Assembly: GCF_015679325.1 (NCBI RefSeq)
Contig: NZ_JADPVI010000003.1
Span: 124,001 to 188,000 of the forward strand
Origin: Kaistella gelatinilytica
GTDB taxonomy: Bacteria; Bacteroidota; Bacteroidia; Flavobacteriales; Weeksellaceae
Direction of reading: 5' to 3'
DNA: 64,000 nucleotides
The stretch's first letter is position 1; each line of letters opens with the position of its first letter. Shown piece after piece: positions 1 to 64,000 of the stretch. Under the pieces are notes generated by a model. It searched no databases. It was not told the DNA's origin and saw only the letters and a list, made by a program, of their open reading frames with translations. A program made the position numbers and the translations under genes.

Positions 1-1685
1 TAAGATTCAGAAACAGCGAGTTCAGAAAGTCCAACACCACAATCGAGTTCAGCAATAATTTTAGAATTCTCCTGAATTTGATCGATGTAGATCATCACAT
101 TTTCACAAACTTTTCGATACAGTTGATGTTCTATTTTTGAAATTTTTTCTTCCGCGCCGAGAATTTGTTCTTCGTATTCTTTGAGTTCTGCCGTAATGTA
201 TCTTTCAGCATTTACCAAGGTTTGCTTGCGGATCCAGTCTTCCGGAACTTTATCTTTATGAGAATTCCTGACTTCAATAAAATAACCGAAAACATTATTG
301 AAACTGATCTTCAAACTCGTGATTCCGGTTCGTTTGACTTCGCGGTCGCACATCTCATCCAAAAAACCCTTTCCTTTGGTTTGAAGGCCGCGCAAATGGT
401 CGAGTTCATCTGAAATTCCGGTCTTAATGACATTCCCTTTGGAAATATTAACGGGAAGTTCTTCGTTCAAATAATCAGTCAAATAATTAATGAGTTCATC
501 AACATTTACCAAAGGCGAGATCCACGTTAAAACCTCATCGTGACTATGAAGAAGTTCTTTAATTTTTTGAATATTAATCAGACTCTGACGAAGATAACCG
601 ACCTCTTTTGGATATATTTTTTCCGAAGCCAACTTCCCCATCAAACGATCAAGATCAGAAATCGATTTTAATAATTGTAAAATCTCATATTTCAGATTTT
701 CTTCTTTATTAAAAAACTCAATGAGATCTAATCTTCTATTGATTTCATTCACCGATTTTAAAGGGAGAATCAATCTTCGTCGCAACAATCTTCCTCCCAT
801 CGGAGTTGAAGTTTTGTCCACAATATCCAGCAATGATTTCCCTTGAGGATGACTTGAATAAACGATTTCCAAATTTCGCAACGTGAAATGATCCATCATC
901 AAAAAATCATCTTTCGGAATGAGTTTTATTTTGGTAATGTGCTGCAAAAGTGCATGATGCGTATCTTCAACCAAATAAGCGAAGATCGCGCCGGCTGCAA
1001 CAATTCCTAATTTTAGATCATCAACGCCAAATCCTTTTAGGGAACTTGTTTTAAAATGATTGGTCAGTTTTTCATACCCGTAATTATATTGAAAAGCCCA
1101 GTCCTCTAATTTAAAAGAATTGCGGTTTTTCAATTGAGCAGGAAGTTCTGTGGTTCGCTGATAAATAATTTCGCTCGGATCAAAAGTTCCGACGATGTGA
1201 AGCAGTTGTTCCAGATTTCCTTCTGAAGTCAAAAATTCGCCGGTAGAAACATCGACCAAAGCCAGTCCGAACTTCTCCTTTGCTTTATGTATAGAAAGTA
1301 AAAAGTTATTTTTCTTGGAAGTTAAAACCTGTTCATTGAACGTTACGCCTGGAGTTACCAATTCGGTCACGCCACGTTTTACAATTCCTTTGACACCTTT
1401 TGGATCTTCAAGTTGATCACAAATCGCCACACGAAGTCCGGCTCTCACGAGTTTTGGCAAATAAGTATCCACCGAATGATGAGGAAAACCAGCGAGTTCG
1501 ATATGACCTTCACCGTTGGCTCTTTTGGTTAAAACGATTCCTAAAATCTGAGAAGTTCTAATCGCATCCGTACCAAAAGTCTCGTAAAAATCTCCCACAC
1601 GAAACAGCAAAAGTGCATCAGGATATTTCGCCTTGATGGTGTTGTATTGCGTCATTAAAGGAGTTTCTTTCTTTTCTTTTGCCAC
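1..1685 (-). CDS. mutS: DNA mismatch repair protein MutS (N-terminal part, gene runs off the left edge)
   Basis: MutS recognises mismatched bases and starts mismatch repair. Reading the minus strand from 1685 gives about 561 codons without a stop, all in the N-terminal and middle part of MutS; the C-terminal ATPase with its Walker motifs lies outside the window. The mismatch-binding motif Phe-Tyr-Glu is at residues 33-35, within VGDFYETF, followed by the typical ELAGFPHHSVDTYLPKLVRAG-type region. The start is read as GTG at 1685, because the protein then begins VAKEKKETPL, the usual MAKEKKETPL start of flavobacterial MutS; an in-frame stop lies seven codons upstream. The gene is divergent from the methyltransferase at 1758, with overlapping promoters. 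Identification is firm; the C terminus cannot be assessed. Confidence 0.95.
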   Translation of the reverse strand, partial: MAKEKKETPLMTQYNTIKAKYPDALLLFRVGDFYETFGTDAIRTSQILGIVLTKRANGEGHIELAGFPHHSVDTYLPKLVRAGLRVAICDQLEDPKGVKGIVKRGVTELVTPGVTFNEQVLTSKKNNFLLSIHKAKEKFGLALVDVSTGEFLTSEGNLEQLLHIVGTFDPSEIIYQRTTELPAQLKNRNSFKLEDWAFQYNYGYEKLTNHFKTSSLKGFGVDDLKLGIVAAGAIFAYLVEDTHHALLQHITKIKLIPKDDFLMMDHFTLRNLEIVYSSHPQGKSLLDIVDKTSTPMGGRLLRRRLILPLKSVNEINRRLDLIEFFNKEENLKYEILQLLKSISDLDRLMGKLASEKIYPKEVGYLRQSLINIQKIKELLHSHDEVLTWISPLVNVDELINYLTDYLNEELPVNISKGNVIKTGISDELDHLRGLQTKGKGFLDEMCDREVKRTGITSLKISFNNVFGYFIEVRNSHKDKVPEDWIRKQTLVNAERYITAELKEYEEQILGAEEKISKIEHQLYRKVCENVMIYIDQIQENSKIIAELDCGVGLSELAVSES

Positions 1686-1735
1686 GGAATGGATTTTAAA
1701 AATTTATTGGAATGAAAATTAAGATTTGAAAACCT

Positions 1736-1752
1736 TAATTTTGCCAAAAATA
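1736..1752. promoter_or_regulatory. Overlapping divergent promoter for mutS and the TrmH-family gene
   Basis: On the plus strand TAATTTTG (1736-1743) matches the flavobacterial -7 box TAnnTTTG and sits 14 nt before the ATG at 1758. On the minus strand TATTTTTG (1745-1752 reversed) matches the same box for mutS. The boxes are one base apart, so each predicted transcription start falls inside the other's -7 box. The -33 TTG elements are not at ideal spacing (about 26 nt for the plus side), so assignment rests mainly on the -7 boxes. Confidence 0.5.
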
Positions 1753-1757
1753 CGAAA

Positions 1758-2294
1758 ATGTCATCCACAAAGAAACTGAAACTCGAAGAATTAGGAAGAA
1801 TAGATGTTGAAACCTTTAAAGAAACCAAGAAAACACCACTTGTCGTGGTTTTAGATAATGTTCGGAGCATGCATAATGTGGGTGCGATTTTCAGAACGGC
1901 AGATGCTTTCTTAATTGAAAAAGTCGTATTGTGTGGAATTACACCTCAACCGCCACATCGGGAAATTCATAAAGCTGCTTTGGGCGCGACAGAAAGTGTG
2001 GATTGGATTTATGAAAAAGATATCGTTGAAGCTTTACAAAATTTAAAAAAGGAAAACTTTAAAATTATCGGAATTGAACAAACGACGAGTTCAGAAGTCA
2101 TCACTGATTATCCTATTAATAAAGAGGAGAAGTACGCTTTGGTTTTGGGAAACGAAGTTGAAGGATTAAGTGACGAAGCGCTGTCTGAATATGATACTTT
2201 CTTAGAAATCCCGCAATTAGGCACGAAGCATTCTTTGAACGTTTCTGTATGTGGTGGAATTGTAATGTGGGAATTTTTTAAATATTTAAAGTAA
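1758..2294 (+). CDS. RNA 2'-O-methyltransferase, TrmH/SpoU family
   Basis: This 178-residue protein is a SPOUT-class methyltransferase that transfers methyl from S-adenosylmethionine to a ribose 2'-hydroxyl of tRNA or rRNA. Motif 1 is visible as VRSMHNVGAIFRTADAF (N and R conserved), motif 2 as LVLGNEVEGLSDEAL, and motif 3 as IPQLGTKHSLNVSVCGGIVMWE, which form the trefoil-knot cofactor site. It is short, a single SPOUT domain with no extra RNA-binding domain, as in TrmL or TrmH-like proteins; the exact RNA target cannot be read from sequence. It is expressed divergently from mutS and is followed by a degenerate repeat and a bidirectional terminator. ATG at 1758 is the only sensible start. Confidence 0.9.
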   Translation: MSSTKKLKLEELGRIDVETFKETKKTPLVVVLDNVRSMHNVGAIFRTADAFLIEKVVLCGITPQPPHREIHKAALGATESVDWIYEKDIVEALQNLKKENFKIIGIEQTTSSEVITDYPINKEEKYALVLGNEVEGLSDEALSEYDTFLEIPQLGTKHSLNVSVCGGIVMWEFFKYLK

Positions 2295-2317
2295 ATTTCT
2301 ATTCGAATAAATGGAAC

Positions 2318-2455
2318 GACAATCTTTAACGCAAAGACGCTAAGATTTCTTTCTATTACTTCTTTTAAATTACGAGCGCAAAGGCGTTTCACTCAGCAAT
2401 GGAAAATATACTAGCTTAGAATCCAAAATTAGGTACTCTTAGCAAAACTTAAAAG
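2318..2455. repeat. Degenerate intergenic repeat remnant (family seen also near 53755-53935)
   Basis: The AT-rich gap after the methyltransferase starts with TTAACGCAAAGACGCTAAGA, has an internal GAGCGCAAAGGCG, and ends with CTTAGCAAAACTTAAAAG. The gap at 53755-53935 has the same ends in degenerate form (AACCACAAAAGGCACAAAAG and CTTAACGAAACTTAAAAA). No coding frame of note is present. I read both as decayed copies of one dispersed intergenic repeat; the similarity is only at the ends. Confidence 0.35.
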
Positions 2456-2460
2456 CACAT

Positions 2461-2500
2461 AAAAAAATCTCTTCCATAAAAATATGAAAGAGATTTTTTT
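2461..2500. terminator. Bidirectional intrinsic terminator
   Basis: AAAAATCTCTT (2463-2473) pairs with AAGAGATTTTT (2488-2498), and the stem continues inside with one mismatch (ATA/TAT). A-run and T-run on the two sides allow termination in both directions: of the methyltransferase on plus and of the efflux operon on minus. Confidence 0.8.
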
Positions 2501-2519
2501 ATTATTATTTTGAAAGAAT

Positions 2520-3932
2520 TTATCTCCAACCTCCACCTAAAGATTTATATAACTGGATCCCAGCATCTAATTTGGAAAATTCTGCATTTGAAATATTGAG
2601 TTCTGCGTTCAGTTGATTTACACTTGCATTGATCACTTCCAGATAATTTGCCAAACCATAATTTACCAGTTCCTGAGAATATTCTACGGAGTTTTTATAA
2701 GCTTCCATTTCTTTTCTTTTTAAACTGATGAATCCGTCCTGAGAATTATAAACAGTGAGAGCATCTGAAACTTCTTTTCCTGCAGTTAAAACAGAACGTC
2801 TAAAATTGAGATAGGCAACTTCTTTATTCGCCAAACTTACTTCATATTGCGTTCTGATCTGTCTCTGATTAAAAATAGGCTGCGTTAATCCCGCTACCAC
2901 ATTGGCAAACAAGGAATTCACACTAAACAACTGATCAATTTGACCCGACGTTATTCCACCACCTGCAGTTAATCTTAAGGCAGGATAGAAATTGGCTTTT
3001 GCCGCATTCGTTAATTCAAAAGCATTTATTAAGCGGTATTCTGAAGCTTTAACATCCGGACGGTTTGCTAGCAAATTTGCAGGATAACCCAATTGCAGAC
3101 TGATCGGCATTTTCTGAGCACTGATGGTTGTTCGCTCGATGGCATGAGAAGGTTCCGCCATCAATAAACTTATCGTGTTTTCGAGCAAAGCGATCTGAAC
3201 ATCAATGCTGATTAACATCGACTGTGCATTAAAAACTAAAGCTTCACTTTGCTGAACCGCAACTTCTGTTAAGGTTCCGGCCTCTTTCAAAGCTTTGGTC
3301 GTCTCCAGATTTTTATTTCGTAAAGCGATCGTTGCATTTATAATTCTCTTTTGATCATCAAACGTCAACAATTGATAATAAGCGGAGGCTACAGAAGCAA
3401 CCAAATCACTCTTCACCGCCTGATGCGCGGAAACTGTTCCTAAATAATTGGCGAGTTCTGCTTTCTCCTGAGATTTTAATTTTCCCCAAAGATCCAGTTC
3501 CAAACTGGAATTTGCAGTAATATCAAACTGATTTCGGTACGTTCGTCCGTTGTTCAAAAGCTGCCCGCTCTGGCTATTTAATGATTGCGTTTGAAAGGTA
3601 TAATTTGGACCTGCAGAAAGTGTCGGGAAATAAGCAGCTTTGCTTTGTTTCAAGTAAGATTCTGCTGCATTGATATTTTGCAAAGCGACTCTTACATCTA
3701 AATTATTTGCTAGAGCCGTCGAAATATGTTTCTGCAAAACCGGATCGGTGAAAATTTCTTTCCAGGAGACCGTTGCCATACTTGTAGAATCTTTTGGCAA
3801 CAGATCGGTGCGGAAAAGATTTTCATTGATGACTTCTTTCGGTCTTTCGTTTTTCTGGCGCGCCATACACGAAGTTAGGATCACTGCCAAAGACAGAAAT
3901 GAAAGTATTTTTATATTGAAGTATTTATTCAT
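2520..3932 (-). CDS. RND efflux outer-membrane factor, TolC/OprM (NodT) family lipoprotein
   Basis: Outer-membrane channel of a tripartite efflux system, 470 residues, the usual length for OprM/CusC-type proteins. The N terminus is a lipoprotein signal with lipobox LTSC (Cys22), so the mature protein is probably lipid-anchored. Two internally similar halves rich in coiled-coil sequence follow, with phrases typical of the family such as LDLWGKLKSQEKAELANYLG and LANRPDVKASEYRLINAFE. It is the last gene of the operon, 35 nt after the pump gene, and is followed by the terminator at 2461-2500. It would form the exit duct for substrates moved by the pump at 3968-7108. Confidence 0.93.
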   Translation of the reverse strand: MNKYFNIKILSFLSLAVILTSCMARQKNERPKEVINENLFRTDLLPKDSTSMATVSWKEIFTDPVLQKHISTALANNLDVRVALQNINAAESYLKQSKAAYFPTLSAGPNYTFQTQSLNSQSGQLLNNGRTYRNQFDITANSSLELDLWGKLKSQEKAELANYLGTVSAHQAVKSDLVASVASAYYQLLTFDDQKRIINATIALRNKNLETTKALKEAGTLTEVAVQQSEALVFNAQSMLISIDVQIALLENTISLLMAEPSHAIERTTISAQKMPISLQLGYPANLLANRPDVKASEYRLINAFELTNAAKANFYPALRLTAGGGITSGQIDQLFSVNSLFANVVAGLTQPIFNQRQIRTQYEVSLANKEVAYLNFRRSVLTAGKEVSDALTVYNSQDGFISLKRKEMEAYKNSVEYSQELVNYGLANYLEVINASVNQLNAELNISNAEFSKLDAGIQLYKSLGGGWR

Positions 3933-3967
3933 TGTTTAAATTTTATATCAAAGTTTTTGACTTTCAA

Positions 3968-6900
3968 TTATTCGGAAAGATTAATTTCTTTTTCTTTTAA
4001 TGGAGAAACTTTTTCCTGCAAGGTCTGGAAAACAATAAATAAAATCGGGATCACCAACAATCCTAAAAAAGTTCCTATTAAAAGTCCGGTGGCGGCACCT
4101 GTAGCGATCGATCTGTTTCCGGTAGCTCCAATTCCTGAAGCGAAAACAAGTGGCAACATTCCACAGATAAATGCAAATGAAGTCATCAAAATCGGTCTAA
4201 GTCGCGCTGTTGCAGCATGTATTGCGGCATCCACGATCGTCTCACCGTGCATCCTCCTCTGGACTGCAAATTCAACGATCAAAATCGCATTCTTCGCCAG
4301 TAATCCGACGAGCATAATTAAGGCGATCTGGAAATAAATATTGTTTTCCAGGCCGAAGATCCATTGTCCGATATACGCTCCCATTACACCTAAAGGCAAC
4401 GATAGAATAACCGATAGCGGTAGAATATAACTTTCATATTGTGCAGAAAGAATAAAGTAAACAAATACTAAACTCAATGCAAAAATCATTAAAGTTTGAG
4501 AACCTGAAGCTAATTCTTCCCGTGATAGACCAGTAAATTCAACGTCGTAATTCGATCCTAAATTTTCGCTTGCAACCTGCTGAACTGCTGCAAGAGCATC
4601 ACCGGTACTGTAACCCAGATTATTCGCACCCGTAATTTTCACGGAGGTAAACAAGTTATATCTGCTCACACTCTGCGGTCCATACGTTTTTTCTAAAGTA
4701 ACAAACTGAGAAATTGGCGTCATTGCTCCTGAACCGGTTTTCACATACATCGTATTCAAATCTTGCGGTGATTTTCGGTCATCGGGTAAAGCCTGAACAA
4801 TTACTCTAAACTGTTTTCCGTATTTAGTAAAGTCAGCCGCATAAATTCCACCAATATATCCCTGCATCGTACTCAAAATATCTGAAACCGAAACGCCTGA
4901 CTGTGCAGCCAAAGGAACATTGATATTCATTTGATATTGCGGATATTTCGTGTTAAAGGAGGTTTGAGAAAACTGAATTTCCGGTCGCTGCATGAGTTTT
5001 CCAATAAAGTTCTGAGAAGTGGCATCCAGATCTTTATAATCGCCACCTGCTTTATCTAAAAGCACCATTTCAAAACCTGCATTATTTCCAAAACCCGGTA
5101 CTGAACCTGGCTGAAAGAATACAATTTTTGCATCGGGAATACTTGAAGCGATACCGAATAATTTTTTGGTCAGATCATCGGCAGATTCACCTTTTCCACG
5201 GTCAGAAAATGGCGTTAATTTCACAAAAGCCAAACCATTATTACTTCCATTCCCGGAGAAAAACGATCGTCCTGTAGAGATCGTTACGTTTTGAACTCCC
5301 GGAACTTTTAAGACTTTTTTCTGCAGTTCTTTCATCGCATTAAAAGTTCGTTCTTGCGATGCACCTGCAGGAAGTTCTACATTGGCAAATAAGATCCCAC
5401 GATCTTCATTGGGTACAAATCCTTTTTTCATGGAAGAATTAGACCAGAAGATGAGCAAACCAGTGATAACAAAAATACCGATGGTCACCCATTTATGTTT
5501 GATCAAAAAGGAAAAGGCATTCCCATATTTCGTGGTCATTGCTTTAAAACCGATATTGAATTTATGGAAAAACTTCTCGAAGAAATTTTTCTTTTCGTAT
5601 TCAAGATCGTGATTTTGTGGTTTTAAGAATAAAGAACATAAAACCGGACTTAAAGTTAAAGCGTTTACCGCAGAAATTAGAATCGCGATAATCAACGTCA
5701 CCCCAAACTGTTTGTAAAATACTCCTGTTGGTCCTTTAATAAAGGTTACGGGAATAAAAACCGCTGCCATTACTAAGGTGATCGAAATAATCGCACCTGT
5801 AATTTCATCCATTGCTTCGACGGTGGCTTTTTTGGGATCTTTAATTCCGCTTTCCATCTTGGCGTGAACGGCCTCGACGACGACAATAGCATCATCAACC
5901 ACAATTCCAATGGCTAAAACCAAAGCAAAAAGCGTTAATAAATTAAGGGAGTACCCAAATAAATTCAGGAAGAAAAAAGTTCCAACAATAGAAACCGGAA
6001 CCGCGATCGCTGGGATCAGCGTCGATCTAAAATCCTGTAAAAAGATGAATACCACGAGGAATACCAAGACGAATGCTTCAATTAAAGTATGAACAACTTT
6101 ATCGATCGAGGCTGTTAAAAATTCATTCGTGTCAAAATTGACCGTGTATTTAATTCCTTCCGGGAAATCTTTTTGGGTGCTTTCCAGATATTGGTCGATG
6201 TTATTGATAATTTCCTGTGCATTCGATCCCGGAGTTTGAAAAATCCCCATACTAATAGCCGGGTAATCACCGTTCTGGGCTAATCCGCCATAAGACAAGG
6301 CAGACAATTCTACTTTGGCAACGTCTTTCAATAGTAGATTTTGACCATTACCCAGGGATTTCAAAATGATATTATCGTACTGTTCCTGGTTATTATATTT
6401 CCCTACATATTTAATGATGTATTCGAAAGACGCACCACTATTTTGCCCGATAGATCCAGCTGCTGCTTCTCTACTCTGATCATTGATGGCGTTAGAAACA
6501 TCTGTTGGAGACAAACTGTAAGCTGCCATTTTTACAGGATCTAACCAGATTCTCATGGAATAAGTTTTCCCTCCAAAAACACTCGCATCTCCAACTCCAT
6601 TAATTCTTTTAATGGCCGGAATTACATTGATGTTCACATAATTCTGAATGAAAACATCATCAAATTTTTTATTTTCGGTGTAGAACGTCAGATACATCAA
6701 TGCACTCGTTTGTTGTTTTTGTGTAACAACTCCTGCTCGCGTAACTTCTGACGGCAATAATGGTGTTGCTCTTGCAACTCTATTCTGTACGTTTACCGCA
6801 GCAATATCTGCATTGATTCCCTGTTTGAAGAAAATTTGAATAGAGGCTGAACCGTCGTTTCCGGCGCTTGAAGTAATGTAATCCATTCCTTCAACTCCAT

Positions 6901-7108
6901 TAATTTGTTCTTCTAAAGGAACCACCACACTTTTCATAACCGTTTCTGCATTCGCACCTGAGTAATTTGCGGATACACTTACTGTGGGTGGCGCAATATC
7001 CGGATATTGGGTAACCGGAAGAGCGGTAAGTCCCAAAATCCCCAGGATCACGATCAGAATAGAAATTACGGTTGATAAAACCGGTCTGTTAATGAACTTT
7101 TTTATCAT
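3968..7108 (-). CDS. RND multidrug efflux pump, AcrB/MexB-like (HAE1 family)
   Basis: Inner-membrane proton-driven drug exporter of 1046 residues, the standard length for HAE1 transporters. Twelve transmembrane segments and two large periplasmic loops are evident. The N terminus MIKKFINRPVLSTVISI is typical, and the proton-relay pair of aspartates is seen in GIVVDDAIVVVEAV in transmembrane segment 4. The ATG overlaps the stop codon of the adaptor gene (TAATG, 7106-7110 on the complement), so the two are translationally coupled. Likely substrates are lipophilic drugs, detergents or bile-type compounds, but specificity cannot be read from the sequence. Confidence 0.96.
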   Translation of the reverse strand: MIKKFINRPVLSTVISILIVILGILGLTALPVTQYPDIAPPTVSVSANYSGANAETVMKSVVVPLEEQINGVEGMDYITSSAGNDGSASIQIFFKQGINADIAAVNVQNRVARATPLLPSEVTRAGVVTQKQQTSALMYLTFYTENKKFDDVFIQNYVNINVIPAIKRINGVGDASVFGGKTYSMRIWLDPVKMAAYSLSPTDVSNAINDQSREAAAGSIGQNSGASFEYIIKYVGKYNNQEQYDNIILKSLGNGQNLLLKDVAKVELSALSYGGLAQNGDYPAISMGIFQTPGSNAQEIINNIDQYLESTQKDFPEGIKYTVNFDTNEFLTASIDKVVHTLIEAFVLVFLVVFIFLQDFRSTLIPAIAVPVSIVGTFFFLNLFGYSLNLLTLFALVLAIGIVVDDAIVVVEAVHAKMESGIKDPKKATVEAMDEITGAIISITLVMAAVFIPVTFIKGPTGVFYKQFGVTLIIAILISAVNALTLSPVLCSLFLKPQNHDLEYEKKNFFEKFFHKFNIGFKAMTTKYGNAFSFLIKHKWVTIGIFVITGLLIFWSNSSMKKGFVPNEDRGILFANVELPAGASQERTFNAMKELQKKVLKVPGVQNVTISTGRSFFSGNGSNNGLAFVKLTPFSDRGKGESADDLTKKLFGIASSIPDAKIVFFQPGSVPGFGNNAGFEMVLLDKAGGDYKDLDATSQNFIGKLMQRPEIQFSQTSFNTKYPQYQMNINVPLAAQSGVSVSDILSTMQGYIGGIYAADFTKYGKQFRVIVQALPDDRKSPQDLNTMYVKTGSGAMTPISQFVTLEKTYGPQSVSRYNLFTSVKITGANNLGYSTGDALAAVQQVASENLGSNYDVEFTGLSREELASGSQTLMIFALSLVFVYFILSAQYESYILPLSVILSLPLGVMGAYIGQWIFGLENNIYFQIALIMLVGLLAKNAILIVEFAVQRRMHGETIVDAAIHAATARLRPILMTSFAFICGMLPLVFASGIGATGNRSIATGAATGLLIGTFLGLLVIPILFIVFQTLQEKVSPLKEKEINLSE

Positions 7109-8334
7109 TAGAAAATTGGTTTTATGGTTTTTACTAAACTGTCTAAACTGATTGGCTTCGGAATGATCGCCGTTTTATCTTTGATTGCACCTGTTCCGGC
7201 AGCAACAACTTTATCTCCTTTTTTAAGTCCGGCTGTAACAATGGCCAAATTATTAACCCTTGTTTTTACCTGAACGATCGTACTTCTGGCGGTATCTTTC
7301 TCAACTTTAAATGCGTAAACAATACCTTGCTGCTCATAAGTTGCGCTTTCCGGAATGACCAAAACGTTATCGTAATATTGAGGGAAGCGGATATTTCCAC
7401 TGTTACCATTGCTTAACAATTTTTCTGCATTGGGGAAACCTACGCGGAATTCAATCGTTCCTGTTTCCGGGTTGATCTGTCCGGTGATCGCTTCGATTTT
7501 TCCTTTTTCCGGATACATACTGCCATTCGCTAATTGTAATTCTACCATTGGTAAATTCCGGATTTTTTCAGGCATTGTTGCGCCTTTTGATTCTTCCAGA
7601 AAATCAAAATATTCTTTCTCATTCATCGAAAAATACGCATATACTGATTTTGTATCGGAAATCGTAGTTAAAGGAGTTGGATCTGATGGACCAACCAAAC
7701 TTCCGACTTTAAACGGTAGTTTACCCACAACCCCGGAAATCGGCGCTCTGATAATTGAATAATCAATATTGGCCTGAACTCCCTGAAAATTTGCCTGAGC
7801 CTGAGAAACTCCGGCGCTCGCCTGTTGTTTTGCCGCAATTGCCTGAGAAACCTGTGCCTGTGCACGAGCAAGATTTGCCTGCGCAGTTTGCAACTGTACA
7901 TTGCTGATAATATTTTTTTCAACCAAAGGTTTCAACTTATTGACCTCAACCTGCGCTGCACTTACGGCTGCCTGCGCAGCTTTTACATTCGCATCAGAAG
8001 CCGAAACATTTGATCTTGCTGCACCGACACCAGCTTTTGCGGCATTGGCCGACTGCGTCAAAATATTTGTCTCGAGGCGGAACAAAGGTTGTCCTTTCGT
8101 AACATATTGTCCTTCATCCACTAAAACCTGTGTGATATAGCCTTGAATTTTTGCACGAACATCATTATTTAAAATCCCATGAATAGAAGCTGGAAAAGTT
8201 TGATAACCTGTCACGTTTTTCGTTTCTACAGAAACCACAGGATATGGCATTGCGCCCGGTTTTTTCGGAGCTTCTTTTTTACACCCGATTATCGTAAGAG
8301 CCGATAAAGAAAGGAGAATGATTTTATTTTTCAT
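7108..8334 (-). CDS. RND efflux periplasmic adaptor, AcrA/MexA-like lipoprotein
   Basis: Membrane fusion protein that links the RND pump to the outer-membrane channel. The ATG at 8334 is preferred over one nine codons upstream because it begins a clean lipoprotein signal (MKNKIILLSLSALTIIGC, lipobox Cys18). It then shows the lipoyl/barrel-sandwich half VRAKIQGYITQVLVDEGQYV, a long Ala/Gln-rich alpha-helical hairpin (many AQA repeats), and the returning half IRAPISGVVGKLPFKVGSLV, followed by beta-barrel and membrane-proximal domains. About 408 residues, normal for the family. It is 62 nt downstream of the regulator gene and overlaps the pump start. Confidence 0.94.
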   Translation of the reverse strand: MKNKIILLSLSALTIIGCKKEAPKKPGAMPYPVVSVETKNVTGYQTFPASIHGILNNDVRAKIQGYITQVLVDEGQYVTKGQPLFRLETNILTQSANAAKAGVGAARSNVSASDANVKAAQAAVSAAQVEVNKLKPLVEKNIISNVQLQTAQANLARAQAQVSQAIAAKQQASAGVSQAQANFQGVQANIDYSIIRAPISGVVGKLPFKVGSLVGPSDPTPLTTISDTKSVYAYFSMNEKEYFDFLEESKGATMPEKIRNLPMVELQLANGSMYPEKGKIEAITGQINPETGTIEFRVGFPNAEKLLSNGNSGNIRFPQYYDNVLVIPESATYEQQGIVYAFKVEKDTARSTIVQVKTRVNNLAIVTAGLKKGDKVVAAGTGAIKDKTAIIPKPISLDSLVKTIKPIF

Positions 8335-8396
8335 GAATTTAATTTTATAATTGAGGTTCAATGCTTTGTTTGAATGAGGTTATAATTTTTTCTTAT

Positions 8397-8840
8397 TTAA
8401 AGTTGAGGAAGCGTTTCTTTGATATTCGTAATATTCTTATTAAAGAGACGCGTATAAATTTCAAATTTTCGCAGCGCACTTTCGTCGCTTGTATTTCGAA
8501 AATCTTTGAGGTTGTGCAGGATTGATAATTCACGTTCCATTTTTTCGATGATCTCTTCAAAACGGATTTTCATAAAGTTTTCATTCATTACGAAAAAACG
8601 TTTTCTTTCATCGATTTTATTAAAGTCATTAATGATATTTAGATTCAATAGTAAATTGAGATTGGAGGAAACGGAACTTTTACTGGCTGAAAAAACATCA
8701 ACAAACTTATCGAAGCAGACGCCTTTTCTCTCAAAATCAAAAATCAGGTACGCATAAATTTTTGCAGCAAGTGGCGGTATATGGAAGACGTCTCCATAAA
8801 AATTAACCATTTCACTAAAAATTTCTTTGTCGATTTTCAT
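8397..8840 (-). CDS. GbsR/MarR-family transcriptional regulator of the efflux operon
   Basis: A 147-residue winged-helix regulator. Residues 20-70 (PPLAAKIYAYLIFD, then SASKSSVSSNLNLLLNLNII) are the helix-turn-helix typical of GbsR/MarR proteins, followed by a wing (DERKRFFVMNENF) and a C-terminal helical dimerisation part. It is the first gene of the operon regulator-adaptor-pump-channel, so it most likely controls its own operon, probably as a repressor relieved by a small molecule. A tandem repeat over the -33 region of its promoter (8884-8899) is a candidate operator. The ligand is unknown. Confidence 0.85.
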   Translation of the reverse strand: MKIDKEIFSEMVNFYGDVFHIPPLAAKIYAYLIFDFERKGVCFDKFVDVFSASKSSVSSNLNLLLNLNIINDFNKIDERKRFFVMNENFMKIRFEEIIEKMERELSILHNLKDFRNTSDESALRKFEIYTRLFNKNITNIKETLPQL

Positions 8841-8862
8841 TACTAGATTTAAAATTAATGCG

Positions 8863-8899
8863 CAAAATTACATTTTAGTTCTGAACCAAACGAACCAAA
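8863..8899 (-). promoter_or_regulatory. Promoter of the efflux operon with a candidate tandem operator
   Basis: On the minus strand TAATTTTG (8863-8870) is a perfect -7 box TAnnTTTG, and TTG (8887-8889) lies 16 nt upstream as the -33 element. The -33 TTG lies inside a tandem repeat TTTGGTTCGTTTGGTTC (8883-8899 on the complement), two copies of TTTGGTTC 9 bp apart. A regulator bound there would block RNA polymerase. The predicted transcript start leaves a leader of about 15-20 nt before the ATG at 8840. Confidence 0.55.
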
Positions 8900-9030
8900 T
8901 ATAAATTTTATGACTTTTTTATGATTTACATAACAAATCATCACAAATTTTAAGAATTATGTTTAACTAAAATTAGAGATATGCGTTTAGAAAACCAAAA
9001 ATCATTAAACCAATTCTACATTTATTTCAC

Positions 9031-9038
9031 TAATTTTG
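9031..9038 (+). promoter_or_regulatory. -7 promoter box directly in front of the SUI1-family gene
   Basis: TAATTTTG matches the flavobacterial -7 consensus. It ends only 4 nt before the ATG at 9043, so the predicted transcription start coincides with the start codon, suggesting a leaderless or nearly leaderless mRNA. No TTG is present at ideal -33 spacing, so the box could also be fortuitous. Confidence 0.35.
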
Positions 9039-9042
9039 TTAG

Positions 9043-9366
9043 ATGGATTTAAGAGATCAACTCAAAAATATTTTTCCTGACCATGAAGAGCAGGATTTCG
9101 AAATGCCCGTAGAAAAATTTGTTCAGAAAGAACCTCTCATTTGTAAGTTTGAAAAAAAAGGCAGACATGGAAAACCGGTGACTTTAGTTGAAGGTTTCGA
9201 AGGCAATGACGATGAGCTGAAAAAGATCTCAAAAAAAATAAAAACAACTTTGGGAATCGGTGGCTCAGAAAAAGATGGAATTATTATTATTCAAGGTGAC
9301 AACCGCGATAAGATCATGGTGATCTTGAAAGAAATGGGTTATAAGACCAAGAGAGTTGGAGGGTGA
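9043..9366 (+). CDS. SUI1/eIF1-family translation factor (YciH-like)
   Basis: A 107-residue protein with a C-terminal SUI1 domain from about residue 30: the segment KFEKKGRHGKPVTLVEGFEG followed by KKISKKIKTTLGIGGSEKDG and IIIQGDNRDKIMVILKEMGY is the classic SUI1 pattern. In archaea and eukaryotes this fold checks start-codon selection on the small ribosomal subunit; the bacterial YciH homologue affects fidelity of initiation in vitro and stress. The role in flavobacteria, which largely lack Shine-Dalgarno guidance, is inferred. The gene stands alone, followed by a 7-bp tandem repeat and an intergenic hairpin element. Confidence 0.88.
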   Translation: MDLRDQLKNIFPDHEEQDFEMPVEKFVQKEPLICKFEKKGRHGKPVTLVEGFEGNDDELKKISKKIKTTLGIGGSEKDGIIIIQGDNRDKIMVILKEMGYKTKRVGG

Positions 9367-9373
9367 TTTTTGA

Positions 9374-9422
9374 TGAGTAATGAGTAATGAGTAATGAGTA
9401 ATGAGTAATGAGTAATGAGTAA
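9374..9422 (+). repeat. Perfect tandem array of seven 7-bp units (TGAGTAA)
   Basis: Seven exact copies of TGAGTAA occupy 49 bp, beginning a few bases after the stop codon of the SUI1 gene and ending where TGAAAAA breaks the pattern. Each unit contains stop codons, so the array cannot extend the upstream reading frame. Perfect short repeats of this kind usually vary in copy number by slippage. It lies between the SUI1 gene and the hairpin element at 9453. Confidence 0.97.
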
Positions 9423-9452
9423 TGAAAAATACTTTTAATTCTACAAAACCAT

Positions 9453-9530
9453 CTGCAGCCCGACTTGAGTGGATCCCGATGTAAAATCGGGAGGGAACGG
9501 AAGGTCTCGTCTTTAAGGACGAGACCCAAA
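9453..9530 (+). repeat. Two-hairpin intergenic element, copy A
   Basis: The element begins CTGCAGCCCGACTTGAGTGG, has a first hairpin TCCCGAT (9474-9480) / ATCGGGA (9486-9492), a linker GGGAACGGAAGG, and a second perfect 9-bp hairpin GGTCTCGTC (9503-9511) / GACGAGACC (9518-9526), ending CCAAA. Copies B (51981-52084) and C (55698-55790) share the opening CTGC..CCG, the GGGAG-GGAAGG-type linker and the ending CCCAAA, but carry different hairpins. Neither hairpin has a T-run, so it is not an ordinary terminator. It ends 29 nt before the ATG at 9560. Confidence 0.7.
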
Positions 9531-9559
9531 TAAAAATTTAAAAATAAAAAAAATGTACT

Positions 9560-10414
9560 ATGCTTAATAAATTAGCTGCATCAGAATTGGTGCTCAATGA
9601 CGATGGAAGTGTTTATCACTTAAACTTATTGCCAGAAGATATTGCGGGAAAAATTATGTTGGTTGGTGATCCTGACCGTGTACCAAAAGTTTCGAAATAT
9701 TTTGACAAGATTGAAATCAAGAAAAACAAAAGAGAATTTTATACACACACTGGAACTTTGCGCGGTGAAAGAATCACGGTTATGTCAACCGGAATTGGGA
9801 CTGAAAATATCGATATCGTGATGAACGAATTGGATGCTTTGGTGAATATTGATTTGAAAAACAAAGAATTCAAAACCGATCATACGGCTTTGGAACTTTT
9901 CAGAATGGGAACTTGCGGAAGTGTGAATCCTGATGTGGAAGTTGACAATATGTTGGTGACAGAAAACGTGGTTGGTCTTGATGGTTTACTTCATTTTTAC
10001 CAGGATTATGCTTTTGAAAATGAGTTCTCCAGAAACTTTATGGCGAAATTCCCGTACGAGAAAATCAAACCGATGTTGTATTTTTCTGACTGGGCTAAAG
10101 AAATGGGCGAATATTATAAGGACGCAAAATACCACGGAAATACGGCGACTTTTCCAGGTTTCTATGCACCACAAGGACGTCAACTGCGTTTGAAAGCGCT
10201 CGATGATCAGTTTTTGGAAACCTTAAATGATTTAGGCGTAACGAATTTCGAGATGGAAACTTCTGCGATCTACGGACTTTCTAAATTACTGGGCCACAAA
10301 GCGATCACGGTAAATTCGGTTATTGCGAACAGAAGAAGAGGCGAATTTTCTGCGGATCATGCAGCTTCTGAGAGAAATATGATCGAGTGGGTTTTGGATC
10401 GGATTATTAAATAA
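9560..10414 (+). CDS. Nucleoside phosphorylase, uridine phosphorylase-like
   Basis: Phosphorolysis of a nucleoside to free base and (deoxy)ribose-1-phosphate in nucleoside salvage. The 284-residue protein shows the PNP/UDP family signatures: the phosphate-binding region IMLVGDPDRVPKVSKYFD, STGIGTENIDIVMNEL, the FRMGTCGSVNPDVEVD segment, and FEMETSAIYGLSKLLGH near the C terminus, where the Met-Glu pair contacts ribose. It is longer than typical E. coli Udp (about 253). Uridine phosphorylase is the best guess from the overall sequence; purine specificity cannot be excluded. The leader contains the two-hairpin element A, so expression may depend on it. Confidence 0.88.
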   Translation: MLNKLAASELVLNDDGSVYHLNLLPEDIAGKIMLVGDPDRVPKVSKYFDKIEIKKNKREFYTHTGTLRGERITVMSTGIGTENIDIVMNELDALVNIDLKNKEFKTDHTALELFRMGTCGSVNPDVEVDNMLVTENVVGLDGLLHFYQDYAFENEFSRNFMAKFPYEKIKPMLYFSDWAKEMGEYYKDAKYHGNTATFPGFYAPQGRQLRLKALDDQFLETLNDLGVTNFEMETSAIYGLSKLLGHKAITVNSVIANRRRGEFSADHAASERNMIEWVLDRIIK

Positions 10415-10419
10415 GAGTA

Positions 10420-10584
10420 ATGAATGATTTTAAACTCTTCATCTGATTTTTAGCTTTAGTAATAACTGTATTTTTATTCTACTTCGATAAAAAAGGAGAA
10501 TTATCAATTTTTTTTCAAGGTATGTTCTTCGGAGTAGGAATTATTTTCCTGGTTCGATATTTTAACGAAAAATATAAAAAATAA
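10420..10584 (+). pseudogene. Small membrane protein gene interrupted by an in-frame TGA
   Basis: From ATG at 10420 the frame reads eight codons (MNDFKLFI), then TGA at 10444-10446, and then continues open for 45 more codons to TAA at 10582-10584. The continuation contains a hydrophobic segment (FLALVITVFLFYF), a short DKKGEL turn, a second hydrophobic stretch (GMFFGVGIIFLV) and a basic tail, that is, a two-helix membrane protein. A TGG-to-TGA change at codon 9 would explain it. It starts 5 nt after the phosphorylase stop and is followed by a terminator. No function is recognised; it might instead start internally at the ATG of GMFFG. Confidence 0.5.
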
Positions 10585-10590
10585 ATAATT

Positions 10591-10620
10591 AAGAACCGGC
10601 TTTTAGTCGGTTTTCTTATT
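10591..10620. terminator. Intrinsic terminator between the small broken gene and tag
   Basis: AAGAACCG (10591-10598) pairs with CGGTTTTCTT (10608-10617) with a small bulge, followed by T-rich sequence. It can serve the plus-strand phosphorylase transcript; tag ends at 10616 on the minus strand, within the stem. Confidence 0.6.
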
Positions 10621-11170
10621 TAAAAATACAATCTACCAAATGATCATTTACCATTCCCGTTGCTTGCATGTGTGCATAAACAACGGTAGAACCGAGAAAC
10701 TTAAATCCTCTTTTCTTTAAGTCTTTTGACAGAGCGTCTGAAATTTCTGTGGTTGCAGGAACTTCTTTTAAGGTTTTTGGATGATTTACAATTATTTTTC
10801 CAGCGACGAAACTCCAGATATATATTGAGAAGGTGCCGAATTCTTTTTGAACTTCCTGAAATCTTTGAGCATTATTAATGGTTGCTAAAATCTTTAATCT
10901 GTTTCTTATAATTCCAGCATTACTCATTAACTCTTCTACTTTATCTTCAGAATAATTTGCAATTTTTTTATAATTAAAGTTATCAAAAGCTTCTTTGAAA
11001 TTTTCTCTTTTCTTTAAAATCGTATGCCACGAAAGTCCGGCCTGAAAACTTTCTAAGACGAGAAATTCGAAAAATGTTTCATCATCGTAAACTGCTTTTC
11101 CCCATTCTTCATCATGATATTTTCTGTATAGATCGTCTTTCTCAGACCAACCGCACCTCACTATATCCAT
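10616..11170 (-). CDS. tag: DNA-3-methyladenine glycosylase I
   Basis: Base-excision repair enzyme that removes 3-methyladenine from alkylated DNA. The 184 residues match the Tag family (about 187 in E. coli). The zinc ligands are visible: Cys6 and His19 at the N terminus (RCGWSEKDDLYRKYHDEEWG) and the His-x3-Cys pair near the C terminus (NDHLVDC). The family motif YHDEEWG is present, as is FQAGLSWHTILKKRENF, which contains the base-pocket residues. The gene is monocistronic and its 3' end runs into the terminator hairpin. Confidence 0.96.
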   Translation of the reverse strand: MDIVRCGWSEKDDLYRKYHDEEWGKAVYDDETFFEFLVLESFQAGLSWHTILKKRENFKEAFDNFNYKKIANYSEDKVEELMSNAGIIRNRLKILATINNAQRFQEVQKEFGTFSIYIWSFVAGKIIVNHPKTLKEVPATTEISDALSKDLKKRGFKFLGSTVVYAHMQATGMVNDHLVDCIFK

Positions 11171-11287
11171 TTATTCAACTTTAGCTCAAAAATAAAAAGA
11201 TAATTATGAATTCTGTTCCTTAGTTCATCAATACTTGAGAATTTTAAGAAAAAATTATTAAATGTTTAACATAATATTGGCTTATAT

Positions 11288-11303
11288 GGGAATGGAACTT
11301 GCA
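11288..11303 (+). promoter_or_regulatory. Possible weak sigma-54-type promoter
   Basis: GGGAAT (11288-11293) and TTGCA (11299-11303) have the invariant spacing of a -24/-12 promoter, with 10 nt between GG and GC. The -12 part is perfect, but the -24 part is a poor match to TGGCAC. It is 63 nt before the small protein at 11366. It is reported because two better matches precede similar small genes at 17819 and 58055. Confidence 0.3.
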
Positions 11304-11365
11304 ACTCAATAGTATATCAAATTATTTTTTTCAATCATAAAATATTAACATTAAACATTATTATC

Positions 11366-11632
11366 ATGGACAGACAAGATTACAACAAAGCAGATGACGC
11401 GGTAGAAAAAGCAAAATGGACCGTAAACGATTATGCTGACAGAGCACAAGATTATATCCGCGAACAAAAAGAAAAAAATACAGAGCCAACTCACGAAGGC
11501 TGGATGGAAAGAGCAAAGGAAAATGTTTCTGATGCTTGGGAATCCACAAAAGATGCTGTTTCTAACGTTTGGGAAAAAACCAAAGATGCATCTGTAGATG
11601 CGCAGGCAGAAATTAAAAAAGCGACAAACTAA
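11366..11632 (+). CDS. Small hydrophilic, helical stress-like protein
   Basis: An 88-residue, highly charged, cysteine-free protein without signal peptide or membrane segment. It is built from amphipathic 11-residue-like repeats with Trp and Ala at regular positions (AKWTVNDYADRAQDYIRE, AKENVSDAWESTKDAVSNVWEKTKDA), resembling LEA or CsbD/YtxH-type stress proteins. Such proteins stabilise membranes or proteins in stress; that function is an inference from composition. It has its own strong terminator and a possible sigma-54-type promoter. No specific family can be assigned with certainty. Confidence 0.7.
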   Translation: MDRQDYNKADDAVEKAKWTVNDYADRAQDYIREQKEKNTEPTHEGWMERAKENVSDAWESTKDAVSNVWEKTKDASVDAQAEIKKATN

Positions 11633-11652
11633 ACTCGTTTTTACATAAAATT

Positions 11653-11682
11653 AAGAACCGTATTGACTACGGTTCTTTTTTT
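11653..11682 (+). terminator. Intrinsic terminator
   Basis: A perfect 10-bp stem, AAGAACCGTA (11653-11662) with TACGGTTCTT (11668-11677), has a 5-nt loop and a following run of T. It ends the transcript of the small stress-like gene. Confidence 0.9.
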
Positions 11683-11706
11683 ATGCATTTAACAGTAAAA
11701 ATTTTT

Positions 11707-11714
11707 TAAATTTG
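11707..11714 (+). promoter_or_regulatory. -7 promoter box of fabI
   Basis: TAAATTTG matches TAnnTTTG and lies 15 nt before the ATG at 11730. No TTG is seen at ideal -33 spacing. Confidence 0.4.
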
Positions 11715-11729
11715 TCTAAAATTAAGAAT

Positions 11730-12542
11730 ATGTCATACGGATTACTAAAAGGTAAGAAAGGAATTATTTTTGGAGCTTTAAACGATCAGTCTATCGCCTG
11801 GAAAGTTGCGGAGAGATGTCATGAAGAAGGCGCAGAATTTATCCTTTCGAACGCACCAATCGCAATGAGAATGGGAGAAATTGATGAACTGGCTAAAAAA
11901 ACAGGTTCTGATGTTGTCGCTGCAGATGCAACATCGATGGAGGATTTGGAAAAACTTTTTGCCCATGCTGAGCAAAAATATGGCAAAATCGATTTTATCA
12001 TGCATTCAATTGGGATGTCCGTAAACATCAGAAAAGGAAAAACGTATACCGATCTTAACTATGATTTTTTAGAGAAAGGTTGGGATGTTTCTTCTGTATC
12101 TTTTCATAAAGTCATGAAAACTGCCTGGGATAAAAATATTATGAACGAATGGGGATCTATTTTAGCTTTAACTTATATCGCTGCTCAAAGAACCTTCCCG
12201 AATTATGGCGATATGGCAGATAACAAATCCTATCTGGAAAGCATCGCAAGAAGTTTTGGATATTATTGGGGCGACCGAAAAGTTCGTGTAAATACTATTT
12301 CTCAATCTCCCGTGATGACAAAAGCAGGTGCAGGTGTGAAAGGAATTAGCGGATTTTTTAACTTCGCAGACAGCATGTCTCCGCTTGGAAATGCCGATGC
12401 TCTTGATTGTGCAAACTATTGCGTGAGTCTTTTCTCAGACCTTACGCGAAAAGTAACCATGCAAAATCTTTTCCATGATGGTGGATTCAGTAAAACCGGA
12501 GTTTCCCAGAAAATTGTAGATAAATTTGAAGATTTGCAATAA
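11730..12542 (+). CDS. fabI: Enoyl-[acyl-carrier-protein] reductase (NADH)
   Basis: FabI reduces the enoyl-ACP double bond in the last step of fatty-acid elongation. The ATG at 11730 is chosen because the protein then starts MSYGLLKGKKGIIFGALND, the usual start with the FabI nucleotide-binding loop; a TTG six codons upstream is not needed. At 270 residues it has normal length. The catalytic Tyr-x6-Lys pattern is visible in YGDMADNK, and the cofactor segment VRVNTISQSPVMTKAGAG follows. It is the target of triclosan-type inhibitors; sensitivity cannot be judged here. It is monocistronic with a strong terminator. Confidence 0.94.
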   Translation: MSYGLLKGKKGIIFGALNDQSIAWKVAERCHEEGAEFILSNAPIAMRMGEIDELAKKTGSDVVAADATSMEDLEKLFAHAEQKYGKIDFIMHSIGMSVNIRKGKTYTDLNYDFLEKGWDVSSVSFHKVMKTAWDKNIMNEWGSILALTYIAAQRTFPNYGDMADNKSYLESIARSFGYYWGDRKVRVNTISQSPVMTKAGAGVKGISGFFNFADSMSPLGNADALDCANYCVSLFSDLTRKVTMQNLFHDGGFSKTGVSQKIVDKFEDLQ

Positions 12543-12565
12543 ACAGATCTTTAATTAAAATATGA

Positions 12566-12600
12566 ATTCCGTCTCGCTGAACTGAGACGGAATTTTTTTA
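12566..12600. terminator. Strong intrinsic terminator after fabI
   Basis: A perfect 11-bp stem, AATTCCGTCTC (12566-12576) with GAGACGGAATT (12585-12595), is followed by a T-run. The run overlaps the 3' end of the minus-strand M28 gene remnant, so the hairpin may serve both directions. Confidence 0.9.
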
Positions 12601-13940
12601 TCTTGATACTTTGGGAATAACCGGCAAACTTTCGTTTCCAGAAGCAGAAATACTTTGTACCGCAAACAGGAAATTATCTTTCGACAAAGGAACATTATAA
12701 GAAGTCTCTGTCGTAAAGATCTTTTTAGTCCAGACCGAACTGTCGGTTTCACGGATCAAAATATAATATCCTTTTACTTTTCCGGAGGCGGGTTTTTCCC
12801 AACTTAATTTGGTAGAGTTTGACAACTCTTTTACATCCATCAAAACATTTCCCGGTTGTGGAGTTGCTTTCGCTAAGTTGGCTAAAACGGCAACGTTTAC
12901 GGCGGTATTCGTTTTTAAATAATCAAAATCCATGAACTCCATCAAATCGCCATATTTTTTATTATTTTCTGTTCTGAGATCCTGATGCTGATGATCGTAA
13001 TTTTCATAATAATCAGTTAATCGTACCGCCGTAAATCCACTGTTAACGAAAGGCGTATGATCTCCACCACGAAGAAAGCGGTCGTTTCTATAGATCAATT
13101 TGATGTCAATTTTTTTCACATACCTTTCCCCGATCTCCTTTACATATCTTGCTAACTGTCTTGCTTTCCCATCATTTTCAAGACCGAAATTCCGGATTCC
13201 TGCAGCTGATTTTTCTGTTTCAAAAGCAGGAAGGCCTTCACTGAAAACCCTTAATTTGGAGTTCCATCATTCTTCGGTGTATCGAAACTGTTGTTGCCGA
13301 TCATATCATTATTTAGGACAGCTTCAACTTGCCAATTCTCTGCCTTTGCTTTATCTGAAAGCATCTTCGCTCCAAATAAACCCTGCTCTTCACCGCTTAC
13401 TGCAACAAAAAGAATATTCATGGGAAATTTTGATCTGCTTAAAACTCTGGCACTTTCGATAACGGCAGCAACTCCGCTTCCATCGTCGTTCGCTCCCGGT
13501 GCATCATCGGTGGAATTTAGGATATCTGAAACTCTGGAATCAAGGTGGCCGGAAACAATAATGATTCTTTGATCTGTTGGATCAGTTCCTTTTAAAAGAG
13601 CAATTGCATTCCCAAGGTTCGTGACTTTATTGATCCTTTTTCCGTCAGGTTGCAGATCTTCATTTTGAAGATAAACTTCCATTCTTCCCTCGGAATTTTT
13701 CGCAAAGTTTCTAAACTTGGACAAAACCCAATTTCTCGCAGCGCCGATTCCTTTCTCTTTATCCGTTGTCGAACTCATGGTGTGCCGGGTTCCTAAACTG
13801 ACAAGCTTTTCGATATTCGCTTTGAGGGAATCCTTACTTACATTTTTTACATATCCGGCAATTTCAGGATCTTTTTCCTGTTTTTGTGCGTTGATCACTA
13901 TGGAAAGCAAAATGCTCAAAAAGAAAACTGCTTTTTTCAT
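12598..13940 (-). pseudogene. M28-family metallopeptidase with C-terminal fibronectin-III-like domain, frameshifted
   Basis: Read from 13940, the protein has a signal peptide, then M28 zinc-peptidase motifs: GHLDS, APGANDDGSG, SGEEQGLFGA and NNDMIGN. It hits TAA at 13251 just after NDGTPN. The family continues in another frame (LRVFSEGLPAFETEKSA from about 13249 down), including the last zinc-ligand region GGDHTPFVNSGFTAVRL and a fibronectin-III-like tail ending at 12598. Restoring 7 bp (a second copy of CCAAATT) or 1 bp at the break would rebuild about 448-450 residues. The second part could only start at the GTG at 13119 and lacks most of the active site. The 5' end overlaps the aldolase stop (ATGA). 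A sequencing error is a possible alternative. Confidence 0.85.
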
Positions 13941-14968
13941 TTCAAATTTTTAATTTCAATGATGAATTTCTCAACAATTTCATCGCTCGTCGCCCAGGAT
14001 GTTATCAAACGAACGGCAGATTTCTCTTCGTCAATTTTTTTCCAGACATAGAAATCGAAATTCGTGGAAAGTTTTTCAATCTGTGAATTGCTTAAAATTG
14101 GAAAGATCTGATTCGTAAAGGTTTCACTAAGAAAATCACAACCAATTTCCTGGAAAGCTTTCTTTATTTTCATGGCTTGCTGATTCGCATGTTTTGCCAA
14201 GTCAAAATAGAGATCATCTTTTAACAACTCTTCAAACTGAATTCCCAGCAAACGGCCTTTTGCGAGCATCGCACCTTTCTGTTTCAGATGAAAGCCAAAT
14301 TCCTGCTGCAAATTTTCATTATTAATGATAATTGCTTCACCGATCAAAGCTCCGTTTTTAGTTCCACCTAAATAAAAAGCGTCGCTATATTTCCCAAAAT
14401 CCTCTAAAGATAAATCATTCGTTTCCGCAGTTAAAGCGTGTCCTAAACGTGCACCATCAACGAATAAATAAAGGCTTTTTTCCTGACAGAATTGATAAAG
14501 ATCAATCAATTCTTTTTTAGAATAAATGGTTCCTACTTCCGTAGAATTTGAAATATAAACCAATTTCTGTTTAACCTGATGTGGTTTATTTTGATGAAGA
14601 TCAATAATTTTCTGCACCTCTTCCGGCCGAATTTTTCCATCTGAAGTTTCTATCGCATGAACCTTATGTCCGGTTGCTTCAATTGCACCACTTTCGTTGG
14701 TTAAAATATGTCCTGTAGCTGCTGAAACAACACTCTCATGCGGTCTCAAAAATGCTGAAATGGCAATTAGATTTGCCTGTGTTCCACCTGAAACAAAATG
14801 CACTTTCGCTTGAGGATTTTTGATCTTTTTCCGGATCAAATTTTCAGCATTAAGGCAGTAATCATCGAGTTCGTAACCGTTTTGCTGCACGAAGTTGGTA
14901 GCAGAAAGTGCTTCTAAAATTCTTGGATGGCAACCTTCTGAATAATCATTTTTAAAGGAAAATTTCAT
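13937..14968 (-). CDS. Low-specificity L-threonine aldolase (PLP, beta-eliminating lyase family)
   Basis: Fold-type I PLP enzyme of 343 residues, predicted to cleave L-threonine or allo-threonine into glycine and acetaldehyde. The N terminus KNDYSEGCHPRILEAL is typical, as are HFVSGGTQANLIAIS, the cofactor aspartate in LFVDGARLGHAL, and the PLP-binding lysine in FYLGGTKNGALIGEA. It has normal family length. Its stop codon overlaps the ATG of the downstream M28 gene by ATGA, so the two were translated together. Related lyases of the same family with other substrates exist, so exact substrate is moderately certain. Confidence 0.87.
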   Translation of the reverse strand: MKFSFKNDYSEGCHPRILEALSATNFVQQNGYELDDYCLNAENLIRKKIKNPQAKVHFVSGGTQANLIAISAFLRPHESVVSAATGHILTNESGAIEATGHKVHAIETSDGKIRPEEVQKIIDLHQNKPHQVKQKLVYISNSTEVGTIYSKKELIDLYQFCQEKSLYLFVDGARLGHALTAETNDLSLEDFGKYSDAFYLGGTKNGALIGEAIIINNENLQQEFGFHLKQKGAMLAKGRLLGIQFEELLKDDLYFDLAKHANQQAMKIKKAFQEIGCDFLSETFTNQIFPILSNSQIEKLSTNFDFYVWKKIDEEKSAVRLITSWATSDEIVEKFIIEIKNLK

Positions 14969-15147
14969 ACCATAAAAATAAACAAAATACGTGAAAACAC
15001 GGTGTGAAATACCGTAAATAAACCCGCTATTTTAATCAATAAAAGCAGCACCTTTGAATCAGGAAATCAGCACAAAAAAAATTTAGTATTATTTTTCTTA
15101 TGTTCTGATGCCGTTAAATTTTTCATAAGAATTTCTTCTCGTTAAAC

Positions 15148-15178
15148 TGAAACTCATCTTTATGGTGAGTTTTCTTTG
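15148..15178 (+). other. Orphan terminator-like hairpin upstream of the DtxR gene
   Basis: AAACTCAT pairs with GTGAGTTT (one wobble) around a short loop and is followed by TTTTCTTTG. It points in the plus direction, but no gene precedes it on that strand, since the interval 14969-15147 has no convincing open frame. It could end a small RNA or act as an attenuator of the DtxR gene; equally, it may overlap the promoter by chance. Confidence 0.3.
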
Positions 15179-15190
15179 TCTAATATTATT

Positions 15191-15218
15191 GTTAGATTTG
15201 CACTACTGTTAATCTAAC
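15191..15218 (+). promoter_or_regulatory. Promoter and inverted-repeat operator of the DtxR-family gene
   Basis: A perfect inverted repeat, GTTAGATT (15191-15198) and AATCTAAC (15211-15218) with a 12-nt spacer, lies just before the ATG at 15223. The left arm overlaps TAGATTTG (15193-15200), a perfect -7 box, so a bound dimer would cover the promoter and transcript start. This is a likely autoregulatory metal-responsive operator. Confidence 0.6.
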
Positions 15219-15222
15219 TACT

Positions 15223-15873
15223 ATGATTTCCCTTACTGAAGAAAATTACCTGAAAGCTATTTTCCATCTAATTAATGATAATAATACCGTTACCATCAAT
15301 GAACTGAGTAAATTTCTCAATGTAAAAATGCCGAGCGTTAACAATATGATGAAGAAGTTTGCGGACAAAAAATGGGTTATCTACGAAAGCTACAAACCTT
15401 TAAGAGTAACAGATTCGGGGAAAATGCAAGCTGCCTTGGTCGTGAGAAAACACCGCTTAACTGAAATGTTTCTCGTAGAAAAAATGAATTTCGGGTGGGA
15501 AAATGTACATGAGATCGCGGAACAGGTAGAACACATCCAATCTGATGTTTTTTTTGACAAGATGGATGAACTTTTGAATCATCCAAAATTTGATCCTCAC
15601 GGAGAACCAATTCCGGATAAAGACGGAAACATTATTGCACAACATTTAAAGAAACTTAGCAGTTGCAAAGAAGGGAACAATGTTGTCTTCACCGCAGTTA
15701 CGATCACTGATGATGACTTTCTAAGTTATTTAAATGCTAAAAACCTGGAACTGGGAACGAATATTGAAATACTAGAAATCGAAAAATACGACGGATCGAT
15801 GAAGGTAAAAATTGAGGACAAAACTGTCATTTTAAGTAAACTCGTGAGCGAAAAAATATTGGTGAAAGAATAG
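15223..15873 (+). CDS. DtxR/MntR-family metal-dependent transcriptional regulator
   Basis: A 216-residue regulator. The N-terminal winged helix-turn-helix (ENYLKAIFHLI to MPSVNNMMKKFADKKWVIYE, residues 5-50) is followed by a helical dimerisation and metal-binding domain rich in His and Glu (residues 70-140, including VRKHRLTEMFL and HEIAEQVEHIQSD), and a C-terminal FeoA/SH3-like domain. This order is that of DtxR/IdeR/MntR proteins that repress uptake genes when iron or manganese is sufficient. Whether iron or manganese is sensed cannot be decided. A palindrome in its own promoter suggests autoregulation. No metal transporter is adjacent, so targets are elsewhere. Confidence 0.9.
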   Translation: MISLTEENYLKAIFHLINDNNTVTINELSKFLNVKMPSVNNMMKKFADKKWVIYESYKPLRVTDSGKMQAALVVRKHRLTEMFLVEKMNFGWENVHEIAEQVEHIQSDVFFDKMDELLNHPKFDPHGEPIPDKDGNIIAQHLKKLSSCKEGNNVVFTAVTITDDDFLSYLNAKNLELGTNIEILEIEKYDGSMKVKIEDKTVILSKLVSEKILVKE

Positions 15874-15893
15874 ATTTTAGAGATCAAGTGTTT

Positions 15894-15924
15894 TTGGAAC
15901 ATTGCCCGAATTCCCTTAACTTTG
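15894..15924 (+). promoter_or_regulatory. Flavobacterial promoter of pruA
   Basis: TTG (15894-15896) and TAACTTTG (15917-15924) are separated by 20 nt, an ideal TTG/TAnnTTTG promoter. The ATG used for pruA is 35 nt downstream. Confidence 0.65.
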
Positions 15925-15959
15925 TAACATTCACAATAAATTTAATAAAAAATAAAAAT

Positions 15960-17585
15960 ATGTCAAAAGCAATTTCGCAAGTTCCATTCGCAATCAACGA
16001 GCCGGTAAGAACTTATGAACCAGGTTCTGATGAAGTAAAATCATTGATCGCCACTTATAAAAAAATGTGGAAAGACAAATCGGAAATTCCAATGATCATC
16101 AACGGAAAAGAAGTTACGAGCGAGAATAAAGTGAAAATCAGTTCCCCACAAGATCATCAACACGATCTGGGTTTCTACTATAAAGGAACAATGGAAAATG
16201 TGGACGAAGCGATCAATACAGCTCTTGCTGCAAAAGAAAAATGGAATAATCTAGGTTGGGAACAGCGCGCTGCGATTTTCCTGAAAGCTGCAGATCTAAT
16301 TGCAGGACCATACAGAGATCGCCTAAATGCTGCGACAATGATCGGACAGAGTAAAAATGTTCATCAGGCAGAAATTGATGCTGCTTGCGAATTCATCGAC
16401 TTTTTGCGTTTCAACGTAGAATTTATGACCGAAATGTACAGCGAACAACCAGTTTCGGACACCGGAATTTGGAACAGATCTGAATACAGACCTCTGGAAG
16501 GTTTTTGTTTTGCAGTAACGCCTTTTAATTTTACTGCAATCGCTGGAAATTTACCAACTTGTATGGCAATGATGGGAAATGTTGTGGTTTGGAAACCTTC
16601 AGACAAGCAGATTCTTTCTGCTAAAGTTTTGATGGATGTGTTTATGGAAGCGGGTTTACCTGCAGGAGTAATCAACATGATCTTTACAGACGGAAAAAGT
16701 ACTGCTGAAAAAATAATGTCGCACCCAGATTTTGCAGGACTGCATTTTACAGGTTCTACAAAAGTTTTCCAGGGAATGTGGAAAATGATCGGAAACAATA
16801 TCGATTTGTTTAAAACTTACCCAAGAATTGTTGGAGAAACAGGCGGAAAAGATTTCGTTGTAGCGCACTCTTCTGCAAATGTAGAAGCGGTTGCAACAGG
16901 TTTGGTTCGTGGTGCATTCGAATATCAAGGTCAAAAATGTTCCGCTGCTTCCAGAGCTTATATTCCAAGATCAATTTGGAATGATGTTAAAGCAGTTATG
17001 GAATCTCAATTGAAAACGGTAAAAATGGGAAGTCCGGAAGATCCTTCTAACTTCGTGAATGCAGTGATCGACAAAAATTCTTTCGAGAAATGTAAAGGTT
17101 ATATTGAAAGAGCAGCAAAATCTGCAGATGCTGAAGTAATTATTGGTGGTAAATGCGATGATTCAAAAGGATGGTTCGTAGAACCGACCGTGATTTTAAC
17201 CACCAATCCAAAATACGAATCGGTTTGTGAAGAAATCTTTGGACCCATTCTTTCCATCTATATTTATGAAGATAAGGACTGGGCAGAAACTTTGAAACTG
17301 GTAGACGAAACTTCACCCTATTCATTAACAGGAGCAGTTTTCGCACAAGACCGTTACGCAATTGCTGAAGCTTACAAAGCTTTGGAAAATGCCTCAGGAA
17401 ATTTCTACATTAATGATAAACCAACAGGAGCAGTTGTAGGACAGCAACCTTTTGGTGGAGCAAGAGCTTCCGGAACCAATGATAAAGCAGGTTCTAAAAT
17501 GAACTTGATGAGATGGGTTTCTGTACGAAGCATTAAAGAAACTTTTGTATCACCGAAAGATTACAAATATCCTTATTTAGGGTAA
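15960..17585 (+). CDS. pruA: L-glutamate gamma-semialdehyde (1-pyrroline-5-carboxylate) dehydrogenase
   Basis: Second enzyme of proline degradation: oxidises glutamate semialdehyde to glutamate with NAD+. The ATG at 15960 gives 541 residues starting MSKAISQVPF, and it follows the promoter at 15894-15924; an earlier in-frame codon at 15888 lies before that promoter. The aldehyde dehydrogenase features are clear: FNFTAIAGNLPTCMA, the cofactor segment VWKPSDKQ, LHFTGSTKVF, the catalytic Glu in IVGETGGKDF, and the catalytic Cys in YQGQKCSAASRAY. It is a stand-alone dehydrogenase, not fused to proline dehydrogenase; the partner putA-type gene is not in the window. Confidence 0.95.
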   Translation: MSKAISQVPFAINEPVRTYEPGSDEVKSLIATYKKMWKDKSEIPMIINGKEVTSENKVKISSPQDHQHDLGFYYKGTMENVDEAINTALAAKEKWNNLGWEQRAAIFLKAADLIAGPYRDRLNAATMIGQSKNVHQAEIDAACEFIDFLRFNVEFMTEMYSEQPVSDTGIWNRSEYRPLEGFCFAVTPFNFTAIAGNLPTCMAMMGNVVVWKPSDKQILSAKVLMDVFMEAGLPAGVINMIFTDGKSTAEKIMSHPDFAGLHFTGSTKVFQGMWKMIGNNIDLFKTYPRIVGETGGKDFVVAHSSANVEAVATGLVRGAFEYQGQKCSAASRAYIPRSIWNDVKAVMESQLKTVKMGSPEDPSNFVNAVIDKNSFEKCKGYIERAAKSADAEVIIGGKCDDSKGWFVEPTVILTTNPKYESVCEEIFGPILSIYIYEDKDWAETLKLVDETSPYSLTGAVFAQDRYAIAEAYKALENASGNFYINDKPTGAVVGQQPFGGARASGTNDKAGSKMNLMRWVSVRSIKETFVSPKDYKYPYLG

Positions 17586-17610
17586 TTGAGAACTTTTAGT
17601 TATAAAAACG

Positions 17611-17639
17611 AACGCTGTCCTTTTGACAGCGTTTTTTTT
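17611..17639 (+). terminator. Intrinsic terminator of pruA
   Basis: A perfect 9-bp stem, AACGCTGTC (17611-17619) with GACAGCGTT (17625-17633), has a 5-nt loop and then a T-run. Confidence 0.9.
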
Positions 17640-17750
17640 GAGAGAATTTGATTTAAAAATAAAGCTTAATGTAAAAGCTCAATGTCGGGACCACTATAAA
17701 ACTCTGAAATTAAATAATTTAACAAAATTTTAAGGTTTAAAATAATTTGA

Positions 17751-17766
17751 TGGCACGCTTTTTACA
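17751..17766 (+). promoter_or_regulatory. Sigma-54-type -24/-12 promoter
   Basis: TGGCACG (17751-17757), four bases, then TTACA (17762-17766) follows the sigma-54 consensus TGGCACG-N4-TTGCA with one mismatch and exact spacing (10 nt between the GG and the GC position). It is 53 nt before the ATG of the small protein at 17819. No TAnnTTTG promoter is seen in this gap. Confidence 0.6.
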
Positions 17767-17818
17767 ATTGAACAAGTATTAAATTAAATTTTTTCAAAAT
17801 AACTTAAAACTTAAAATT

Positions 17819-18061
17819 ATGAGCACTAAAAAAAATGGCTTATTAGCATTACTAGGACTTGGAGCATTGGCATGGTGGAAATATAAAAATTCTACACCTG
17901 AGGAAAAACAAGCAGTGAAGGATACCATCAATACTGCAAAAGATAACTTCAGCAAATTTGGAAGTGATTTGAAATCAAAAGCAAATGATGTTGCTTCTCA
18001 AGTTCAGGATAAAGTTGGTCAGGCAAAATCTTCAATGGAAGAAACTGCAAATCAAAACTAA
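17819..18061 (+). CDS. Small single-pass membrane protein, YtxH-like
   Basis: An 80-residue protein with one short N-terminal membrane segment (GLLALLGLGALAWW), followed by a charged amphipathic helical part (VKDTINTAKDNFSKFGSDLK and repeats of KSKANDVASQVQDKVGQ). This layout resembles YtxH-type general stress proteins; the function is not known. Composition resembles the soluble stress-like protein at 11366. A sigma-54-type promoter precedes it and a hairpin terminator follows, so it is a single-gene unit. Confidence 0.75.
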   Translation: MSTKKNGLLALLGLGALAWWKYKNSTPEEKQAVKDTINTAKDNFSKFGSDLKSKANDVASQVQDKVGQAKSSMEETANQN

Positions 18062-18088
18062 AAATTATCTTTAATATATTTTAGTAGG

Positions 18089-18118
18089 CCGTAGTGTATT
18101 TTACATTGCGGTTTTTTT
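18089..18118 (+). terminator. Intrinsic terminator of the YtxH-like gene
   Basis: CCGTAGTGTA (18089-18098) pairs with TACATTGCGG (18102-18111) with two wobble pairs and is followed by seven T. Confidence 0.8.
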
Positions 18119-18124
18119 GCGCAA

Positions 18125-18153
18125 AAAAATTCCCGAAGATTTCGGGAATTTTT
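18125..18153. terminator. Bidirectional intrinsic terminator
   Basis: A 13-bp perfect stem, AAAAATTCCCGAA (18125-18137) with TTCGGGAATTTTT (18141-18153). On the minus strand it ends the metallopeptidase transcript. Confidence 0.9.
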
Positions 18154-18173
18154 ATTTTACAGGAAAGTGAGAT

Positions 18174-19028
18174 CTATTTCAGTAATTCATTGAAAGTATC
18201 TCCCTGTCGAATATCACCGGTGTTATAACCTTTCATGAACCACTCTTTTCTTTGTGCAGAACTCCCATGCGTAAAACCTTCCTGATTAACATAACCTTGG
18301 GAACGTTTCTGAATATTGTCATCGCCAACCGCTTCAGCTGCAGAAATAGCAGATTCGATATCTCCCGGTTCTAAAATGTGTTCCCGATTATCGGTTTGTT
18401 TTGCCCAGACTCCAGCATAAAAATCTGCCTGAAGTTCTGTGGCTACAGAAACTCTATTCATGTCAGCTTCCGAATATCTTCCGCTTGATCTTAGCTGATC
18501 GACTTTTTGAGTAGTTCCCAAAAGTGTTTGTACGTGATGCCCAATTTCGTGTGCCATCACATAAGCAATTGAAAACTCTGTAACCTTTGCGCCAAATCTT
18601 TGTTCCAGTTCTTTGAAAAAACTCATATCCATATAAACTGTTTCATCCGCAGGACAATAAAAAGGTCCCATCGCAGCTTGTGCCGTTCCACAACCAGACT
18701 GAGTTACACTTTCGAACATGACCACTTTTGGCGGTTTGTATTGCATTCCATTTTGCTGAAAAATTGCGATCCAGGTTTTCTCTGTTTCCTTAGTAACCAT
18801 GGAAACAAAATCTTTAACTTTTAATTCATCCGGTGTTAAATTACGCTGTTCAGTCTGTTGCGGTGAACCGCCTCCTGAAGAAAGAATTGCGGAAGGATCA
18901 CCACCCAAAAAAAATATAATGGCCGCGATAATAAGCGTTCCCAGACCGCCGCCGACCATCATTCCGCCACCACTGCCCGAACCGCGTCTGTCATCAACAT
19001 TATCACTTCTATCGTTGGTCCATTTCAT
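18174..19028 (-). CDS. Neutral zinc metallopeptidase, YpfJ family
   Basis: A 284-residue membrane-anchored putative zinc peptidase. A Gly-rich stretch and one membrane helix (TLIIAAIIFFLGG, about residues 31-43) are followed by a periplasmic domain with the zinc-binding motif HEIGHH at residues 160-165, a downstream ELQADFYAGVWA with the third ligand candidate, and SGCGTAQAAMGPFYCPADE, in which two cysteines could form a disulfide. This is the YpfJ/KPN_02809-type family, whose substrates are unknown. Only the metal site and topology are visible; it is monocistronic with a terminator at 18125. Confidence 0.88.
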   Translation of the reverse strand: MKWTNDRSDNVDDRRGSGSGGGMMVGGGLGTLIIAAIIFFLGGDPSAILSSGGGSPQQTEQRNLTPDELKVKDFVSMVTKETEKTWIAIFQQNGMQYKPPKVVMFESVTQSGCGTAQAAMGPFYCPADETVYMDMSFFKELEQRFGAKVTEFSIAYVMAHEIGHHVQTLLGTTQKVDQLRSSGRYSEADMNRVSVATELQADFYAGVWAKQTDNREHILEPGDIESAISAAEAVGDDNIQKRSQGYVNQEGFTHGSSAQRKEWFMKGYNTGDIRQGDTFNELLK

Positions 19029-19182
19029 AAGGTATATTTTAAAATATTAATTGAATTAAAATTACAAAAATTTTATTTATTGAGCTTATTTTCTTTTGCC
19101 CAAAAACTTGAATATTGGTAAACTACTATAAACGAAAGTTGTGCTATTTTTAGATATTTCTTTTAAAAAATTTAAAGTTTAA

Positions 19183-20706
19183 TTATTTAAAAATATTCAT
19201 TTGCTCATTGTAAATAGGACTTCCAATGTTTAAAAAATTTAAAACACTGTGGAAGACGTAATTTTGAGTGAGCACTTTATTTGGTTTTAATTGTCTCGCG
19301 CTGTTATCCGAAGTCCAAACGATAAAAGGGATCTCATATTGTTGCTTGGGTGCGATACTTATAGGTAAACCATGCATATACAAATTATTTTCACCTAAAG
19401 ATTCACCGTGGTCAGAAACAAAAATCATAGCACTTTTATAATCTTTTAGTTGTTTTAAATCTTCAATGACATTTGCTAAAAGATAATCGGTATAAACGAT
19501 CGTGTTGTCATAGGCATTGACGAGTTCTGTGTGAGAACAATTTCCTAATTCAACACTGTTGCAAACGGGTTTGAAAGTCTCAAACTGCGCTGGATATTTC
19601 TTGCTGTATGTTGGCCCGTGACTTGTGCTTGTATGTAAAACGATGAGAATTTTATTTTTTTTGCTGGCTAAAATTTCCTCTTTTAATCCAGACAAAAGGA
19701 TTCCGTCGTAATTGCAGCCATCGCCTTTGCAGTTCGGCAATAAGGCTTCTCTATTTTCGTAATTTTTGATGTGAACGGGCGGTTCGCCCCAGTTTGTAGT
19801 TCGCCAGACAACATCGACATTATTTCTATATAGATAGTTGGGCAAAATTTCATACAGTTCATCTGTATTTTGATGTTCTAATATACTTTTTACACCAGCA
19901 GTTGTGTAAGTGGCATCCGAGGTTGCATTAAAATGAGAAACATTTGGAATTTTCGAAAGTAGTGGATTCGTATTTTTTCGATAGCCGTACAAAGAAAAGT
20001 TTTCGCTTCTTGCAGATTCTCCGATCACTAAGATCACGACCGATTTCTGATTGTCTTTTATAGTCGCATTTGGTAGTAAGATCTCTTTCTCATTCTTCTT
20101 GAATTCATGAATGTAAAACAGAGGAATATTGACCGCGTAAGACCATGGCATTGCAAGTCCACCCAGGGTTTTTGAATTTTTATCGATCCACAAAAAATTA
20201 CTAGAATTTGCGAAAACCAAAGTCAAAAGAAATAATAAAGTAAGTGAAATGGAGATTAAAAATCTCTTCAAAGTCACGTTTATAATTTTCGCTTTAACAA
20301 TATAAATACTCGGAATAATCCCAAGAAAAACAAGGTATAAAACCAATTTCACCGAAAAAAAACTGCTCGATTCAGAATAATTGGTATTAAGCACATTACC
20401 AATCATACTTTCATCGATAATTACACTATACGTGTTGACAAAGTAAACTGCAACTGCATTGATGATAAAAAACAGGACTAACAAAAACTTCCCAACAAAA
20501 CGAGATAGAAAAAAGAAAAGAAAAAGAACAAAAGCATTGGCAACCAACATTGAAATAACTAAACTTACAATGATAAAAACACCCGTGAAGCTTTTATAAT
20601 CTACGTTATTAAAAACAAATTTGAAAAAAGGATAATGAAAAAGCAGGAAAAGGAGCGCACTCATTATCAGCACAAAATGAGTTATTTTGATATCATTTTT
20701 TAACAT
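19183..20706 (-). CDS. eptA: Lipid A phosphoethanolamine transferase, EptA/MCR-like
   Basis: Inner-membrane enzyme that moves phosphoethanolamine from phosphatidylethanolamine to lipid A, lowering negative charge and giving resistance to polymyxin-type peptides. About five N-terminal membrane segments (residues 1-200) are followed by a periplasmic sulfatase-fold domain. Metal-site motifs are present: GESAR at 229-233, a threonine nucleophile region SDATYTTAG near 263-271, STSHGPTY, and DHGESLGENNLYMHGLP. Start at 20706 (MLKND); an ATG two codons upstream is equally possible. It overlaps the upstream PAP2 phosphatase gene by 14-20 nt, the same pairing as LpxE-EptA in Helicobacter. The acceptor is inferred. 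Confidence 0.87.
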   Translation of the reverse strand: MLKNDIKITHFVLIMSALLFLLFHYPFFKFVFNNVDYKSFTGVFIIVSLVISMLVANAFVLFLFFFLSRFVGKFLLVLFFIINAVAVYFVNTYSVIIDESMIGNVLNTNYSESSSFFSVKLVLYLVFLGIIPSIYIVKAKIINVTLKRFLISISLTLLFLLTLVFANSSNFLWIDKNSKTLGGLAMPWSYAVNIPLFYIHEFKKNEKEILLPNATIKDNQKSVVILVIGESARSENFSLYGYRKNTNPLLSKIPNVSHFNATSDATYTTAGVKSILEHQNTDELYEILPNYLYRNNVDVVWRTTNWGEPPVHIKNYENREALLPNCKGDGCNYDGILLSGLKEEILASKKNKILIVLHTSTSHGPTYSKKYPAQFETFKPVCNSVELGNCSHTELVNAYDNTIVYTDYLLANVIEDLKQLKDYKSAMIFVSDHGESLGENNLYMHGLPISIAPKQQYEIPFIVWTSDNSARQLKPNKVLTQNYVFHSVLNFLNIGSPIYNEQMNIFK

Positions 20707-21520
20707 ATACATAAACGATTTTATAGAGTGAAACGCATAAAATAACTAAGGCCATATAAAAGACGAACACATTTTCAGTAATTATTTTATTGATCAGAGA
20801 ACCACAAATAGCCAAAATTAATACGATGAAAATGGGAAAGTATTTTTTGTTCCCGACCCAACTGAAAATTTTATATTTTCTACTGATAAAAATACCAATA
20901 AGTCCGGAAATATATCCGATGATACTACCGATAATAACATCCAGCGGATGATGGGCTCCAACTCCCACTCGAGAAGATGCAATAAATAATCCTAAAGCGA
21001 TAATGAAAAATGTCCATAAAAATTTAAACTTAAAATCTTTGGGCATAAATGCATAAAGCAAAACCGTAAGTGTCGTAAATATGGTGATAGAATGACCAGA
21101 AGGTAAACTGGAATATCCAACAGCAGTTTTGCCGACGATGATAAAAAGATCGTTATCATAAACAACTGCGGGTCTTGGCACATCGAACAAATTCTTCAGT
21201 CCATTCGAAAATACGAGAGAAACCAAAGAAGCAGATATTAAAGCCTCCCAAATTTTTGGAGCATACACCAGGAAAATAATTAAGAACGACAAAAAAATGG
21301 AAGCATCTCCAATTTGCGTTAGATTATATTCAAGATTGGGAAATTGGCCTAAATGATGGTTGAGAAGAAAGAAGCAATTCTTTTGAATTTGCGTGTATTG
21401 ATAGGCATTTAAAGAATTTTGACTGTAAAGAAATATAACGATTGCAATCAACAAAACCAGTGGTAAAATAAATAAGGAAAGCTTGAGCTTCGAGTAATTA
21501 TTAATAACGGTGGTGTTCAT
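20693..21520 (-). CDS. PAP2-family membrane phosphatase, possible lipid A 1-phosphatase (LpxE-like)
   Basis: A 275-residue multi-pass membrane protein carrying all three parts of the PAP2 phosphatase signature: K-x6-RP in KNLFDVPRP, PSGH in SLPSGHSITIF, and SR-x5-H-x3-D in SRVGVGAHHPLD. These form a periplasm-facing active site that removes phosphate from lipid substrates. The overlapping downstream eptA suggests lipid A as substrate: the phosphatase removes the 1-phosphate and EptA adds phosphoethanolamine. Undecaprenyl pyrophosphate or phosphatidylglycerol phosphate are alternatives. The family is certain, the substrate is inference. Confidence 0.85.
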   Translation of the reverse strand: MNTTVINNYSKLKLSLFILPLVLLIAIVIFLYSQNSLNAYQYTQIQKNCFFLLNHHLGQFPNLEYNLTQIGDASIFLSFLIIFLVYAPKIWEALISASLVSLVFSNGLKNLFDVPRPAVVYDNDLFIIVGKTAVGYSSLPSGHSITIFTTLTVLLYAFMPKDFKFKFLWTFFIIALGLFIASSRVGVGAHHPLDVIIGSIIGYISGLIGIFISRKYKIFSWVGNKKYFPIFIVLILAICGSLINKIITENVFVFYMALVILCVSLYKIVYVYVKK

Positions 21521-21656
21521 TACGCTTCTTGTTTTATAGATTTACTTTTTAAAATTCATTATAATCTACATTGTGTTCGGAATTATGATACAAAACTCAA
21601 ACATCATTCAAATTAGGAAATTGCAGCAAAAGGAATGGTTTAAATTTCAGCTCAAA

Positions 21657-22166
21657 TTAAAATCCGATCTGACCCAGTTTAGCATTTAATTTCTTCTTAA
21701 AATCGATCATTTGTAACGCCGTAACAGCAGCTTCAATGCCTTTATTTCCTAGATCGCCACCACTTCTTGCGATAGACTGTTCCTTATTATCATCTGTTAA
21801 AAGACAGAAAATCGTGGGTACGTCGGTCATAATATTACAGTCTTTGATTCCTTGCGCAACCGCAGAGCAAACATAATCAAAATGTGGAGTTTCACCGCGA
21901 ATAACGCAACCAATTGCAATAACAGCATCGAAAATACCTTCTTTGCATAACTGCATCGAGGCGTAGTTTAACTCAAAAGCTCCGGGAACTTTGAAAACTT
22001 TTATATTCTTTTCTTTTACGCCTTCGGCTTTAAGCACTTCTAAAGCGCCATCGCGAAGATTGTGGGTTACAAAATCATTCCATTCTGAAACAACGATGCC
22101 AATTCTAAAAGAACCGGCATCATTGATCTGTAATGGTTTGTAATCTGAAAGATTTACAGTTGCCAT
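21657..22166 (-). CDS. ribH: 6,7-dimethyl-8-ribityllumazine synthase
   Basis: Penultimate enzyme of riboflavin synthesis, condensing the pyrimidine intermediate with 3,4-dihydroxy-2-butanone-4-phosphate; it usually forms icosahedral or pentameric shells. The 169 residues show the family motifs IGIVVSEWNDFVTHNLRDGA, the substrate loop VPGAFELNYAS, and the catalytic His region IRGETPHFDYV. It lies 12 nt downstream of the TPR protein gene on the same strand and probably shares its transcript. No FMN riboswitch is visible upstream. Confidence 0.95.
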   Translation of the reverse strand: MATVNLSDYKPLQINDAGSFRIGIVVSEWNDFVTHNLRDGALEVLKAEGVKEKNIKVFKVPGAFELNYASMQLCKEGIFDAVIAIGCVIRGETPHFDYVCSAVAQGIKDCNIMTDVPTIFCLLTDDNKEQSIARSGGDLGNKGIEAAVTALQMIDFKKKLNAKLGQIGF

Positions 22167-22178
22167 CGTTTATTTTTT

Positions 22179-22892
22179 TTAGTAATATTTTACCATTTCG
22201 ATATAAGATTCAGACATTCCGTTATCGTAATCCTGATATTTTTCGTCGATCGTAGAGAAGTATTTTTTAGCCTCTGCATTTTTCTTCAATGCTAATGAAA
22301 CCAATCCTGCTTTTCTTGTGAAATAATAAGAAGTGTAAGGATCATCGGAAGCTGAAGTTGCTTTATCTAAAAGTGATAATGCATCATCATTTTTATTAAG
22401 GTTTGACTGACAATCTGCCATCGCGCCATATTTCAACGCCATTAAAACTTTATTATCAGAAGAAAATTTATCTAACAGATCATAAGATTCCTGATATTTT
22501 CCTTCTTTGAATTTCAAAAGACCTGCGTTGTAAGCAGAAAGCTTTCCAACTTTAGTTCCAGAATAGTCATTGTAAGTTCCAAGAAAACCTGGATTTGCAG
22601 CAGTTTTACCACCTAAAGCCAATTCGTCTTTCCCATCGGCTAAATTTTTCTGAGCAGAAAGATAACTCAAAATCGCTTCTTCATTTCTAGGAGCAACGTA
22701 GAATTGCTGGTAAGCAAAATATCCTAAAACTGCCAAAACCATCACACCAAAAATAGTGATCAAAGTTTTTGCGTGCTTCTCAACGAATCTTTCGGTATCT
22801 AATGCACCCCGGTCTAAGTCTTTGAAAACTTCAACAGTTTCCTTTCCTTCCATTTCTTTCTTACTCGTGTGAGGTTTATGTAGTTTTGCCAT
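22179..22892 (-). CDS. Membrane-anchored TPR protein, YfgM-like
   Basis: A 237-residue protein with a charged cytoplasmic N terminus, one membrane helix (TLITIFGVMVLAVLGYFAY, about residues 43-61), and a periplasmic part made of tetratricopeptide-like helices (LSAYNAGLLKFKEGKYQESYDLL, ALKYGAMADCQSNLNKNDDALSLL). The arrangement matches YfgM, which associates with the PpiD/SecYEG periplasmic folding machinery; this role is inferred. It forms a two-gene unit with ribH, which is common in flavobacteria. Confidence 0.83.
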   Translation of the reverse strand: MAKLHKPHTSKKEMEGKETVEVFKDLDRGALDTERFVEKHAKTLITIFGVMVLAVLGYFAYQQFYVAPRNEEAILSYLSAQKNLADGKDELALGGKTAANPGFLGTYNDYSGTKVGKLSAYNAGLLKFKEGKYQESYDLLDKFSSDNKVLMALKYGAMADCQSNLNKNDDALSLLDKATSASDDPYTSYYFTRKAGLVSLALKKNAEAKKYFSTIDEKYQDYDNGMSESYIEMVKYY

Positions 22893-22914
22893 AATTGTTA
22901 TAAAAATTGAAGTG

Positions 22915-22944
22915 CAAATTTAACTGTTTTTGAACGATTTACAA
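22915..22944 (-). promoter_or_regulatory. Flavobacterial promoter of the TPR-ribH unit
   Basis: On the minus strand TTG (22942-22944) and TAAATTTG (22915-22922) are 19 nt apart, a full TTG/TAnnTTTG match. The ATG at 22892 lies 22 nt downstream. Confidence 0.65.
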
Positions 22945-23027
22945 AATTATGTCTGAAAAAACATTTTTTTAAAAAAGCTTACTGTAAATCCCCAAGAAAT
23001 CTGCGATAAAAACAGTAAAATTTAAAT

Positions 23028-23564
23028 TTAATATTCTAAGATCGAATGAACAGGTGCATTAAACTGTTGCAGTCTTTTTTCTCCATCAAGGTCTTTTAAA
23101 CCGATCAAAAAACTAAATTGCGACACTTTGGCTCCTTGTTTTTCTACTAATTTTGCAGCAGCTTCTGTGGTGCCGCCCGTTGCTAAAAGATCGTCGTGTA
23201 CCAGAATTCTTTGTCCGGGTTTTATTTGTCCGGTCCGCATTTCTATCTCTGCGGAACCATATTCCAGATCGTACTTTTCGCCCACAAATGGTGGTGGTAA
23301 TTTTCCCTTTTTTCTAATCAATATAAACGGAACTTCCAGCGCTACAGCAATTGCGATCCCAAAAAGATAACCGCGGCTTTCTATTCCGCAAACAGCATCA
23401 ACTTTTCCACGACTGAAATCAGCAAGATTAGCAATAACTTCTTCGTACAATTTTGGATTGAGAAAAATCGGCGTAATATCTTTAAACTGAATACCGGGCT
23501 TCGGAAAATCCGGGATATTTTCTATGGTATTTTCTAATTGATGAATCAATTCAGATTTTGTCAT
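23028..23564 (-). CDS. apt: Adenine phosphoribosyltransferase
   Basis: Purine salvage enzyme making AMP from adenine and PRPP. The 178 residues include the N-terminal adenine-binding stretch FPKPGIQFKDITPIFLNP and the PRPP-binding motif ILVHDDLLATGGTTEAAAKL, both diagnostic of Apt. The length is normal. It begins one base after the stop codon of the lipoprotein gene upstream, so the two are probably co-transcribed. Confidence 0.96.
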   Translation of the reverse strand: MTKSELIHQLENTIENIPDFPKPGIQFKDITPIFLNPKLYEEVIANLADFSRGKVDAVCGIESRGYLFGIAIAVALEVPFILIRKKGKLPPPFVGEKYDLEYGSAEIEMRTGQIKPGQRILVHDDLLATGGTTEAAAKLVEKQGAKVSQFSFLIGLKDLDGEKRLQQFNAPVHSILEY

Positions 23565-23565
23565 T

Positions 23566-24726
23566 TTAGTTTATTTTATAGCTGGAAATTTTCCACTCGC
23601 CATTAACATTCTTTAATCCAAAGGTTACCAAAAGTGCGGTTGTTTTACCATTTTTATCGGTAACATCATACGTTGCATTTACACTGGAAGAATTAGCGCT
23701 TGTCTTTGGTGCGGAGATATTTTTAACAGTAATGTTTTTAACTCCGCCGAAACCAGAAGTCGGATTGGAGAAATTATCAAAGGAACCCCAGTTTGGATTA
23801 TCTGAAGTTTCGTAAGCTCCCTTCAAATTCTGAGCGTTCAGATTATTCAGAAATTTAGAAACACTGGCTTTCGGATCGGATGAAGGCGTAACTGTTGGAT
23901 TCGTAGTCTGTGGATCCGTAGGATTTTCCGTTGGAGGAACCGTTGTAGTTGTGTTTGGATCAGCAGGATTATCTACTTTATTTTCTGAAGGCATCAAAAG
24001 TGCTTTTGGATTGACAGTAACGCCAATCTTCGACATTTTGAATGTTTTCTTCGTCGTTTTCACGGAAACGGTGATGTCGATCTTGTTATCTACAATCTTC
24101 TGCGAAGGCAGGGAAGCAAATCTTAGATTAAAACCTTTAAAATTATTATCCTGCATTAAATTTTTAGCCGTAAGGATTTTCGTTCCATTGCTGAAAACTT
24201 CCATAATAGCTTCTAAACCAGCTCCAGTAAAAGCAATTGGTTTACCGGTAGAATCCAGCAATCGAGGCACGATCTGCAATGATTTTGGACCTAAAATACT
24301 GTCAACCGCAATTGGAGTCGTAACAACATTTAAAGAACTCGCTGAAATATCATTTGGATCAGATTCTTTTGCTGCAATATTTCCGAAAATATTCATTTCG
24401 CCCAAAGAAGGTGGACCTGTACTTGACCAGTCGATTCCATTCTTCTGAGCAACCTGATCGGCAAGACTGAAAATTTCGGGAACCTTTTTTCCGTTGATCA
24501 ATTTTCCTAATGCTTTCAATTCGTTCGTGTCGCCATCAACTTCTACCCCAAATGTTTTCAGGATATAAAGTGCTTCATTAAATTTCACCTGCTTTAGTGT
24601 GTTCAAACTTGCCGTCATATCATTAATGCTGGACTGCAGCGTTTGCGTACTGGTTGCATCAACTTTATCTTTTTTGCACCCGATAAGAAAAAGGCTAAAA
24701 AGCAATAACAACAAAATTCGTTTCAT
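23566..24726 (-). CDS. Putative lipoprotein with Pro/Thr-rich linker and C-terminal NTF2-like domain
   Basis: A secreted lipoprotein of about 386 residues. The ATG at 24726 begins a lipoprotein signal (MKRILLLLLFSLFLIGC, Cys17). The first two thirds include a repeat-free beta-rich region with no recognised family; a linker rich in Pro, Thr and Asn (PTENPTDPQTTNPTVTPSSD) follows; the last about 110 residues (FLNNLNAQNLKGAYETSDNP to NVNGEWKISSYKIN) look like a DUF4878/NTF2-like fold. It would be anchored in the membrane facing the periplasm or surface. Function is unknown. It precedes apt by one base. Confidence 0.75.
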   Translation of the reverse strand: MKRILLLLLFSLFLIGCKKDKVDATSTQTLQSSINDMTASLNTLKQVKFNEALYILKTFGVEVDGDTNELKALGKLINGKKVPEIFSLADQVAQKNGIDWSSTGPPSLGEMNIFGNIAAKESDPNDISASSLNVVTTPIAVDSILGPKSLQIVPRLLDSTGKPIAFTGAGLEAIMEVFSNGTKILTAKNLMQDNNFKGFNLRFASLPSQKIVDNKIDITVSVKTTKKTFKMSKIGVTVNPKALLMPSENKVDNPADPNTTTTVPPTENPTDPQTTNPTVTPSSDPKASVSKFLNNLNAQNLKGAYETSDNPNWGSFDNFSNPTSGFGGVKNITVKNISAPKTSANSSSVNATYDVTDKNGKTTALLVTFGLKNVNGEWKISSYKIN

Positions 24727-24749
24727 AGTAAGTGATTTGTACAAATTTA

Positions 24750-24776
24750 AAAAAAATCCCGACATAAAGCCGGGAT
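24750..24776 (-). terminator. Intrinsic terminator of the Alternative Complex III operon
   Basis: On the minus strand ATCCCG pairs with CGGGAT around a 9-nt loop and is followed by eight T. It lies just after actF and before the lipoprotein gene. Confidence 0.85.
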
Positions 24777-24804
24777 AATAATTTGAAAGAATATTCTGTA
24801 CCTT

Positions 24805-26136
24805 TTAGAAAGGATATTCATATATTTTTGATTCTTTAAGGAATGGATTTCCTACCGGCATCAACTGTAATTTAGACAACGCAGTCATTACCACGAAGAT
24901 AAACAATCCTAAACCAAATAAAATGGAACCAGCATTAAGTAATAATACCTCCGGAGTTTTCCAGAAAGGACCAACTGTTCCCGGCATTACCATATTGAAA
25001 TAAACCAACCATTGTCCACATATAACAATTACTGCTATGGTAGAAACAACTTTATAATTTCTTTTAATGCTTGAACTTACCAAAACTGATAATGGAATAA
25101 AGAAATTCAGTATTAAGATGATCCAAAATATACTTTTATAATATTCGAAACGGCCGAAGAAATAATTGACTTCTTCCGGTACGTTCGCATACCAGTACAA
25201 CATGAACTGTGCAAACCAGGTATAGGTCCAAAGCATACTCAATGCAAATAAGAACACTCCTAAATCATGCAGGTGATTATCATTAAATTGTGGAAGTACT
25301 CCAGTTTTCTTTAAATAAACACTTATTAAAATGATCACCGCTAATGCTGCGGCCCATGCGCTTACCATTGCGTACCAAATATACATGGTAGAATACCAGT
25401 GTGGATCGATTGACATTAACCAATCCCATGCCCAAGCTGCAGAACAAAATCCGAAGAAAGCAATGTAACCAATACTCCAGCTGTAGTAACTTGCATAGAC
25501 TTTTCTACTTTTTGTCTCATCTACTTTCTTAGAAAGCGATTTCAGTTTCCAAACGAAGAAAGAAGCACCAATTACATAGAATAAAGTTCTGAAAACATAA
25601 AAAGGAATATTTAAAAACTTTTTCTTTTCGAAAAGAATAGGATCAAAATTTTTGTCTCCCTGCGTCGTTAGTTCAGGATCCATCCAGTGGAAAATATGGC
25701 CTACATTAGTAACATTCAAAATCATCAGGATTACAACTAATGTTCCTGCATACGGAATAAAAGAAGCAATCGCCTCCATTACCCTTAATATTATTATAGA
25801 CCAACCTGCGTGTGCAGCATTTTGGATACAGTAGAAAAATAATGCACAACAGCTTAAGGCGAATAAAAATACCGAAACGGTATGAATCGCTGCTAAAGGC
25901 TGATTGTGAACTTGATGTTTTGCATGTTCTAAATGCGCTGCATGATCCTGAGGACCTACCAATTCGCTTGAATTTGTAGGCGCCTGAACTCCACCCGGAT
26001 GAGCGGCTTCCATCATATGCTCAATTTTCGCATCGGTCATTCCGTGATTCATAAAATAGCCTGCGCCAAAGAGTACTAATCCCAGAACGATAAATATGAT
26101 TGAATATAATCTTAATTTAGGTGAAAAACTATACAT
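24805..26136 (-). CDS. actF: Alternative Complex III subunit ActF (quinol:cytochrome c oxidoreductase membrane subunit)
   Basis: Integral membrane subunit of Alternative Complex III, 443 residues with about ten predicted membrane helices. It is distantly NrfD-like, as is ActC. The N terminus (RLYSIIFIVLGLVLFGAGYF) is the first helix; a His-rich periplasmic loop follows; characteristic helices include SWSIGYIAFFGFCSAAWAWDW and LWTYTWFAQFMLYWYANVPEE. ActC and ActF form the membrane scaffold, with the quinol site in the complex. It is the last gene of the operon actABCDEF and is followed by a terminator. Identification rests on sequence character and the complete operon context. Confidence 0.92.
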   Translation of the reverse strand: MYSFSPKLRLYSIIFIVLGLVLFGAGYFMNHGMTDAKIEHMMEAAHPGGVQAPTNSSELVGPQDHAAHLEHAKHQVHNQPLAAIHTVSVFLFALSCCALFFYCIQNAAHAGWSIIILRVMEAIASFIPYAGTLVVILMILNVTNVGHIFHWMDPELTTQGDKNFDPILFEKKKFLNIPFYVFRTLFYVIGASFFVWKLKSLSKKVDETKSRKVYASYYSWSIGYIAFFGFCSAAWAWDWLMSIDPHWYSTMYIWYAMVSAWAAALAVIILISVYLKKTGVLPQFNDNHLHDLGVFLFALSMLWTYTWFAQFMLYWYANVPEEVNYFFGRFEYYKSIFWIILILNFFIPLSVLVSSSIKRNYKVVSTIAVIVICGQWLVYFNMVMPGTVGPFWKTPEVLLLNAGSILFGLGLFIFVVMTALSKLQLMPVGNPFLKESKIYEYPF

Positions 26137-26149
26137 GTTTTATTTCTTT

Positions 26150-26908
26150 TTATTTTTTAGGACTAGTCGTTACATTTGCTGCGGGTGCAACCATCGCTGC
26201 ATCTGCTGGTTTTGCATCAGTTGCCGGAGTTGGAGTTGCTGTAGTAGATGCCATTGGCATTGCTGCAGCAGCGGCCGGAGCAGGATTTACACCTCCCTTG
26301 AACGCACTCATAACATATAAGGCAACTCTCCATCGGTCTCCTGGAGTTAACATTCCTGCGTAAGAACCCATGGAATTTCTACCATGCATTAAAACGTAAT
26401 GTACAGACCCAACTGTAATTTGTCTGTCGGCATATTTAGGAACTCCTGCATACGCACCGCTCACTACGATCGGTCCTTGTCCGTCTCCTGCAATTCCGTG
26501 ACAGGCAGAACAGGTTTTTTCGTAAAGACCTTTTCCACGTTCAATATCTTTTTGCTGATTGGCATTTTTTAAAGGAGAACCTACTATTAATTTAGACTGG
26601 TCATATCCTCCATTATACTGATCAGGCGTCATTGTCGAATTCATTGCTTCATCAGCAACTCCATCTACATCGTGGGAAACAGTTCCATCAACCGGACCTA
26701 ATCCTGTTGCGCCATTATTATTTACAAAAGCTGGAATTTCAGTTTCATGATCTGAGTAAGCAATAACAGCTTTAGCCAAAGGATCGTACGCTACAGGAAA
26801 ATACATATCTGGAAAATAAACCAAAGGCGGATTTTCTTTGCTGCAAGAACTTAATGAAAATGCTACAAACCCTATGATCGCTGTAATTTTAATTATATTC
26901 TCTTTCAT
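26150..26908 (-). CDS. actE: Alternative Complex III subunit ActE (monohaem cytochrome c lipoprotein)
   Basis: Periplasmic cytochrome c subunit. The start at 26908 gives a lipoprotein signal MKENIIKITAIIGFVAFSLSSC; an ATG three codons upstream (26917) would overlap actD. One haem-binding motif, CSACH, is seen in KTCSACHGIAGDGQGP, with a possible Met ligand in the later HGRNSMGSYAGML. The C-terminal tail is rich in Ala, Pro and Thr and looks unstructured. It carries electrons from ActA/ActB toward cytochrome oxidase. Identification is supported by the position between actD and actF. Confidence 0.93.
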   Translation of the reverse strand: MKENIIKITAIIGFVAFSLSSCSKENPPLVYFPDMYFPVAYDPLAKAVIAYSDHETEIPAFVNNNGATGLGPVDGTVSHDVDGVADEAMNSTMTPDQYNGGYDQSKLIVGSPLKNANQQKDIERGKGLYEKTCSACHGIAGDGQGPIVVSGAYAGVPKYADRQITVGSVHYVLMHGRNSMGSYAGMLTPGDRWRVALYVMSAFKGGVNPAPAAAAAMPMASTTATPTPATDAKPADAAMVAPAANVTTSPKK

Positions 26909-26909
26909 T

Positions 26910-27431
26910 TTAAGCATCTTTTACAGTTATTTCTTCAACTCCGGTATCAATCAGAACCTGTTTTACTGCATCAACATTGTCGGTTACAAACTCCATCATA
27001 AATTTATCATCTGTAGTTCGTGGATCTGGATTCTGTGGTGGACAACCCGGATACATTTTGTTTCTTATCAAAAAGGTAAGCGACATCATGTGAGCTGCAC
27101 AAAAAACCATTAGTTCAAACATCGGCACTACAAATGCAGGCATGTTATGTCCCCAGTCAAATGAAGGTTTCCCCCCAATATTCATTGGCCAGTCGTGATT
27201 CATCGTATACCATGTAACTAAACTCCCGATTGACAAACCATATATTGCATACATAAAAGCAGCATCTGAAATTCTGGTTTTTCTTAATCCTAAAGCTTTA
27301 TCAAGACCGTGAACCGGAAACGGAGTATACACTTCGTTGATCGCAATTCCTTTATCGTTGCAAGCCTGTACACCGTTTAATAAATCATCATCGTCGGCAT
27401 AAATACCAAATACTATCTTAGTGGTGCTCAT
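26910..27431 (-). CDS. actD: Alternative Complex III subunit ActD (DUF3341)
   Basis: Small membrane subunit of Alternative Complex III. The start at 27431 gives MSTTKIVFGIYADDDDLLNG; an earlier in-frame start would add a Lys-rich stretch made from actC sequence. The 173 residues hold an N-terminal soluble domain (KALGLRKTRISDAAFM) and two membrane helices (YAIYGLSIGSLVTWY and AFVVPMFELMVFCAAHMMS), the DUF3341 pattern. It overlaps the end of actC by 14 nt, indicating coupling. It has no cofactor motif; its role is structural. Confidence 0.93.
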   Translation of the reverse strand: MSTTKIVFGIYADDDDLLNGVQACNDKGIAINEVYTPFPVHGLDKALGLRKTRISDAAFMYAIYGLSIGSLVTWYTMNHDWPMNIGGKPSFDWGHNMPAFVVPMFELMVFCAAHMMSLTFLIRNKMYPGCPPQNPDPRTTDDKFMMEFVTDNVDAVKQVLIDTGVEEITVKDA

Positions 27432-28818
27432 CTTCTTCTTCTTTAGTTTTATAAGTTTCACCTGATATTTTCAAAATAGTTTTCAGTTCGGCCTGTGCAA
27501 TTACAGGGAACGTTCTTGCGTACAATAAAAATAACACTCCAAAAAATCCTATTGTTCCTAGGAACACTCCAACATCAATAATTGTTGGTTTAAACATCGT
27601 CCATGAACTTGGTAAATAATCTCTGGAAATATTGATAACGATAATATCAAATCTTTCGAACCACATTCCAATATTAATAATTAAAGCAATAATAAATGTT
27701 GCGATAATATTCGTTCTTACTTTTTTGAACCAGAATAATGCAGGAACGATCAAGTTACAAGTAATCAATGCCCAGAACGCCCACCAGTAAGGACCGGTTG
27801 CTGCACCTGGAGAAAGGTATGTAAAATCTTCATATCTTGAACCTGAATACCATCCGATAAAATATTCTGTACCATAAGCTACAGTTACCATACCACCAGT
27901 AATGATGATAACGATATTCATAATTTCGATGTGGTACATCGTGATATAATCTTCGAGGTGACAAACTTTTCTAGCCACTAACAAAAGTGTCTGTACCATT
28001 GCAAACCCGGAGAAAACTGCTCCTGCAACAAAGTACGGTGGATAGATCGTTGAGTGCCATCCTTTAATTACCGACGTAGCAAAGTCAAAAGATACCGTGG
28101 TGTGTACGGAGAATACAAGTGGTGTTGCTAAACCTGCTAACACCAAAGATAATTCTTCGAAACGTTGCCAGTGTTTTGCTTTTCCACCCCATCCAAAGGA
28201 AAGGAAAGTATAAATTCTTTTTGTCCAGGGAGTTTTTGCTCTATCTCTGATCATTGCAAAGTCAGGAATTAATCCCATAAACCAGAATACGGTTGATACG
28301 GAGAAATACGTTGAAATTGCGAATACGTCCCAAAGTAATGGTGAGTTAAAGTTCGTCCAAAGTGAACCAAACTGATTCGGTAAAGGGAAAACCCAATATC
28401 CAACCCAAACTCTACCCATGTGAATTACAGGGAAAATAGCGGCCTGAACTACAGCGAAAATTGTCATCGCTTCCGCAGAACGGTTAACAGACATTCTCCA
28501 TCTTTGTCTAAATAATAACAATACTGCAGAGATCAAGGTTCCGGCGTGACCGATCCCTACCCACCAAACGAAGTTGGTAATATCCCATCCCCAGTTATTG
28601 GTTCTGTTAAGTCCCCATGCACCGATTCCGGTACCAATGGTGTAAGCAATACAGCCAAATCCGTAAAGGAATAAAGCTAATGCTACCCAAAAGGAAACCC
28701 ACCACAGTTTACCTGCGCGTTCCTCGATAGGTCTTGCAATATCTTCGGAGATATCGTGATAAGTCTTATGACCAATAATTAAAGGTTCCCTTATCGGAGC
28801 TTCGTAATGTCCTGACAT
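27418..28818 (-). CDS. actC: Alternative Complex III subunit ActC (NrfD/PsrC-like membrane subunit)
   Basis: NrfD-like integral membrane subunit, 466 residues with about ten helices, expected to bind menaquinol and pass electrons to the iron-sulfur subunit ActB. Typical segments are FVWWVGIGHAGTLISAVLLLFRQ, VFPLPNQFGSLWTNFNSPLLWD and MVTVAYGTEYFIGWYSGSRYE. A His-rich C terminus (EEEDEHH) overlaps the start of actD. It follows actB by 18 nt. The family and operon position make the identification secure. Confidence 0.95.
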   Translation of the reverse strand: MSGHYEAPIREPLIIGHKTYHDISEDIARPIEERAGKLWWVSFWVALALFLYGFGCIAYTIGTGIGAWGLNRTNNWGWDITNFVWWVGIGHAGTLISAVLLLFRQRWRMSVNRSAEAMTIFAVVQAAIFPVIHMGRVWVGYWVFPLPNQFGSLWTNFNSPLLWDVFAISTYFSVSTVFWFMGLIPDFAMIRDRAKTPWTKRIYTFLSFGWGGKAKHWQRFEELSLVLAGLATPLVFSVHTTVSFDFATSVIKGWHSTIYPPYFVAGAVFSGFAMVQTLLLVARKVCHLEDYITMYHIEIMNIVIIITGGMVTVAYGTEYFIGWYSGSRYEDFTYLSPGAATGPYWWAFWALITCNLIVPALFWFKKVRTNIIATFIIALIINIGMWFERFDIIVINISRDYLPSSWTMFKPTIIDVGVFLGTIGFFGVLFLLYARTFPVIAQAELKTILKISGETYKTKEEEDEHH

Positions 28819-28836
28819 TTTTTACCTATTTATTAT

Positions 28837-31800
28837 TTAAACGTTATTTTCTTTTCTGTTTCTTACTTTGGTATGGTAGAATACATTTGGTTTGGTACCA
28901 ATTTCTTCCAGCAAAGTATATCTTCTGTTGGTGCTGAATAATGCGCGAACTTCTGAGCTCTTATCATTCATATCACCAAATTTTAAGGCAGTTGTAGGAC
29001 AAGCGTTCACACAAGCTGTAGAGAACTCGCCATCTTTTATCGCTCTTCCGTCTTTCTTAGCTTCCAGGATGGTGTTCTGCGTCATTTGAATACACATTGA
29101 ACATTTTTCCATAACCCCTCTTGTTCTTACAACAACATCAGGATTCAGTACCATTCTTCCTAAATCGTTATTTTGATTGAAGTCGAATTTATCATTAAGG
29201 TTATAAGTGAACCAGTTGAACCTTCTTACTTTATAAGGACAGTTGTTTGCACAATATCTTGTACCGATACATCTGTTATAAGCCATTTGATTTTGACCTT
29301 GTTTACCGTGAGATGTTGCAGCAACCGGACAAACTGTTTCACAAGGAGCATGGTTACAGTGCTGACACATTACCGGCTGGAAAATCACATCTGGATTATT
29401 CGCAGGATGATTTAAAATACCGCTTTTCTTGTCTAAGAAATGACCATACATTCCCGGAACATTAAGATCTGCTGCAATCGCTTCCTCTTGAGAAAGTTTG
29501 CCATCTTTGTTCAAATCAACATTCGCTGGAATATCGGTCGAATAGTAACGGTCAATTCTTAACCAGAACATATCCCGAGACATTCTTACTTCCGCTTTCC
29601 CAACTACAGGAACATTATTTTCAGCTTGACAAGCGATGACGCAAGCGCCACATCCTGTACAAGAATTTAAATCTACTGATAAATTAAAGTGAGGACCATC
29701 TGCATCATCGAAAGCATCCCAAAGGTCAATCTTTCCTGCAGGCATTGCTCCACCGATCGTATGATATTCCAAAGGTTTGTTCCATCCTAATTTTTCATCG
29801 TCAAATTTAACATTTAAGAAAGTATCCAAAGGAACCTCTCTGGCAATCTCGTAACGACCCATCAAGGTATTCTGAAGCTGCATTCCTGCAAACTCATGAT
29901 CTCCACCAGTTTTCTCAATTTTTACATTGGATAAAATGGTGTTTGAACCATCAAATAAAGGATAAGCATTGACACCTGTTTCGGCAACTTTACCGGAATC
30001 TTTTTTACCATAACCAAGCGCAAGTCCGAAAGAACCGTCTGCCTGACCAGGTTGAATAAATACAGGAACGTCTTTTAAAGTAACGCCATTTACTGTTAAA
30101 TTTACAGTAGAACCGCCCAACTGCATTCTTGCATTTAGATCATTATCAAGACCTAATCTGTCAGCATCTCCGGGAGAAACCGTCAAATAATTGTCCCAAG
30201 ATAATCTTGAAATAGGATCTGGAAGTTCTTGTAACCAAGGATTGTTGGCTTGAGTTCCATCACCGATTGCAGTCTTCGTATAAAGTACTAATTCTAAATC
30301 AGAAGTTTTGAAACCATTTAATTCAGTAATAGCTTGCTGCGCATTTCCACCAGTGTAAGATAGACCAGCAGTATTTCCGCCTTCCAGCACTCCGTTATAA
30401 AGCGCTTTATTGAAAGGAGTACCACCGATCATAGTGGTTGCGTTAGCTTTTAAATAATCATAATAATTATTGGCAGGATTTCCTTTTCCATTCATCCAAA
30501 CTAATAATGAATCTTCAATCTGTCTTGATTTGTAGATTTTCTGAATGGTTGGCTGCATTAAGGAATAAATCCCCGTTTGCGGTGCAAAATCACCCCAACA
30601 TTCTAACCAGTTTGCGACAGGAATTACAGCTTTCGCTGCTTTGTACATTTCGTTTTTCTTGTCGGTAACTGCAATTACATAGGGAACCTTTTCCAGAGAT
30701 TTTCTGAAATCTTCTCCTTTATTACTTGAATAGATCGGGTTTACGTTGTTAGCGATCAACACGCCAACTTGCCCGGAAGACACCCAACCTAAGAATTCTT
30801 TATATTTTGCGCCGTCAAATTCTTTCAGGAAATTTGCTTTTCCTGTCACAGCAGTTGAGGCTAATTTTTGATTGATCAAATGTGCTAAAACATAAGCGCC
30901 TTTCGATCCGTTTGCAAATACAACTGCGTTGCTTCCTTTTGCCTGTAATTCTTTTACAATTTCACCAGCTTCTTTGGTTGTTGCACCACCATTCAGTCCG
31001 TTGTAAACTTCAATTAAAACTTTGTTTACTGCACTTGGTTTTAACTGAACTCTTGTATCGGCATTTGCTCCGGTTAAAGATAAATTAGATTCGATCTGAA
31101 TATGTCTCAACATATTTGGACCTGGCGTTCTTGCTGAAGCGTAAGAGCTTTCTAATGATCCAGCATTATAATCACCTAAGAAATCTGCCTGGAAAGATAC
31201 TACCAGCTGAGTTTTCGAAAGATCATAAACAGGTAAAGCTCTTTGTCCGAATACTTCCTGAGCAGCATCTAAAGCCGCCGTGTGAGGAATTGCATCGTAA
31301 GTAACGAGTTCTGCTGTTGGATATTTAGTTTTGAAATCTGCAAATAATTTTTTGAAAGTCGGTGAAGGGAAAGAGTGTGATAACACAACGATCTTTTTAC
31401 CTCCTGACTGTGCTTCTGAAATACCTTTTAAAACGAAATCATCAACTTTATCAAAAGTTTCATCTTTTCCGTCGAGTTTCGGCTGTTTTACTTTGTCGTT
31501 ATCATAAAGAGAAAGTACAGCCGCCTGTGCACGAGCGTTGGTTTTACCCACGCCGTTTGCCAAAGGATTCGGCTCAATTTTAATAGGTCGTCCCTCTCTA
31601 GTTTTTACTAAAACACTGGCAAAGTCATAACCATCAAAATAAGTAGTCGCGTAATAATTCGGAATTCCGGGAATTATTTCGTGCGGCTTAACAACATAAG
31701 GAATGGTTTTAATTACCGGAGCTTCACACGCTGCTAATGTTACAGCTGCTGTAGAAAATCCTAAAAGTTTCAGGAAATTTCTTCTCGAAGTTCCAGACTC

Positions 31801-31932
31801 ACTCGATTTGTCGCCTCTTAATAATTCATCCACCGGAATTTCGCTCTGAAATTCTTTTAGAGCCAGCTTACCGTTTAAGCTTGGATCTTTCAGTTCGTGA
31901 ATACTTCTGAATTTTATTTTATTTGAAGCCAT
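28837..31932 (-). CDS. actB: Alternative Complex III subunit ActB (molybdopterin-like domain fused to iron-sulfur ferredoxin domain)
   Basis: Large periplasmic subunit of about 1031 residues. The start at 31932 gives MASNKIKFRSIHEL; a longer start would overlap actA. A twin-arginine signal SRRNFLK (residues 49-55) ends in LAAC (Cys69), so it is a Tat-exported lipoprotein. The first two thirds are a molybdopterin-oxidoreductase-like fold without an evident cofactor; the C-terminal third carries four cysteine clusters, including CTGCGACVIACQAE, CQHCNHAPCETVCP, CANNCPYK and CVNACP, for one 3Fe-4S and three 4Fe-4S centres by family analogy. It passes electrons from quinol to the haems of ActA. 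Confidence 0.95.
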   Translation of the reverse strand: MASNKIKFRSIHELKDPSLNGKLALKEFQSEIPVDELLRGDKSSESGTSRRNFLKLLGFSTAAVTLAACEAPVIKTIPYVVKPHEIIPGIPNYYATTYFDGYDFASVLVKTREGRPIKIEPNPLANGVGKTNARAQAAVLSLYDNDKVKQPKLDGKDETFDKVDDFVLKGISEAQSGGKKIVVLSHSFPSPTFKKLFADFKTKYPTAELVTYDAIPHTAALDAAQEVFGQRALPVYDLSKTQLVVSFQADFLGDYNAGSLESSYASARTPGPNMLRHIQIESNLSLTGANADTRVQLKPSAVNKVLIEVYNGLNGGATTKEAGEIVKELQAKGSNAVVFANGSKGAYVLAHLINQKLASTAVTGKANFLKEFDGAKYKEFLGWVSSGQVGVLIANNVNPIYSSNKGEDFRKSLEKVPYVIAVTDKKNEMYKAAKAVIPVANWLECWGDFAPQTGIYSLMQPTIQKIYKSRQIEDSLLVWMNGKGNPANNYYDYLKANATTMIGGTPFNKALYNGVLEGGNTAGLSYTGGNAQQAITELNGFKTSDLELVLYTKTAIGDGTQANNPWLQELPDPISRLSWDNYLTVSPGDADRLGLDNDLNARMQLGGSTVNLTVNGVTLKDVPVFIQPGQADGSFGLALGYGKKDSGKVAETGVNAYPLFDGSNTILSNVKIEKTGGDHEFAGMQLQNTLMGRYEIAREVPLDTFLNVKFDDEKLGWNKPLEYHTIGGAMPAGKIDLWDAFDDADGPHFNLSVDLNSCTGCGACVIACQAENNVPVVGKAEVRMSRDMFWLRIDRYYSTDIPANVDLNKDGKLSQEEAIAADLNVPGMYGHFLDKKSGILNHPANNPDVIFQPVMCQHCNHAPCETVCPVAATSHGKQGQNQMAYNRCIGTRYCANNCPYKVRRFNWFTYNLNDKFDFNQNNDLGRMVLNPDVVVRTRGVMEKCSMCIQMTQNTILEAKKDGRAIKDGEFSTACVNACPTTALKFGDMNDKSSEVRALFSTNRRYTLLEEIGTKPNVFYHTKVRNRKENNV

Positions 31933-31954
31933 TGATACTTCTAATTTTTTATTA

Positions 31955-33316
31955 TTAATAATGACATTTACCACACTCAAGACCTCCAATCGCAGCCACT
32001 GTAACCTTAGTTCCAGAACCGTATTGTTTTTTCAATTTATCGTGTAGATTTTTGAAATACTCTTTATTATAACCGTTGGTCATATCAACTTCCGTAGTTC
32101 TGTGACATTCAATACACCATCCCATTGTGAAGTCATTTGCCATTTGCACCACATTCATGGTATCAATTTGACCGTGACATGCTTTACACACGACATCGAT
32201 TTTCGCTTCAGGATTTTTCTTATTGTAAGAAGTGATGATTGCATTCTCTCCTGCTACAACGTGTTGTGCGTGATTGAAGTAAACAAAATCTGGCATATTG
32301 TGAATTCTCGTCCACTCAACTGGTTGCGTTTTCCCCGTATATTGCTGTGAAGCCGGATCCCAACCTACTGCTGAGTATATTTTTTGAATTTCTCCATCGT
32401 AGAACGCTTTGTCTTTTCCTGGCTCAATGTATTTACCGTTATATTCGGCAATCATTTTGTGACAGTTCATACAAACATTCAATGAAGGAACTTCAGAAAC
32501 CTTTCCATATTTTGCGGAAGAGTGACAAAGCTGACAATCTATTTTATTTTCCCCGGCGTGGATCTTGTGAGAGAAATAAATTGGCTGTTCAGGTTTGTAA
32601 CCTTTATAAACACCAACCCACATCAACCAGTTCCAGATTCCGTACGCAGCGAAAATTCCCAGAACTACCAATACGCCTTTTCCAACGTAGCTGTATTTTC
32701 TGTACAGATCACCGAAAGAAACCGCTCTGCTCGCATTAAGTCCTGCTAATTCTTCTGTCTGCTGAAGTTTAACAAGCTGTCTTAATTTAAGAAGCAACCA
32801 TAACAGCAAACCACCGATAGCAATAAGTGAAATCAAAATAACTTTTGAATTCATCGATTGTTTTTGCGCCATCTCCAGAGCAGCTACAGAATTTGTATCT
32901 GGTGCAGTTGCCGCATCTGCAGCGGGTGCAGCAGCAGGTGGATTTGTAGTATACTCCAAAATGTCATCGATATCCTTATCAGTTAGATTAGGAAACGCAA
33001 GCATTTCGACTTTGTTGAACTTCTCAAAGATTGCGATCGCATCTTTATCACCAGATTCTCTAAGTGATTTATTGTCCTTGATCCACTTTTTAAGCCAACT
33101 GGTATCTAAATTTGACTCTTTTTTAACTTTATCTACGATTCCTCCTAGAGCAGGACCAACAAGTTGCTTGTCTAAAGCGTGACATGCGACACAGTTTGCT
33201 TTGAACAGTTTTTCACCGTTTTTTGCATCTCCTTGAGCGTAAATAGAAGCACTGGTCGACAGCAACACGTATATTGCGATGAGACCTCTTTTGTAATGCT
33301 TTCTCCAACTAATCAT
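31955..33316 (-). CDS. actA: Alternative Complex III subunit ActA (multihaem cytochrome c) with fused N-terminal cytochrome c domain
   Basis: Six CxxCH haem motifs are visible in 453 residues: 42-46 (CVACH), 261-265, 282-286, 377-381, 401-405 and 448-452. The last five, after a membrane helix near 158-178 and another near 214-236, form the pentahaem ActA core. The first lies in a separate class I cytochrome c domain after a signal peptide, with Met105 in EMLAFP as likely axial ligand, joined by an Ala/Pro linker (residues 126-145). ActA takes electrons from ActB. It is the first gene of the operon; a -7 box TATTTTTG is at 33364-33371. Confidence 0.95.
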   Translation of the reverse strand: MISWRKHYKRGLIAIYVLLSTSASIYAQGDAKNGEKLFKANCVACHALDKQLVGPALGGIVDKVKKESNLDTSWLKKWIKDNKSLRESGDKDAIAIFEKFNKVEMLAFPNLTDKDIDDILEYTTNPPAAAPAADAATAPDTNSVAALEMAQKQSMNSKVILISLIAIGGLLLWLLLKLRQLVKLQQTEELAGLNASRAVSFGDLYRKYSYVGKGVLVVLGIFAAYGIWNWLMWVGVYKGYKPEQPIYFSHKIHAGENKIDCQLCHSSAKYGKVSEVPSLNVCMNCHKMIAEYNGKYIEPGKDKAFYDGEIQKIYSAVGWDPASQQYTGKTQPVEWTRIHNMPDFVYFNHAQHVVAGENAIITSYNKKNPEAKIDVVCKACHGQIDTMNVVQMANDFTMGWCIECHRTTEVDMTNGYNKEYFKNLHDKLKKQYGSGTKVTVAAIGGLECGKCHY

Positions 33317-33363
33317 ATAAAATCTTGGGTTAGTAAATTGTATTGTGTTTACTTTTAACTTGG

Positions 33364-33371
33364 CAAAAATA
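33364..33371 (-). promoter_or_regulatory. -7 promoter box of the act operon
   Basis: TATTTTTG on the minus strand matches TAnnTTTG and lies about 48 nt before the actA start codon. No clear TTG is found at -33 spacing. Confidence 0.45.
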
Positions 33372-33454
33372 GCACATTTAACAGAAAATTAAGAAGAGAA
33401 CCACGCTGCAATTTATCATTTAAGGTAATTTGTAACAGTTCTAAATTACAAATG

Positions 33455-33484
33455 TTGGTATAATTTTAAATTGTTATAAATTTG
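33455..33484 (+). promoter_or_regulatory. Flavobacterial promoter of the SPOR gene
   Basis: TTG (33455-33457) and TAAATTTG (33477-33484) are 19 nt apart. The ATG at 33501 is 16 nt downstream. Confidence 0.65.
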
Positions 33485-33500
33485 TCAAAAATAAAGCTTG

Positions 33501-34049
33501 ATGAAATATATTCTTAAAATATTCACCGTATTATCACTGCTCACAATTAATGCCTTTGAAGCACAGCAAGTTGTGAAAAACGATACCATTTCCGGCACTC
33601 CATTATCAATGACAATGGACAAAAAAATTAATGATTTACTCGGAATTGTAGAGGATAAATGCGGCACGAATCTCGCCAACAATCCCGGAAAATCCTGGAG
33701 CGATGGTACAGATTCTTCTTCAAATTCTAATACTCCGAGAATTATTGTACCGGAAAGAGAACTTTCCCGATCTGAAATATGCCGAAGAAACCCACGAATC
33801 ATGGGTTACAAAATTCAGTTGGCAGTTGTGAAAAGCAATGAAGAAGCCCGCGAAGTAGGAATGTATTTCCGAAGAAGATTCCCAAACATGAAAGTGGAGA
33901 TCGATGCCTCCTTAAGACCCAATTATAAAGTAATGGCAGGAAGTTATCTTTCTAAACAGACTGCTAGTTCGGACTTCAGCAGTGTGCAAAAAACATTTAA
34001 AGAAGCACGTTTGATTCCTTATCGCGTTTTCTGCGTTGAAGCAAAATAA
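33501..34049 (+). CDS. Exported SPOR-domain protein
   Basis: A 182-residue secreted protein. The ATG at 33501 gives a signal peptide MKYILKIFTVLSLLTINAFEAQ; a TTG one codon earlier is not needed. A low-complexity middle part (GTDSSSNSNTP) is followed by a C-terminal SPOR domain (YKIQLAVVKSNEEAREVGMYF to VMAGSYLSKQTASSDFSSVQK), a fold that binds glycan strands of peptidoglycan lacking stem peptides. It probably sits in the periplasm at the wall. It is divergent from the act operon and has its own promoter and terminator. Confidence 0.85.
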   Translation: MKYILKIFTVLSLLTINAFEAQQVVKNDTISGTPLSMTMDKKINDLLGIVEDKCGTNLANNPGKSWSDGTDSSSNSNTPRIIVPERELSRSEICRRNPRIMGYKIQLAVVKSNEEAREVGMYFRRRFPNMKVEIDASLRPNYKVMAGSYLSKQTASSDFSSVQKTFKEARLIPYRVFCVEAK

Positions 34050-34067
34050 TTAGAAACATTCAAAAAT

Positions 34068-34103
34068 AAAATAAGCCGCTCTCTTTTGAAAGCGGCTTAT
34101 TTT
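34068..34103. terminator. Bidirectional intrinsic terminator
   Basis: AAAATAAGCCGCT (34068-34080) pairs with AGCGGCTTATTTT (34091-34103) around a 10-nt loop. It lies between the converging SPOR gene and the two-component operon. Confidence 0.9.
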
Positions 34104-34183
34104 TAGACCAATTTTACTCTTTCGTAATTCGAAAGACTTGGTTTTTATACTTTTCTTTGGACAAATCTAGAATTGTCCCTACT

Positions 34184-34870
34184 TTAATTTTTTACCAACA
34201 AGCGGAAACCTTCCCCGTGAACGTTGATGATCTCTAAACCATCATCTTCTCTAAGCAGTTTTCTCAACTTCGCGATGTAAACATCCATACTTCTTGCTGT
34301 AAAATAATTCTCTTTTTTCCAGATCTTTCGTAAAGCCAGATCTCTCGGCATGAAGTCATTTCTGTGCATACAAAGCAATTTCAGCAATTCGTTTTCTTTT
34401 GGTGAAAGTTTATATTCATTATCATTAACTCTCAGTTGACGCAGCATTGAATCAAAGAAAATATTACTGATCTTGAACTGTTCCTGCTCATCGTCTTCCA
34501 AAACGGCGCTTCTCTGTAAAATCGCTTTGATCTTATATAGCAAAAGCTCAGTATCAAAAGGCTTTGTAATATAATCATCAGCGCCTAACTGATAGCCTTT
34601 CAAAATATCTTCACGCATATTTCTCGCGGTAAGGAAAATGATCGGTATATTTTTGTCAATTCTTTTTACATCTTCTGCCAAACTGAAACCGTCCTTTTTC
34701 GGCATCATCACATCGAAAATACAGATATCGAATTCGTTTTCTGTAAATTCTTTTAAACCCATTTCGCCATCTGTGGCAAGGTTCACTTCAAAATTATTTA
34801 TCGTTAAATAATCTTTCAAAACAGCCCCAAAACTCTGGTCGTCTTCTACTAATAAGATTCTGTTACTCAT
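34184..34870 (-). CDS. OmpR-family response regulator (RprY-like)
   Basis: A 228-residue two-component regulator. The receiver domain (residues 1-120) has the acidic pair Glu9-Asp10-Asp11, the phosphorylated Asp53 in CIFDVMMPKKDG, the Thr/Ala switch in IIFLTAR and Lys in YITKPFD. The C-terminal winged helix (KLSPKENELLKLLCMHRND to RSMDVYIAKLRKLLRED) binds DNA. It follows its kinase by 75 nt on the same strand. RprXY of Bacteroides is the closest described pair; targets here are unknown. Confidence 0.92.
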   Translation of the reverse strand: MSNRILLVEDDQSFGAVLKDYLTINNFEVNLATDGEMGLKEFTENEFDICIFDVMMPKKDGFSLAEDVKRIDKNIPIIFLTARNMREDILKGYQLGADDYITKPFDTELLLYKIKAILQRSAVLEDDEQEQFKISNIFFDSMLRQLRVNDNEYKLSPKENELLKLLCMHRNDFMPRDLALRKIWKKENYFTARSMDVYIAKLRKLLREDDGLEIINVHGEGFRLLVKN

Positions 34871-34945
34871 AATACAATTGATTAAATTTATTTGTTTAGG
34901 CTAAAGCTTTCTTTCACCTTCTTCTTTTTTATTAAATATTTCTTT

Positions 34946-36511
34946 TTACGCTTTATGCTGACTCGGATTCATCGGTAATTTAATGGTAAATGTACTTCCG
35001 ACATTTTTTTGAGAATCAACAATAATGAGACCTTTATGCAATTCGATGATCTTCTTCACATACGACAATCCTAAACCCTGGCCTTTTACGTTGTGAATAT
35101 TCCCGGTTTCTTCTCTAAAGAATTTTTCAAAGATCCGAACTTTGTTATCCGTTTCCATTCCCATTCCTTTATCAGAAATTTCGATGACATACCAGTTTCC
35201 TTCATTCCTTGTTCTCACCGTAATTTCCGGCGGTTCTGTGGAATATTTATTCGCATTATCCAGTAAATTAACGAGTGCATTCGAAAAGTGAAACTCATCA
35301 ATTTTGAAATTATACTTTTCTGTATTGAATTCCTGAGTCAAAGTTCCTTTTCGCTGAGCCACGATCAAGCCGAAAGATTCGGTGATCTTTTTAATTAAAG
35401 CTCTCACATCGGTTTCCTTCAAAAATAATTTAACCTCATTCCGCTCCAGTTTCGACATATTCAAAATATTCTCCACCTGATGTTTCATTCGCAGATTTTC
35501 CTGCTTGATCAATGCCGAATAATATTTCACTTTCTCCGGATTGGTCGCTATTTTATCGTTGGCTAAGGAATCTGTTGCTACAGAAATCGTCGCGAGAGGC
35601 GTCTTAAATTCGTGCGACATATTATTGATGAAATCGGTTTTAACCTCTGCAATTTTTTTCTGCTTCATCATATAATTAATGGAAATAATATAAATCCCCA
35701 AAATGGTCAGCAAGGACATAAAAGTTCCCAGAAGCATGGGCAAATTTGTCTTTGCAAGGGAATAATCCTTCCGCGGAAAAACGAGCGCTAATGTATACAA
35801 TGTTCGGTCTTTGCTGTCGGTAAAAAGCGGATAGGTATAATTATTTTTATCTTTCTGATCTTTATAAATACTGTTTATGACTTTGGTCGGTTCATTTTTT
35901 TTATCCATTATGGCAAAACCAAATTTAGTATCCAAACCATTCAACCTCAACTCTTTGGTCAAAATAGAATCTAAAGTTTTCTCGTCGACGCGTTTTTCAA
36001 CAGGCAAACTCGAAGCACTTAATTTCGCGAATTCACGTAAAGCATAAGTGTTGTTATTAATGTCTTTGCTTAATTGAGCCGTTAAAGGTTCTGAGGTAAT
36101 TTGCGGTTTTTTAATTTTCAAGATACCTTCATCCGTGTACAATTTGGTCAATGTAAGACTGTCACCTTTTTGCGAAATAGGAATATTTTGATTTTCAACG
36201 ATGCTTTTTTGAAAGGTAATTGTTGACTTATTACCGACTTCCGAATTTTGCTGAATATAGGTTTGTGTAGGTTGATTGCTGCTGTCGACCACATTTTTAG
36301 CAAAATTCTTATAATATTGATTCAGATATTTATCAACTTCCAGCTGTTGCGTTTTCATAGAAGATGATTCTAATGCAGAATAGACCTTATTTGAAAAATC
36401 CTGATTAAGAGCAGAATACAATTCTTTGATCCAGTATAACTGTAGTGTTACGAAAACAACCATCGAAATTGTCATCAGTATCGAAATAAACGGAATGAAC
36501 TTATTATTCAT
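34946..36511 (-). CDS. Sensor histidine kinase (RprX-like)
   Basis: Membrane sensor of 521 residues. The first helix (residues 6-28) and a second one near 258-280 enclose a periplasmic sensor region of about 230 residues with no recognised domain. The phospho-acceptor His300 lies in MSHEFKTPLATIS, followed by the ATPase boxes ALVNLLDNANKYS (N), ISDKGMGM (G1) and GQGLGLSYVKKI (G2). It precedes the response regulator at 34184 and both should be transcribed together. The signal is unknown. Confidence 0.92.
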   Translation of the reverse strand: MNNKFIPFISILMTISMVVFVTLQLYWIKELYSALNQDFSNKVYSALESSSMKTQQLEVDKYLNQYYKNFAKNVVDSSNQPTQTYIQQNSEVGNKSTITFQKSIVENQNIPISQKGDSLTLTKLYTDEGILKIKKPQITSEPLTAQLSKDINNNTYALREFAKLSASSLPVEKRVDEKTLDSILTKELRLNGLDTKFGFAIMDKKNEPTKVINSIYKDQKDKNNYTYPLFTDSKDRTLYTLALVFPRKDYSLAKTNLPMLLGTFMSLLTILGIYIISINYMMKQKKIAEVKTDFINNMSHEFKTPLATISVATDSLANDKIATNPEKVKYYSALIKQENLRMKHQVENILNMSKLERNEVKLFLKETDVRALIKKITESFGLIVAQRKGTLTQEFNTEKYNFKIDEFHFSNALVNLLDNANKYSTEPPEITVRTRNEGNWYVIEISDKGMGMETDNKVRIFEKFFREETGNIHNVKGQGLGLSYVKKIIELHKGLIIVDSQKNVGSTFTIKLPMNPSQHKA

Positions 36512-36675
36512 TTAATGATTTTAAATTTGAATTGTTAAAATTACTCATTTTAAGATTATAAAAACAAAATAGTTAGACAAATATTATGTTTACTTTCTTA
36601 AAATACTTTTTTTTAACAAATTATTGTGAATTCGACTCGGAAATATTTTAACGGCAAAACTTTAAAAATATTATC

Positions 36676-36683
36676 TAAATTTG
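36676..36683 (+). promoter_or_regulatory. -7 promoter box of the SRPBCC gene
   Basis: TAAATTTG lies 14 nt before the ATG at 36698. No TTG is found at the expected -33 distance. Confidence 0.35.
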
Positions 36684-36697
36684 TTTAAAATAAAAAG

Positions 36698-37192
36698 ATG
36701 GATACTAAAATAGTTTTTAATACCGATGAAAATGCGGGAAGTCTGTACATCATGAAAGTTTTTTCTGCAAAACCTGCTCAAATCTGGGATCACTTCACGC
36801 AATCTGCTTTATTAGAAAAGTGGTGGGCTCCGAAACCATGGAAATGTGAAACAGCTGAGATGAACTTTGCTCAAGATGGAATCTGGATATATAATTTGAT
36901 CAGTCCGGAAGGTGAAAAACATTACGGCGCGTTAAAATACCACGAGATCAATTTGCACAGAAGTTTCGATTTTACAGAATATTTCACCGATGATAAAGGA
37001 GAAAAAATAGAAGAAGTACCTTCCGGGAATTGGTTGGTTGGTGTAACAGGCGTTGAAGAAGGCACAAAATTAACCATCAATATTCAGTACAATTCAACTG
37101 AAGAATTACAAACTATTTTAGACATGGAATTTGAAAGTGGTTTTACAGAAGTTCTGAATCAATTAGAACAATTACTTCATAAAAAAGACTGA
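36698..37192 (+). CDS. SRPBCC-domain protein, AHSA1 family
   Basis: A 164-residue soluble protein forming a START/Bet v 1-like fold with a hydrophobic pocket. Family features are FSAKPAQIWDHFTQSALLEKWWAPKPWK at the start, the beta-strand run GALKYHEINLHRSFDFTEYF, and a C-terminal long helix ELQTILDMEFESGFTEVLNQLEQ. Related proteins include Aha1-like and polyketide-cyclase-like proteins; the ligand is unknown here. It is a single gene with a terminator that overlaps its stop codon region. Confidence 0.87.
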   Translation: MDTKIVFNTDENAGSLYIMKVFSAKPAQIWDHFTQSALLEKWWAPKPWKCETAEMNFAQDGIWIYNLISPEGEKHYGALKYHEINLHRSFDFTEYFTDDKGEKIEEVPSGNWLVGVTGVEEGTKLTINIQYNSTEELQTILDMEFESGFTEVLNQLEQLLHKKD

Positions 37193-37211
37193 TGTTAAAA
37201 TCAGTCTTTTT
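37182..37211. terminator. Bidirectional intrinsic terminator
   Basis: A perfect 12-bp stem, AAAAAGACTGAT (37182-37193) with ATCAGTCTTTTT (37200-37211), lies between the convergent genes at 36698 and 37217. Confidence 0.9.
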
Positions 37212-37216
37212 GTTTT

Positions 37217-37567
37217 TTACAAAAGTTCTTCGTCAATAAAGTATTGAATGATCGCTTTTTTCATTAAAATTTGCTGTTCATTCGGTTTTAGATCAGGTAA
37301 TTTTTCGACCTCCTCAAAATGTGGATAACCATCGTCATCGTAATGTGAAAATTTGTAATATCCGAAAGGTTCTAACAGTCGACAAACCGCAATATGCAGA
37401 ATGTTCAACTTATCGTCTTTCGTATATTTCTGTTTCCCACTTCCCAGTTCCTGAACGCCAATTAAAAATAACAGCGTATCAATCTGCGGATGTTTTTCGG
37501 TATCGAAATTTTTAACAAAAAAGGCTTCAACTTCTGCCCAAAGTTCGTTATCTGTCTTATTTTCCAT
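37217..37567 (-). CDS. Conserved hypothetical flavobacterial protein
   Basis: A 116-residue soluble, acidic protein without signal or membrane segment. It has a predicted helical character with FLIGVQELGSG in the middle and a Tyr/His/Asp-rich stretch GYYKFSHYDDDGYPHFEEVEK. I do not recognise a family with a known function. It overlaps the end of the oligopeptidase gene by 11 nt and is probably translated from the same message. Confidence 0.75.
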   Translation of the reverse strand: MENKTDNELWAEVEAFFVKNFDTEKHPQIDTLLFLIGVQELGSGKQKYTKDDKLNILHIAVCRLLEPFGYYKFSHYDDDGYPHFEEVEKLPDLKPNEQQILMKKAIIQYFIDEELL

Positions 37568-39611
37568 CGATCTTATTTTCTAATTTCATTAAAAAAGCAT
37601 ATTCCAGAGAGTCTTCTTTTAGAGATTCAAATCTTCCACTTGCGCCACCATGACCGGAACTCATATCTGTTTTAAATAAGAGAAGGTTATTATCCGTTTT
37701 CAGCTCTCTCAATTTCGCTGTCCATTTTGCAGGCTCCCAATATTGAACCTGAGAATCGTGTAAACCGGTCGTGATCAAAATATTCGGATATTTTTTCGCT
37801 TCTACATTATCATAAGGAGAGTACGATTTCATATACTCGTAGAATTTCTTCTTTTTCGGATTTCCCCATTCGTCAAATTCGCCAGTTGTTAGAGGAATTG
37901 TTTCGTCCAACATGGTTGTAACAACATCTACAAATGGAACTTGCGCAACGATTCCGTTGAAAAGTTCGGGTTCCATATTGATGACTGCTCCCATTAAAAG
38001 TCCTCCTGCACTTCCGCCCATCGCGTAGAGATGTTTTTCTGACGTGTAATTTTCGGAGACTAAATATTTTCCGGCATCGATAAAATCGTAGAAGGTATTT
38101 TTTTTCTGAAGCATTTTTCCGTCTTCATACCATTCTCTTCCTAAATATTCTCCACCTCGAATGTGCGCGATCGCATAAACAAATCCGCGATCTAAAATTG
38201 AAAGTCTTACATTAGAAAAACTCGCATCAACGGTATGTCCGTAACTTCCATAACCATAAATTAGCAACGGTGTTTCGGGAGATTTTGGCGTGTCTTTATG
38301 ATAAACCAAAGAAATTGGAATGGAATTTTTACCATCGCGTGAAGGCGCCCAAATTCTTTCTGATCTATAATTTTCGGCGAAAAATTTTCCACCTAAAACT
38401 TCATGTTCTTTTAAAACCTTGGTGGTTTTTTCCTTCATATCATATTCCAAAGTAGAATTTGGTTTGGTCAATGAAGTATAGCCGAAACGTAATTTTTCAG
38501 TATTAAATTCTAAATTCAAACCAATATATGCGGTGTAGGTTGGATCTGAAAATTCCAGATAATGAGATTCATCGGTCTGATTCTCAATAACTTTAATATA
38601 AAGCAAACCTTCCGTTCTTTCTTCCAGAACAAAATATTTATTGAAGATCTCAAAACCTTCCAGCAAAGTTTCTTCCCGATGCGGAATTACTTCTACCCAA
38701 TTTTCCATTTCTGGAGCAGCAACTTTTGTTTTTACAATTTTGAAATTGGTCGCCTCGTCTGCATTGGTGATGATATAAAATTCATCTTTGTAATGTTCAA
38801 CTGCATATTCGAGATCATCGATTCGGGGCTGAATAATTTTCCATTCTGCCAAAACATTGTCTGCCGGAATAAAGCGGTGCTCATCGGAAATTGTACTCGA
38901 ACTTGCGATAAAAATATATTCTAAAGACTTTGTTTTAAAAACATGAACATCAAAAGTTTCATCTTCTTCATGAAAGATCAATACATCCTGAGAAGAATCG
39001 GTTCCCAATTGATGCATGAAAACCTGATAAGCACGAAGACTGTCATCTTTTCTCGTATAAAAAACATGCTCGTTATCATTTGCCCAAACTGCTTTTCCCG
39101 TTGTGTTTGGAATTTGATCCTGAAGAATTTCGCCGGTTTCTAAATTTTTAAAATTGATCTTATAAATTCTTCTACCCATTGTATCAGAAGAAAAACTCAT
39201 CAATTTATTATTCGGAGAAACCGCAACGCTTCCAACTTCGAAAAATTTTTGATTTTCTGCCAGAATATTTACATCGAGCAAGATCTCTTCTTCATTTTCT
39301 AAGGTCTGAAATTTCCGACTGAAAATCGGATATTCTTTGCCAATTTCAAACCGTACGATGTACCAGTATTCATTGAAAAAATAGGGCAAACTTTCGTCGT
39401 CTTCCTTATATCTGGCTTTCATTTCATCGAAAAGTTGCTGCTGAAAATCCAGAGTATCTTTCATTACGAAATCGCAGTACGCATTTTCTTCCTCCAAATA
39501 AGCGGTTACTTCTGGGTTTTCTCTTTCTTTCATCCAGAAATAGTCATCAACTCTTTTATCACCGTGAAATTCTAGAATGCTTTGTATTTTTTTTGCTTTG
39601 GGAGCGTTCAT
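37557..39611 (-). CDS. ptrB: Oligopeptidase B (S9A prolyl-oligopeptidase family)
   Basis: Serine peptidase of 684 residues that cleaves short peptides after basic residues. The N-terminal two thirds form the beta-propeller (typical start GDKRVDDYFWMKERENPEV) that restricts substrate size. In the C-terminal alpha/beta-hydrolase domain the catalytic Ser lies in GGSAGG, the Asp in TGLHDSQVQYWEP, and the His in SGHGGASGR; the oxyanion region is GYGSYGHT and AHIRGGE. No signal peptide is seen, so it is probably cytoplasmic. Trypsin-like specificity is inferred from the family. Confidence 0.93.
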   Translation of the reverse strand: MNAPKAKKIQSILEFHGDKRVDDYFWMKERENPEVTAYLEEENAYCDFVMKDTLDFQQQLFDEMKARYKEDDESLPYFFNEYWYIVRFEIGKEYPIFSRKFQTLENEEEILLDVNILAENQKFFEVGSVAVSPNNKLMSFSSDTMGRRIYKINFKNLETGEILQDQIPNTTGKAVWANDNEHVFYTRKDDSLRAYQVFMHQLGTDSSQDVLIFHEEDETFDVHVFKTKSLEYIFIASSSTISDEHRFIPADNVLAEWKIIQPRIDDLEYAVEHYKDEFYIITNADEATNFKIVKTKVAAPEMENWVEVIPHREETLLEGFEIFNKYFVLEERTEGLLYIKVIENQTDESHYLEFSDPTYTAYIGLNLEFNTEKLRFGYTSLTKPNSTLEYDMKEKTTKVLKEHEVLGGKFFAENYRSERIWAPSRDGKNSIPISLVYHKDTPKSPETPLLIYGYGSYGHTVDASFSNVRLSILDRGFVYAIAHIRGGEYLGREWYEDGKMLQKKNTFYDFIDAGKYLVSENYTSEKHLYAMGGSAGGLLMGAVINMEPELFNGIVAQVPFVDVVTTMLDETIPLTTGEFDEWGNPKKKKFYEYMKSYSPYDNVEAKKYPNILITTGLHDSQVQYWEPAKWTAKLRELKTDNNLLLFKTDMSSGHGGASGRFESLKEDSLEYAFLMKLENKIDGK

Positions 39612-39686
39612 TTTTTTGAATAATTAGCTGGATTTTATAAATCCTGGTGTTTGCAAATTCTAAAAAATTTAGAATTATAAAAAAAT

Positions 39687-39719
39687 AAAGCCATCTTGAT
39701 CCAGGAAAAAGACGGCTTT
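39687..39719 (-). terminator. Intrinsic terminator of the DUF4271-hemD unit
   Basis: AAAGCC-TCTT pairs with AAGA-GGCTTT with one mismatch; on the minus strand the stem is followed by T-rich sequence. It lies 20 nt after hemD. Confidence 0.75.
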
Positions 39720-39739
39720 AAATATGATTTTATATCGAC

Positions 39740-40483
39740 CTATTTTTCCATATTTCGAAGATATTTCTCAATAGCCATCGTCATCGATGGGAATTCTTTG
39801 CTTGGAGCCATTACGTCGACTCTTATTCCTTCGTCTTTTGCAGCTTGCTCGGTCGTTGCACCGAAAACTGCTATTTTTGTATCCCCCTGTACAAAATCGG
39901 GGAAATTGATTCCCAAAGATCGAACTCCTTGCGGACTGAAGAACACCAACATATCGTAATCTCCAATAGAAACATCGGTCAAATCGCTGCATACTGTTTT
40001 ATACATTGTCGCTCTAGTCCAGTCGATCGGTGCAGTTTCCAACACTTTTTGAACATCGGGACTTAAGAAATCAGCTGCAGGAAGCAAGTATTTTTCTGAA
40101 GGGAATTTCTTGAAGAGTGGCAATAAATCGCTAAAGGTTTTTTCACCAAAAGAGATTTTTCTTTTTCTATAAATAATATGTTTTTGAAGATAGTTTGCGA
40201 TCGCTTCAGATTGACAAATATACCTCATCGAATCAGGCACCGAAAAACGCATTTCTTCTGCAAGACGGAAATAATGATCTACCGCATTTTTGCTTGTAAA
40301 AATGATCCCTGTGAACTGTGTAAGATCAATTTTTTGAGTCCTAAGTTCTTTTGCATCAACACCTTCAACATGAATGAAAGGCCGGAAATCAATTTTAATT
40401 TTTTCCTTTTTCGCCATCTCCAAATAGGGAGAAGACTCATTCGGGGCTGGTTGTGAAACCAATATAGATTTAATTTTCATCAT
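39740..40483 (-). CDS. hemD: Uroporphyrinogen-III synthase
   Basis: Closes and inverts the last pyrrole ring of the linear tetrapyrrole to give uroporphyrinogen III in haem synthesis. HemD is poorly conserved, but the 247 residues have the bilobed pattern: SILVSQPAPNESSPY at the start, GIIFTSKNAVDHYF, and the second-lobe region DMLVFFSPQGVRSLGINF with a following GATTEQAAKDEG, the typical HemD end. A start one codon downstream is possible. It follows the DUF4271 gene by 6 nt, a pairing that is characteristic of Bacteroidota. Confidence 0.9.
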   Translation of the reverse strand: MMKIKSILVSQPAPNESSPYLEMAKKEKIKIDFRPFIHVEGVDAKELRTQKIDLTQFTGIIFTSKNAVDHYFRLAEEMRFSVPDSMRYICQSEAIANYLQKHIIYRKRKISFGEKTFSDLLPLFKKFPSEKYLLPAADFLSPDVQKVLETAPIDWTRATMYKTVCSDLTDVSIGDYDMLVFFSPQGVRSLGINFPDFVQGDTKIAVFGATTEQAAKDEGIRVDVMAPSKEFPSMTMAIEKYLRNMEK

Positions 40484-40489
40484 TAAATT

Positions 40490-41158
40490 TTAAAAGAATA
40501 ATACTTTCCAGAGTACCAAAACAGGTACAATTTGGAGGGTGCAAATATACAAAAATTTATAATACCATTTTTGGGGCATTATATCGTTCTTATGGAACAA
40601 ATAATAGAATTGCTTGAACACAAACATCAATAAAAATCCAATAAAATAAAAAGGAAGTCTCTTTAATTCAGCATCCGGGTAAAAATAGCTCATCACACAT
40701 AAAACAATGATAATGATGGAGATACAGAAGTAAAACTTAGATACCGTGAAATAAAACAGATCCCATTTTTTAATGGCGCCTGTTCCTGCAAAAAATATGT
40801 AGCTCAGCATATTCTTGATAAAGTAAAATCCTGCTAAAACGGCTACGGTAAAACCAAATTTATTGAGTTCATATCCAAACAAAGAGAGGTTACTTATGCT
40901 TTTTGGAACGACGGGAATATATTGCGATAGAAAAGTGGCAAAAGCCAAACAGAAAACGACACTAACAATCATCCAGCTCAAAAAATTATTGCTGGAATCC
41001 GGGAACTTTTGCATCAGAAATTCCCTAACAGAAGAGTCCCGCTGCAAGGATAATAACATGAAAACATAAAGGAATAAACAGCCAATTATAATGAAGACCA
41101 CCCAATCGTTTTGCTGTGCAATTCTTACCAATTCTAAACTTTTTGCAAAAGTAAGCAT
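40490..41158 (-). CDS. DUF4271 membrane protein
   Basis: An integral membrane protein of about 222 residues with six or so hydrophobic segments (for example VVFIIIGCLFLYVFMLLSL and FCISIIIIVLCVMSYFY) and no catalytic motif I recognise. The ATG at 41158 (MLTFAKSLELVRI) is preferred; an ATG seven codons upstream is close to the expected promoter. Constant neighbourhood with hemD in flavobacteria suggests, but does not prove, a link to haem or envelope metabolism. Confidence 0.8.
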   Translation of the reverse strand: MLTFAKSLELVRIAQQNDWVVFIIIGCLFLYVFMLLSLQRDSSVREFLMQKFPDSSNNFLSWMIVSVVFCLAFATFLSQYIPVVPKSISNLSLFGYELNKFGFTVAVLAGFYFIKNMLSYIFFAGTGAIKKWDLFYFTVSKFYFCISIIIIVLCVMSYFYPDAELKRLPFYFIGFLLMFVFKQFYYLFHKNDIMPQKWYYKFLYICTLQIVPVLVLWKVLFF

Positions 41159-41223
41159 ATAAATAGAAATACATTTCACTTTACCTGTATATTAAAATCA
41201 AAATTGATCGCACCTTCTATAAA

Positions 41224-41257
41224 TTGAATTAAATAAAGCGGGAAAAGTTTATCTTTG
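41224..41257 (+). promoter_or_regulatory. Flavobacterial promoter of the glycosyltransferase operon
   Basis: TTG (41224-41226) and TATCTTTG (41250-41257) are 23 nt apart; the ATG at 41274 is 16 nt after the -7 box. Confidence 0.6.
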
Positions 41258-41273
41258 CCAATTAATTACGAAG

Positions 41274-41990
41274 ATGAAGAAACTGGTCATTATACCGACC
41301 TACAACGAAAAAGAGAATATAGAAAATATTATTTCCGCAGTTTTCGCGCTGGAAGAGGATTATCATATTCTGGTTGTAGATGATTCATCACCCGATGGAA
41401 CTGGAGAAATTATAAAAAAACTTCAAACTGAACATCCAAATTATCTCCATTTAAGTGTAAGGAAAATTAAAGATGGTTTAGGAAAAGCATATCTGCACGG
41501 ATTTGCGTGGGCTTTGCAAAACAATTACGATTACATTTTCGAGATGGATGCAGATTTTTCCCACAATCCAAAAGATCTCAATAAATTATTTGAAGCCTGC
41601 CAAAATGCTGATATGAGCATTGGTTCCAGATATTCTAAAGGAGTAAATGTGGTGAACTGGCCGATGGGAAGAGTTTTGCTTTCTTACTTCGCTTCTATCT
41701 ATGTACGAACAATTTTAGGAATTCCGATCCATGACACCACGGCCGGATTCGTTTGTTTCAGCAGAAAAGTTTTGGAAACGATCGATTTAACAGATATTAA
41801 ATTAAAAGGATACGGTTTTCAGATCGAAATGAAATTCCGTGCTCTGAAGAAAGGATTTAAAGTCGTAGAAGTTCCTATTATTTTTACCAACCGCGAATTA
41901 GGCACAAGTAAAATGAATGGCGGAATTATTCACGAAGCCGTTTTCGGTGTTTTGAACTTAAAGTGGAAATCAATTATTGGCAAATTATGA
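41274..41990 (+). CDS. Polyprenol monophosphomannose synthase-like glycosyltransferase (GT2, Dpm1-like)
   Basis: A 238-residue GT-A-fold glycosyltransferase without a C-terminal membrane domain. Motifs: IIPTYNEKENIENII at the N terminus, VVDDSSPDGTGEII (nucleotide binding), FEMDADFSHNPKDL (metal-binding DxD) and VPIIFTNRELGTSKMNGGI, which is characteristic of Dpm1-type enzymes. It is predicted to place mannose (or another sugar) on a polyprenyl phosphate at the inner membrane for later periplasmic glycosylation. The sugar is inferred from family only. It overlaps the next gene by ATGA. Confidence 0.9.
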   Translation: MKKLVIIPTYNEKENIENIISAVFALEEDYHILVVDDSSPDGTGEIIKKLQTEHPNYLHLSVRKIKDGLGKAYLHGFAWALQNNYDYIFEMDADFSHNPKDLNKLFEACQNADMSIGSRYSKGVNVVNWPMGRVLLSYFASIYVRTILGIPIHDTTAGFVCFSRKVLETIDLTDIKLKGYGFQIEMKFRALKKGFKVVEVPIIFTNRELGTSKMNGGIIHEAVFGVLNLKWKSIIGKL

Positions 41991-42355
41991 AGAAATACCT
42001 TTTTATAATTTTTTCTTTATTAATGTTGAGTTGCTCACAATTGATCGATCCACCAAAAAATTTAATTCCGAAAGATAAAATGTCGGAGATCGTGGCAGAA
42101 TTTGCGATGAACGACCAGATCAACACCTACGTTCCGGGAAGCAATCTGGAAAACGCCACAAGAATGGCTTTAAAACAAAGAAAGATAAAACCAGCAGACT
42201 TTATAGACAGTTATAAATATTATACAGCGACCGGAGATTTAGAGAATATTCTGAACGATGCGCAGGAAATTATTTTAGCCAAAGATCCGGCTGCGAAAGA
42301 TTATATCGAGAAAAAATTAAAAGAAAATAAAAATACACCTCCTCTTGTCAAATAA
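41987..42355 (+). CDS. DUF4296 lipoprotein
   Basis: A 122-residue lipoprotein; the ATG at 41987 overlaps the glycosyltransferase stop (ATGA) and starts MKKYLFIIFSLLMLSC with lipobox Cys16. The mature part (LIPKDKMSEIVAEFAMNDQIN to YYTATGDLENILNDAQEII) is an alpha-helical pattern typical of DUF4296 in Bacteroidota. Its function is unknown. It sits between the Dpm1-like gene and tgt, probably in one transcript. Confidence 0.85.
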   Translation: MKKYLFIIFSLLMLSCSQLIDPPKNLIPKDKMSEIVAEFAMNDQINTYVPGSNLENATRMALKQRKIKPADFIDSYKYYTATGDLENILNDAQEIILAKDPAAKDYIEKKLKENKNTPPLVK

Positions 42356-42356
42356 T

Positions 42357-43493
42357 ATGATGTCCCCATTTTTCGAAATAAATAAAACTTCAACCGGTAA
42401 AGCCAGAGCCGGAACCATTACTACAGATCACGGAACCATTCAAACACCGATTTTTATGCCGGTAGGAACGGTTGCTTCTGTTAAAACAGTTCATCAACGA
42501 GAATTAAAAGATGATATAAAAGCGCAAATTATTTTAGCAAACACCTATCATCTCAATCTGCGTCCGAAAATGGATATTATTCAAGCAGCAGGTGGATTGC
42601 ACAAATTTATGAACTGGGATTTACCAATTCTGACAGATTCCGGCGGTTACCAGGTTTTTTCATTATCGAAATCGAGAAAATTGAATGAAGCAGGCGTGAA
42701 ATTTAAATCTCACATCGATGGAAGCACGCATTTTATTTCCCCCGAAATTTCTATGGAAATTCAAAGACAGATCGGCGCTGATATTTTTATGGCGTTTGAT
42801 GAATGTGTTGCTTATCCCGAAGAATACAACAAAGTTAAAAAATCCATGGAGCTTACGCACCGATGGTTAAAAAGATGTATAAAATGGAACGCAGAAAACC
42901 CTGAATTATACGGACACAAACAAGCTTTCTTCCCAATTGTTCAAGGTTCTTGCTATTCTGATCTAAGAAAAAAATCAGCCGAATTTATTTCGGAACAAAA
43001 TGCCGTTGGAAATGCAATCGGCGGACTTTCTGTAGGAGAACCCGAAGAAGAAATGTACCGAATTACCGACGAAGTAACCGATATTTTACCCAAAGACAAA
43101 CCGCGATATTTAATGGGGGTTGGTACGCCGTGGAATATCATCGAAACCATTGGACTCGGAATTGATATGATGGATTGTGTAATGCCGACAAGAAATGCCA
43201 GAAATGCAATGCTTTTCACGTGGAAAGGTGTTATGAATATGAAAAATAAAAAGTGGGAAAGTGATTTCTCTCCGTTAGATGAATTTGGGACCAGTTATGT
43301 TGATGCAGAATATTCCAAAGCGTATGTTCGACATTTATTTGTGGCGAAGGAATATTTAGCGAAACAGATCGCCTCCATTCATAATCTCGCATTTTATCTG
43401 GATCTGGTAAAGGTGGCACGCGAACACATCGTTGCAGGCGATTTCTACGAATGGAAGGATTCTATAATTCCTGTTTTAAAACAAAGACTCTAA
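42357..43493 (+). CDS. tgt: tRNA-guanine transglycosylase (queuosine), apparently lacking the zinc site
   Basis: Exchanges guanine-34 of GUN-anticodon tRNAs for preQ1 in queuosine synthesis. The start at 42357 is one of two adjacent ATG codons (MMSPFFEIN); both fit. The base-exchange motifs are intact: LTDSGGYQVFSLS, FDECVAYP, GGLSVGEP and the nucleophile region GIDMMDCVMPTRNARN. In E. coli the zinc is held by Cys-x-Cys-x2-Cys plus His; here the aligned positions in DEFGTSYVDAEYS are Gly311, Ser313 and Asp316, while the His in SIHNLAFY remains. Zinc binding is therefore unlikely. At 378 residues the length is normal. It is the third gene of the operon, 17 nt before the permease. Confidence 0.93.
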   Translation: MMSPFFEINKTSTGKARAGTITTDHGTIQTPIFMPVGTVASVKTVHQRELKDDIKAQIILANTYHLNLRPKMDIIQAAGGLHKFMNWDLPILTDSGGYQVFSLSKSRKLNEAGVKFKSHIDGSTHFISPEISMEIQRQIGADIFMAFDECVAYPEEYNKVKKSMELTHRWLKRCIKWNAENPELYGHKQAFFPIVQGSCYSDLRKKSAEFISEQNAVGNAIGGLSVGEPEEEMYRITDEVTDILPKDKPRYLMGVGTPWNIIETIGLGIDMMDCVMPTRNARNAMLFTWKGVMNMKNKKWESDFSPLDEFGTSYVDAEYSKAYVRHLFVAKEYLAKQIASIHNLAFYLDLVKVAREHIVAGDFYEWKDSIIPVLKQRL

Positions 43494-43509
43494 AAATTTT
43501 TTAGATCAA

Positions 43510-44604
43510 ATGAAAATAATAGATTTATATATCATCAAAAAATACCTCGGAACTTTCGGGTTTATGCTGGGATTATTAACTATTATCGTATTGGTGATCG
43601 ATGTTCAGGCAAAAGCACCGAGAATTGAATCGAACGGTTTTACGGTGACCGAATTCCTCATCAACTTTTATCCGTACTGGATCGTGAATCTGATCATCAC
43701 CTTCATGTCGATCTTGGTTTTTATTTCTGTTATTTTCTTTACTTCAAGAATTGCAAATGACACCGAAATTGTTGCCATCATAAGTTCTGGCGCAAGTTTT
43801 CATCGTTTTGCAAGACCTTATTTAATGACTTCCGGCTTGATCGCTATTTTTGCCCTATTGCTCAATCACTATGTTTTGCCTCTTGCAAATATTAAGAAGA
43901 ATGAACTGGAACCTTACACCTACACCACAATGGCGCGGGAAGAATTCACAGGAAGCTCCGAGGTTTCAACGCAACTTTCCAAGACCGAATATATTTTCGT
44001 TAAAAGTTATAATAAGAAAGAAAAACGCGGATCCGGATTTATTTATCAAAAATTCGACAAAAACAGAAAGTTAGTTTACCAGCTTAATGCGACCGATTTC
44101 AACTGGGACAATAGTAAAAAGCTTTTTATTCTCAATAATTTTTTCACGAAGGCCATCAATAAAGATGAAACCGAAAAATTAGGAAATGGAACGGTGATGG
44201 AGAAAAGCTTCATTCATCCACCGGAAGAGTTATTTCCCGATGTTTTGCTCGGACAAAATAAAACAACGCCGGATCTGATCAAATTCATTGACAGAGAAAA
44301 AGAAAAAGGAAACGGAAATCTCAACAATTATCTCAATGAATTGTATCAAAGAACTTCGATGCCAGTTTCGGTGATCATTTTAACTTTCCTCGGATTATCT
44401 TTGTCATCACAGAAAAAACGCGGCGGTTTAGGAGTAAATCTTGCCATAGGAATTGCCCTCGCTTTTGTTTTTGTATTCTCGTTTGAAGCCTTAAAAGTGG
44501 TATCTGCCAACAAAACATTAACGCCACTTTTAGCGATGTGGTTGCCAAACCTCGTTTTCGGACCGGTTGCCGTCTACTTATATTTCAAAAGAGCCAATCA
44601 ATAA
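43510..44604 (+). CDS. LptF/LptG-family permease (YjgP/YjgQ)
   Basis: Membrane component of the LPS exporter that takes lipopolysaccharide from the inner membrane to the periplasmic bridge. Of 364 residues, the first about 120 contain three helices starting MKIIDLYIIKKYLGTFGF, then a periplasmic beta-jellyroll-like domain (residues about 125-265), and three C-terminal helices. Segments typical of the family are EIVAIISSGASFHRFARP and GLSLSSQKKRGGLGVNLAIGI. Whether it is LptF or LptG cannot be stated; the second paralogue and LptB are not in the window. It ends 7 nt inside the convergent birA. Confidence 0.88.
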   Translation: MKIIDLYIIKKYLGTFGFMLGLLTIIVLVIDVQAKAPRIESNGFTVTEFLINFYPYWIVNLIITFMSILVFISVIFFTSRIANDTEIVAIISSGASFHRFARPYLMTSGLIAIFALLLNHYVLPLANIKKNELEPYTYTTMAREEFTGSSEVSTQLSKTEYIFVKSYNKKEKRGSGFIYQKFDKNRKLVYQLNATDFNWDNSKKLFILNNFFTKAINKDETEKLGNGTVMEKSFIHPPEELFPDVLLGQNKTTPDLIKFIDREKEKGNGNLNNYLNELYQRTSMPVSVIILTFLGLSLSSQKKRGGLGVNLAIGIALAFVFVFSFEALKVVSANKTLTPLLAMWLPNLVFGPVAVYLYFKRANQ

Positions 44605-45314
44605 AGCAATTCGATTTCTTTGTGGTAAAACTTTTGAAGACCTTTATTTTCTAATTCTATCCAAAGGAAACCATCTTTATCGACCTCTTTTATAATGCCA
44701 TTTTGTCTTAAACCTTCAATATCGAAAACTGAAATCTGATCTTTTCGAAATAATTGGCCGTTTAATCCCGTTAAAACCTCATGTTCAGAAACTTCTTTCA
44801 TCAAATGAATTAAAAAATATTCATTCAGAGCTTCTGTGAACTCATTCAAATTAAATTTTAAACCAGTCTGAGTAAGCAACGATCCTGCTCTTGTAAGATT
44901 CTCAAATTTTTCCTGCAGAACATTTAAGCCAATGCCAATGATGAAATAAGGTATTCCACCAATGTTTTTTTTCTCGATCAACAGTCCGGCAATTTTTTTA
45001 TTTTTAATGATCAAATCATTTGGCCACTTTATTTCAACAACTGATTTTGTCATAATGGCTAGAAAGTCCGCCAATGTTAGAGCGGTATAGAAATTGAATA
45101 AATGATCCTGTAATTTAATAAGAGAAGAAGGAACAGCAATTGTAAAAGCTAGATTCAAATTTTCTGATGATTGCCAGGAATTTCCATACTGTCCTTTTCC
45201 TTTTGTTTGCTTGAAAGTATAAACAGAGAGTAACTCATTAGGTTCCGCGGGGAGGAAATGGAGAATTTCATCATTAGTTGATCCACATTCATTCAAATAA
45301 ATAATTGAAGCCAT
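44598..45314 (-). CDS. birA: Biotin-[acetyl-CoA-carboxylase] ligase (catalytic domain only)
   Basis: Attaches biotin to the carrier protein of acetyl-CoA carboxylase through biotinyl-AMP. The 238 residues contain only the catalytic and C-terminal domains; the N-terminal helix-turn-helix of bifunctional BirA is absent, so this form should not repress biotin genes. Motifs: ECGSTNDEI, the ATP/biotin loop KGKGQYGNSW, VEIKWPNDL with the catalytic Lys, and KKIAGLLIEK. It is divergent from rsfS and its 3' end overlaps the permease gene by 7 nt. Confidence 0.93.
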   Translation of the reverse strand: MASIIYLNECGSTNDEILHFLPAEPNELLSVYTFKQTKGKGQYGNSWQSSENLNLAFTIAVPSSLIKLQDHLFNFYTALTLADFLAIMTKSVVEIKWPNDLIIKNKKIAGLLIEKKNIGGIPYFIIGIGLNVLQEKFENLTRAGSLLTQTGLKFNLNEFTEALNEYFLIHLMKEVSEHEVLTGLNGQLFRKDQISVFDIEGLRQNGIIKEVDKDGFLWIELENKGLQKFYHKEIELLY

Positions 45315-45346
45315 TAAGAAAACTTTAAGAGTTAGAATGGGTAAAT

Positions 45347-45380
45347 TTGAGACTAATTAAATAAAAAAACAATAAATTTG
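45347..45380 (+). promoter_or_regulatory. Flavobacterial promoter of rsfS-ftsH
   Basis: TTG (45347-45349) and TAAATTTG (45373-45380) are 23 nt apart; the ATG at 45401 is 20 nt downstream. Confidence 0.6.
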
Positions 45381-45400
45381 CAGATTATACAAAATTTTTA

Positions 45401-45763
45401 ATGAATAAGATTACAGAAAAGCAACTACTTATCGACAAAATAGTAGAAGCAATGCAAGATACAAAGGGAGAAGACATCCTAATTTTTGATTTAACGAAGA
45501 TTGAAAACTCAGTAGCAGAAACATTTATCATCTGTAGCGGAAACTCTAATACCCAAGTTTCTGCAATCGCAGGAAATATCGAGAAAAAGGTAAGAAATGA
45601 CTTACAGGATCGTCCTTGGCACGTAGAAGGAAACGAAAATGCTTTGTGGGTTCTTCTTGATTACGTCTCGGTCGTTGTGCATGTTTTCCAAAGAGAAACC
45701 CGTGAATATTACGATATTGAGGAACTTTGGGGCGATGCGAAGATCACCAAAATAGAAAATTAA
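45401..45763 (+). CDS. rsfS: Ribosomal silencing factor RsfS
   Basis: Binds ribosomal protein uL14 of the large subunit and prevents joining with the small subunit when nutrients are low. The 120 residues contain the family pattern: GEDILIFDLTKIENSVAETFIICSG, RPWHVEGNENALWVLLDYVSVVVHVF and REYYDIEELWGDA at the end. It heads a probable rsfS-ftsH unit, with 54 nt to the ftsH ATG. Confidence 0.95.
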   Translation: MNKITEKQLLIDKIVEAMQDTKGEDILIFDLTKIENSVAETFIICSGNSNTQVSAIAGNIEKKVRNDLQDRPWHVEGNENALWVLLDYVSVVVHVFQRETREYYDIEELWGDAKITKIEN

Positions 45764-45817
45764 AATTAATGATATTTGACGGAATTATATTTTCGTCAAA
45801 ATTTTTATAGAAAAAAT

Positions 45818-47815
45818 ATGAATAATAATAAAGGATTTAACTGGTTTTTTCCAATAGCAATTGGAGCCATTCTACTCTTTTTCTTTTCGAATATGAACAG
45901 CAATGCTGACTCAAACAATATCGATGAAGATGCATTCTACGCTTTAATGCAACAGGGAAAAGTACAGGATGTTTTAGTTTATAAAGACACCGAAAAAGCG
46001 GACGTATTCCTCACAAAAGCAGCAAAAACAGAATTGGCAAGCAAACAAAAGGCGAAAGAAAAAAGCCCGTTTGATGCTTTCGATTTTGCACCAAAAGCAG
46101 ATTATAATTTGAGTTTCGGTGATTTGCAGTTGTTTCTGGAGAAATTTGACAAGATTAAACAGGAAAACCCAACCATTGTAACCAAAAAAGATTACGGTGT
46201 GGGCAAAAACCCGATGACAGAGTTGCTCTTTACTGCGATCTTCTGGATTGCAATTATGGCTTTATTTTATTTTGTGATCTTCCGCAAAATGATGGGCGGC
46301 GGTGGCGGCGGAGCTGGTGGACAAATATTTTCCATTGGTAAATCCAAAGCAAAACTTTTTGATGAAAAAGATAAAGTTCAGGTTTCATTTAAAGATGTTG
46401 CCGGTTTAGAAGGTGCCAAAGAAGAAGTACAGGAAGTTGTAGATTTCTTGAAGAACTCAGAAAAATATACTAAACTTGGTGGAAAAATACCGAAGGGAGT
46501 TTTATTGGTCGGTCCTCCGGGAACCGGGAAAACCCTTTTGGCAAAAGCTGTTGCAGGTGAAGCAAAAGTACCTTTCTTCTCTCTTTCTGGATCAGATTTC
46601 GTGGAGATGTTTGTAGGAGTTGGAGCTTCACGAGTACGTGATTTATTTGCACAGGCAAAACTTAAATCTCCCGCAATTATTTTTATTGATGAAATTGATG
46701 CCATTGGTAGAGCCAGAGGAAAAGGAAATATGACCGGTGGAAACGACGAAAGAGAAAATACACTGAATCAATTGCTGACAGAAATGGACGGTTTCGGAAC
46801 CGACACGAATGTGATCATTATGGCAGCAACCAACAGAGCCGATATTTTAGATAAAGCATTAATGCGAGCAGGTCGATTCGACCGTTCGATTTATGTTGAC
46901 CTACCAGAATTGCACGAAAGAAGAGAGATCTTCGATGTGCATTTGGCGAAAATTAAAATGGAACCTAATATCGACCGTGAATTCTTAGCGAAACAAACTC
47001 CAGGCTTTAGTGGAGCAGATATTGCGAATCTTTGTAATGAAGCAGCGCTAATTGCAGCAAGAAACTCTCACGAAGCGGTATCGACCCAGGATTTCTTAGA
47101 TGCTGTTGATAGAATTATCGGCGGACTTGAAAAGAAAAATAAAGCGATCAAACCTTCGGAAAAAAGAAGAGTTGCTTATCATGAAGCGGGTCATGCTACA
47201 ATCTCCTGGTTGGTAGAACATGCGGCGCCATTATTAAAGGTAACGATTGTACCAAGAGGACGCTCTTTAGGAGCAGCTTGGTATCTTCCGGAAGAAAGAC
47301 AGCTTACCACAACAGAACAGATGTATGATGAGCTTTGTGCAACTTTAGGCGGAAGAGCAGCTGAACAAACCATTTTCGGAAATATTTCAACCGGTGCTTT
47401 ATCAGATCTTGAAAGAGTGACGAAGCAAGCTCAAGCCATGGTGACGATTTACGGTTTGAACGATAAAATTGGTAACATTTCCTACTACGACAGTACAGGA
47501 CAATCTGAATACAGTTTCGGAAAACCTTATTCTGAGCAGACTGCTAAAATGATCGATGAAGAAATTTCTAAAATTATCGAGACGCAATATGCAAGAGCTT
47601 TGCAGATCTTAGCTGATAATAAAGATAAGTTAGATGCTCTCGCAGCAAAATTGTTAGAAAAAGAAGTTATTTTCCGTGAAGACCTGGAAGAAGTTTTCGG
47701 ACAGAGAGCCTGGGATCCTGAATTAACAGAACATCCTGTGTCAAATACACACAAAGGGGAAACTCCGGAAGAAGAAGCGGTAATTGTAGCGCCTGATTCT
47801 GGTACCCAACTTTAA
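45818..47815 (+). CDS. ftsH: ATP-dependent zinc metalloprotease FtsH
   Basis: Membrane-bound AAA+ protease that extracts and degrades membrane proteins and unstable regulators. The ATG at 45818 begins [12 protein letters not shown]; a TTG 14 codons earlier is not needed. Two membrane helices (residues about 9-24 and 135-155) flank a periplasmic domain, followed by Walker A GPPGTGKT (232-239), Walker B IIFIDE (287-292), the second region of homology ending in AGRFDRSI, and the zinc site HEAGH (455-459). At 665 residues the length is normal. A strong terminator follows. Confidence 0.97.
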
Positions 47816-47824
47816 TAAAAACAG

Positions 47825-47863
47825 TCCTGATTATTTAATTTATAGTAAATAATCAGGATTTTT
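47825..47863 (+). terminator. Intrinsic terminator of ftsH
   Basis: A 13-bp stem, TCCTGATTATTTA (47825-47837) with TAAATAATCAGGA (47846-47858), is followed by a T-run. Confidence 0.88.
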
Positions 47864-47875
47864 GTATTTAATTGA

Positions 47876-47903
47876 TTGTTTACGCAAATATTTTCTATTT
47901 TTG
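47876..47903 (+). promoter_or_regulatory. Flavobacterial promoter of the LUD-cdsA-psd operon
   Basis: TTG (47876-47878) and TATTTTTG (47896-47903) are 17 nt apart. The TTG start codon at 47931 is 27 nt downstream of the -7 box. Confidence 0.6.
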
Positions 47904-47930
47904 CACTAACAACGATATAATCAATAGAAA

Positions 47931-48512
47931 TTGAGTCTTTTCAAAAAAATTGTCGGAAAAATATTAAATCAACCTGAAGAAGAAGAAAATCAGGATTTGA
48001 TAAAACTTGGGGATCAGCTGAAAAATGCTGACCTTGATTATAAGTTTGCGCAACTTTTTACGCATTCCGGCGGATTTTTTAACTATTGTGCAGATGAGGC
48101 TGAAGCACTTCAAACCCTGCATCATATTCTGAAAATAGAAGATATAAAATCTGTTTTTTGCTGGGACGCCGATTTGAAGAACTTTTTAGATGTTGTAAAA
48201 GTTCCTTACACCAAAGAACTCGAACTTTTCAATGATTGTGCCTTTATCACCTGCGAATATTTAATCGCTTATGATGGCAGAATTATGCTTTCCTACAATA
48301 ATATTCAACATTATCATTCTTCGAGACTTCCACAAAAAATTATTTTGATGGCCAATGTTTCTCAGATCGTAACCAATCTGAACGATGCGATGAGTAAAAT
48401 TAAACGCAATGGTAACATTCGAAATCTCACCTCGATTAGTGGAAGCAACTCCAAATTGGATACGCCAAATAAGGATAATACAAAACTTTTCTTACTTTTG
48501 CTCGAAGATTAA
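47931..48512 (+). CDS. LUD-domain protein with TTG start
   Basis: A 193-residue protein resembling the LUD (LutC/YkgG) fold: LNQPEEEENQDLIKLGDQL at the start, then ECEY/AFITCEYLIAYDGRIML, NIQHYHSSRLPQKIILMA, and SQIVTNLNDAMSKI, in the place where LUD proteins have the conserved Glu-x-Gly and Leu-Pro segments. LutC works in lactate oxidation with LutA and LutB, but neither is here, so that role is unlikely. The only start compatible with an upstream stop at 47925 is TTG at 47931. It lies between ftsH and cdsA and probably shares transcription with cdsA and psd. The family is moderately certain and the function unknown. Confidence 0.75.
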   Translation: MSLFKKIVGKILNQPEEEENQDLIKLGDQLKNADLDYKFAQLFTHSGGFFNYCADEAEALQTLHHILKIEDIKSVFCWDADLKNFLDVVKVPYTKELELFNDCAFITCEYLIAYDGRIMLSYNNIQHYHSSRLPQKIILMANVSQIVTNLNDAMSKIKRNGNIRNLTSISGSNSKLDTPNKDNTKLFLLLLED

Positions 48513-48523
48513 TTCTTCGTCTT

Positions 48524-48571
48524 ATGGAAAAGAAAAAACTAGTTAACTTACAATCACACCATCTTGGATAA
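48524..48571 (+). CDS. Possible 15-residue leader peptide overlapping the cdsA start
   Basis: ATG at 48524 opens a 15-codon frame (MEKKKLVNLQSHHLG) ending with TAA at 48569-48571, so its last codons overlap the TTG start of cdsA at 48564. Ribosomes finishing here could restart at the weak TTG. There is no ribosome-binding site to test this, and the frame is short enough to be chance. Confidence 0.25.
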   Translation: MEKKKLVNLQSHHLG

Positions 48572-49439
48572 AAATTTAGTACAGCGAATTTTCGGAGGAT
48601 TTTTATATGGTTTTCTTGTGATTTTTTGCACCACTCCGCTTGGATCACAACTCCTCGATAAAATTTCGCCCAACCTTGTCACACAACAAGATCTTTTTTA
48701 TGGATTGATCACCTTCTTTCTTTTCGTCGGAGCCTGGGAATGCATGAAGATGATGAAGTTTGATCCTAAAAGCTGGGAGAAATGGGCAGTTTTTCCATTA
48801 ATTATTCTGGTTTTCTATCGCTTTTCTAAAAGATTTTTTCAGCACGGTTTCTTTTTCGACTTTAACCTGTCTGAAATATTGGCACTTTCGCTCATCGTCA
48901 TTGCGGTGATCACCCTCTTCAAATTTTCTAAAGAACTCTATTACGATAATGGCAAATTGATCTTTACCGTAATATATACCGCACTTCCATTTGGATTTAC
49001 TTTGGGTTTACCAAAATTCTCTGCGGTTGACAATACCTTTACTTTAGAAGTTTTCTTCCTGTTTATTTTGATCTGGAGCAGTGATACCTTCGCCTACTTC
49101 ACGGGGAAATTTTTTGGAAAACATAAAATGGCACCTAAAATCTCTCCTAAAAAAACCTGGGAAGGATTCGCAGGTGGCGTTATCTTAACTTTGATCCTCG
49201 GTTTTTTTGTTGAAAAATACTTCCCTGAACTACGTGGCAACTGGATGGTTGTAGGAGTTTTGGTTGCTGTGTTTGGACCGCTTGGTGATTTGGTAGAAAG
49301 CCAGCTGAAGAGAACTTTTGGCGTAAAAGATTCGGGAAATATCATTCCGGGTCACGGCGGGATTTTAGATCGTCTCGATAGTTTTATTATCTGCGCTCCT
49401 GTCGTATATTTGTACTTTATCTTAGAAAAATTCATTTAG
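48564..49439 (+). CDS. cdsA: Phosphatidate cytidylyltransferase
   Basis: Makes CDP-diacylglycerol from phosphatidic acid and CTP, the precursor of all phospholipids. The 291 residues form about eight membrane helices; the signature near the C terminus is KRTFGVKDSGNIIPGHGGILDRLDS, with SPKKTWEGFAGG preceding it. The start is read as TTG at 48564, giving MDKNLVQRIFGGFLYGF, the usual beginning of flavobacterial CdsA; no ATG in frame lies nearby. It precedes psd by 8 nt, so CDP-lipid and phosphatidylethanolamine synthesis are linked. Confidence 0.94.
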   Translation: MDKNLVQRIFGGFLYGFLVIFCTTPLGSQLLDKISPNLVTQQDLFYGLITFFLFVGAWECMKMMKFDPKSWEKWAVFPLIILVFYRFSKRFFQHGFFFDFNLSEILALSLIVIAVITLFKFSKELYYDNGKLIFTVIYTALPFGFTLGLPKFSAVDNTFTLEVFFLFILIWSSDTFAYFTGKFFGKHKMAPKISPKKTWEGFAGGVILTLILGFFVEKYFPELRGNWMVVGVLVAVFGPLGDLVESQLKRTFGVKDSGNIIPGHGGILDRLDSFIICAPVVYLYFILEKFI

Positions 49440-49447
49440 AAAAACTC

Positions 49448-50104
49448 ATGAAATTACATAAAGAATCAAAGGGAACCATCATCGTCGCAAGTATTGCTTT
49501 TGCAGTCGTTGCTGTTCTTTCCATCTATTTTCTGAAAAACTTATCACTCCTGATCATTATTCCTTTACTCGTAATTTACGGATTGGTATTTTGGTTTTTT
49601 CGTGTTCCAAAAAGAAATATTCAGGATCATACCGAAAATGTGATTGCTCCTGTTGATGGTAAAGTGGTGATGATCAAAGAAGTATTTGAAAATGAATTAC
49701 TACAGACCAAAGTGATTCAGGTCTCAATTTTCATGTCACCATTAAACGTTCATATCTGTCGTTTTCCGGTTTCCGGACAAGTTATTTATAAAAAATATCA
49801 TCCGGGAAAATATTTGGTAGCGTGGCACGAAAAGTCATCCACCGAAAATGAAAGAACAACGGTTGCCGTAGAAAGTCTAACCAATCACAAAGTATTGTTC
49901 CGCCAGATCGCGGGTTACGTTGCGCGCAGGATCGTATTTAACTGTAATGAAGGCGATGCGGCAAAAGCCGGACACGAATTCGGTTTTATAAAATTCGGCT
50001 CCAGAATGGATGTTTTCTTGCCTTTAGACACTGAGATCATCTGCAAGATCGGGGACAAAACAAAAGGTGGAATTGATGTTATCGCGAGAATGACGGATCA
50101 GTAA
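49448..50104 (+). CDS. psd: Phosphatidylserine decarboxylase (short type)
   Basis: Converts phosphatidylserine to phosphatidylethanolamine. The 218-residue form is the short Psd type. Two N-terminal membrane helices (residues about 12-50) are followed by VIAPVDGKVVMIKE, SIFMSPLNVHICRFPVSG, and the self-cleavage site FGSR with Gly184-Ser185, where the pyruvoyl prosthetic group forms. It is co-directional with cdsA, 8 nt apart. The phosphatidylserine synthase gene is not in this window. Its product is the phosphoethanolamine donor for EptA. Confidence 0.94.
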   Translation: MKLHKESKGTIIVASIAFAVVAVLSIYFLKNLSLLIIIPLLVIYGLVFWFFRVPKRNIQDHTENVIAPVDGKVVMIKEVFENELLQTKVIQVSIFMSPLNVHICRFPVSGQVIYKKYHPGKYLVAWHEKSSTENERTTVAVESLTNHKVLFRQIAGYVARRIVFNCNEGDAAKAGHEFGFIKFGSRMDVFLPLDTEIICKIGDKTKGGIDVIARMTDQ

Positions 50105-50126
50105 AAACCTTAAATAAAAATTTAAA

Positions 50127-50157
50127 AGCCAGGATTGAATTCATCCTGGCTTTTTTT
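50127..50157 (+). terminator. Intrinsic terminator of psd
   Basis: A perfect 9-bp stem, AGCCAGGAT (50127-50135) with ATCCTGGCT (50143-50151), is followed by six T. Confidence 0.9.
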
Positions 50158-50187
50158 ATTTCCAAATTCTAAAATGTTTCCAAAAAA

Positions 50188-50213
50188 AAAGAATCAACTT
50201 CCGTCGATTCTTT
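50188..50213 (-). terminator. Intrinsic terminator with the CAACTTyCGTCG loop
   Basis: AAAGAATC (50188-50195) pairs with GATTCTTT (50206-50213); on the minus strand a long T-run follows. It ends the lipoprotein gene at 50237. The loop CAACTTCCGTCG is nearly the same as in the terminators at 60875 and 61451. Confidence 0.8.
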
Positions 50214-50236
50214 ATCAATTTTATATAATTAAAAAA

Positions 50237-50560
50237 TTAAATAGGAACGAAAATAACCGCTGCAATTGCTGCAAGACCGATCGCAATAGTTGAAAGCAGA
50301 TCTACTTTTTTTACCTCGCGAATGTTGCTTTTTTCAATTACAATTTCCTCTCCTTGTTTATTTTTAATATAAATCTGAGTCTCATCCTGTTTCAAGATCT
50401 CCGCTTTATACTCTTTTGCGTCATTGGTCAAAATGGTGTATTTTTCGTAAAGTTCCAAAGAATTCGGCTGCAAGGGTTTATTGTTGCTTACTAACCTCGT
50501 TTGGCAAGAGGTTGCGCTAAGAATTAACAGTAATACGAATATCGAAAAGAACTTTTTCAT
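50237..50560 (-). CDS. Small putative lipoprotein with hydrophobic C terminus
   Basis: A 107-residue protein. The ATG at 50560 starts a lipoprotein signal MKKFFSIFVLLLILSATSC; an ATG seven codons upstream is less likely. The middle part (EKYTILTNDAKEYKAEILKQDETQIYIKNKQGEEIVIEKSN) is beta-rich and charged, and the end IAIGLAAIAAVIFVPI is a hydrophobic segment that could span the membrane. I do not recognise a family. It has its own terminator. Confidence 0.75.
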   Translation of the reverse strand: MKKFFSIFVLLLILSATSCQTRLVSNNKPLQPNSLELYEKYTILTNDAKEYKAEILKQDETQIYIKNKQGEEIVIEKSNIREVKKVDLLSTIAIGLAAIAAVIFVPI

Positions 50561-50631
50561 TTTTAAAATATATTTTTCCAAATGTAATAAAATAATTATT
50601 GATAGAATAATCTCACGAATGCGATCGATGG

Positions 50632-51840
50632 TTATTTTAAATTGAGATCTTGTGCAATGATCCAGGCTTCACTCCAACACGCCTGAAAGTTGAAACCACC
50701 GGTAACCGCATCGATATTAAGAACTTCGCCAGCTAAATAAAAATTATCTAAAATCTTAGACGACATATTTTTAAAATTAATTTCCTTCAATTCTACGCCA
50801 CCTGCTGTTACAAATTCGTCTTTGTAAGTTGATTTACCGGAAACCTGCATTACGTTTTTACATAGATGATGTAAAATACTTTGAAGTTCTTTTGAAGAAA
50901 TGCTTGAAATATTTTTTTCCAAATCAACTTTTGAAAGCCACAGAATACGATGCCAGAATCTCGTCGTAATATCAAAAACCTTAGAAGTTCCAATTGATTT
51001 CTTCGGATTTTCCTGGCGAAATTTCTTGAAAATTTCTTCGGCATCTTCCAAATCGATTCCCAAAAAATTAACGTGAATATCAAACTGATATTTTAAGTCT
51101 GCTAATTCCCTCGCTTTCCAGGCAGAAATCTTTAAAATTGCCGGTCCTGAAAGTCCCCAATGCGTAATTAACATTGGTCCCGATTCCTCCATTTTTAATT
51201 TTGGAATTGAAACTTCGGCATAAGGAAAACTTGTTCCCATTAAATCTTTCAGCGTTTCATTTTTAATATTAAATGTAAAAAGAGAAGGAACTGCTTCAAC
51301 GATTTGATGTCCTAAATTTTTAATGAGTTTTAAAGATTTCGGGGAACTTCCGGTCGCGTAAACCACAAAATCCGCAGCATATTCTCCCGTTGAAGTTTTT
51401 ACGGTATAAATATCCTCTTCTTTTAGAATTTCTAAAACGACAGCTTGCGTTTTTACGTCGAAATTTTTGCTTCGAACTTCATTAACCATTGTATCAATGA
51501 TTGTTTGCGAAGAATTGCTTTCGGGGAAAATTCGGTTGTCATTTTCGATTTTTAAGGAAACGCCGCGCTCTTCAAACCATCCCATCGTATCGCCGGACTG
51601 AAACTGATGAAAAACACTTAGCAATTCTTTATTTCCGCGCGGATAAAACTGCACCAGTTCTTTCGGATCAAAACAGGCGTGGGAAACATTGCATCTTCCA
51701 CCACCCGAAATCTTTACTTTTTGTAAAACATCGGTATTTTGTTCGAGAATGGTGACGTAGAATTTATTTTCATCGAGGTTTGCTGCACAGAAAAATCCTG
51801 CTGCACCGCCGCCGATAATGATGATTCTTTTCTTTTTCAT
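50632..51840 (-). CDS. FAD-dependent oxidoreductase, HI0933/YhiN family
   Basis: A 402-residue flavoprotein of the HI0933-like (BaiN/YhiN) group. The ATG at 51840 begins MKKKRIIIIGGGAAGFFCAANL, where GGGAAG is the Rossmann dinucleotide motif; an in-frame start 22 codons upstream adds no family sequence. KISGGGRCNVSHA and YATGSSPKSLKLI, with VTGGFNFQACWSEAWIIAQDL at the C terminus, are typical of the family. The reaction is not known in most bacteria, so no substrate is assigned. It is a single gene with an intergenic element in the divergent gap. Confidence 0.92.
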   Translation of the reverse strand: MKKKRIIIIGGGAAGFFCAANLDENKFYVTILEQNTDVLQKVKISGGGRCNVSHACFDPKELVQFYPRGNKELLSVFHQFQSGDTMGWFEERGVSLKIENDNRIFPESNSSQTIIDTMVNEVRSKNFDVKTQAVVLEILKEEDIYTVKTSTGEYAADFVVYATGSSPKSLKLIKNLGHQIVEAVPSLFTFNIKNETLKDLMGTSFPYAEVSIPKLKMEESGPMLITHWGLSGPAILKISAWKARELADLKYQFDIHVNFLGIDLEDAEEIFKKFRQENPKKSIGTSKVFDITTRFWHRILWLSKVDLEKNISSISSKELQSILHHLCKNVMQVSGKSTYKDEFVTAGGVELKEINFKNMSSKILDNFYLAGEVLNIDAVTGGFNFQACWSEAWIIAQDLNLK

Positions 51841-51980
51841 TTTTAATAAGTCTTCGTTAAGCGTTGTTAGTGCATGAAGCAGTAATAGAGCTCTTAAGCA
51901 ATGCAAAAATACGATTTTTCTAACCCATGATTAATGCTTATTTTTGCAAATTATAAACTAAGCTTTTTTCGAAGCGAAAA

Positions 51981-52084
51981 CTGCGCCCCGACTTGAACGG
52001 AGCTCTTTTTTATTGTAATCTGAGCGCAGCCGAAGATCACAGTAAAAAAAGCGGGAGTGGAAGGCGGAAATTGGCGCCCCAAAA
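51981..52084 (+). repeat. Two-hairpin intergenic element, copy B
   Basis: Starts CTGCGCCCCGACTTGAACGG; the first hairpin uses TTTTTTATTGT (52006-52016) against ACAGTAAAAAA with a loop containing GAGCGCAGCCGAAGATC; then GCGGGAGTGGAAGGCG links to the second hairpin GGCG (52063-52066) / CGCC (52075-52078) and the ending CCCCAAA. The framework matches copies A and C. It lies in the divergent gap and ends 17 nt before the ATG of the thioesterase gene. Confidence 0.7.
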
Positions 52085-52101
52085 AATATAAATAAAAAAA
52101 T

Positions 52102-52641
52102 ATGTCAGATTATCATTATAAATTCGAAGTTCGATGGAGCGATATTGATGCGAACAAACACTTGGCAAATTCGTCTTACGTTATGTACTGTGCGCAAACC
52201 CGAATGGCGTTTATGAATACGCACCACATGGGACTTAAGGAATTGAGTTATTGGGGAATTGGTCCTGTAATTCTGCACGAAAGATATTCGTTTTTTAAGG
52301 AAATATATGCCGATCAAACGGTTTTTGTTTCATTGGAAATCGCTGGAATGTCGGAAGACGCAAGTATTTATCAGTTTGTTCACAAATTTTATTTACCCGA
52401 CGGAACGCATTGTGCAACGGCGGAGGCAACGGGAGTTTGGATTGATACGATGTTGCGTAAATCGACGACTCCACCCGATGATGTTTTGGAGGTGATGAAT
52501 GAATTTAAAGGGGAAAATGTGAAAGTTTTGACCAGACAGGATTTGAAAGACTTGCCTTTTAAACCTGAAAATGTAGAAGCTTTTCATAAGAAAAACACCT
52601 TTACCTGGAAAAAAGACAAAGACGAGAAAACGGAAGATTAA
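52102..52641 (+). CDS. Acyl-CoA thioesterase, hot-dog fold (4HBT family)
   Basis: A 179-residue protein of the hot-dog thioesterase family. The N-terminal motif VRWSDIDANKHLANSSYV contains the catalytic acidic residue and helix of the fold, followed by the strand QTVFVSLEIAGMSEDAS and the usual ATAEATGVWID. It should hydrolyse acyl-CoA or 4-hydroxybenzoyl-CoA-like thioesters; the natural substrate is unknown. A C-terminal Lys-rich tail (KKDKDEKTED) is odd but unconserved. The leader holds element B. It precedes thiL by 56 nt. Confidence 0.87.
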   Translation: MSDYHYKFEVRWSDIDANKHLANSSYVMYCAQTRMAFMNTHHMGLKELSYWGIGPVILHERYSFFKEIYADQTVFVSLEIAGMSEDASIYQFVHKFYLPDGTHCATAEATGVWIDTMLRKSTTPPDDVLEVMNEFKGENVKVLTRQDLKDLPFKPENVEAFHKKNTFTWKKDKDEKTED

Positions 52642-52697
52642 TTTAAATTTCCAACTCGTTTTTTCTCCTAATTATTAATTTATTTTATACAAAAAAT

Positions 52698-53750
52698 ATG
52701 CTCGAAGATAAAAATCCACAACTCACGCCGATATCTGCATACGGGGAATTTGGTTTGATCAAACACTTAACCGAAAACTTTAGTTTTGAGAATCCATCGA
52801 CGAAAATTTCAATTGGCGACGATGCTGCGGTGATTGATCCGAACGGTCAACAAGTGGTTTTAACGACCGATGTTTTGGCGGAAGGTGTTCATTTTAATTT
52901 AGGATATGTTCCTTTGAAACATTTGGGATATAAAGCAGTTGTCGTGAATCTGAGTGATATCGCTGCAATGGATGCAATACCGACTCAAATTTTAGTTTCT
53001 CTGGCAATTTCAAATCGTTTTCCTGTGGAAGCTTTAGAGGAAATTTATGCCGGAATTGCTTTAGCGTGTAAACATTACAAAGTTGATCTGGTTGGAGGTG
53101 ATACTACGAGTTCAACCTCTGGTTTGGTCATGAGTATAACTGCAGTTGGTTTAGAAAACGCTGAAAACATCGTGAAGAGAAGTGGCGCAAAAGCGAATGA
53201 TTTACTAGTCGTTACAGGAGATTTAGGCGGCGCTTATATGGGTTTACAAATTCTGGAAAGAGAACATTCTGTATTTCTTGCAGATCCCAATATGCAGCCC
53301 GAAATGGAAGGTTATGATTATATTCTGGAACGACAATTAAAACCCGAAGCGAGAACCGACATTAAGAAAACTTTGAAAGAGTTGGATATTAAACCGACTT
53401 CTATGATTGATGTTTCTGACGGTTTATCTTCTGAAATTTTACATTTAAGTGATCAGAGTAAAGTAGGTTTCCATTTGTATGAAGAAAAAATACCGATGGA
53501 TTCTTTGACCATATCAACTGCGGAAGAATTGAATCTAAATCCTGTCATGTGTGCTTTGAGTGGTGGTGAAGATTATGAACTATTATTTACGATCGCGCCG
53601 GAAGATTTTGATAAAATTAAAAACCACCCGGATTTTACGATTGTCGGTCACGCGGTTGATTTGGAACAAGGTAATTTCTTGGTAGCAAGAGGAAGCAATG
53701 AACTGATTCCTTTGAATGCGCAAGGTTGGGATGCTTTTTTGAATAAATAA
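52698..53750 (+). CDS. thiL: Thiamine-monophosphate kinase
   Basis: Phosphorylates thiamine monophosphate to the active cofactor thiamine diphosphate. The 350 residues show the ThiL/PurM fold: IGDDAAVIDPNGQQVVLTTDVLAEGVHFNL, KHLGYKAVVVNLSDIAAMDAIP, LVGGDTTSSTSGL, the middle region GDLGGAYMGLQILER, and DVSDGLSSEILHLS plus SGGEDYELLF near the C terminus. The acidic residues bind Mg-ATP. Length is normal. No TPP riboswitch is seen. It probably shares the promoter of the thioesterase. Confidence 0.95.
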   Translation: MLEDKNPQLTPISAYGEFGLIKHLTENFSFENPSTKISIGDDAAVIDPNGQQVVLTTDVLAEGVHFNLGYVPLKHLGYKAVVVNLSDIAAMDAIPTQILVSLAISNRFPVEALEEIYAGIALACKHYKVDLVGGDTTSSTSGLVMSITAVGLENAENIVKRSGAKANDLLVVTGDLGGAYMGLQILEREHSVFLADPNMQPEMEGYDYILERQLKPEARTDIKKTLKELDIKPTSMIDVSDGLSSEILHLSDQSKVGFHLYEEKIPMDSLTISTAEELNLNPVMCALSGGEDYELLFTIAPEDFDKIKNHPDFTIVGHAVDLEQGNFLVARGSNELIPLNAQGWDAFLNK

Positions 53751-53754
53751 TTTT

Positions 53755-53935
53755 TAAACCACAAAAGGCACAAAAGTTTTTTACTTTTAAAAGTGGAAAC
53801 TGAACTGTTTTAAAGTGAGCAAAACTTGGTAAATTTACTGCCACGAGTGCGATAAAATTTAAGCTGGTAAAGAAAAGTTTTCTGTCGCCTTAAGAAATTT
53901 CAATGGGAAATCTTAACGAAACTTAAAAACTAAAT
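53755..53935. repeat. Degenerate intergenic repeat remnant
   Basis: This non-coding gap has the same end sequences as 2318-2455, here AACCACAAAAGGCACAAAAG at the left and CTTAACGAAACTTAAAAAC at the right, with AT-rich filler between. No RNA or protein feature is seen. The similarity is weak outside the ends. Confidence 0.3.
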
Positions 53936-53974
53936 AATCTTAATGTTTTAAATTATCAGGTTAAAAGATATTAT

Positions 53975-54003
53975 AAAAGCGACTCCAATTGGAGTCGCTT
54001 TTT
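53975..54003. terminator. Bidirectional intrinsic terminator
   Basis: A 12-bp stem, AAAAGCGACTCC (53975-53986) with GGAGTCGCTTTT (53991-54002), has a 4-nt AATT loop and A/T runs on both sides. It lies between convergent thiL and the M28 peptidase gene. Confidence 0.92.
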
Positions 54004-54039
54004 ATTTTGATTTCAAACTTGTTCTCTGAAAAAATTAAT

Positions 54040-55611
54040 TTATTTATAATCTTTGCTGCTTCTCATCGGCTCTTTTAATTCTGGCCATTTTGCTACTTCA
54101 CCTTTATCGTTTGCGGGCATTTCCCGCTTTTCCCGGTTTGTAAATTCTGGATCTTCTGACGCCATGTAGGCTAAAGTTGCCGTAAGAATGACATTATTTT
54201 TAACCTCATCAAAAACAATTTTATCGTACGTATCTTTTGTCGTGTGCCATGTGTAACCGAAATATCCCCAGTTCAAAGAACTTAACGAAAACCCCGGAAC
54301 TCCTGCTGCAACAAATGATGCATGATCAGATCCGCCTCCTCCAGGCATTCCCGGGAATGTAGATTTAATTTGGTCTTTAATATTTTTTGGCGCTGCATTG
54401 AGCCATTTTCCAATATAATCGTAAGAATTTACAAATCCCTGTCCGCTGATATCAATGACTCTTCCGGTTCCATTATCCTGATTAAAAACGGCTTGAGTTC
54501 CTTTCATAATTTCCGGATGATCTGTAACAAATGCACGGGAACCGTTTAGTCCCTGTTCTTCACTTCCCCAAAGTCCGACGATGATCGTACGTTTGTTATT
54601 TGGATAGTATTTTTTCAGAATGCGAATGGTTTCTAACATGGTTAAAACTCCGGTTCCGTTATCTGTTGCACCTTGAGCACCATCCCAGGAATCTAAATGC
54701 GCAGAAAGAATGACGTATTCGTTTGGTTTTTCTTTTCCATGAATAATTCCTACCGTATTAAAAGACGGCGCATCAGGTAAAATTTTAGATTGAGTTTCTA
54801 GTTTGATACGCGGTTTCATACCGCTTTCTGCCATTCTGTAAAGCATTCCATAATCTTCGAGTTCAATATCGAACATTGGAATTTTCTTTGTTTTTGCACC
54901 GAATATTCTATTCGCGCCCATAATTCCGGTCCAGTTGGAGATTGCAATTCCTGCGACTCCGGCATTTTCTAAAGCTTCGGGAAGGGTATTGTTGTCGTAA
55001 CCGATTTTCTTTACATATTCCCTAAAATCTTTAGTTGCCTGATCTCTTTCAGTTTTTAATTTTTCATATAATTCCGGAGTTGCAAATTCTTTGATCTGAT
55101 CATCAGAACGACCAATTTTTTGATATTGTGCCATCAAAACTACTTTACCTTTCGCAGACGGAAGCCACTTATCAAATTCTGCTTTCGAAGAAACTTTTGG
55201 CATGATGACCACTTCTGCTTCGACTGCTTTTTTTGTTGCCGGACTCCAGGCTAATTGCGTGGCGACTAAACTTTTAACTCTTGGATAAACCATATCGACA
55301 TGCGTAATTCCGCGTTGCCAACCTTTCCAGGTTCCGAATTGTTGCAACTCTGCTTCGATTCCCCAGGATTTCATTTTATCGGCAGTCCAGTTATTGGCAG
55401 CTAACATTTCCGGTGTTCCGATCAATCTTGGACCGATACCGTCTAACAGATCGTGCGCCATCGATTCCAGTTGAGAATTATTTTGGGCTTCGTTGACGAA
55501 ATTCTGAACGATTGGATTGAGTTGCTCTGTTTGTTTGGTTTGAGCGTTGGTGAAAGAAAGCTGTGCGGTTAGAAGCAAAGCAGAAATTGATAAGATGGTA
55601 TTTCTCTTCAT
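54040..55611 (-). CDS. Secreted M28-family metallopeptidase with PA-like domain
   Basis: A 523-residue exported zinc peptidase. A signal peptide (residues 1-23, ending TNAQ) is followed by an N-terminal part, then a PA-domain-like insertion (EVVIMPKVSSKAEFDKWLP to GVAGIAISNWTGIMG), and the M28 catalytic core: LSAHLDSWDGAQGATDNGTG, WGSEEQGLNGSRAF, FNQDNGTGRV and GGGSDHASFVAAGVPGF, which supply the His, Asp, Glu and His ligands of two zincs. This copy, unlike the one at 12598-13940, has all motifs. Its likely role is degrading extracellular peptides; the exact activity is unknown. Confidence 0.92.
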   Translation of the reverse strand: MKRNTILSISALLLTAQLSFTNAQTKQTEQLNPIVQNFVNEAQNNSQLESMAHDLLDGIGPRLIGTPEMLAANNWTADKMKSWGIEAELQQFGTWKGWQRGITHVDMVYPRVKSLVATQLAWSPATKKAVEAEVVIMPKVSSKAEFDKWLPSAKGKVVLMAQYQKIGRSDDQIKEFATPELYEKLKTERDQATKDFREYVKKIGYDNNTLPEALENAGVAGIAISNWTGIMGANRIFGAKTKKIPMFDIELEDYGMLYRMAESGMKPRIKLETQSKILPDAPSFNTVGIIHGKEKPNEYVILSAHLDSWDGAQGATDNGTGVLTMLETIRILKKYYPNNKRTIIVGLWGSEEQGLNGSRAFVTDHPEIMKGTQAVFNQDNGTGRVIDISGQGFVNSYDYIGKWLNAAPKNIKDQIKSTFPGMPGGGGSDHASFVAAGVPGFSLSSLNWGYFGYTWHTTKDTYDKIVFDEVKNNVILTATLAYMASEDPEFTNREKREMPANDKGEVAKWPELKEPMRSSKDYK

Positions 55612-55697
55612 GTTTAAATTAGATTTATGCTAAAGATAATAAATTATGTTTGTCTGCAAAAACCGATATGAAACGAACCTTTTTTTAGAAGCGGAAT

Positions 55698-55790
55698 CTG
55701 CGGCCGTGATAGTAGCGGTTACCCCACAGCAAGCGTTGGGAAAAGCTTTGGCGCGAGGAGTAAGAGCGGATAGCACGAATTGTCCGCCCA
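55698..55790 (+). repeat. Two-hairpin intergenic element, copy C
   Basis: Starts CTGCGGCCGTGATAGTAGCGG, contains a hairpin CCCA..TGGG around 55723-55740, a linker GAGGAGTAAGAGCGGATAGC, and a second hairpin GCGGA (55766-55770) / TCCGC (55783-55787), ending GCCCA. The opening, linker and ending match copies A and B although the sequences of the hairpins differ. It lies between the start of the M28 gene and the rpmA terminator, oriented opposite to both genes. Confidence 0.65.
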
Positions 55791-55794
55791 AAAA

Positions 55795-55822
55795 AAAATC
55801 CCAATCAGAAGACTGGGATTTT
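55795..55822 (-). terminator. Intrinsic terminator of rplU-rpmA
   Basis: AAAATCCCA (55795-55803) pairs with TGGGATTTT (55814-55822); on the minus strand it is followed by a run of T. It lies 24 nt after rpmA. Confidence 0.85.
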
Positions 55823-55845
55823 ATATGTATAAAACGCTTTTTAAA

Positions 55846-56103
55846 TTATGCGTTCGGTTCGATAGATACGAAAGATCTGTCGTTTGCTTTTTTTCTGAAA
55901 ACTACTTTTCCGTCAACTAAAGCGTGTAAAGTATGGTCTTTCCCCATTCCCACGTTTAATCCTGGATGGTGAGTTGTACCTCTTTGTCTCACGATGATGT
56001 TACCTGCGATAGCTTCTTGTCCACCGAAAATCTTAACTCCCAATCTCTTGGAATGCGATTCTCTACCATTTTTGGAACTACCAACTCCTTTCTTATGTGC
56101 CAT
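55846..56103 (-). CDS. rpmA: 50S ribosomal protein bL27
   Basis: Component of the large ribosomal subunit close to the peptidyl transferase centre. The 85 residues begin [20 protein letters not shown] and contain [22 protein letters not shown], both diagnostic of bL27. No N-terminal cleavage extension is present, so the conserved Gly/Lys tail is exposed directly. It is 26 nt downstream of rplU, the usual pairing. Confidence 0.98.
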
Positions 56104-56129
56104 TGTATTTTAAGGTTTTTTGGTTAAAA

Positions 56130-56555
56130 TTATTCAGCGGTTTCGCTGTCTGATTTTTTTGTTGTTTTTTTAGCAACTGGAGCTTCTTCTGAAACTGCTG
56201 CTTCTTTTTTTGCTTTCGGCTCAGCTTTTTTAGCTTCTTTCTTATCAAAACCAGTAATACCGGTGATTTGAATTTGAGTTAAAGACTGTCTGTGACCGTT
56301 TTTCTTTTCGTATCCTTTTCTTCTTTTCTTTTTGAAGATGATTACTTTATCAGCTTTCAGGTGATTGATGATTTCAGCATCAACAGTGATACCGCTTACA
56401 GCTGGGGCGCCGATTGTTGTAGAACCGTTTACAGTAAGAAGAATTTTATCGAAGGATACTTTCGCTCCTACATCTCCTTTCAAACGGTTTACAAACAACT
56501 TTTGGTCTTGCTCAACTTTATATTGAAGCCCTGCTATTTCTACAATTGCAAACAT
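56130..56555 (-). CDS. rplU: 50S ribosomal protein bL21 with C-terminal extension
   Basis: Large-subunit ribosomal protein. Residues 1-103 are standard bL21 (FAIVEIAGLQYKVEQDQKLFVNRL, then KKRRKGYEKKNGHRQSLTQIQI). The remaining 38 residues, after TGFDKKEAKKAEPK, are an unusual Lys/Ala/Glu/Pro-rich tail absent from E. coli bL21. Similar tails occur in Bacteroidota. It is the first gene of rplU-rpmA, with a -7 box at 56588-56595. Confidence 0.97.
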   Translation of the reverse strand: MFAIVEIAGLQYKVEQDQKLFVNRLKGDVGAKVSFDKILLTVNGSTTIGAPAVSGITVDAEIINHLKADKVIIFKKKRRKGYEKKNGHRQSLTQIQITGITGFDKKEAKKAEPKAKKEAAVSEEAPVAKKTTKKSDSETAE

Positions 56556-56587
56556 TGTTTATAAATTTTGTTAGTTAATTCGAGGTG

Positions 56588-56595
56588 CAAAGATA
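56588..56595 (-). promoter_or_regulatory. -7 promoter box of rplU-rpmA
   Basis: TATCTTTG on the minus strand matches TAnnTTTG and lies 32 nt before the ATG at 56555. Confidence 0.5.
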
Positions 56596-56680
56596 TGATT
56601 TAATTTTAAATTCTGAATTATAAATGATGGATTTTTTATAATGAGTAATTTATCTAATTTTGAAGCAGTTATCCTACTTT

Positions 56681-57775
56681 ATGAAAAGAGATTTATACAT
56701 TGATTTTGCGAAAGGTTTTGCGACCCTTGCCATTATTTTCATCCACACCGTTTTTTGGTCCGGACAATATTATGTTCCGACAGAATTGCGAGTTTTATCT
56801 TTACTCGTCGATGTTCCACTTTTTTTTGCTTTGAGCGGCTTGACTTCCGGGAATAATATTGAGAAGACTTTATATCGATTACTGAAACTGCAGATCACGT
56901 TTATGATCTTCGTAACTTTTCTTTTCTTCTTGGATTATTTTTTCAAGGTTTTTGGTCTGAATTTTTTCGGTCTGGAATGGATGAAAAGCTTCTACTCCAC
57001 TTTCGGCAGCAAATATGTTCCTGTAAATATTTCGGATGTTCCGCAATGGCAAAATCTGGGAAACTGGTATCTTCATCAATATACAAATGCGGACACTTTC
57101 CCTGTCGTGATGGGAAGTTTTTGGTATTTAAAAGTCTATTTCATATTAACTGTTTTTGGAGTTTTAATTTTAAAATTTTTTCCAAAACACATCAATTGGT
57201 TTATAGGTTTGTGCTTTGGGTTAACTTTGATTTTCAACATTTTACCGCAATTTTATCCAAACGGACAAGTTGGTTACGTTGCTTTTTATCTAGGATTATT
57301 TTTGGTAGCTCATCAATTAAAAGGAAAGAAAATTCCGACAAAGTGGGTTCCGATATTGTTTGGGATTTTGGGAATACTGCTTATTTTTCTCTATTGGGAT
57401 TTAGGTAAAGATTTATTTTTAAAGATGAATAAAGCGAAGTTCCCACCTAAATTGCTATACATTTTCTGGTCCTCATTTTCCTTACTGACTCTTTTTGTTT
57501 TATATAATCGGTTGAAAATAAGCAAGCCGAATTTTATTACTTATATCGGACAAAATGCGATCTTCTTTTATTTTGCGCAGGGAATGAGTTCTTCTCTCGT
57601 TTATTTTTTGGTTGTCGGATTAAAGGATCGTTTTGAGTGGTGGATCTTAATGATTTTTATTTACCTCATCAACATTCTTCTTGCGGTTGTAATTGCAAAA
57701 TTTTTAATGAAAGTAGACGCTTTCGGCTGGAGAATTTTAGAAATTTTACGCAAAAAAACTGCCTCAATTTCTTGA
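56681..57775 (+). CDS. Acyltransferase-3-family membrane protein
   Basis: An integral membrane protein of 364 residues with about ten helices. The family's His in the first helix is in FATLAIIFIHTVFW, preceded by RDLYIDFAKG, which is the typical start of acyltransferase-3 proteins such as OafB- and wbbJ-type O-acetyltransferases. The ATG at 56681 is used; a TTG seven codons earlier overlaps the -7 box TAATTTTG. It probably acetylates a surface sugar or membrane glycolipid. The substrate is unknown, and it stands alone without a polysaccharide locus. Confidence 0.85.
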   Translation: MKRDLYIDFAKGFATLAIIFIHTVFWSGQYYVPTELRVLSLLVDVPLFFALSGLTSGNNIEKTLYRLLKLQITFMIFVTFLFFLDYFFKVFGLNFFGLEWMKSFYSTFGSKYVPVNISDVPQWQNLGNWYLHQYTNADTFPVVMGSFWYLKVYFILTVFGVLILKFFPKHINWFIGLCFGLTLIFNILPQFYPNGQVGYVAFYLGLFLVAHQLKGKKIPTKWVPILFGILGILLIFLYWDLGKDLFLKMNKAKFPPKLLYIFWSSFSLLTLFVLYNRLKISKPNFITYIGQNAIFFYFAQGMSSSLVYFLVVGLKDRFEWWILMIFIYLINILLAVVIAKFLMKVDAFGWRILEILRKKTASIS

Positions 57776-57784
57776 AGCAGTTTT
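57755..57784 (+). terminator. Intrinsic terminator overlapping the acyltransferase stop codon
   Basis: AAAACTGC (57755-57762) pairs with GCAGTTTT (57777-57784), with an inner TCAA/TTGA stem. The stop codon TGA (57773-57775) lies in the right arm. Confidence 0.8.
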
Positions 57785-57812
57785 ATCAATTATACCGTGG
57801 TATAATAAAAAA

Positions 57813-58055
57813 TTAGTCTCTTTTTCCGTTACCTCTTGCAACAACTGCAATAATAATGATCAAAAGCAATGCTCCAATCACCCAGTAAATTGGATTGGTG
57901 TACCATTCTTCAGTCGTTGTTGTTTTTGTAGATGTAGTTGTAACGTTAACTGCTGGAGCAGTTTTTTCCTGTGCAAAAGCTAAAGCGCTGAAAAAGAAAG
58001 TTAGTAATAAAATACCGAAACTCTCAATTTTTCTGGATAGTAATGTCGTATTCAT
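57813..58055 (-). CDS. Small membrane protein with signal peptide and C-terminal helix
   Basis: An 80-residue protein: a signal-peptide-like N terminus (IESFGILLLTFFFSALAFAQ), a short Thr/Lys-rich segment (VTTTSTKTTTTEEWY), and a C-terminal helix YWVIGALLLIIIIAVVA followed by RGNGKRD. It would expose the Thr-rich part outside the cell membrane. No family is recognised. A good sigma-54-type promoter lies 30-44 nt upstream (58085-58099). It has no partner gene. Confidence 0.75.
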   Translation of the reverse strand: MNTTLLSRKIESFGILLLTFFFSALAFAQEKTAPAVNVTTTSTKTTTTEEWYTNPIYWVIGALLLIIIIAVVARGNGKRD

Positions 58056-58084
58056 AATTTAATTTTTAATGTATTGGCTTTTAT

Positions 58085-58099
58085 TCAAGTTTTGTGCCA
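58085..58099 (-). promoter_or_regulatory. Sigma-54-type -24/-12 promoter
   Basis: On the minus strand TGGCAC (58094-58099) and TTGAA (58085-58089) match TGGCACG-N4-TTGCA at the correct spacing with one mismatch in each half beyond the core. It is 29 nt upstream of the ATG at 58055. Confidence 0.6.
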
Positions 58100-58190
58100 C
58101 AATTATCCAAATTCTATTTTCCTGAATCTTCATTTAACTTTTACCACAACGTTTATAATCCTTAAATTTACTGCGGAAAAATAGAAAACT

Positions 58191-58769
58191 ATGTTTAAAC
58201 TCAGACTTTTAACGGATCCTAGATGGGCGAATATTGCAGAAGGAAATTTAGAGGAAATCCTTACGGACCATGCATGGTGCGAACAGAAAGCTACAACGAA
58301 TGCGATCACTATTATCACGATGATTCCCGAACATCCGGAAATTATCACCGAACTTTTATTTATAGCGAAAGAAGAATTAGAGCATTTTCAAATGGTTCAC
58401 GAGATCATCAAAAAACGCGGTTATACTTTCGGCAGAGAACGAAAAGACGATTATGTAGGACAACTTTTTAAATTCATCGTTCAGGGTACCCGTGAAAACT
58501 ACATCATCGACCGAATGCTTTTTGCAGCAATGATCGAAGCCCGAAGTTGTGAACGCTTCAAGGTCTTGACTGAAAACATCAAAGACGAGGAACTGAAAAT
58601 TTTTTATAAAGATCTTATGATTTCCGAGGCTGGTCATTACGCCACCTTCATCAAATTTGCAAGACAATTGGGCGATCCGGAAAAGGTAAATCAGCGTTGG
58701 GAAGAGTGGCTCGAGTACGAAGCAGAGATCATAAAATCTTACGGAAAAAAAGAATCCATTCACGGATAA
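58191..58769 (+). CDS. miaE: tRNA-(2-methylthio-N6-isopentenyladenosine) hydroxylase
   Basis: Non-haem diiron monooxygenase that hydroxylates the isopentenyl group of ms2i6A at tRNA position 37. The 192-residue helical protein has the ligand pattern of the MiaE family: ILTDHAWCEQKATTNAITII at the first helix, IAKEELEHFQMVHEII with the E-x2-H pair, MIEARSCERFKVL, and SEAGHYATFIKFA with the final E-x2-H. Length fits MiaE (about 190-250). It starts a short plus-strand run with the DUF502 gene 74 nt later. The assignment is strong at family level. Confidence 0.9.
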   Translation: MFKLRLLTDPRWANIAEGNLEEILTDHAWCEQKATTNAITIITMIPEHPEIITELLFIAKEELEHFQMVHEIIKKRGYTFGRERKDDYVGQLFKFIVQGTRENYIIDRMLFAAMIEARSCERFKVLTENIKDEELKIFYKDLMISEAGHYATFIKFARQLGDPEKVNQRWEEWLEYEAEIIKSYGKKESIHG

Positions 58770-58842
58770 TTTTTGTCTTATTTCTTTTGGAATTTTCCTA
58801 TTTTTACCAAACCCAATTTAAACGATCCCGTGATTTCAACAG

Positions 58843-59460
58843 ATGAATAAAAAGCAACATGACCGAATACTGAACACCTTGGCGAAATCATTTTTCCAAG
58901 GCTTGTTGATTATTGGGCCATTTGCAATAACCATCTGGATTATTTGGTACATCGTTTCGAGTATCGATAATATTGTTCCGACCATTTCTGAGAGAATGTA
59001 TCCGGGAATTACCTTTTTCATTGTCATTTTTTCAACGACGTTAATTGGTTATCTGGGAAACAAATTTATTATAGGAAGAGTTGTCGTCGACAGTTTCGAT
59101 TATTTGTTGGAGCATACTCCGGGCATTAAGTTCATCTATACTTCTTTAAAAGATGTCATGACGTCTTTTGTTGGCGATAAAAAGAAATTCAATCAGCCTG
59201 TACTCATTAGAACCACGGAAAATCCCGCAATTTGGCGCATCGGATTTCTTACACAGAAAGATCTTTCTTCCGTTGGTTTTCCGGATCATGTTTCTGTTTA
59301 TTTACCACATTCCTACGCGGTTTCAGGTTGGGTCGTTTTCGTTTTAGCTACTAATATTACCATTTTAGAAAATGTGACCGCTGCACAGGCAATGAAATTT
59401 GCAGTAAGCGGCGGTGTTGCAGGATTTCATTCGGAGGAAACAATCATTAAAAATTCTTAA
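58843..59460 (+). CDS. DUF502 membrane protein
   Basis: A 205-residue protein with two N-terminal membrane helices (GLLIIGPFAITIWIIWYIV and ITFFIVIFSTTLIGYLG) followed by a soluble domain containing LEHTPGIKFIYTSLKDVM and VYLPHSYAVSGWVVFV, the DUF502 signature. The family has no established role. The last 4 nt overlap the end of the convergent decarboxylase gene. Start ATG at 58843. Confidence 0.87.
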   Translation: MNKKQHDRILNTLAKSFFQGLLIIGPFAITIWIIWYIVSSIDNIVPTISERMYPGITFFIVIFSTTLIGYLGNKFIIGRVVVDSFDYLLEHTPGIKFIYTSLKDVMTSFVGDKKKFNQPVLIRTTENPAIWRIGFLTQKDLSSVGFPDHVSVYLPHSYAVSGWVVFVLATNITILENVTAAQAMKFAVSGGVAGFHSEETIIKNS

Positions 59461-60710
59461 GACATTTCCGTATCTAAAATTTTAGATTCTCTTTCGGCTT
59501 TTAAGTCAATCAGAAAATCATCAATCATGTCTTGCGTAACATGCGCCATTGTGACGATTTTCCACCATTGCGGGTTTTGATAGTTATCTGCAACCAAATG
59601 ATATTTTTTCGCAAGCGATTCTGAAAATTGTCCCGAAACCATTGTTACAATATTCATGTAAGGATTTCGATGATATTTTATGCCCATTTCATCAAGCTTA
59701 TCACAAAGATGATTGGTAATATTTACAAATTTGTTGATCACATTTTTCCAGCCTTCAGATCCATAAGTCATCAGAATCATCCACACAGAAACAGCATTTG
59801 CGCCAGATCTACTTCCACAAAGCGTAAAATCTGACCCATAAACGTAGGAAGCTTCTTCTGTTTGTGCGTATTCTATTAAATCTTTTCTGCACAAAAAAAT
59901 CCCTGTTCCATACGGAGACTGCAGCATTTTGTGTGCATCAATTGTGACGGAGCTAATTTCGGGATTTTCAAAAGTCAAATCTTTTTCATTTGATGAAAAT
60001 GGATAAATAAATCCCCCAAAAGCAGCATCGACATGAACAAAATAATTCTTGAAATATTTTCTGACCACGTCTAAAAAAGATTTTGAATCATCTACACTTC
60101 CAAACATCGTTGTTCCCATAGAAAGGTGAACAATCAAATATCTAATTCCCTTGTCAAAGGCTTCTTTAAGCTTATTTTCAAGATCTTCCACCAAAATTTT
60201 TCTGTCCTCAAAATTTACTTTTACGGTAATCGGATTTATTCCTAATAAATTGGCGCCTTTAAAAACTGAATAATGCGCATCTTCAGAAAATATCACGGCT
60301 ATTTCTGAAGCTTTCGCGTTATTATTCTTCATAAAATAATTCCGGTAGATCCATTGTGCCTCAATGTTGGCTTCAGTTCCGCCCGTTGCAACATAGCCAT
60401 CATATTCGGATTTTTTTGCGCCGAAAATCTCTTCGGCACAAATTCTTATCACATCAATTTCTAATTGCTGAGTTCCGCTGAAATATTTTTCACCACTGCT
60501 GTAAGTATGACATCCGATGTGATTTGGATTATTAACTAAAACCGACAGAAAAGGTGCGTCTTTTAAAAAAGGAGCGCTATGAAACTGTTCCTGATCCAGA
60601 AAAGTTCCGGGAAGTCCAAGAATAGACTCCGTAGAATAGTTTAGATTTTTGTTTAATGCATCAAATACGTTTTGCCTTATCGTTTCTGGAGTAAGTTTTG
60701 GCCAATGCAT
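59457..60710 (-). CDS. PLP-dependent decarboxylase, group II (histidine/aromatic or glutamate-decarboxylase-like)
   Basis: A 417-residue fold-type I PLP enzyme. The family features are SGTQQLEIDVIRICAEEIFGA, YVATGGTEANIEAQWIYRN (PLP phosphate), HVDAAFGGFIYPFS (cofactor aspartate), and the PLP-lysine in TIDAHKMLQSPYGTG. The overall layout resembles histidine or tyrosine decarboxylases of Gram-negative bacteria more than GadB. Which amino acid is used cannot be decided. It stands alone, so a role in amine production or acid resistance is only a guess. It overlaps the DUF502 gene by 4 nt. Confidence 0.85.
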   Translation of the reverse strand: MHWPKLTPETIRQNVFDALNKNLNYSTESILGLPGTFLDQEQFHSAPFLKDAPFLSVLVNNPNHIGCHTYSSGEKYFSGTQQLEIDVIRICAEEIFGAKKSEYDGYVATGGTEANIEAQWIYRNYFMKNNNAKASEIAVIFSEDAHYSVFKGANLLGINPITVKVNFEDRKILVEDLENKLKEAFDKGIRYLIVHLSMGTTMFGSVDDSKSFLDVVRKYFKNYFVHVDAAFGGFIYPFSSNEKDLTFENPEISSVTIDAHKMLQSPYGTGIFLCRKDLIEYAQTEEASYVYGSDFTLCGSRSGANAVSVWMILMTYGSEGWKNVINKFVNITNHLCDKLDEMGIKYHRNPYMNIVTMVSGQFSESLAKKYHLVADNYQNPQWWKIVTMAHVTQDMIDDFLIDLKAERESKILDTEMS

Positions 60711-60874
60711 TTTATATCTTTTTAGTTAAAAATAATCCATCATTTATTGATGGAAAGTTCCACAAAATTACAATTTTTTATAAGATTAGAAACCTTTGAT
60801 GGAATCAGAAATATTGTGATTTTTACCATCCACTTTGAAGAATTTTAATTCCTAAAATAATATTTTCAAAATCA

Positions 60875-60903
60875 AAAAACCTCAACTTTCGTCGAGGTTT
60901 TTG
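60875..60903 (-). terminator. Intrinsic terminator with the CAACTTyCGTCG loop, copy 1
   Basis: AAACCTC pairs with GAGGTTT around the loop AACTTTCGTC; a T-run follows on both strands. On the minus strand it ends the lipoprotein gene at 60969. Confidence 0.85.
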
Positions 60904-60968
60904 CTTTTAATTTAATTAGTAAATCAATATGAAATCTGTATAAAGAAAGTCCTTTTTATCGAAGTGCT

Positions 60969-61349
60969 TTACTTTGTAATTAAAATCATATATGACCTCA
61001 GTTCATCATTAACAAAGTATTTTTTACCGTTAATTTCAATAATTGTTGAACTCATGCAAAAATTTAACTTTGTAGAATTATTATAAATAAAACCAGATAT
61101 TCTTGCGTCAACAGTCCAGTCGGATTCTGCTGGTTTTAATTTGCTGAAAATTTTTGCCAATCTCTCATTATTATCTTCAGATAAAATAAGATTCTTTATT
61201 TGGCTTGAATTCGCCAGATCATTACAACTCAAAGCTACAACCGTTGTAGTATTTAAAGAAATATAATGCATTTCAGAATGTTTTTTCTCGCAACTGTAGC
61301 AATTAAACAGTACCAATATGAAGATAAAATTGATTAATATATATTTCAT
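60969..61349 (-). CDS. Small putative lipoprotein of unknown function
   Basis: A 126-residue protein with a short signal MKYILINFIFILVLFNCYSC, possibly a lipobox at Cys17 or Cys20, followed by a beta-rich domain (MHYISLNTTTVVALSCNDLANSS to INGKKYFVNDELRSYMILI). Two further Cys lie in VVALSC and KLNFC. I recognise no family. It is a single gene, flanked on both sides by nearly identical terminator sequences. It seems to be a lineage-specific gene. Confidence 0.7.
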   Translation of the reverse strand: MKYILINFIFILVLFNCYSCEKKHSEMHYISLNTTTVVALSCNDLANSSQIKNLILSEDNNERLAKIFSKLKPAESDWTVDARISGFIYNNSTKLNFCMSSTIIEINGKKYFVNDELRSYMILITK

Positions 61350-61450
61350 GATTTTTTAATTTCTATTTATTTACAAAAAGCATTTTCGATTAGAGTCTAT
61401 TTTATTTAGCGTCTAAGTTAAAGCATCTCTAACCAACTATAACTAAACAT

Positions 61451-61480
61451 AAAAAAACCTCAACTTTCGTCGAGATTTTT
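61451..61480 (-). terminator. Intrinsic terminator with the CAACTTyCGTCG loop, copy 2
   Basis: AAAACCTC pairs with GAGATTTT with one C-A mismatch around AACTTTCGTC; a T-run of seven follows on the minus strand. It ends the EF-G-like gene at 61564. The sequence is identical to copy 1 at nearly all positions. Confidence 0.8.
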
Positions 61481-61563
61481 GCTTTAAGTATTCAAAAATT
61501 GACCATTCATAATTCACCGTTCAGAATTATACTTGGCTCTTTTCACTTTTTCCCTGGCTCTTT

Positions 61564-63687
61564 CTAAACTTCTTCCAACTGAGAATAATTTTTCACCAAT
61601 TCCTGCTGAACATTTCCCGGAACCAATTGATATTCCGAAAACTTCATTCTGAATTTAGCTCTTCCTCCTGTGATGGAACGCAAAGTCGAGCCGTAATCAT
61701 GCAATTCTCCGAGTGGAACTTCGGCCATAATTTTTTGATAATGACCTTCAGAATCCATTCCTGTTATAATAGCACGTCGCGTTTGCAAATCTCCCATGAC
61801 GTCTCCTGTATCTTCATCCGGACATAAAATCTCCACAGAATAAATCGGTTCTAAAAGTTGGGGTTTTGCATCATGAAAAGCTTCTTTAAATGCGCCGGAA
61901 GCTGCTAATTGGAAAGATATATCATTGGAATCTACGCTGTGCATTTTTCCATCGTAAACCGTAACGCGAATATTTTGACAGTGCGATCCGGTCAAAGGAC
62001 CTTCTTTCATTTGCTGCATAATTCCTTTTTTGATGGCGCCAATATACCGGTTATCAATTGCTCCACCGACGATGCACCAATAGAAAGCCAGTTTTCCGCC
62101 CCAAGGTAAATCTTCGATATCCTTTTGGCGAATATTGACGCCAATTGGATCTTCCATTCCTTCGTAGAAATTTTCTACGCGTAGGTGAATTTCCCCAAAC
62201 TGTCCGGAACCGCCCGACTGTTTTTTGTGGCGGTAATCTGCGTCGGCTTTTCCGGTAATCGTTTCCCGGTAAGAAATTCGCGGATTATCGAAATTCATAT
62301 TGACATTAAATTCTTTCAGCAATCTTTGTTTCACCAGATCCAAATGAAGCTGACCTTGGCCATGAAGAATCGTTTGTCTCAATTCCGCAGATTGTTCTAC
62401 TTTTAAAGTTGGATCTTCTTTTTCAATTTTATGCAGCGCAGTCACCAATTTTTCCATCTCAGAACTGGAATCGGTGGAAATTGCTTTTCGAATTCTGCTT
62501 TCGGGGAATTTCATAGGACGAACTTTTCGGTCCAAACCTTTTGCATTCAAAGTATTATTGGAGTGCCCATATTTTAATTTAACGGTAACGCCTAAATCTC
62601 CCGCAACCAATTCGGTCACCGGAATTCTTTCTTTTCCCTCTGCGATGAATATTTGAGAAATTCTTTCGGTTTCGCCATTATTGGCATTGATGAGTTCGTC
62701 TCCTGGTTTCAGTTTTCCACTGAGAACTTTGAAATAAGAGACCATTCCGACTTGCGGTTCAGAGCTTGTTTTATAAATAAAAATGGTTGTTTTATCATTT
62801 GGATCGTAAGAAATTTCACCGCCATTTTCCAGTTTTCGTGCAGGTCTTTCGGCGGGCGAAGGTGCGATATCATCGATGAATCCCATCAATCTTCCGCTTC
62901 CCATATCTTTTAAACCACTTGTTACAAATACTGGAAAAAATTGCTGTTTCGCTAAAGCAATGGTAATTCCTTTTGCCAATTCTTCTTCAGAAAGATTGCC
63001 TTCTGCAAAATATTTCTCCATCAAACCTTCTTCATTTTCGGCTGCGATCTCTACTAATGCACTGTGCATTTCATTGGCTTTTGCCATTTCACTTTCAGGT
63101 ATTGCTTTCTTTTCAGGTTTCCCACCATTAGGAGGAAATTCATACATCACCATTCTCAAAGCATCGATAATCGCATTGAAATTTGCACCCGAATTAAAAG
63201 GATATTGAACAGGAACTACTTTTGAACCAAATCTTTCTTTGGCCTGTTCTAAAGTTTTCTCAAAATCAGCTTTTGGATGATCCATTTGATTGATGACAAA
63301 AATCGCCGGAGTTTCATATTCTTCAACATATTCCCACACGATTTCTGTTCCTACTTCTACTCCATTTGCTGCATTTAAAACGATGATCGCAGTGTCGGCA
63401 ACTTTCAAAGAAGAAATGACTTCGCCCACAAAATCATCGAATCCGGGAGTATCTATAATATTGAGTTTGTTATTTCGCCAGTTGACGAACATTTGGTGGG
63501 AAAAAATCGTTTTGCCTTTCTCATGTTCCAGATCGGTATTGTCACTCACCGTGTTTTGTCCTTGAACGCTTCCACGGCGCTTGATCGCCCCGCCTTCGTA
63601 AAGCATGGTCTCAATCAATGTAGTTTTTCCGCTGTCGGAATGACCTAATAAAACTACATTTCGTAAATCTTTGGTATTAGCACTCAT
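61564..63687 (-). CDS. Elongation factor G paralogue (EF-G2-like GTPase)
   Basis: A 707-residue translational GTPase of the EF-G family, all five domains present. In the G domain the P-loop is GHSDSGKT (15-22). The switch II motif is DTPGF (79-83) where canonical EF-G has DTPGH: the catalytic His is replaced by Phe83. The NKxD motif reads NQMD (133-136). Such changes occur in EF-G2/FusA2 paralogues, whose ribosome-dependent GTPase activity is low or absent. Canonical fusA normally sits with the str operon, not here, so this is a paralogue. Its role is unknown. Confidence 0.9.
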   Translation of the reverse strand: MSANTKDLRNVVLLGHSDSGKTTLIETMLYEGGAIKRRGSVQGQNTVSDNTDLEHEKGKTIFSHQMFVNWRNNKLNIIDTPGFDDFVGEVISSLKVADTAIIVLNAANGVEVGTEIVWEYVEEYETPAIFVINQMDHPKADFEKTLEQAKERFGSKVVPVQYPFNSGANFNAIIDALRMVMYEFPPNGGKPEKKAIPESEMAKANEMHSALVEIAAENEEGLMEKYFAEGNLSEEELAKGITIALAKQQFFPVFVTSGLKDMGSGRLMGFIDDIAPSPAERPARKLENGGEISYDPNDKTTIFIYKTSSEPQVGMVSYFKVLSGKLKPGDELINANNGETERISQIFIAEGKERIPVTELVAGDLGVTVKLKYGHSNNTLNAKGLDRKVRPMKFPESRIRKAISTDSSSEMEKLVTALHKIEKEDPTLKVEQSAELRQTILHGQGQLHLDLVKQRLLKEFNVNMNFDNPRISYRETITGKADADYRHKKQSGGSGQFGEIHLRVENFYEGMEDPIGVNIRQKDIEDLPWGGKLAFYWCIVGGAIDNRYIGAIKKGIMQQMKEGPLTGSHCQNIRVTVYDGKMHSVDSNDISFQLAASGAFKEAFHDAKPQLLEPIYSVEILCPDEDTGDVMGDLQTRRAIITGMDSEGHYQKIMAEVPLGELHDYGSTLRSITGGRAKFRMKFSEYQLVPGNVQQELVKNYSQLEEV

Positions 63688-63923
63688 AATATTTAGTTTT
63701 TAATTATTTTTATGGAAATGCTAAAAAGGAAATGACAGTCATTTGATTTTTAGAAGTTTAAAGTTACGAAAGATTTAAATGGAGACGAAAATAAATAAGT
63801 ATTTCAAAAGATGATTTTTAACATTTTAATTTTCAATGTGCCGAAATCATTGGGAAGAAATACTATCAGTTGCTTTCTTTAAGGATATCAAATCAGAAAG
63901 CAGCAAAATGGGGTTAAAAGGTC
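63688..63923. other. Gap without recognised gene, with imperfect hairpins
   Basis: The AT-rich interval upstream of the EF-G paralogue has no convincing open frame. It contains a short palindrome AAATGACAGTCATTT near 63730-63744 and an imperfect hairpin TTGCTTTCT (63870-63878) / AGAAAGCAGCAA (63895-63906). Neither has a T-run. The promoter of the EF-G paralogue is presumably here, but I see no clear TAnnTTTG at the right place. Confidence 0.5.
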
Positions 63924-64000
63924 CATCGATGACGTTGTTTGAGGCATCGATGACGTTCACAACCTCAAGTTTGGGGTTTCGGAACGTCATTTTTGAGGTT
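63924..64000. repeat. Cluster of direct and interleaved inverted repeats at the right edge
   Basis: CATCGATGACGTT occurs at 63924-63936 and again at 63945-63957, 21 bp apart. After the second copy, AACCTCAA (63961-63968), then GAACGTCAT (63982-63990) and TTGAGGTT (63993-64000) follow. ATGACGTTC/GAACGTCAT and AACCTCAA/TTGAGGTT are two inverted repeats in A-B-A'-B' order. The cluster continues past the edge of the window. Confidence 0.75.

Follow-up and report, generated by a model that had tools for sequence, protein, structure and literature searches.

Dispersed Flavo-1-type repeats in a Kaistella genome: a covarying stem, turnover of sites, and orientation bias in one subtype

Results

Three repeat copies in the window

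The window (the whole stretch of 64,000 nucleotides that was analyzed) sits in a 3.2-Mb genome and carries three copies of a repeat, designated A, B, and C (Table 1). Inspection of the sequence agreed with an initial sequence-only reading on several points: the three copies are intergenic and on the plus strand, share a frame consisting of CTGC..CCG, a GGGA..GGA linker, and CCCAAA, and contain no terminator-type T-run. Copies A and B are oriented in the sense direction just 5' of a start codon; the ATG at 52102 begins 18 nt after copy B. A promoter-like TTATTTTTG box precedes copy B by about 40 nt, and this copy is probably part of a 5' UTR. Two further features were observed next to the copies. 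A 7-base unit, GAGTAAT, is repeated in tandem at 9374-9425, in the stretch that separates copy A from the stop codon upstream of it; G012 has approximately two units at its orthologous position, and none were seen in the other genomes viewed. Directly adjoining copy C is a hairpin (AAAAAAAATCCCAATC..GACTGGGATTTT, 55790-55835), one side of it an A-run and the other a T-run, that looks like the bidirectional terminator behind rpmA.

Table 1. Repeat copies in the window and their structural parts
Feature	Position	Strand	Basis or pairing
Copy A, Kaistella subtype, with short apical hairpin and inserted 3' hairpin	9450..9530	+	R1 match
Copy A, apical hairpin P3, CCCGAT..ATCGGG	9475..9491	+	Sequence
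Copy A, inserted hairpin module GTCTCGTC..GACGAGAC, in place of the 3' arm of P1	9504..9525	+	Sequence
Copy B, complete Kaistella-subtype element	51978..52083	+	R1 match, 98.1 bits
Copy B, 5' arm of P1, GCGCC	51983..51987	+	Pairs with GGCGC, 52073-52077
Copy B, 5' side of P2, CCG-A-CTT-GA-AC	51988..51998	+	Pairs with 52057-52067 (GT-GG-AAG-G-CGG)
Copy B, variable apical hairpin P3, GCT-C-TTTTT ... AAAAA-AGC	52002..52052	+	Other species have a different P3 at this site
Copy C, Flavo-1 proper	55698..55790	+	RF01705 match, 55698-55784
Copy C, 5' arm of outer helix P1, GCGG	55700..55703	+	Pairs with CCGC, 55784-55787; sequence and Rfam structure line

Assignment to the Flavo-1 superfamily

At the curated gathering cut-offs, Rfam gave no match in the window, and Flavo-1 (RF01705; gathering cut-off, 42 bits) was seen only when an E-value threshold was applied. 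Copy C then gave a match to the whole model (positions 1-76) that scored 34.1 bits, short of the gathering cut-off, with E=0.0019 in the window; neither A nor B was listed at E<=1 in the scan of the whole window. Elsewhere, seven copies resembling A and B (hereafter the variant) matched RF01705 over its full length with E-values of 9e-5 to 0.05, and one further place matched in L008; variant copies at other loci scored 28.6-38.5 bits, all below 42 bits, and some copies in the same genome surpassed the cut-off. The secondary-structure plan, including covarying pairs, is common to the window family and Flavo-1. The assignment to the Flavo-1 superfamily is firm, with A and B representing a diverged Kaistella subtype and C representing Flavo-1 proper.

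Beyond A and B, 36 copies were collected, and a model of their subtype (R1) was built from 28 aligned copies; copy A matched it with 33.9 bits (E=7e-7; E=4.4e-6 in the genome scan). Scanning with covariance models, as the sequence-only reading had proposed, revealed many further copies in the genome and its relatives, with covarying pairs. This genome yielded at least 62 Flavo-1 and at least 55 R1 matches, in partly overlapping lists that are lower bounds because 107-150 candidates were scored, indicating a hundred or so copies of the family. A tight 18-base frame pattern (<=2 mismatches) retrieved 38 copies in the genome and its reversed counterpart none, and both Flavo-1 and R1 matches were present in all 18 same-genus genomes searched. 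The earlier remark that similar sequences with no described function occur in Chryseobacterium-type genomes was right in substance: the sequences correspond to Rfam Flavo-1, here in a Kaistella-like genome, whose nearest named relatives, judged by a thioesterase protein, are Kaistella species (97% identity to K. jeonii). The original 2010 description presented Flavo-1 as a probable RNA without a cis-regulatory role (Weinberg et al. 2010, PMC2864571), and a 2022 review counted it among abundant small RNAs (PMC9029176). A search of the available literature for intergenic palindromes of Chryseobacterium returned nothing.

A single imperfect stem with a variable apical hairpin

The initial description of two independent internal hairpins within a constant frame did not hold, since the frame blocks of copy B pair with each other (P1, GCGCC/GGCGC; P2, CCG.CTT/AAG.CGG; then AC/GT) and enclose a single variable apical hairpin. 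The family fold is one long imperfect stem, with variation confined to the apical hairpin. P1 joins the extreme ends, GCNNC pairing with GNNGC just before CCCAAA; inward of it, CCG/CGG is separated by an A.G mismatch from CYT/ARG, which is followed by a GA/GG loop and RY/RY. Beyond these lies an asymmetric GGA/GGGA loop, and the stem is capped by the apical hairpin, GCT-(C)-TTTTT..AAAAA-AGC, whose sequence and length both vary freely. Among the three window copies, only A has a second hairpin. This is the inserted module, which takes the place of the 3' arm of P1 and is found again in at least three more copies in the genome (L009, L026, and L033); a P3 resembling that of copy A also occurs in L030, L032, and L035. 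Copy C follows the same plan when aligned to the Flavo-1 model, its P1 falling outside the paired portion of that model. Unconstrained folding returned the expected stem for B and two hairpins for A and, in the case of C, missed the family fold.

The claim that pairing is kept in A and B despite different bases, and that this reflects selection on structure, was supported by the alignment and by covariation. Across 89 copies and 21 pairs, 95.1% of cells were paired, both-sided change occurred at 16 pairs (including, in many copies, two of the five P1 pairs), and 236 cells were double-changed, compared with at most 44 in controls in which the partner was slid; these counts ignore kinship among copies and come from an alignment fitted to the model. 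An independent MAFFT alignment of 28 copies agreed, with both-sided change at nine pairs and in 68 cells versus at most 14 cells in slid controls. The mismatch itself covaries: A.G, as in P2 of copy B, was found 68 times, G.A 16 times, and G.G twice (Fisher p=1.6e-15, kinship ignored). At covarying pairs, G.T outnumbered A.C by 12 to 4 (p=0.08), which is suggestive only, and the ratio over all pairs, 19:23, is uninformative. In 84 of the 89 copies, the written strand folded better than its complement.

Other repeats were seen nested within the elements. A separate hairpin repeat, CTTCGACAAGCTCAG, is located in the loops of many copies. A hairpin repeat of the form CTTCGACA(A/G)GCTCAG lies in element loops at L006, L014, and L038 and in many apical loops of G000 copies; the 400 kb of G000 that was sampled contains only eight copies of it.

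Turnover at orthologous sites

The orthologous sites of the three copies were compared in 19 same-genus genomes. Site A was filled in seven (G000, G002, G006, G008, G012, G017, and G018), with a remnant in G016. Site B carried the variant in eight (the same seven and G004) and a third related subtype in two (G001 and G011); it was degraded in two (G009 and G016) and empty or unrelated in seven. Only two genomes, G000 and G009, had a filled site C; their copies share the frame and differ in the apical hairpin. Apical hairpins at one site differed wholesale between species. Among named genomes, Cloacibacterium rupense has a copy at site B. The third subtype, GCAATAGGGAT..ATCC..GCCCGACC..ATTGCCCAAA, was observed at this site in Chryseobacterium sp. 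VAUSW3, K. pullorum, and Soonwooa (L361, L366, and L392), approximately 20-150 nt 5' of position 1501, where the match begins.

Within the collected set, L011 and L327 were 97% identical over the whole element, and L011 was 93% identical to both L024 and L022, with unrelated flanks in each case. Such near-identity, together with the filled, empty, decayed, and replaced sites, shows that copies have been gained, lost, and copied, and so have spread. Comparison of filled with empty sites revealed no recognizable target-site duplication, which the A+T-rich flanks would hide. The 5' flank of variant copies has a T-rich tract at -10 to -15, reaching 1.06 bits at -13, and the downstream side is A-rich; these flanks may perhaps mark a target preference.

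Orientation relative to replication and neighboring genes

The GC skew of draft G000 was too noisy to define replichores, so single-contig relatives were used. Origin and terminus were located from GC skew, measured on 20 sampled stretches; this covered three single-contig genomes and, for G008, its main contig. These positions were set without using the copies; the block pattern had been noticed before testing. The variant lay opposite to the leading-strand direction in 39 of 50 copies in G006 (p=9e-5 for this genome alone), 24 of 31 in G008, 17 of 22 in G016, and 19 of 28 in G012, or 99 of 131 pooled, for which p=4e-9 is too small because sites are common to several species. Flavo-1 proper displayed no replichore bias (56 of 104 in two genomes), so a fork-linked mechanism would apply to one subtype only.

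Gene context was available for 41 of the 50 G006 copies, the remaining nine having none. Copies lay opposite to the leading strand in 18 of 18 cases between leading-strand genes, 6 of 12 between lagging-strand genes, and 7 of 11 elsewhere; part of the replichore bias is confounded by gene sense. Between co-directional genes, 24 of 30 copies in G006 were antisense to these genes, and simple ORF calls in G000 gave 19 antisense and 8 sense. Sense leaders are thus not the rule, though A and B are in the sense direction, and the suggestion of an RNA thermometer-like leader is unsupported as a general description.

Relation to REP-associated transposases

Of the three readings initially offered, mobile DNA of the REP type is, broadly, the best fit, but its specific link to a REP transposase failed. 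Y1_Tnp (PF01797) was absent from four genomes that carry copies, with 12 to 79 matches to the two models together (Flavo-1/variant matches: G004, 29/11; G014, 6/6; G017, 42/35; G018, 46/33), and G024 has three Y1_Tnp genes and zero Flavo-1. Only one of 32 Y1_Tnp loci had a copy within 1.5 kb. The GTAG or CGTC tag was absent from the base and end of the fold, the aligned ends being CTGC..CCCAAA. As a separate candidate, CTTCGACAAGCTCAG was considered as a RAYT product and rejected, no copies lying within 1.5 kb of any of the 32 loci.

Discussion

On balance, we favor the view that these sequences are dispersed, non-autonomous repeats of the Flavo-1 superfamily, in which the selected property is the fold of a single strand and which, as their location and orientation suggest, spread as folded DNA instead of acting as a regulatory or leader RNA. 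The mechanism is moderately supported. A putative enzyme would recognize the folded strand, presumably as single-stranded DNA, and copy the element, perhaps at the replication fork; if only the frame were recognized, the apical hairpin could be swapped or could receive other hairpin repeats, and effects on adjacent genes would be incidental. No mobilizing enzyme was found, which counts against a DNA repeat, and the long occupancy of sites A and B in many species would also fit a function.

The orientation of the variant might instead result from selection only, the better-folding strand being purged from the mRNA sense or from the lagging-strand template whatever the mode of spread. This account, which we consider somewhat unlikely, is compatible with folded-DNA repeats and would replace only the fork-linked step. 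In its favor, every copy follows the bias when gene sense and replication point the same way, no bias is left when the two conflict, and the more stable fold is the written strand; Flavo-1 proper, however, has a similar fold without replichore bias. An extended form of the folded-DNA reading holds that Flavo-1 itself is a mobile element recognized by its fold as single-stranded DNA, not an RNA, with a putative non-RAYT mover, one subtype in fork register, and exchanged apical hairpins. We advance this proposal tentatively and regard it, as a whole, as unlikely.

A structured RNA (a small RNA or a leader), as the Rfam entry type implies, would attribute the covariation to selection on RNA and appears rather improbable. 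The strong covariation with the G.T excess at covarying pairs fits RNA as well as it fits single-stranded DNA, the written strand is the better folder, and the probable 5' UTR position of copy B is kept, with its orientation, in many species. Yet copies among co-directional genes are mostly antisense in both G006 and G000, a reversed copy lies upstream of the site B gene in Frigoriflavimonas, copies are gained and lost, and in the published F. psychrophilum transcriptome Flavo-1 matches are sense or antisense indistinctly, many of them outside transcribed regions (PMC9723704). Classical REP/REPIN elements moved by a RAYT (Y1_Tnp) transposase are already largely refuted and very improbable, since the four Y1_Tnp genes in this genome, one of them approximately 1.3 kb from a copy, are outweighed by the copy-bearing genomes without the gene, the G024 genes without Flavo-1, the nearly copy-free Y1_Tnp surroundings, and the missing tags. 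A transcription terminator or attenuator is scarcely tenable, for the GC-rich stems adjoin gene ends but neither strand has a T-run after the stem, and the apical stem has its T-run before and its A-run after on both strands.

The family is already known. To our knowledge, the new elements are a Kaistella subtype below the Rfam cut-off, the outer helix P1, and the A.G/G.A swap, along with the turnover of sites, the absence of a RAYT link, and the biased orientation, which in the variant subtype is possibly a new clue. Since 2010, Flavo-1 has been cataloged as a probable RNA; should it be a DNA repeat, such annotations are misleading. Direct handles for identifying what copies Flavo-1 come from the outer helix, from the swapping of apical hairpins, and from the replichore bias.

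Like MITEs, the window family is non-autonomous, dispersed, and palindromic, but it has only a 5-bp variable end helix, with no recognizable target duplication or parent transposon. It shares with REP/REPIN elements its short, intergenic, foldable form, its many copies, and an imperfect stem, and differs from them in lacking the GTAG/CGTC tag, in its greater length (70-130 nt), and in its distribution, as several copy-bearing genomes have no RAYT and RAYT genes are not flanked by copies. In comparison with Flavo-1, the window copies score below the gathering cut-off, and the Kaistella subtype has CCGACYTGARYGG/RYGGARGGCGG blocks in place of CCGAUNGNAGCGG/AGCGGANAGCGG, ends in GCCCAAA, forms an outer helix P1 that the Rfam model leaves unpaired, and is biased in orientation, as Flavo-1 proper is not. 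The two nevertheless have in common the frame, the order of short helices, the purine-rich internal loops, and the variable apical hairpin, and both occur at high copy number in the same clade.
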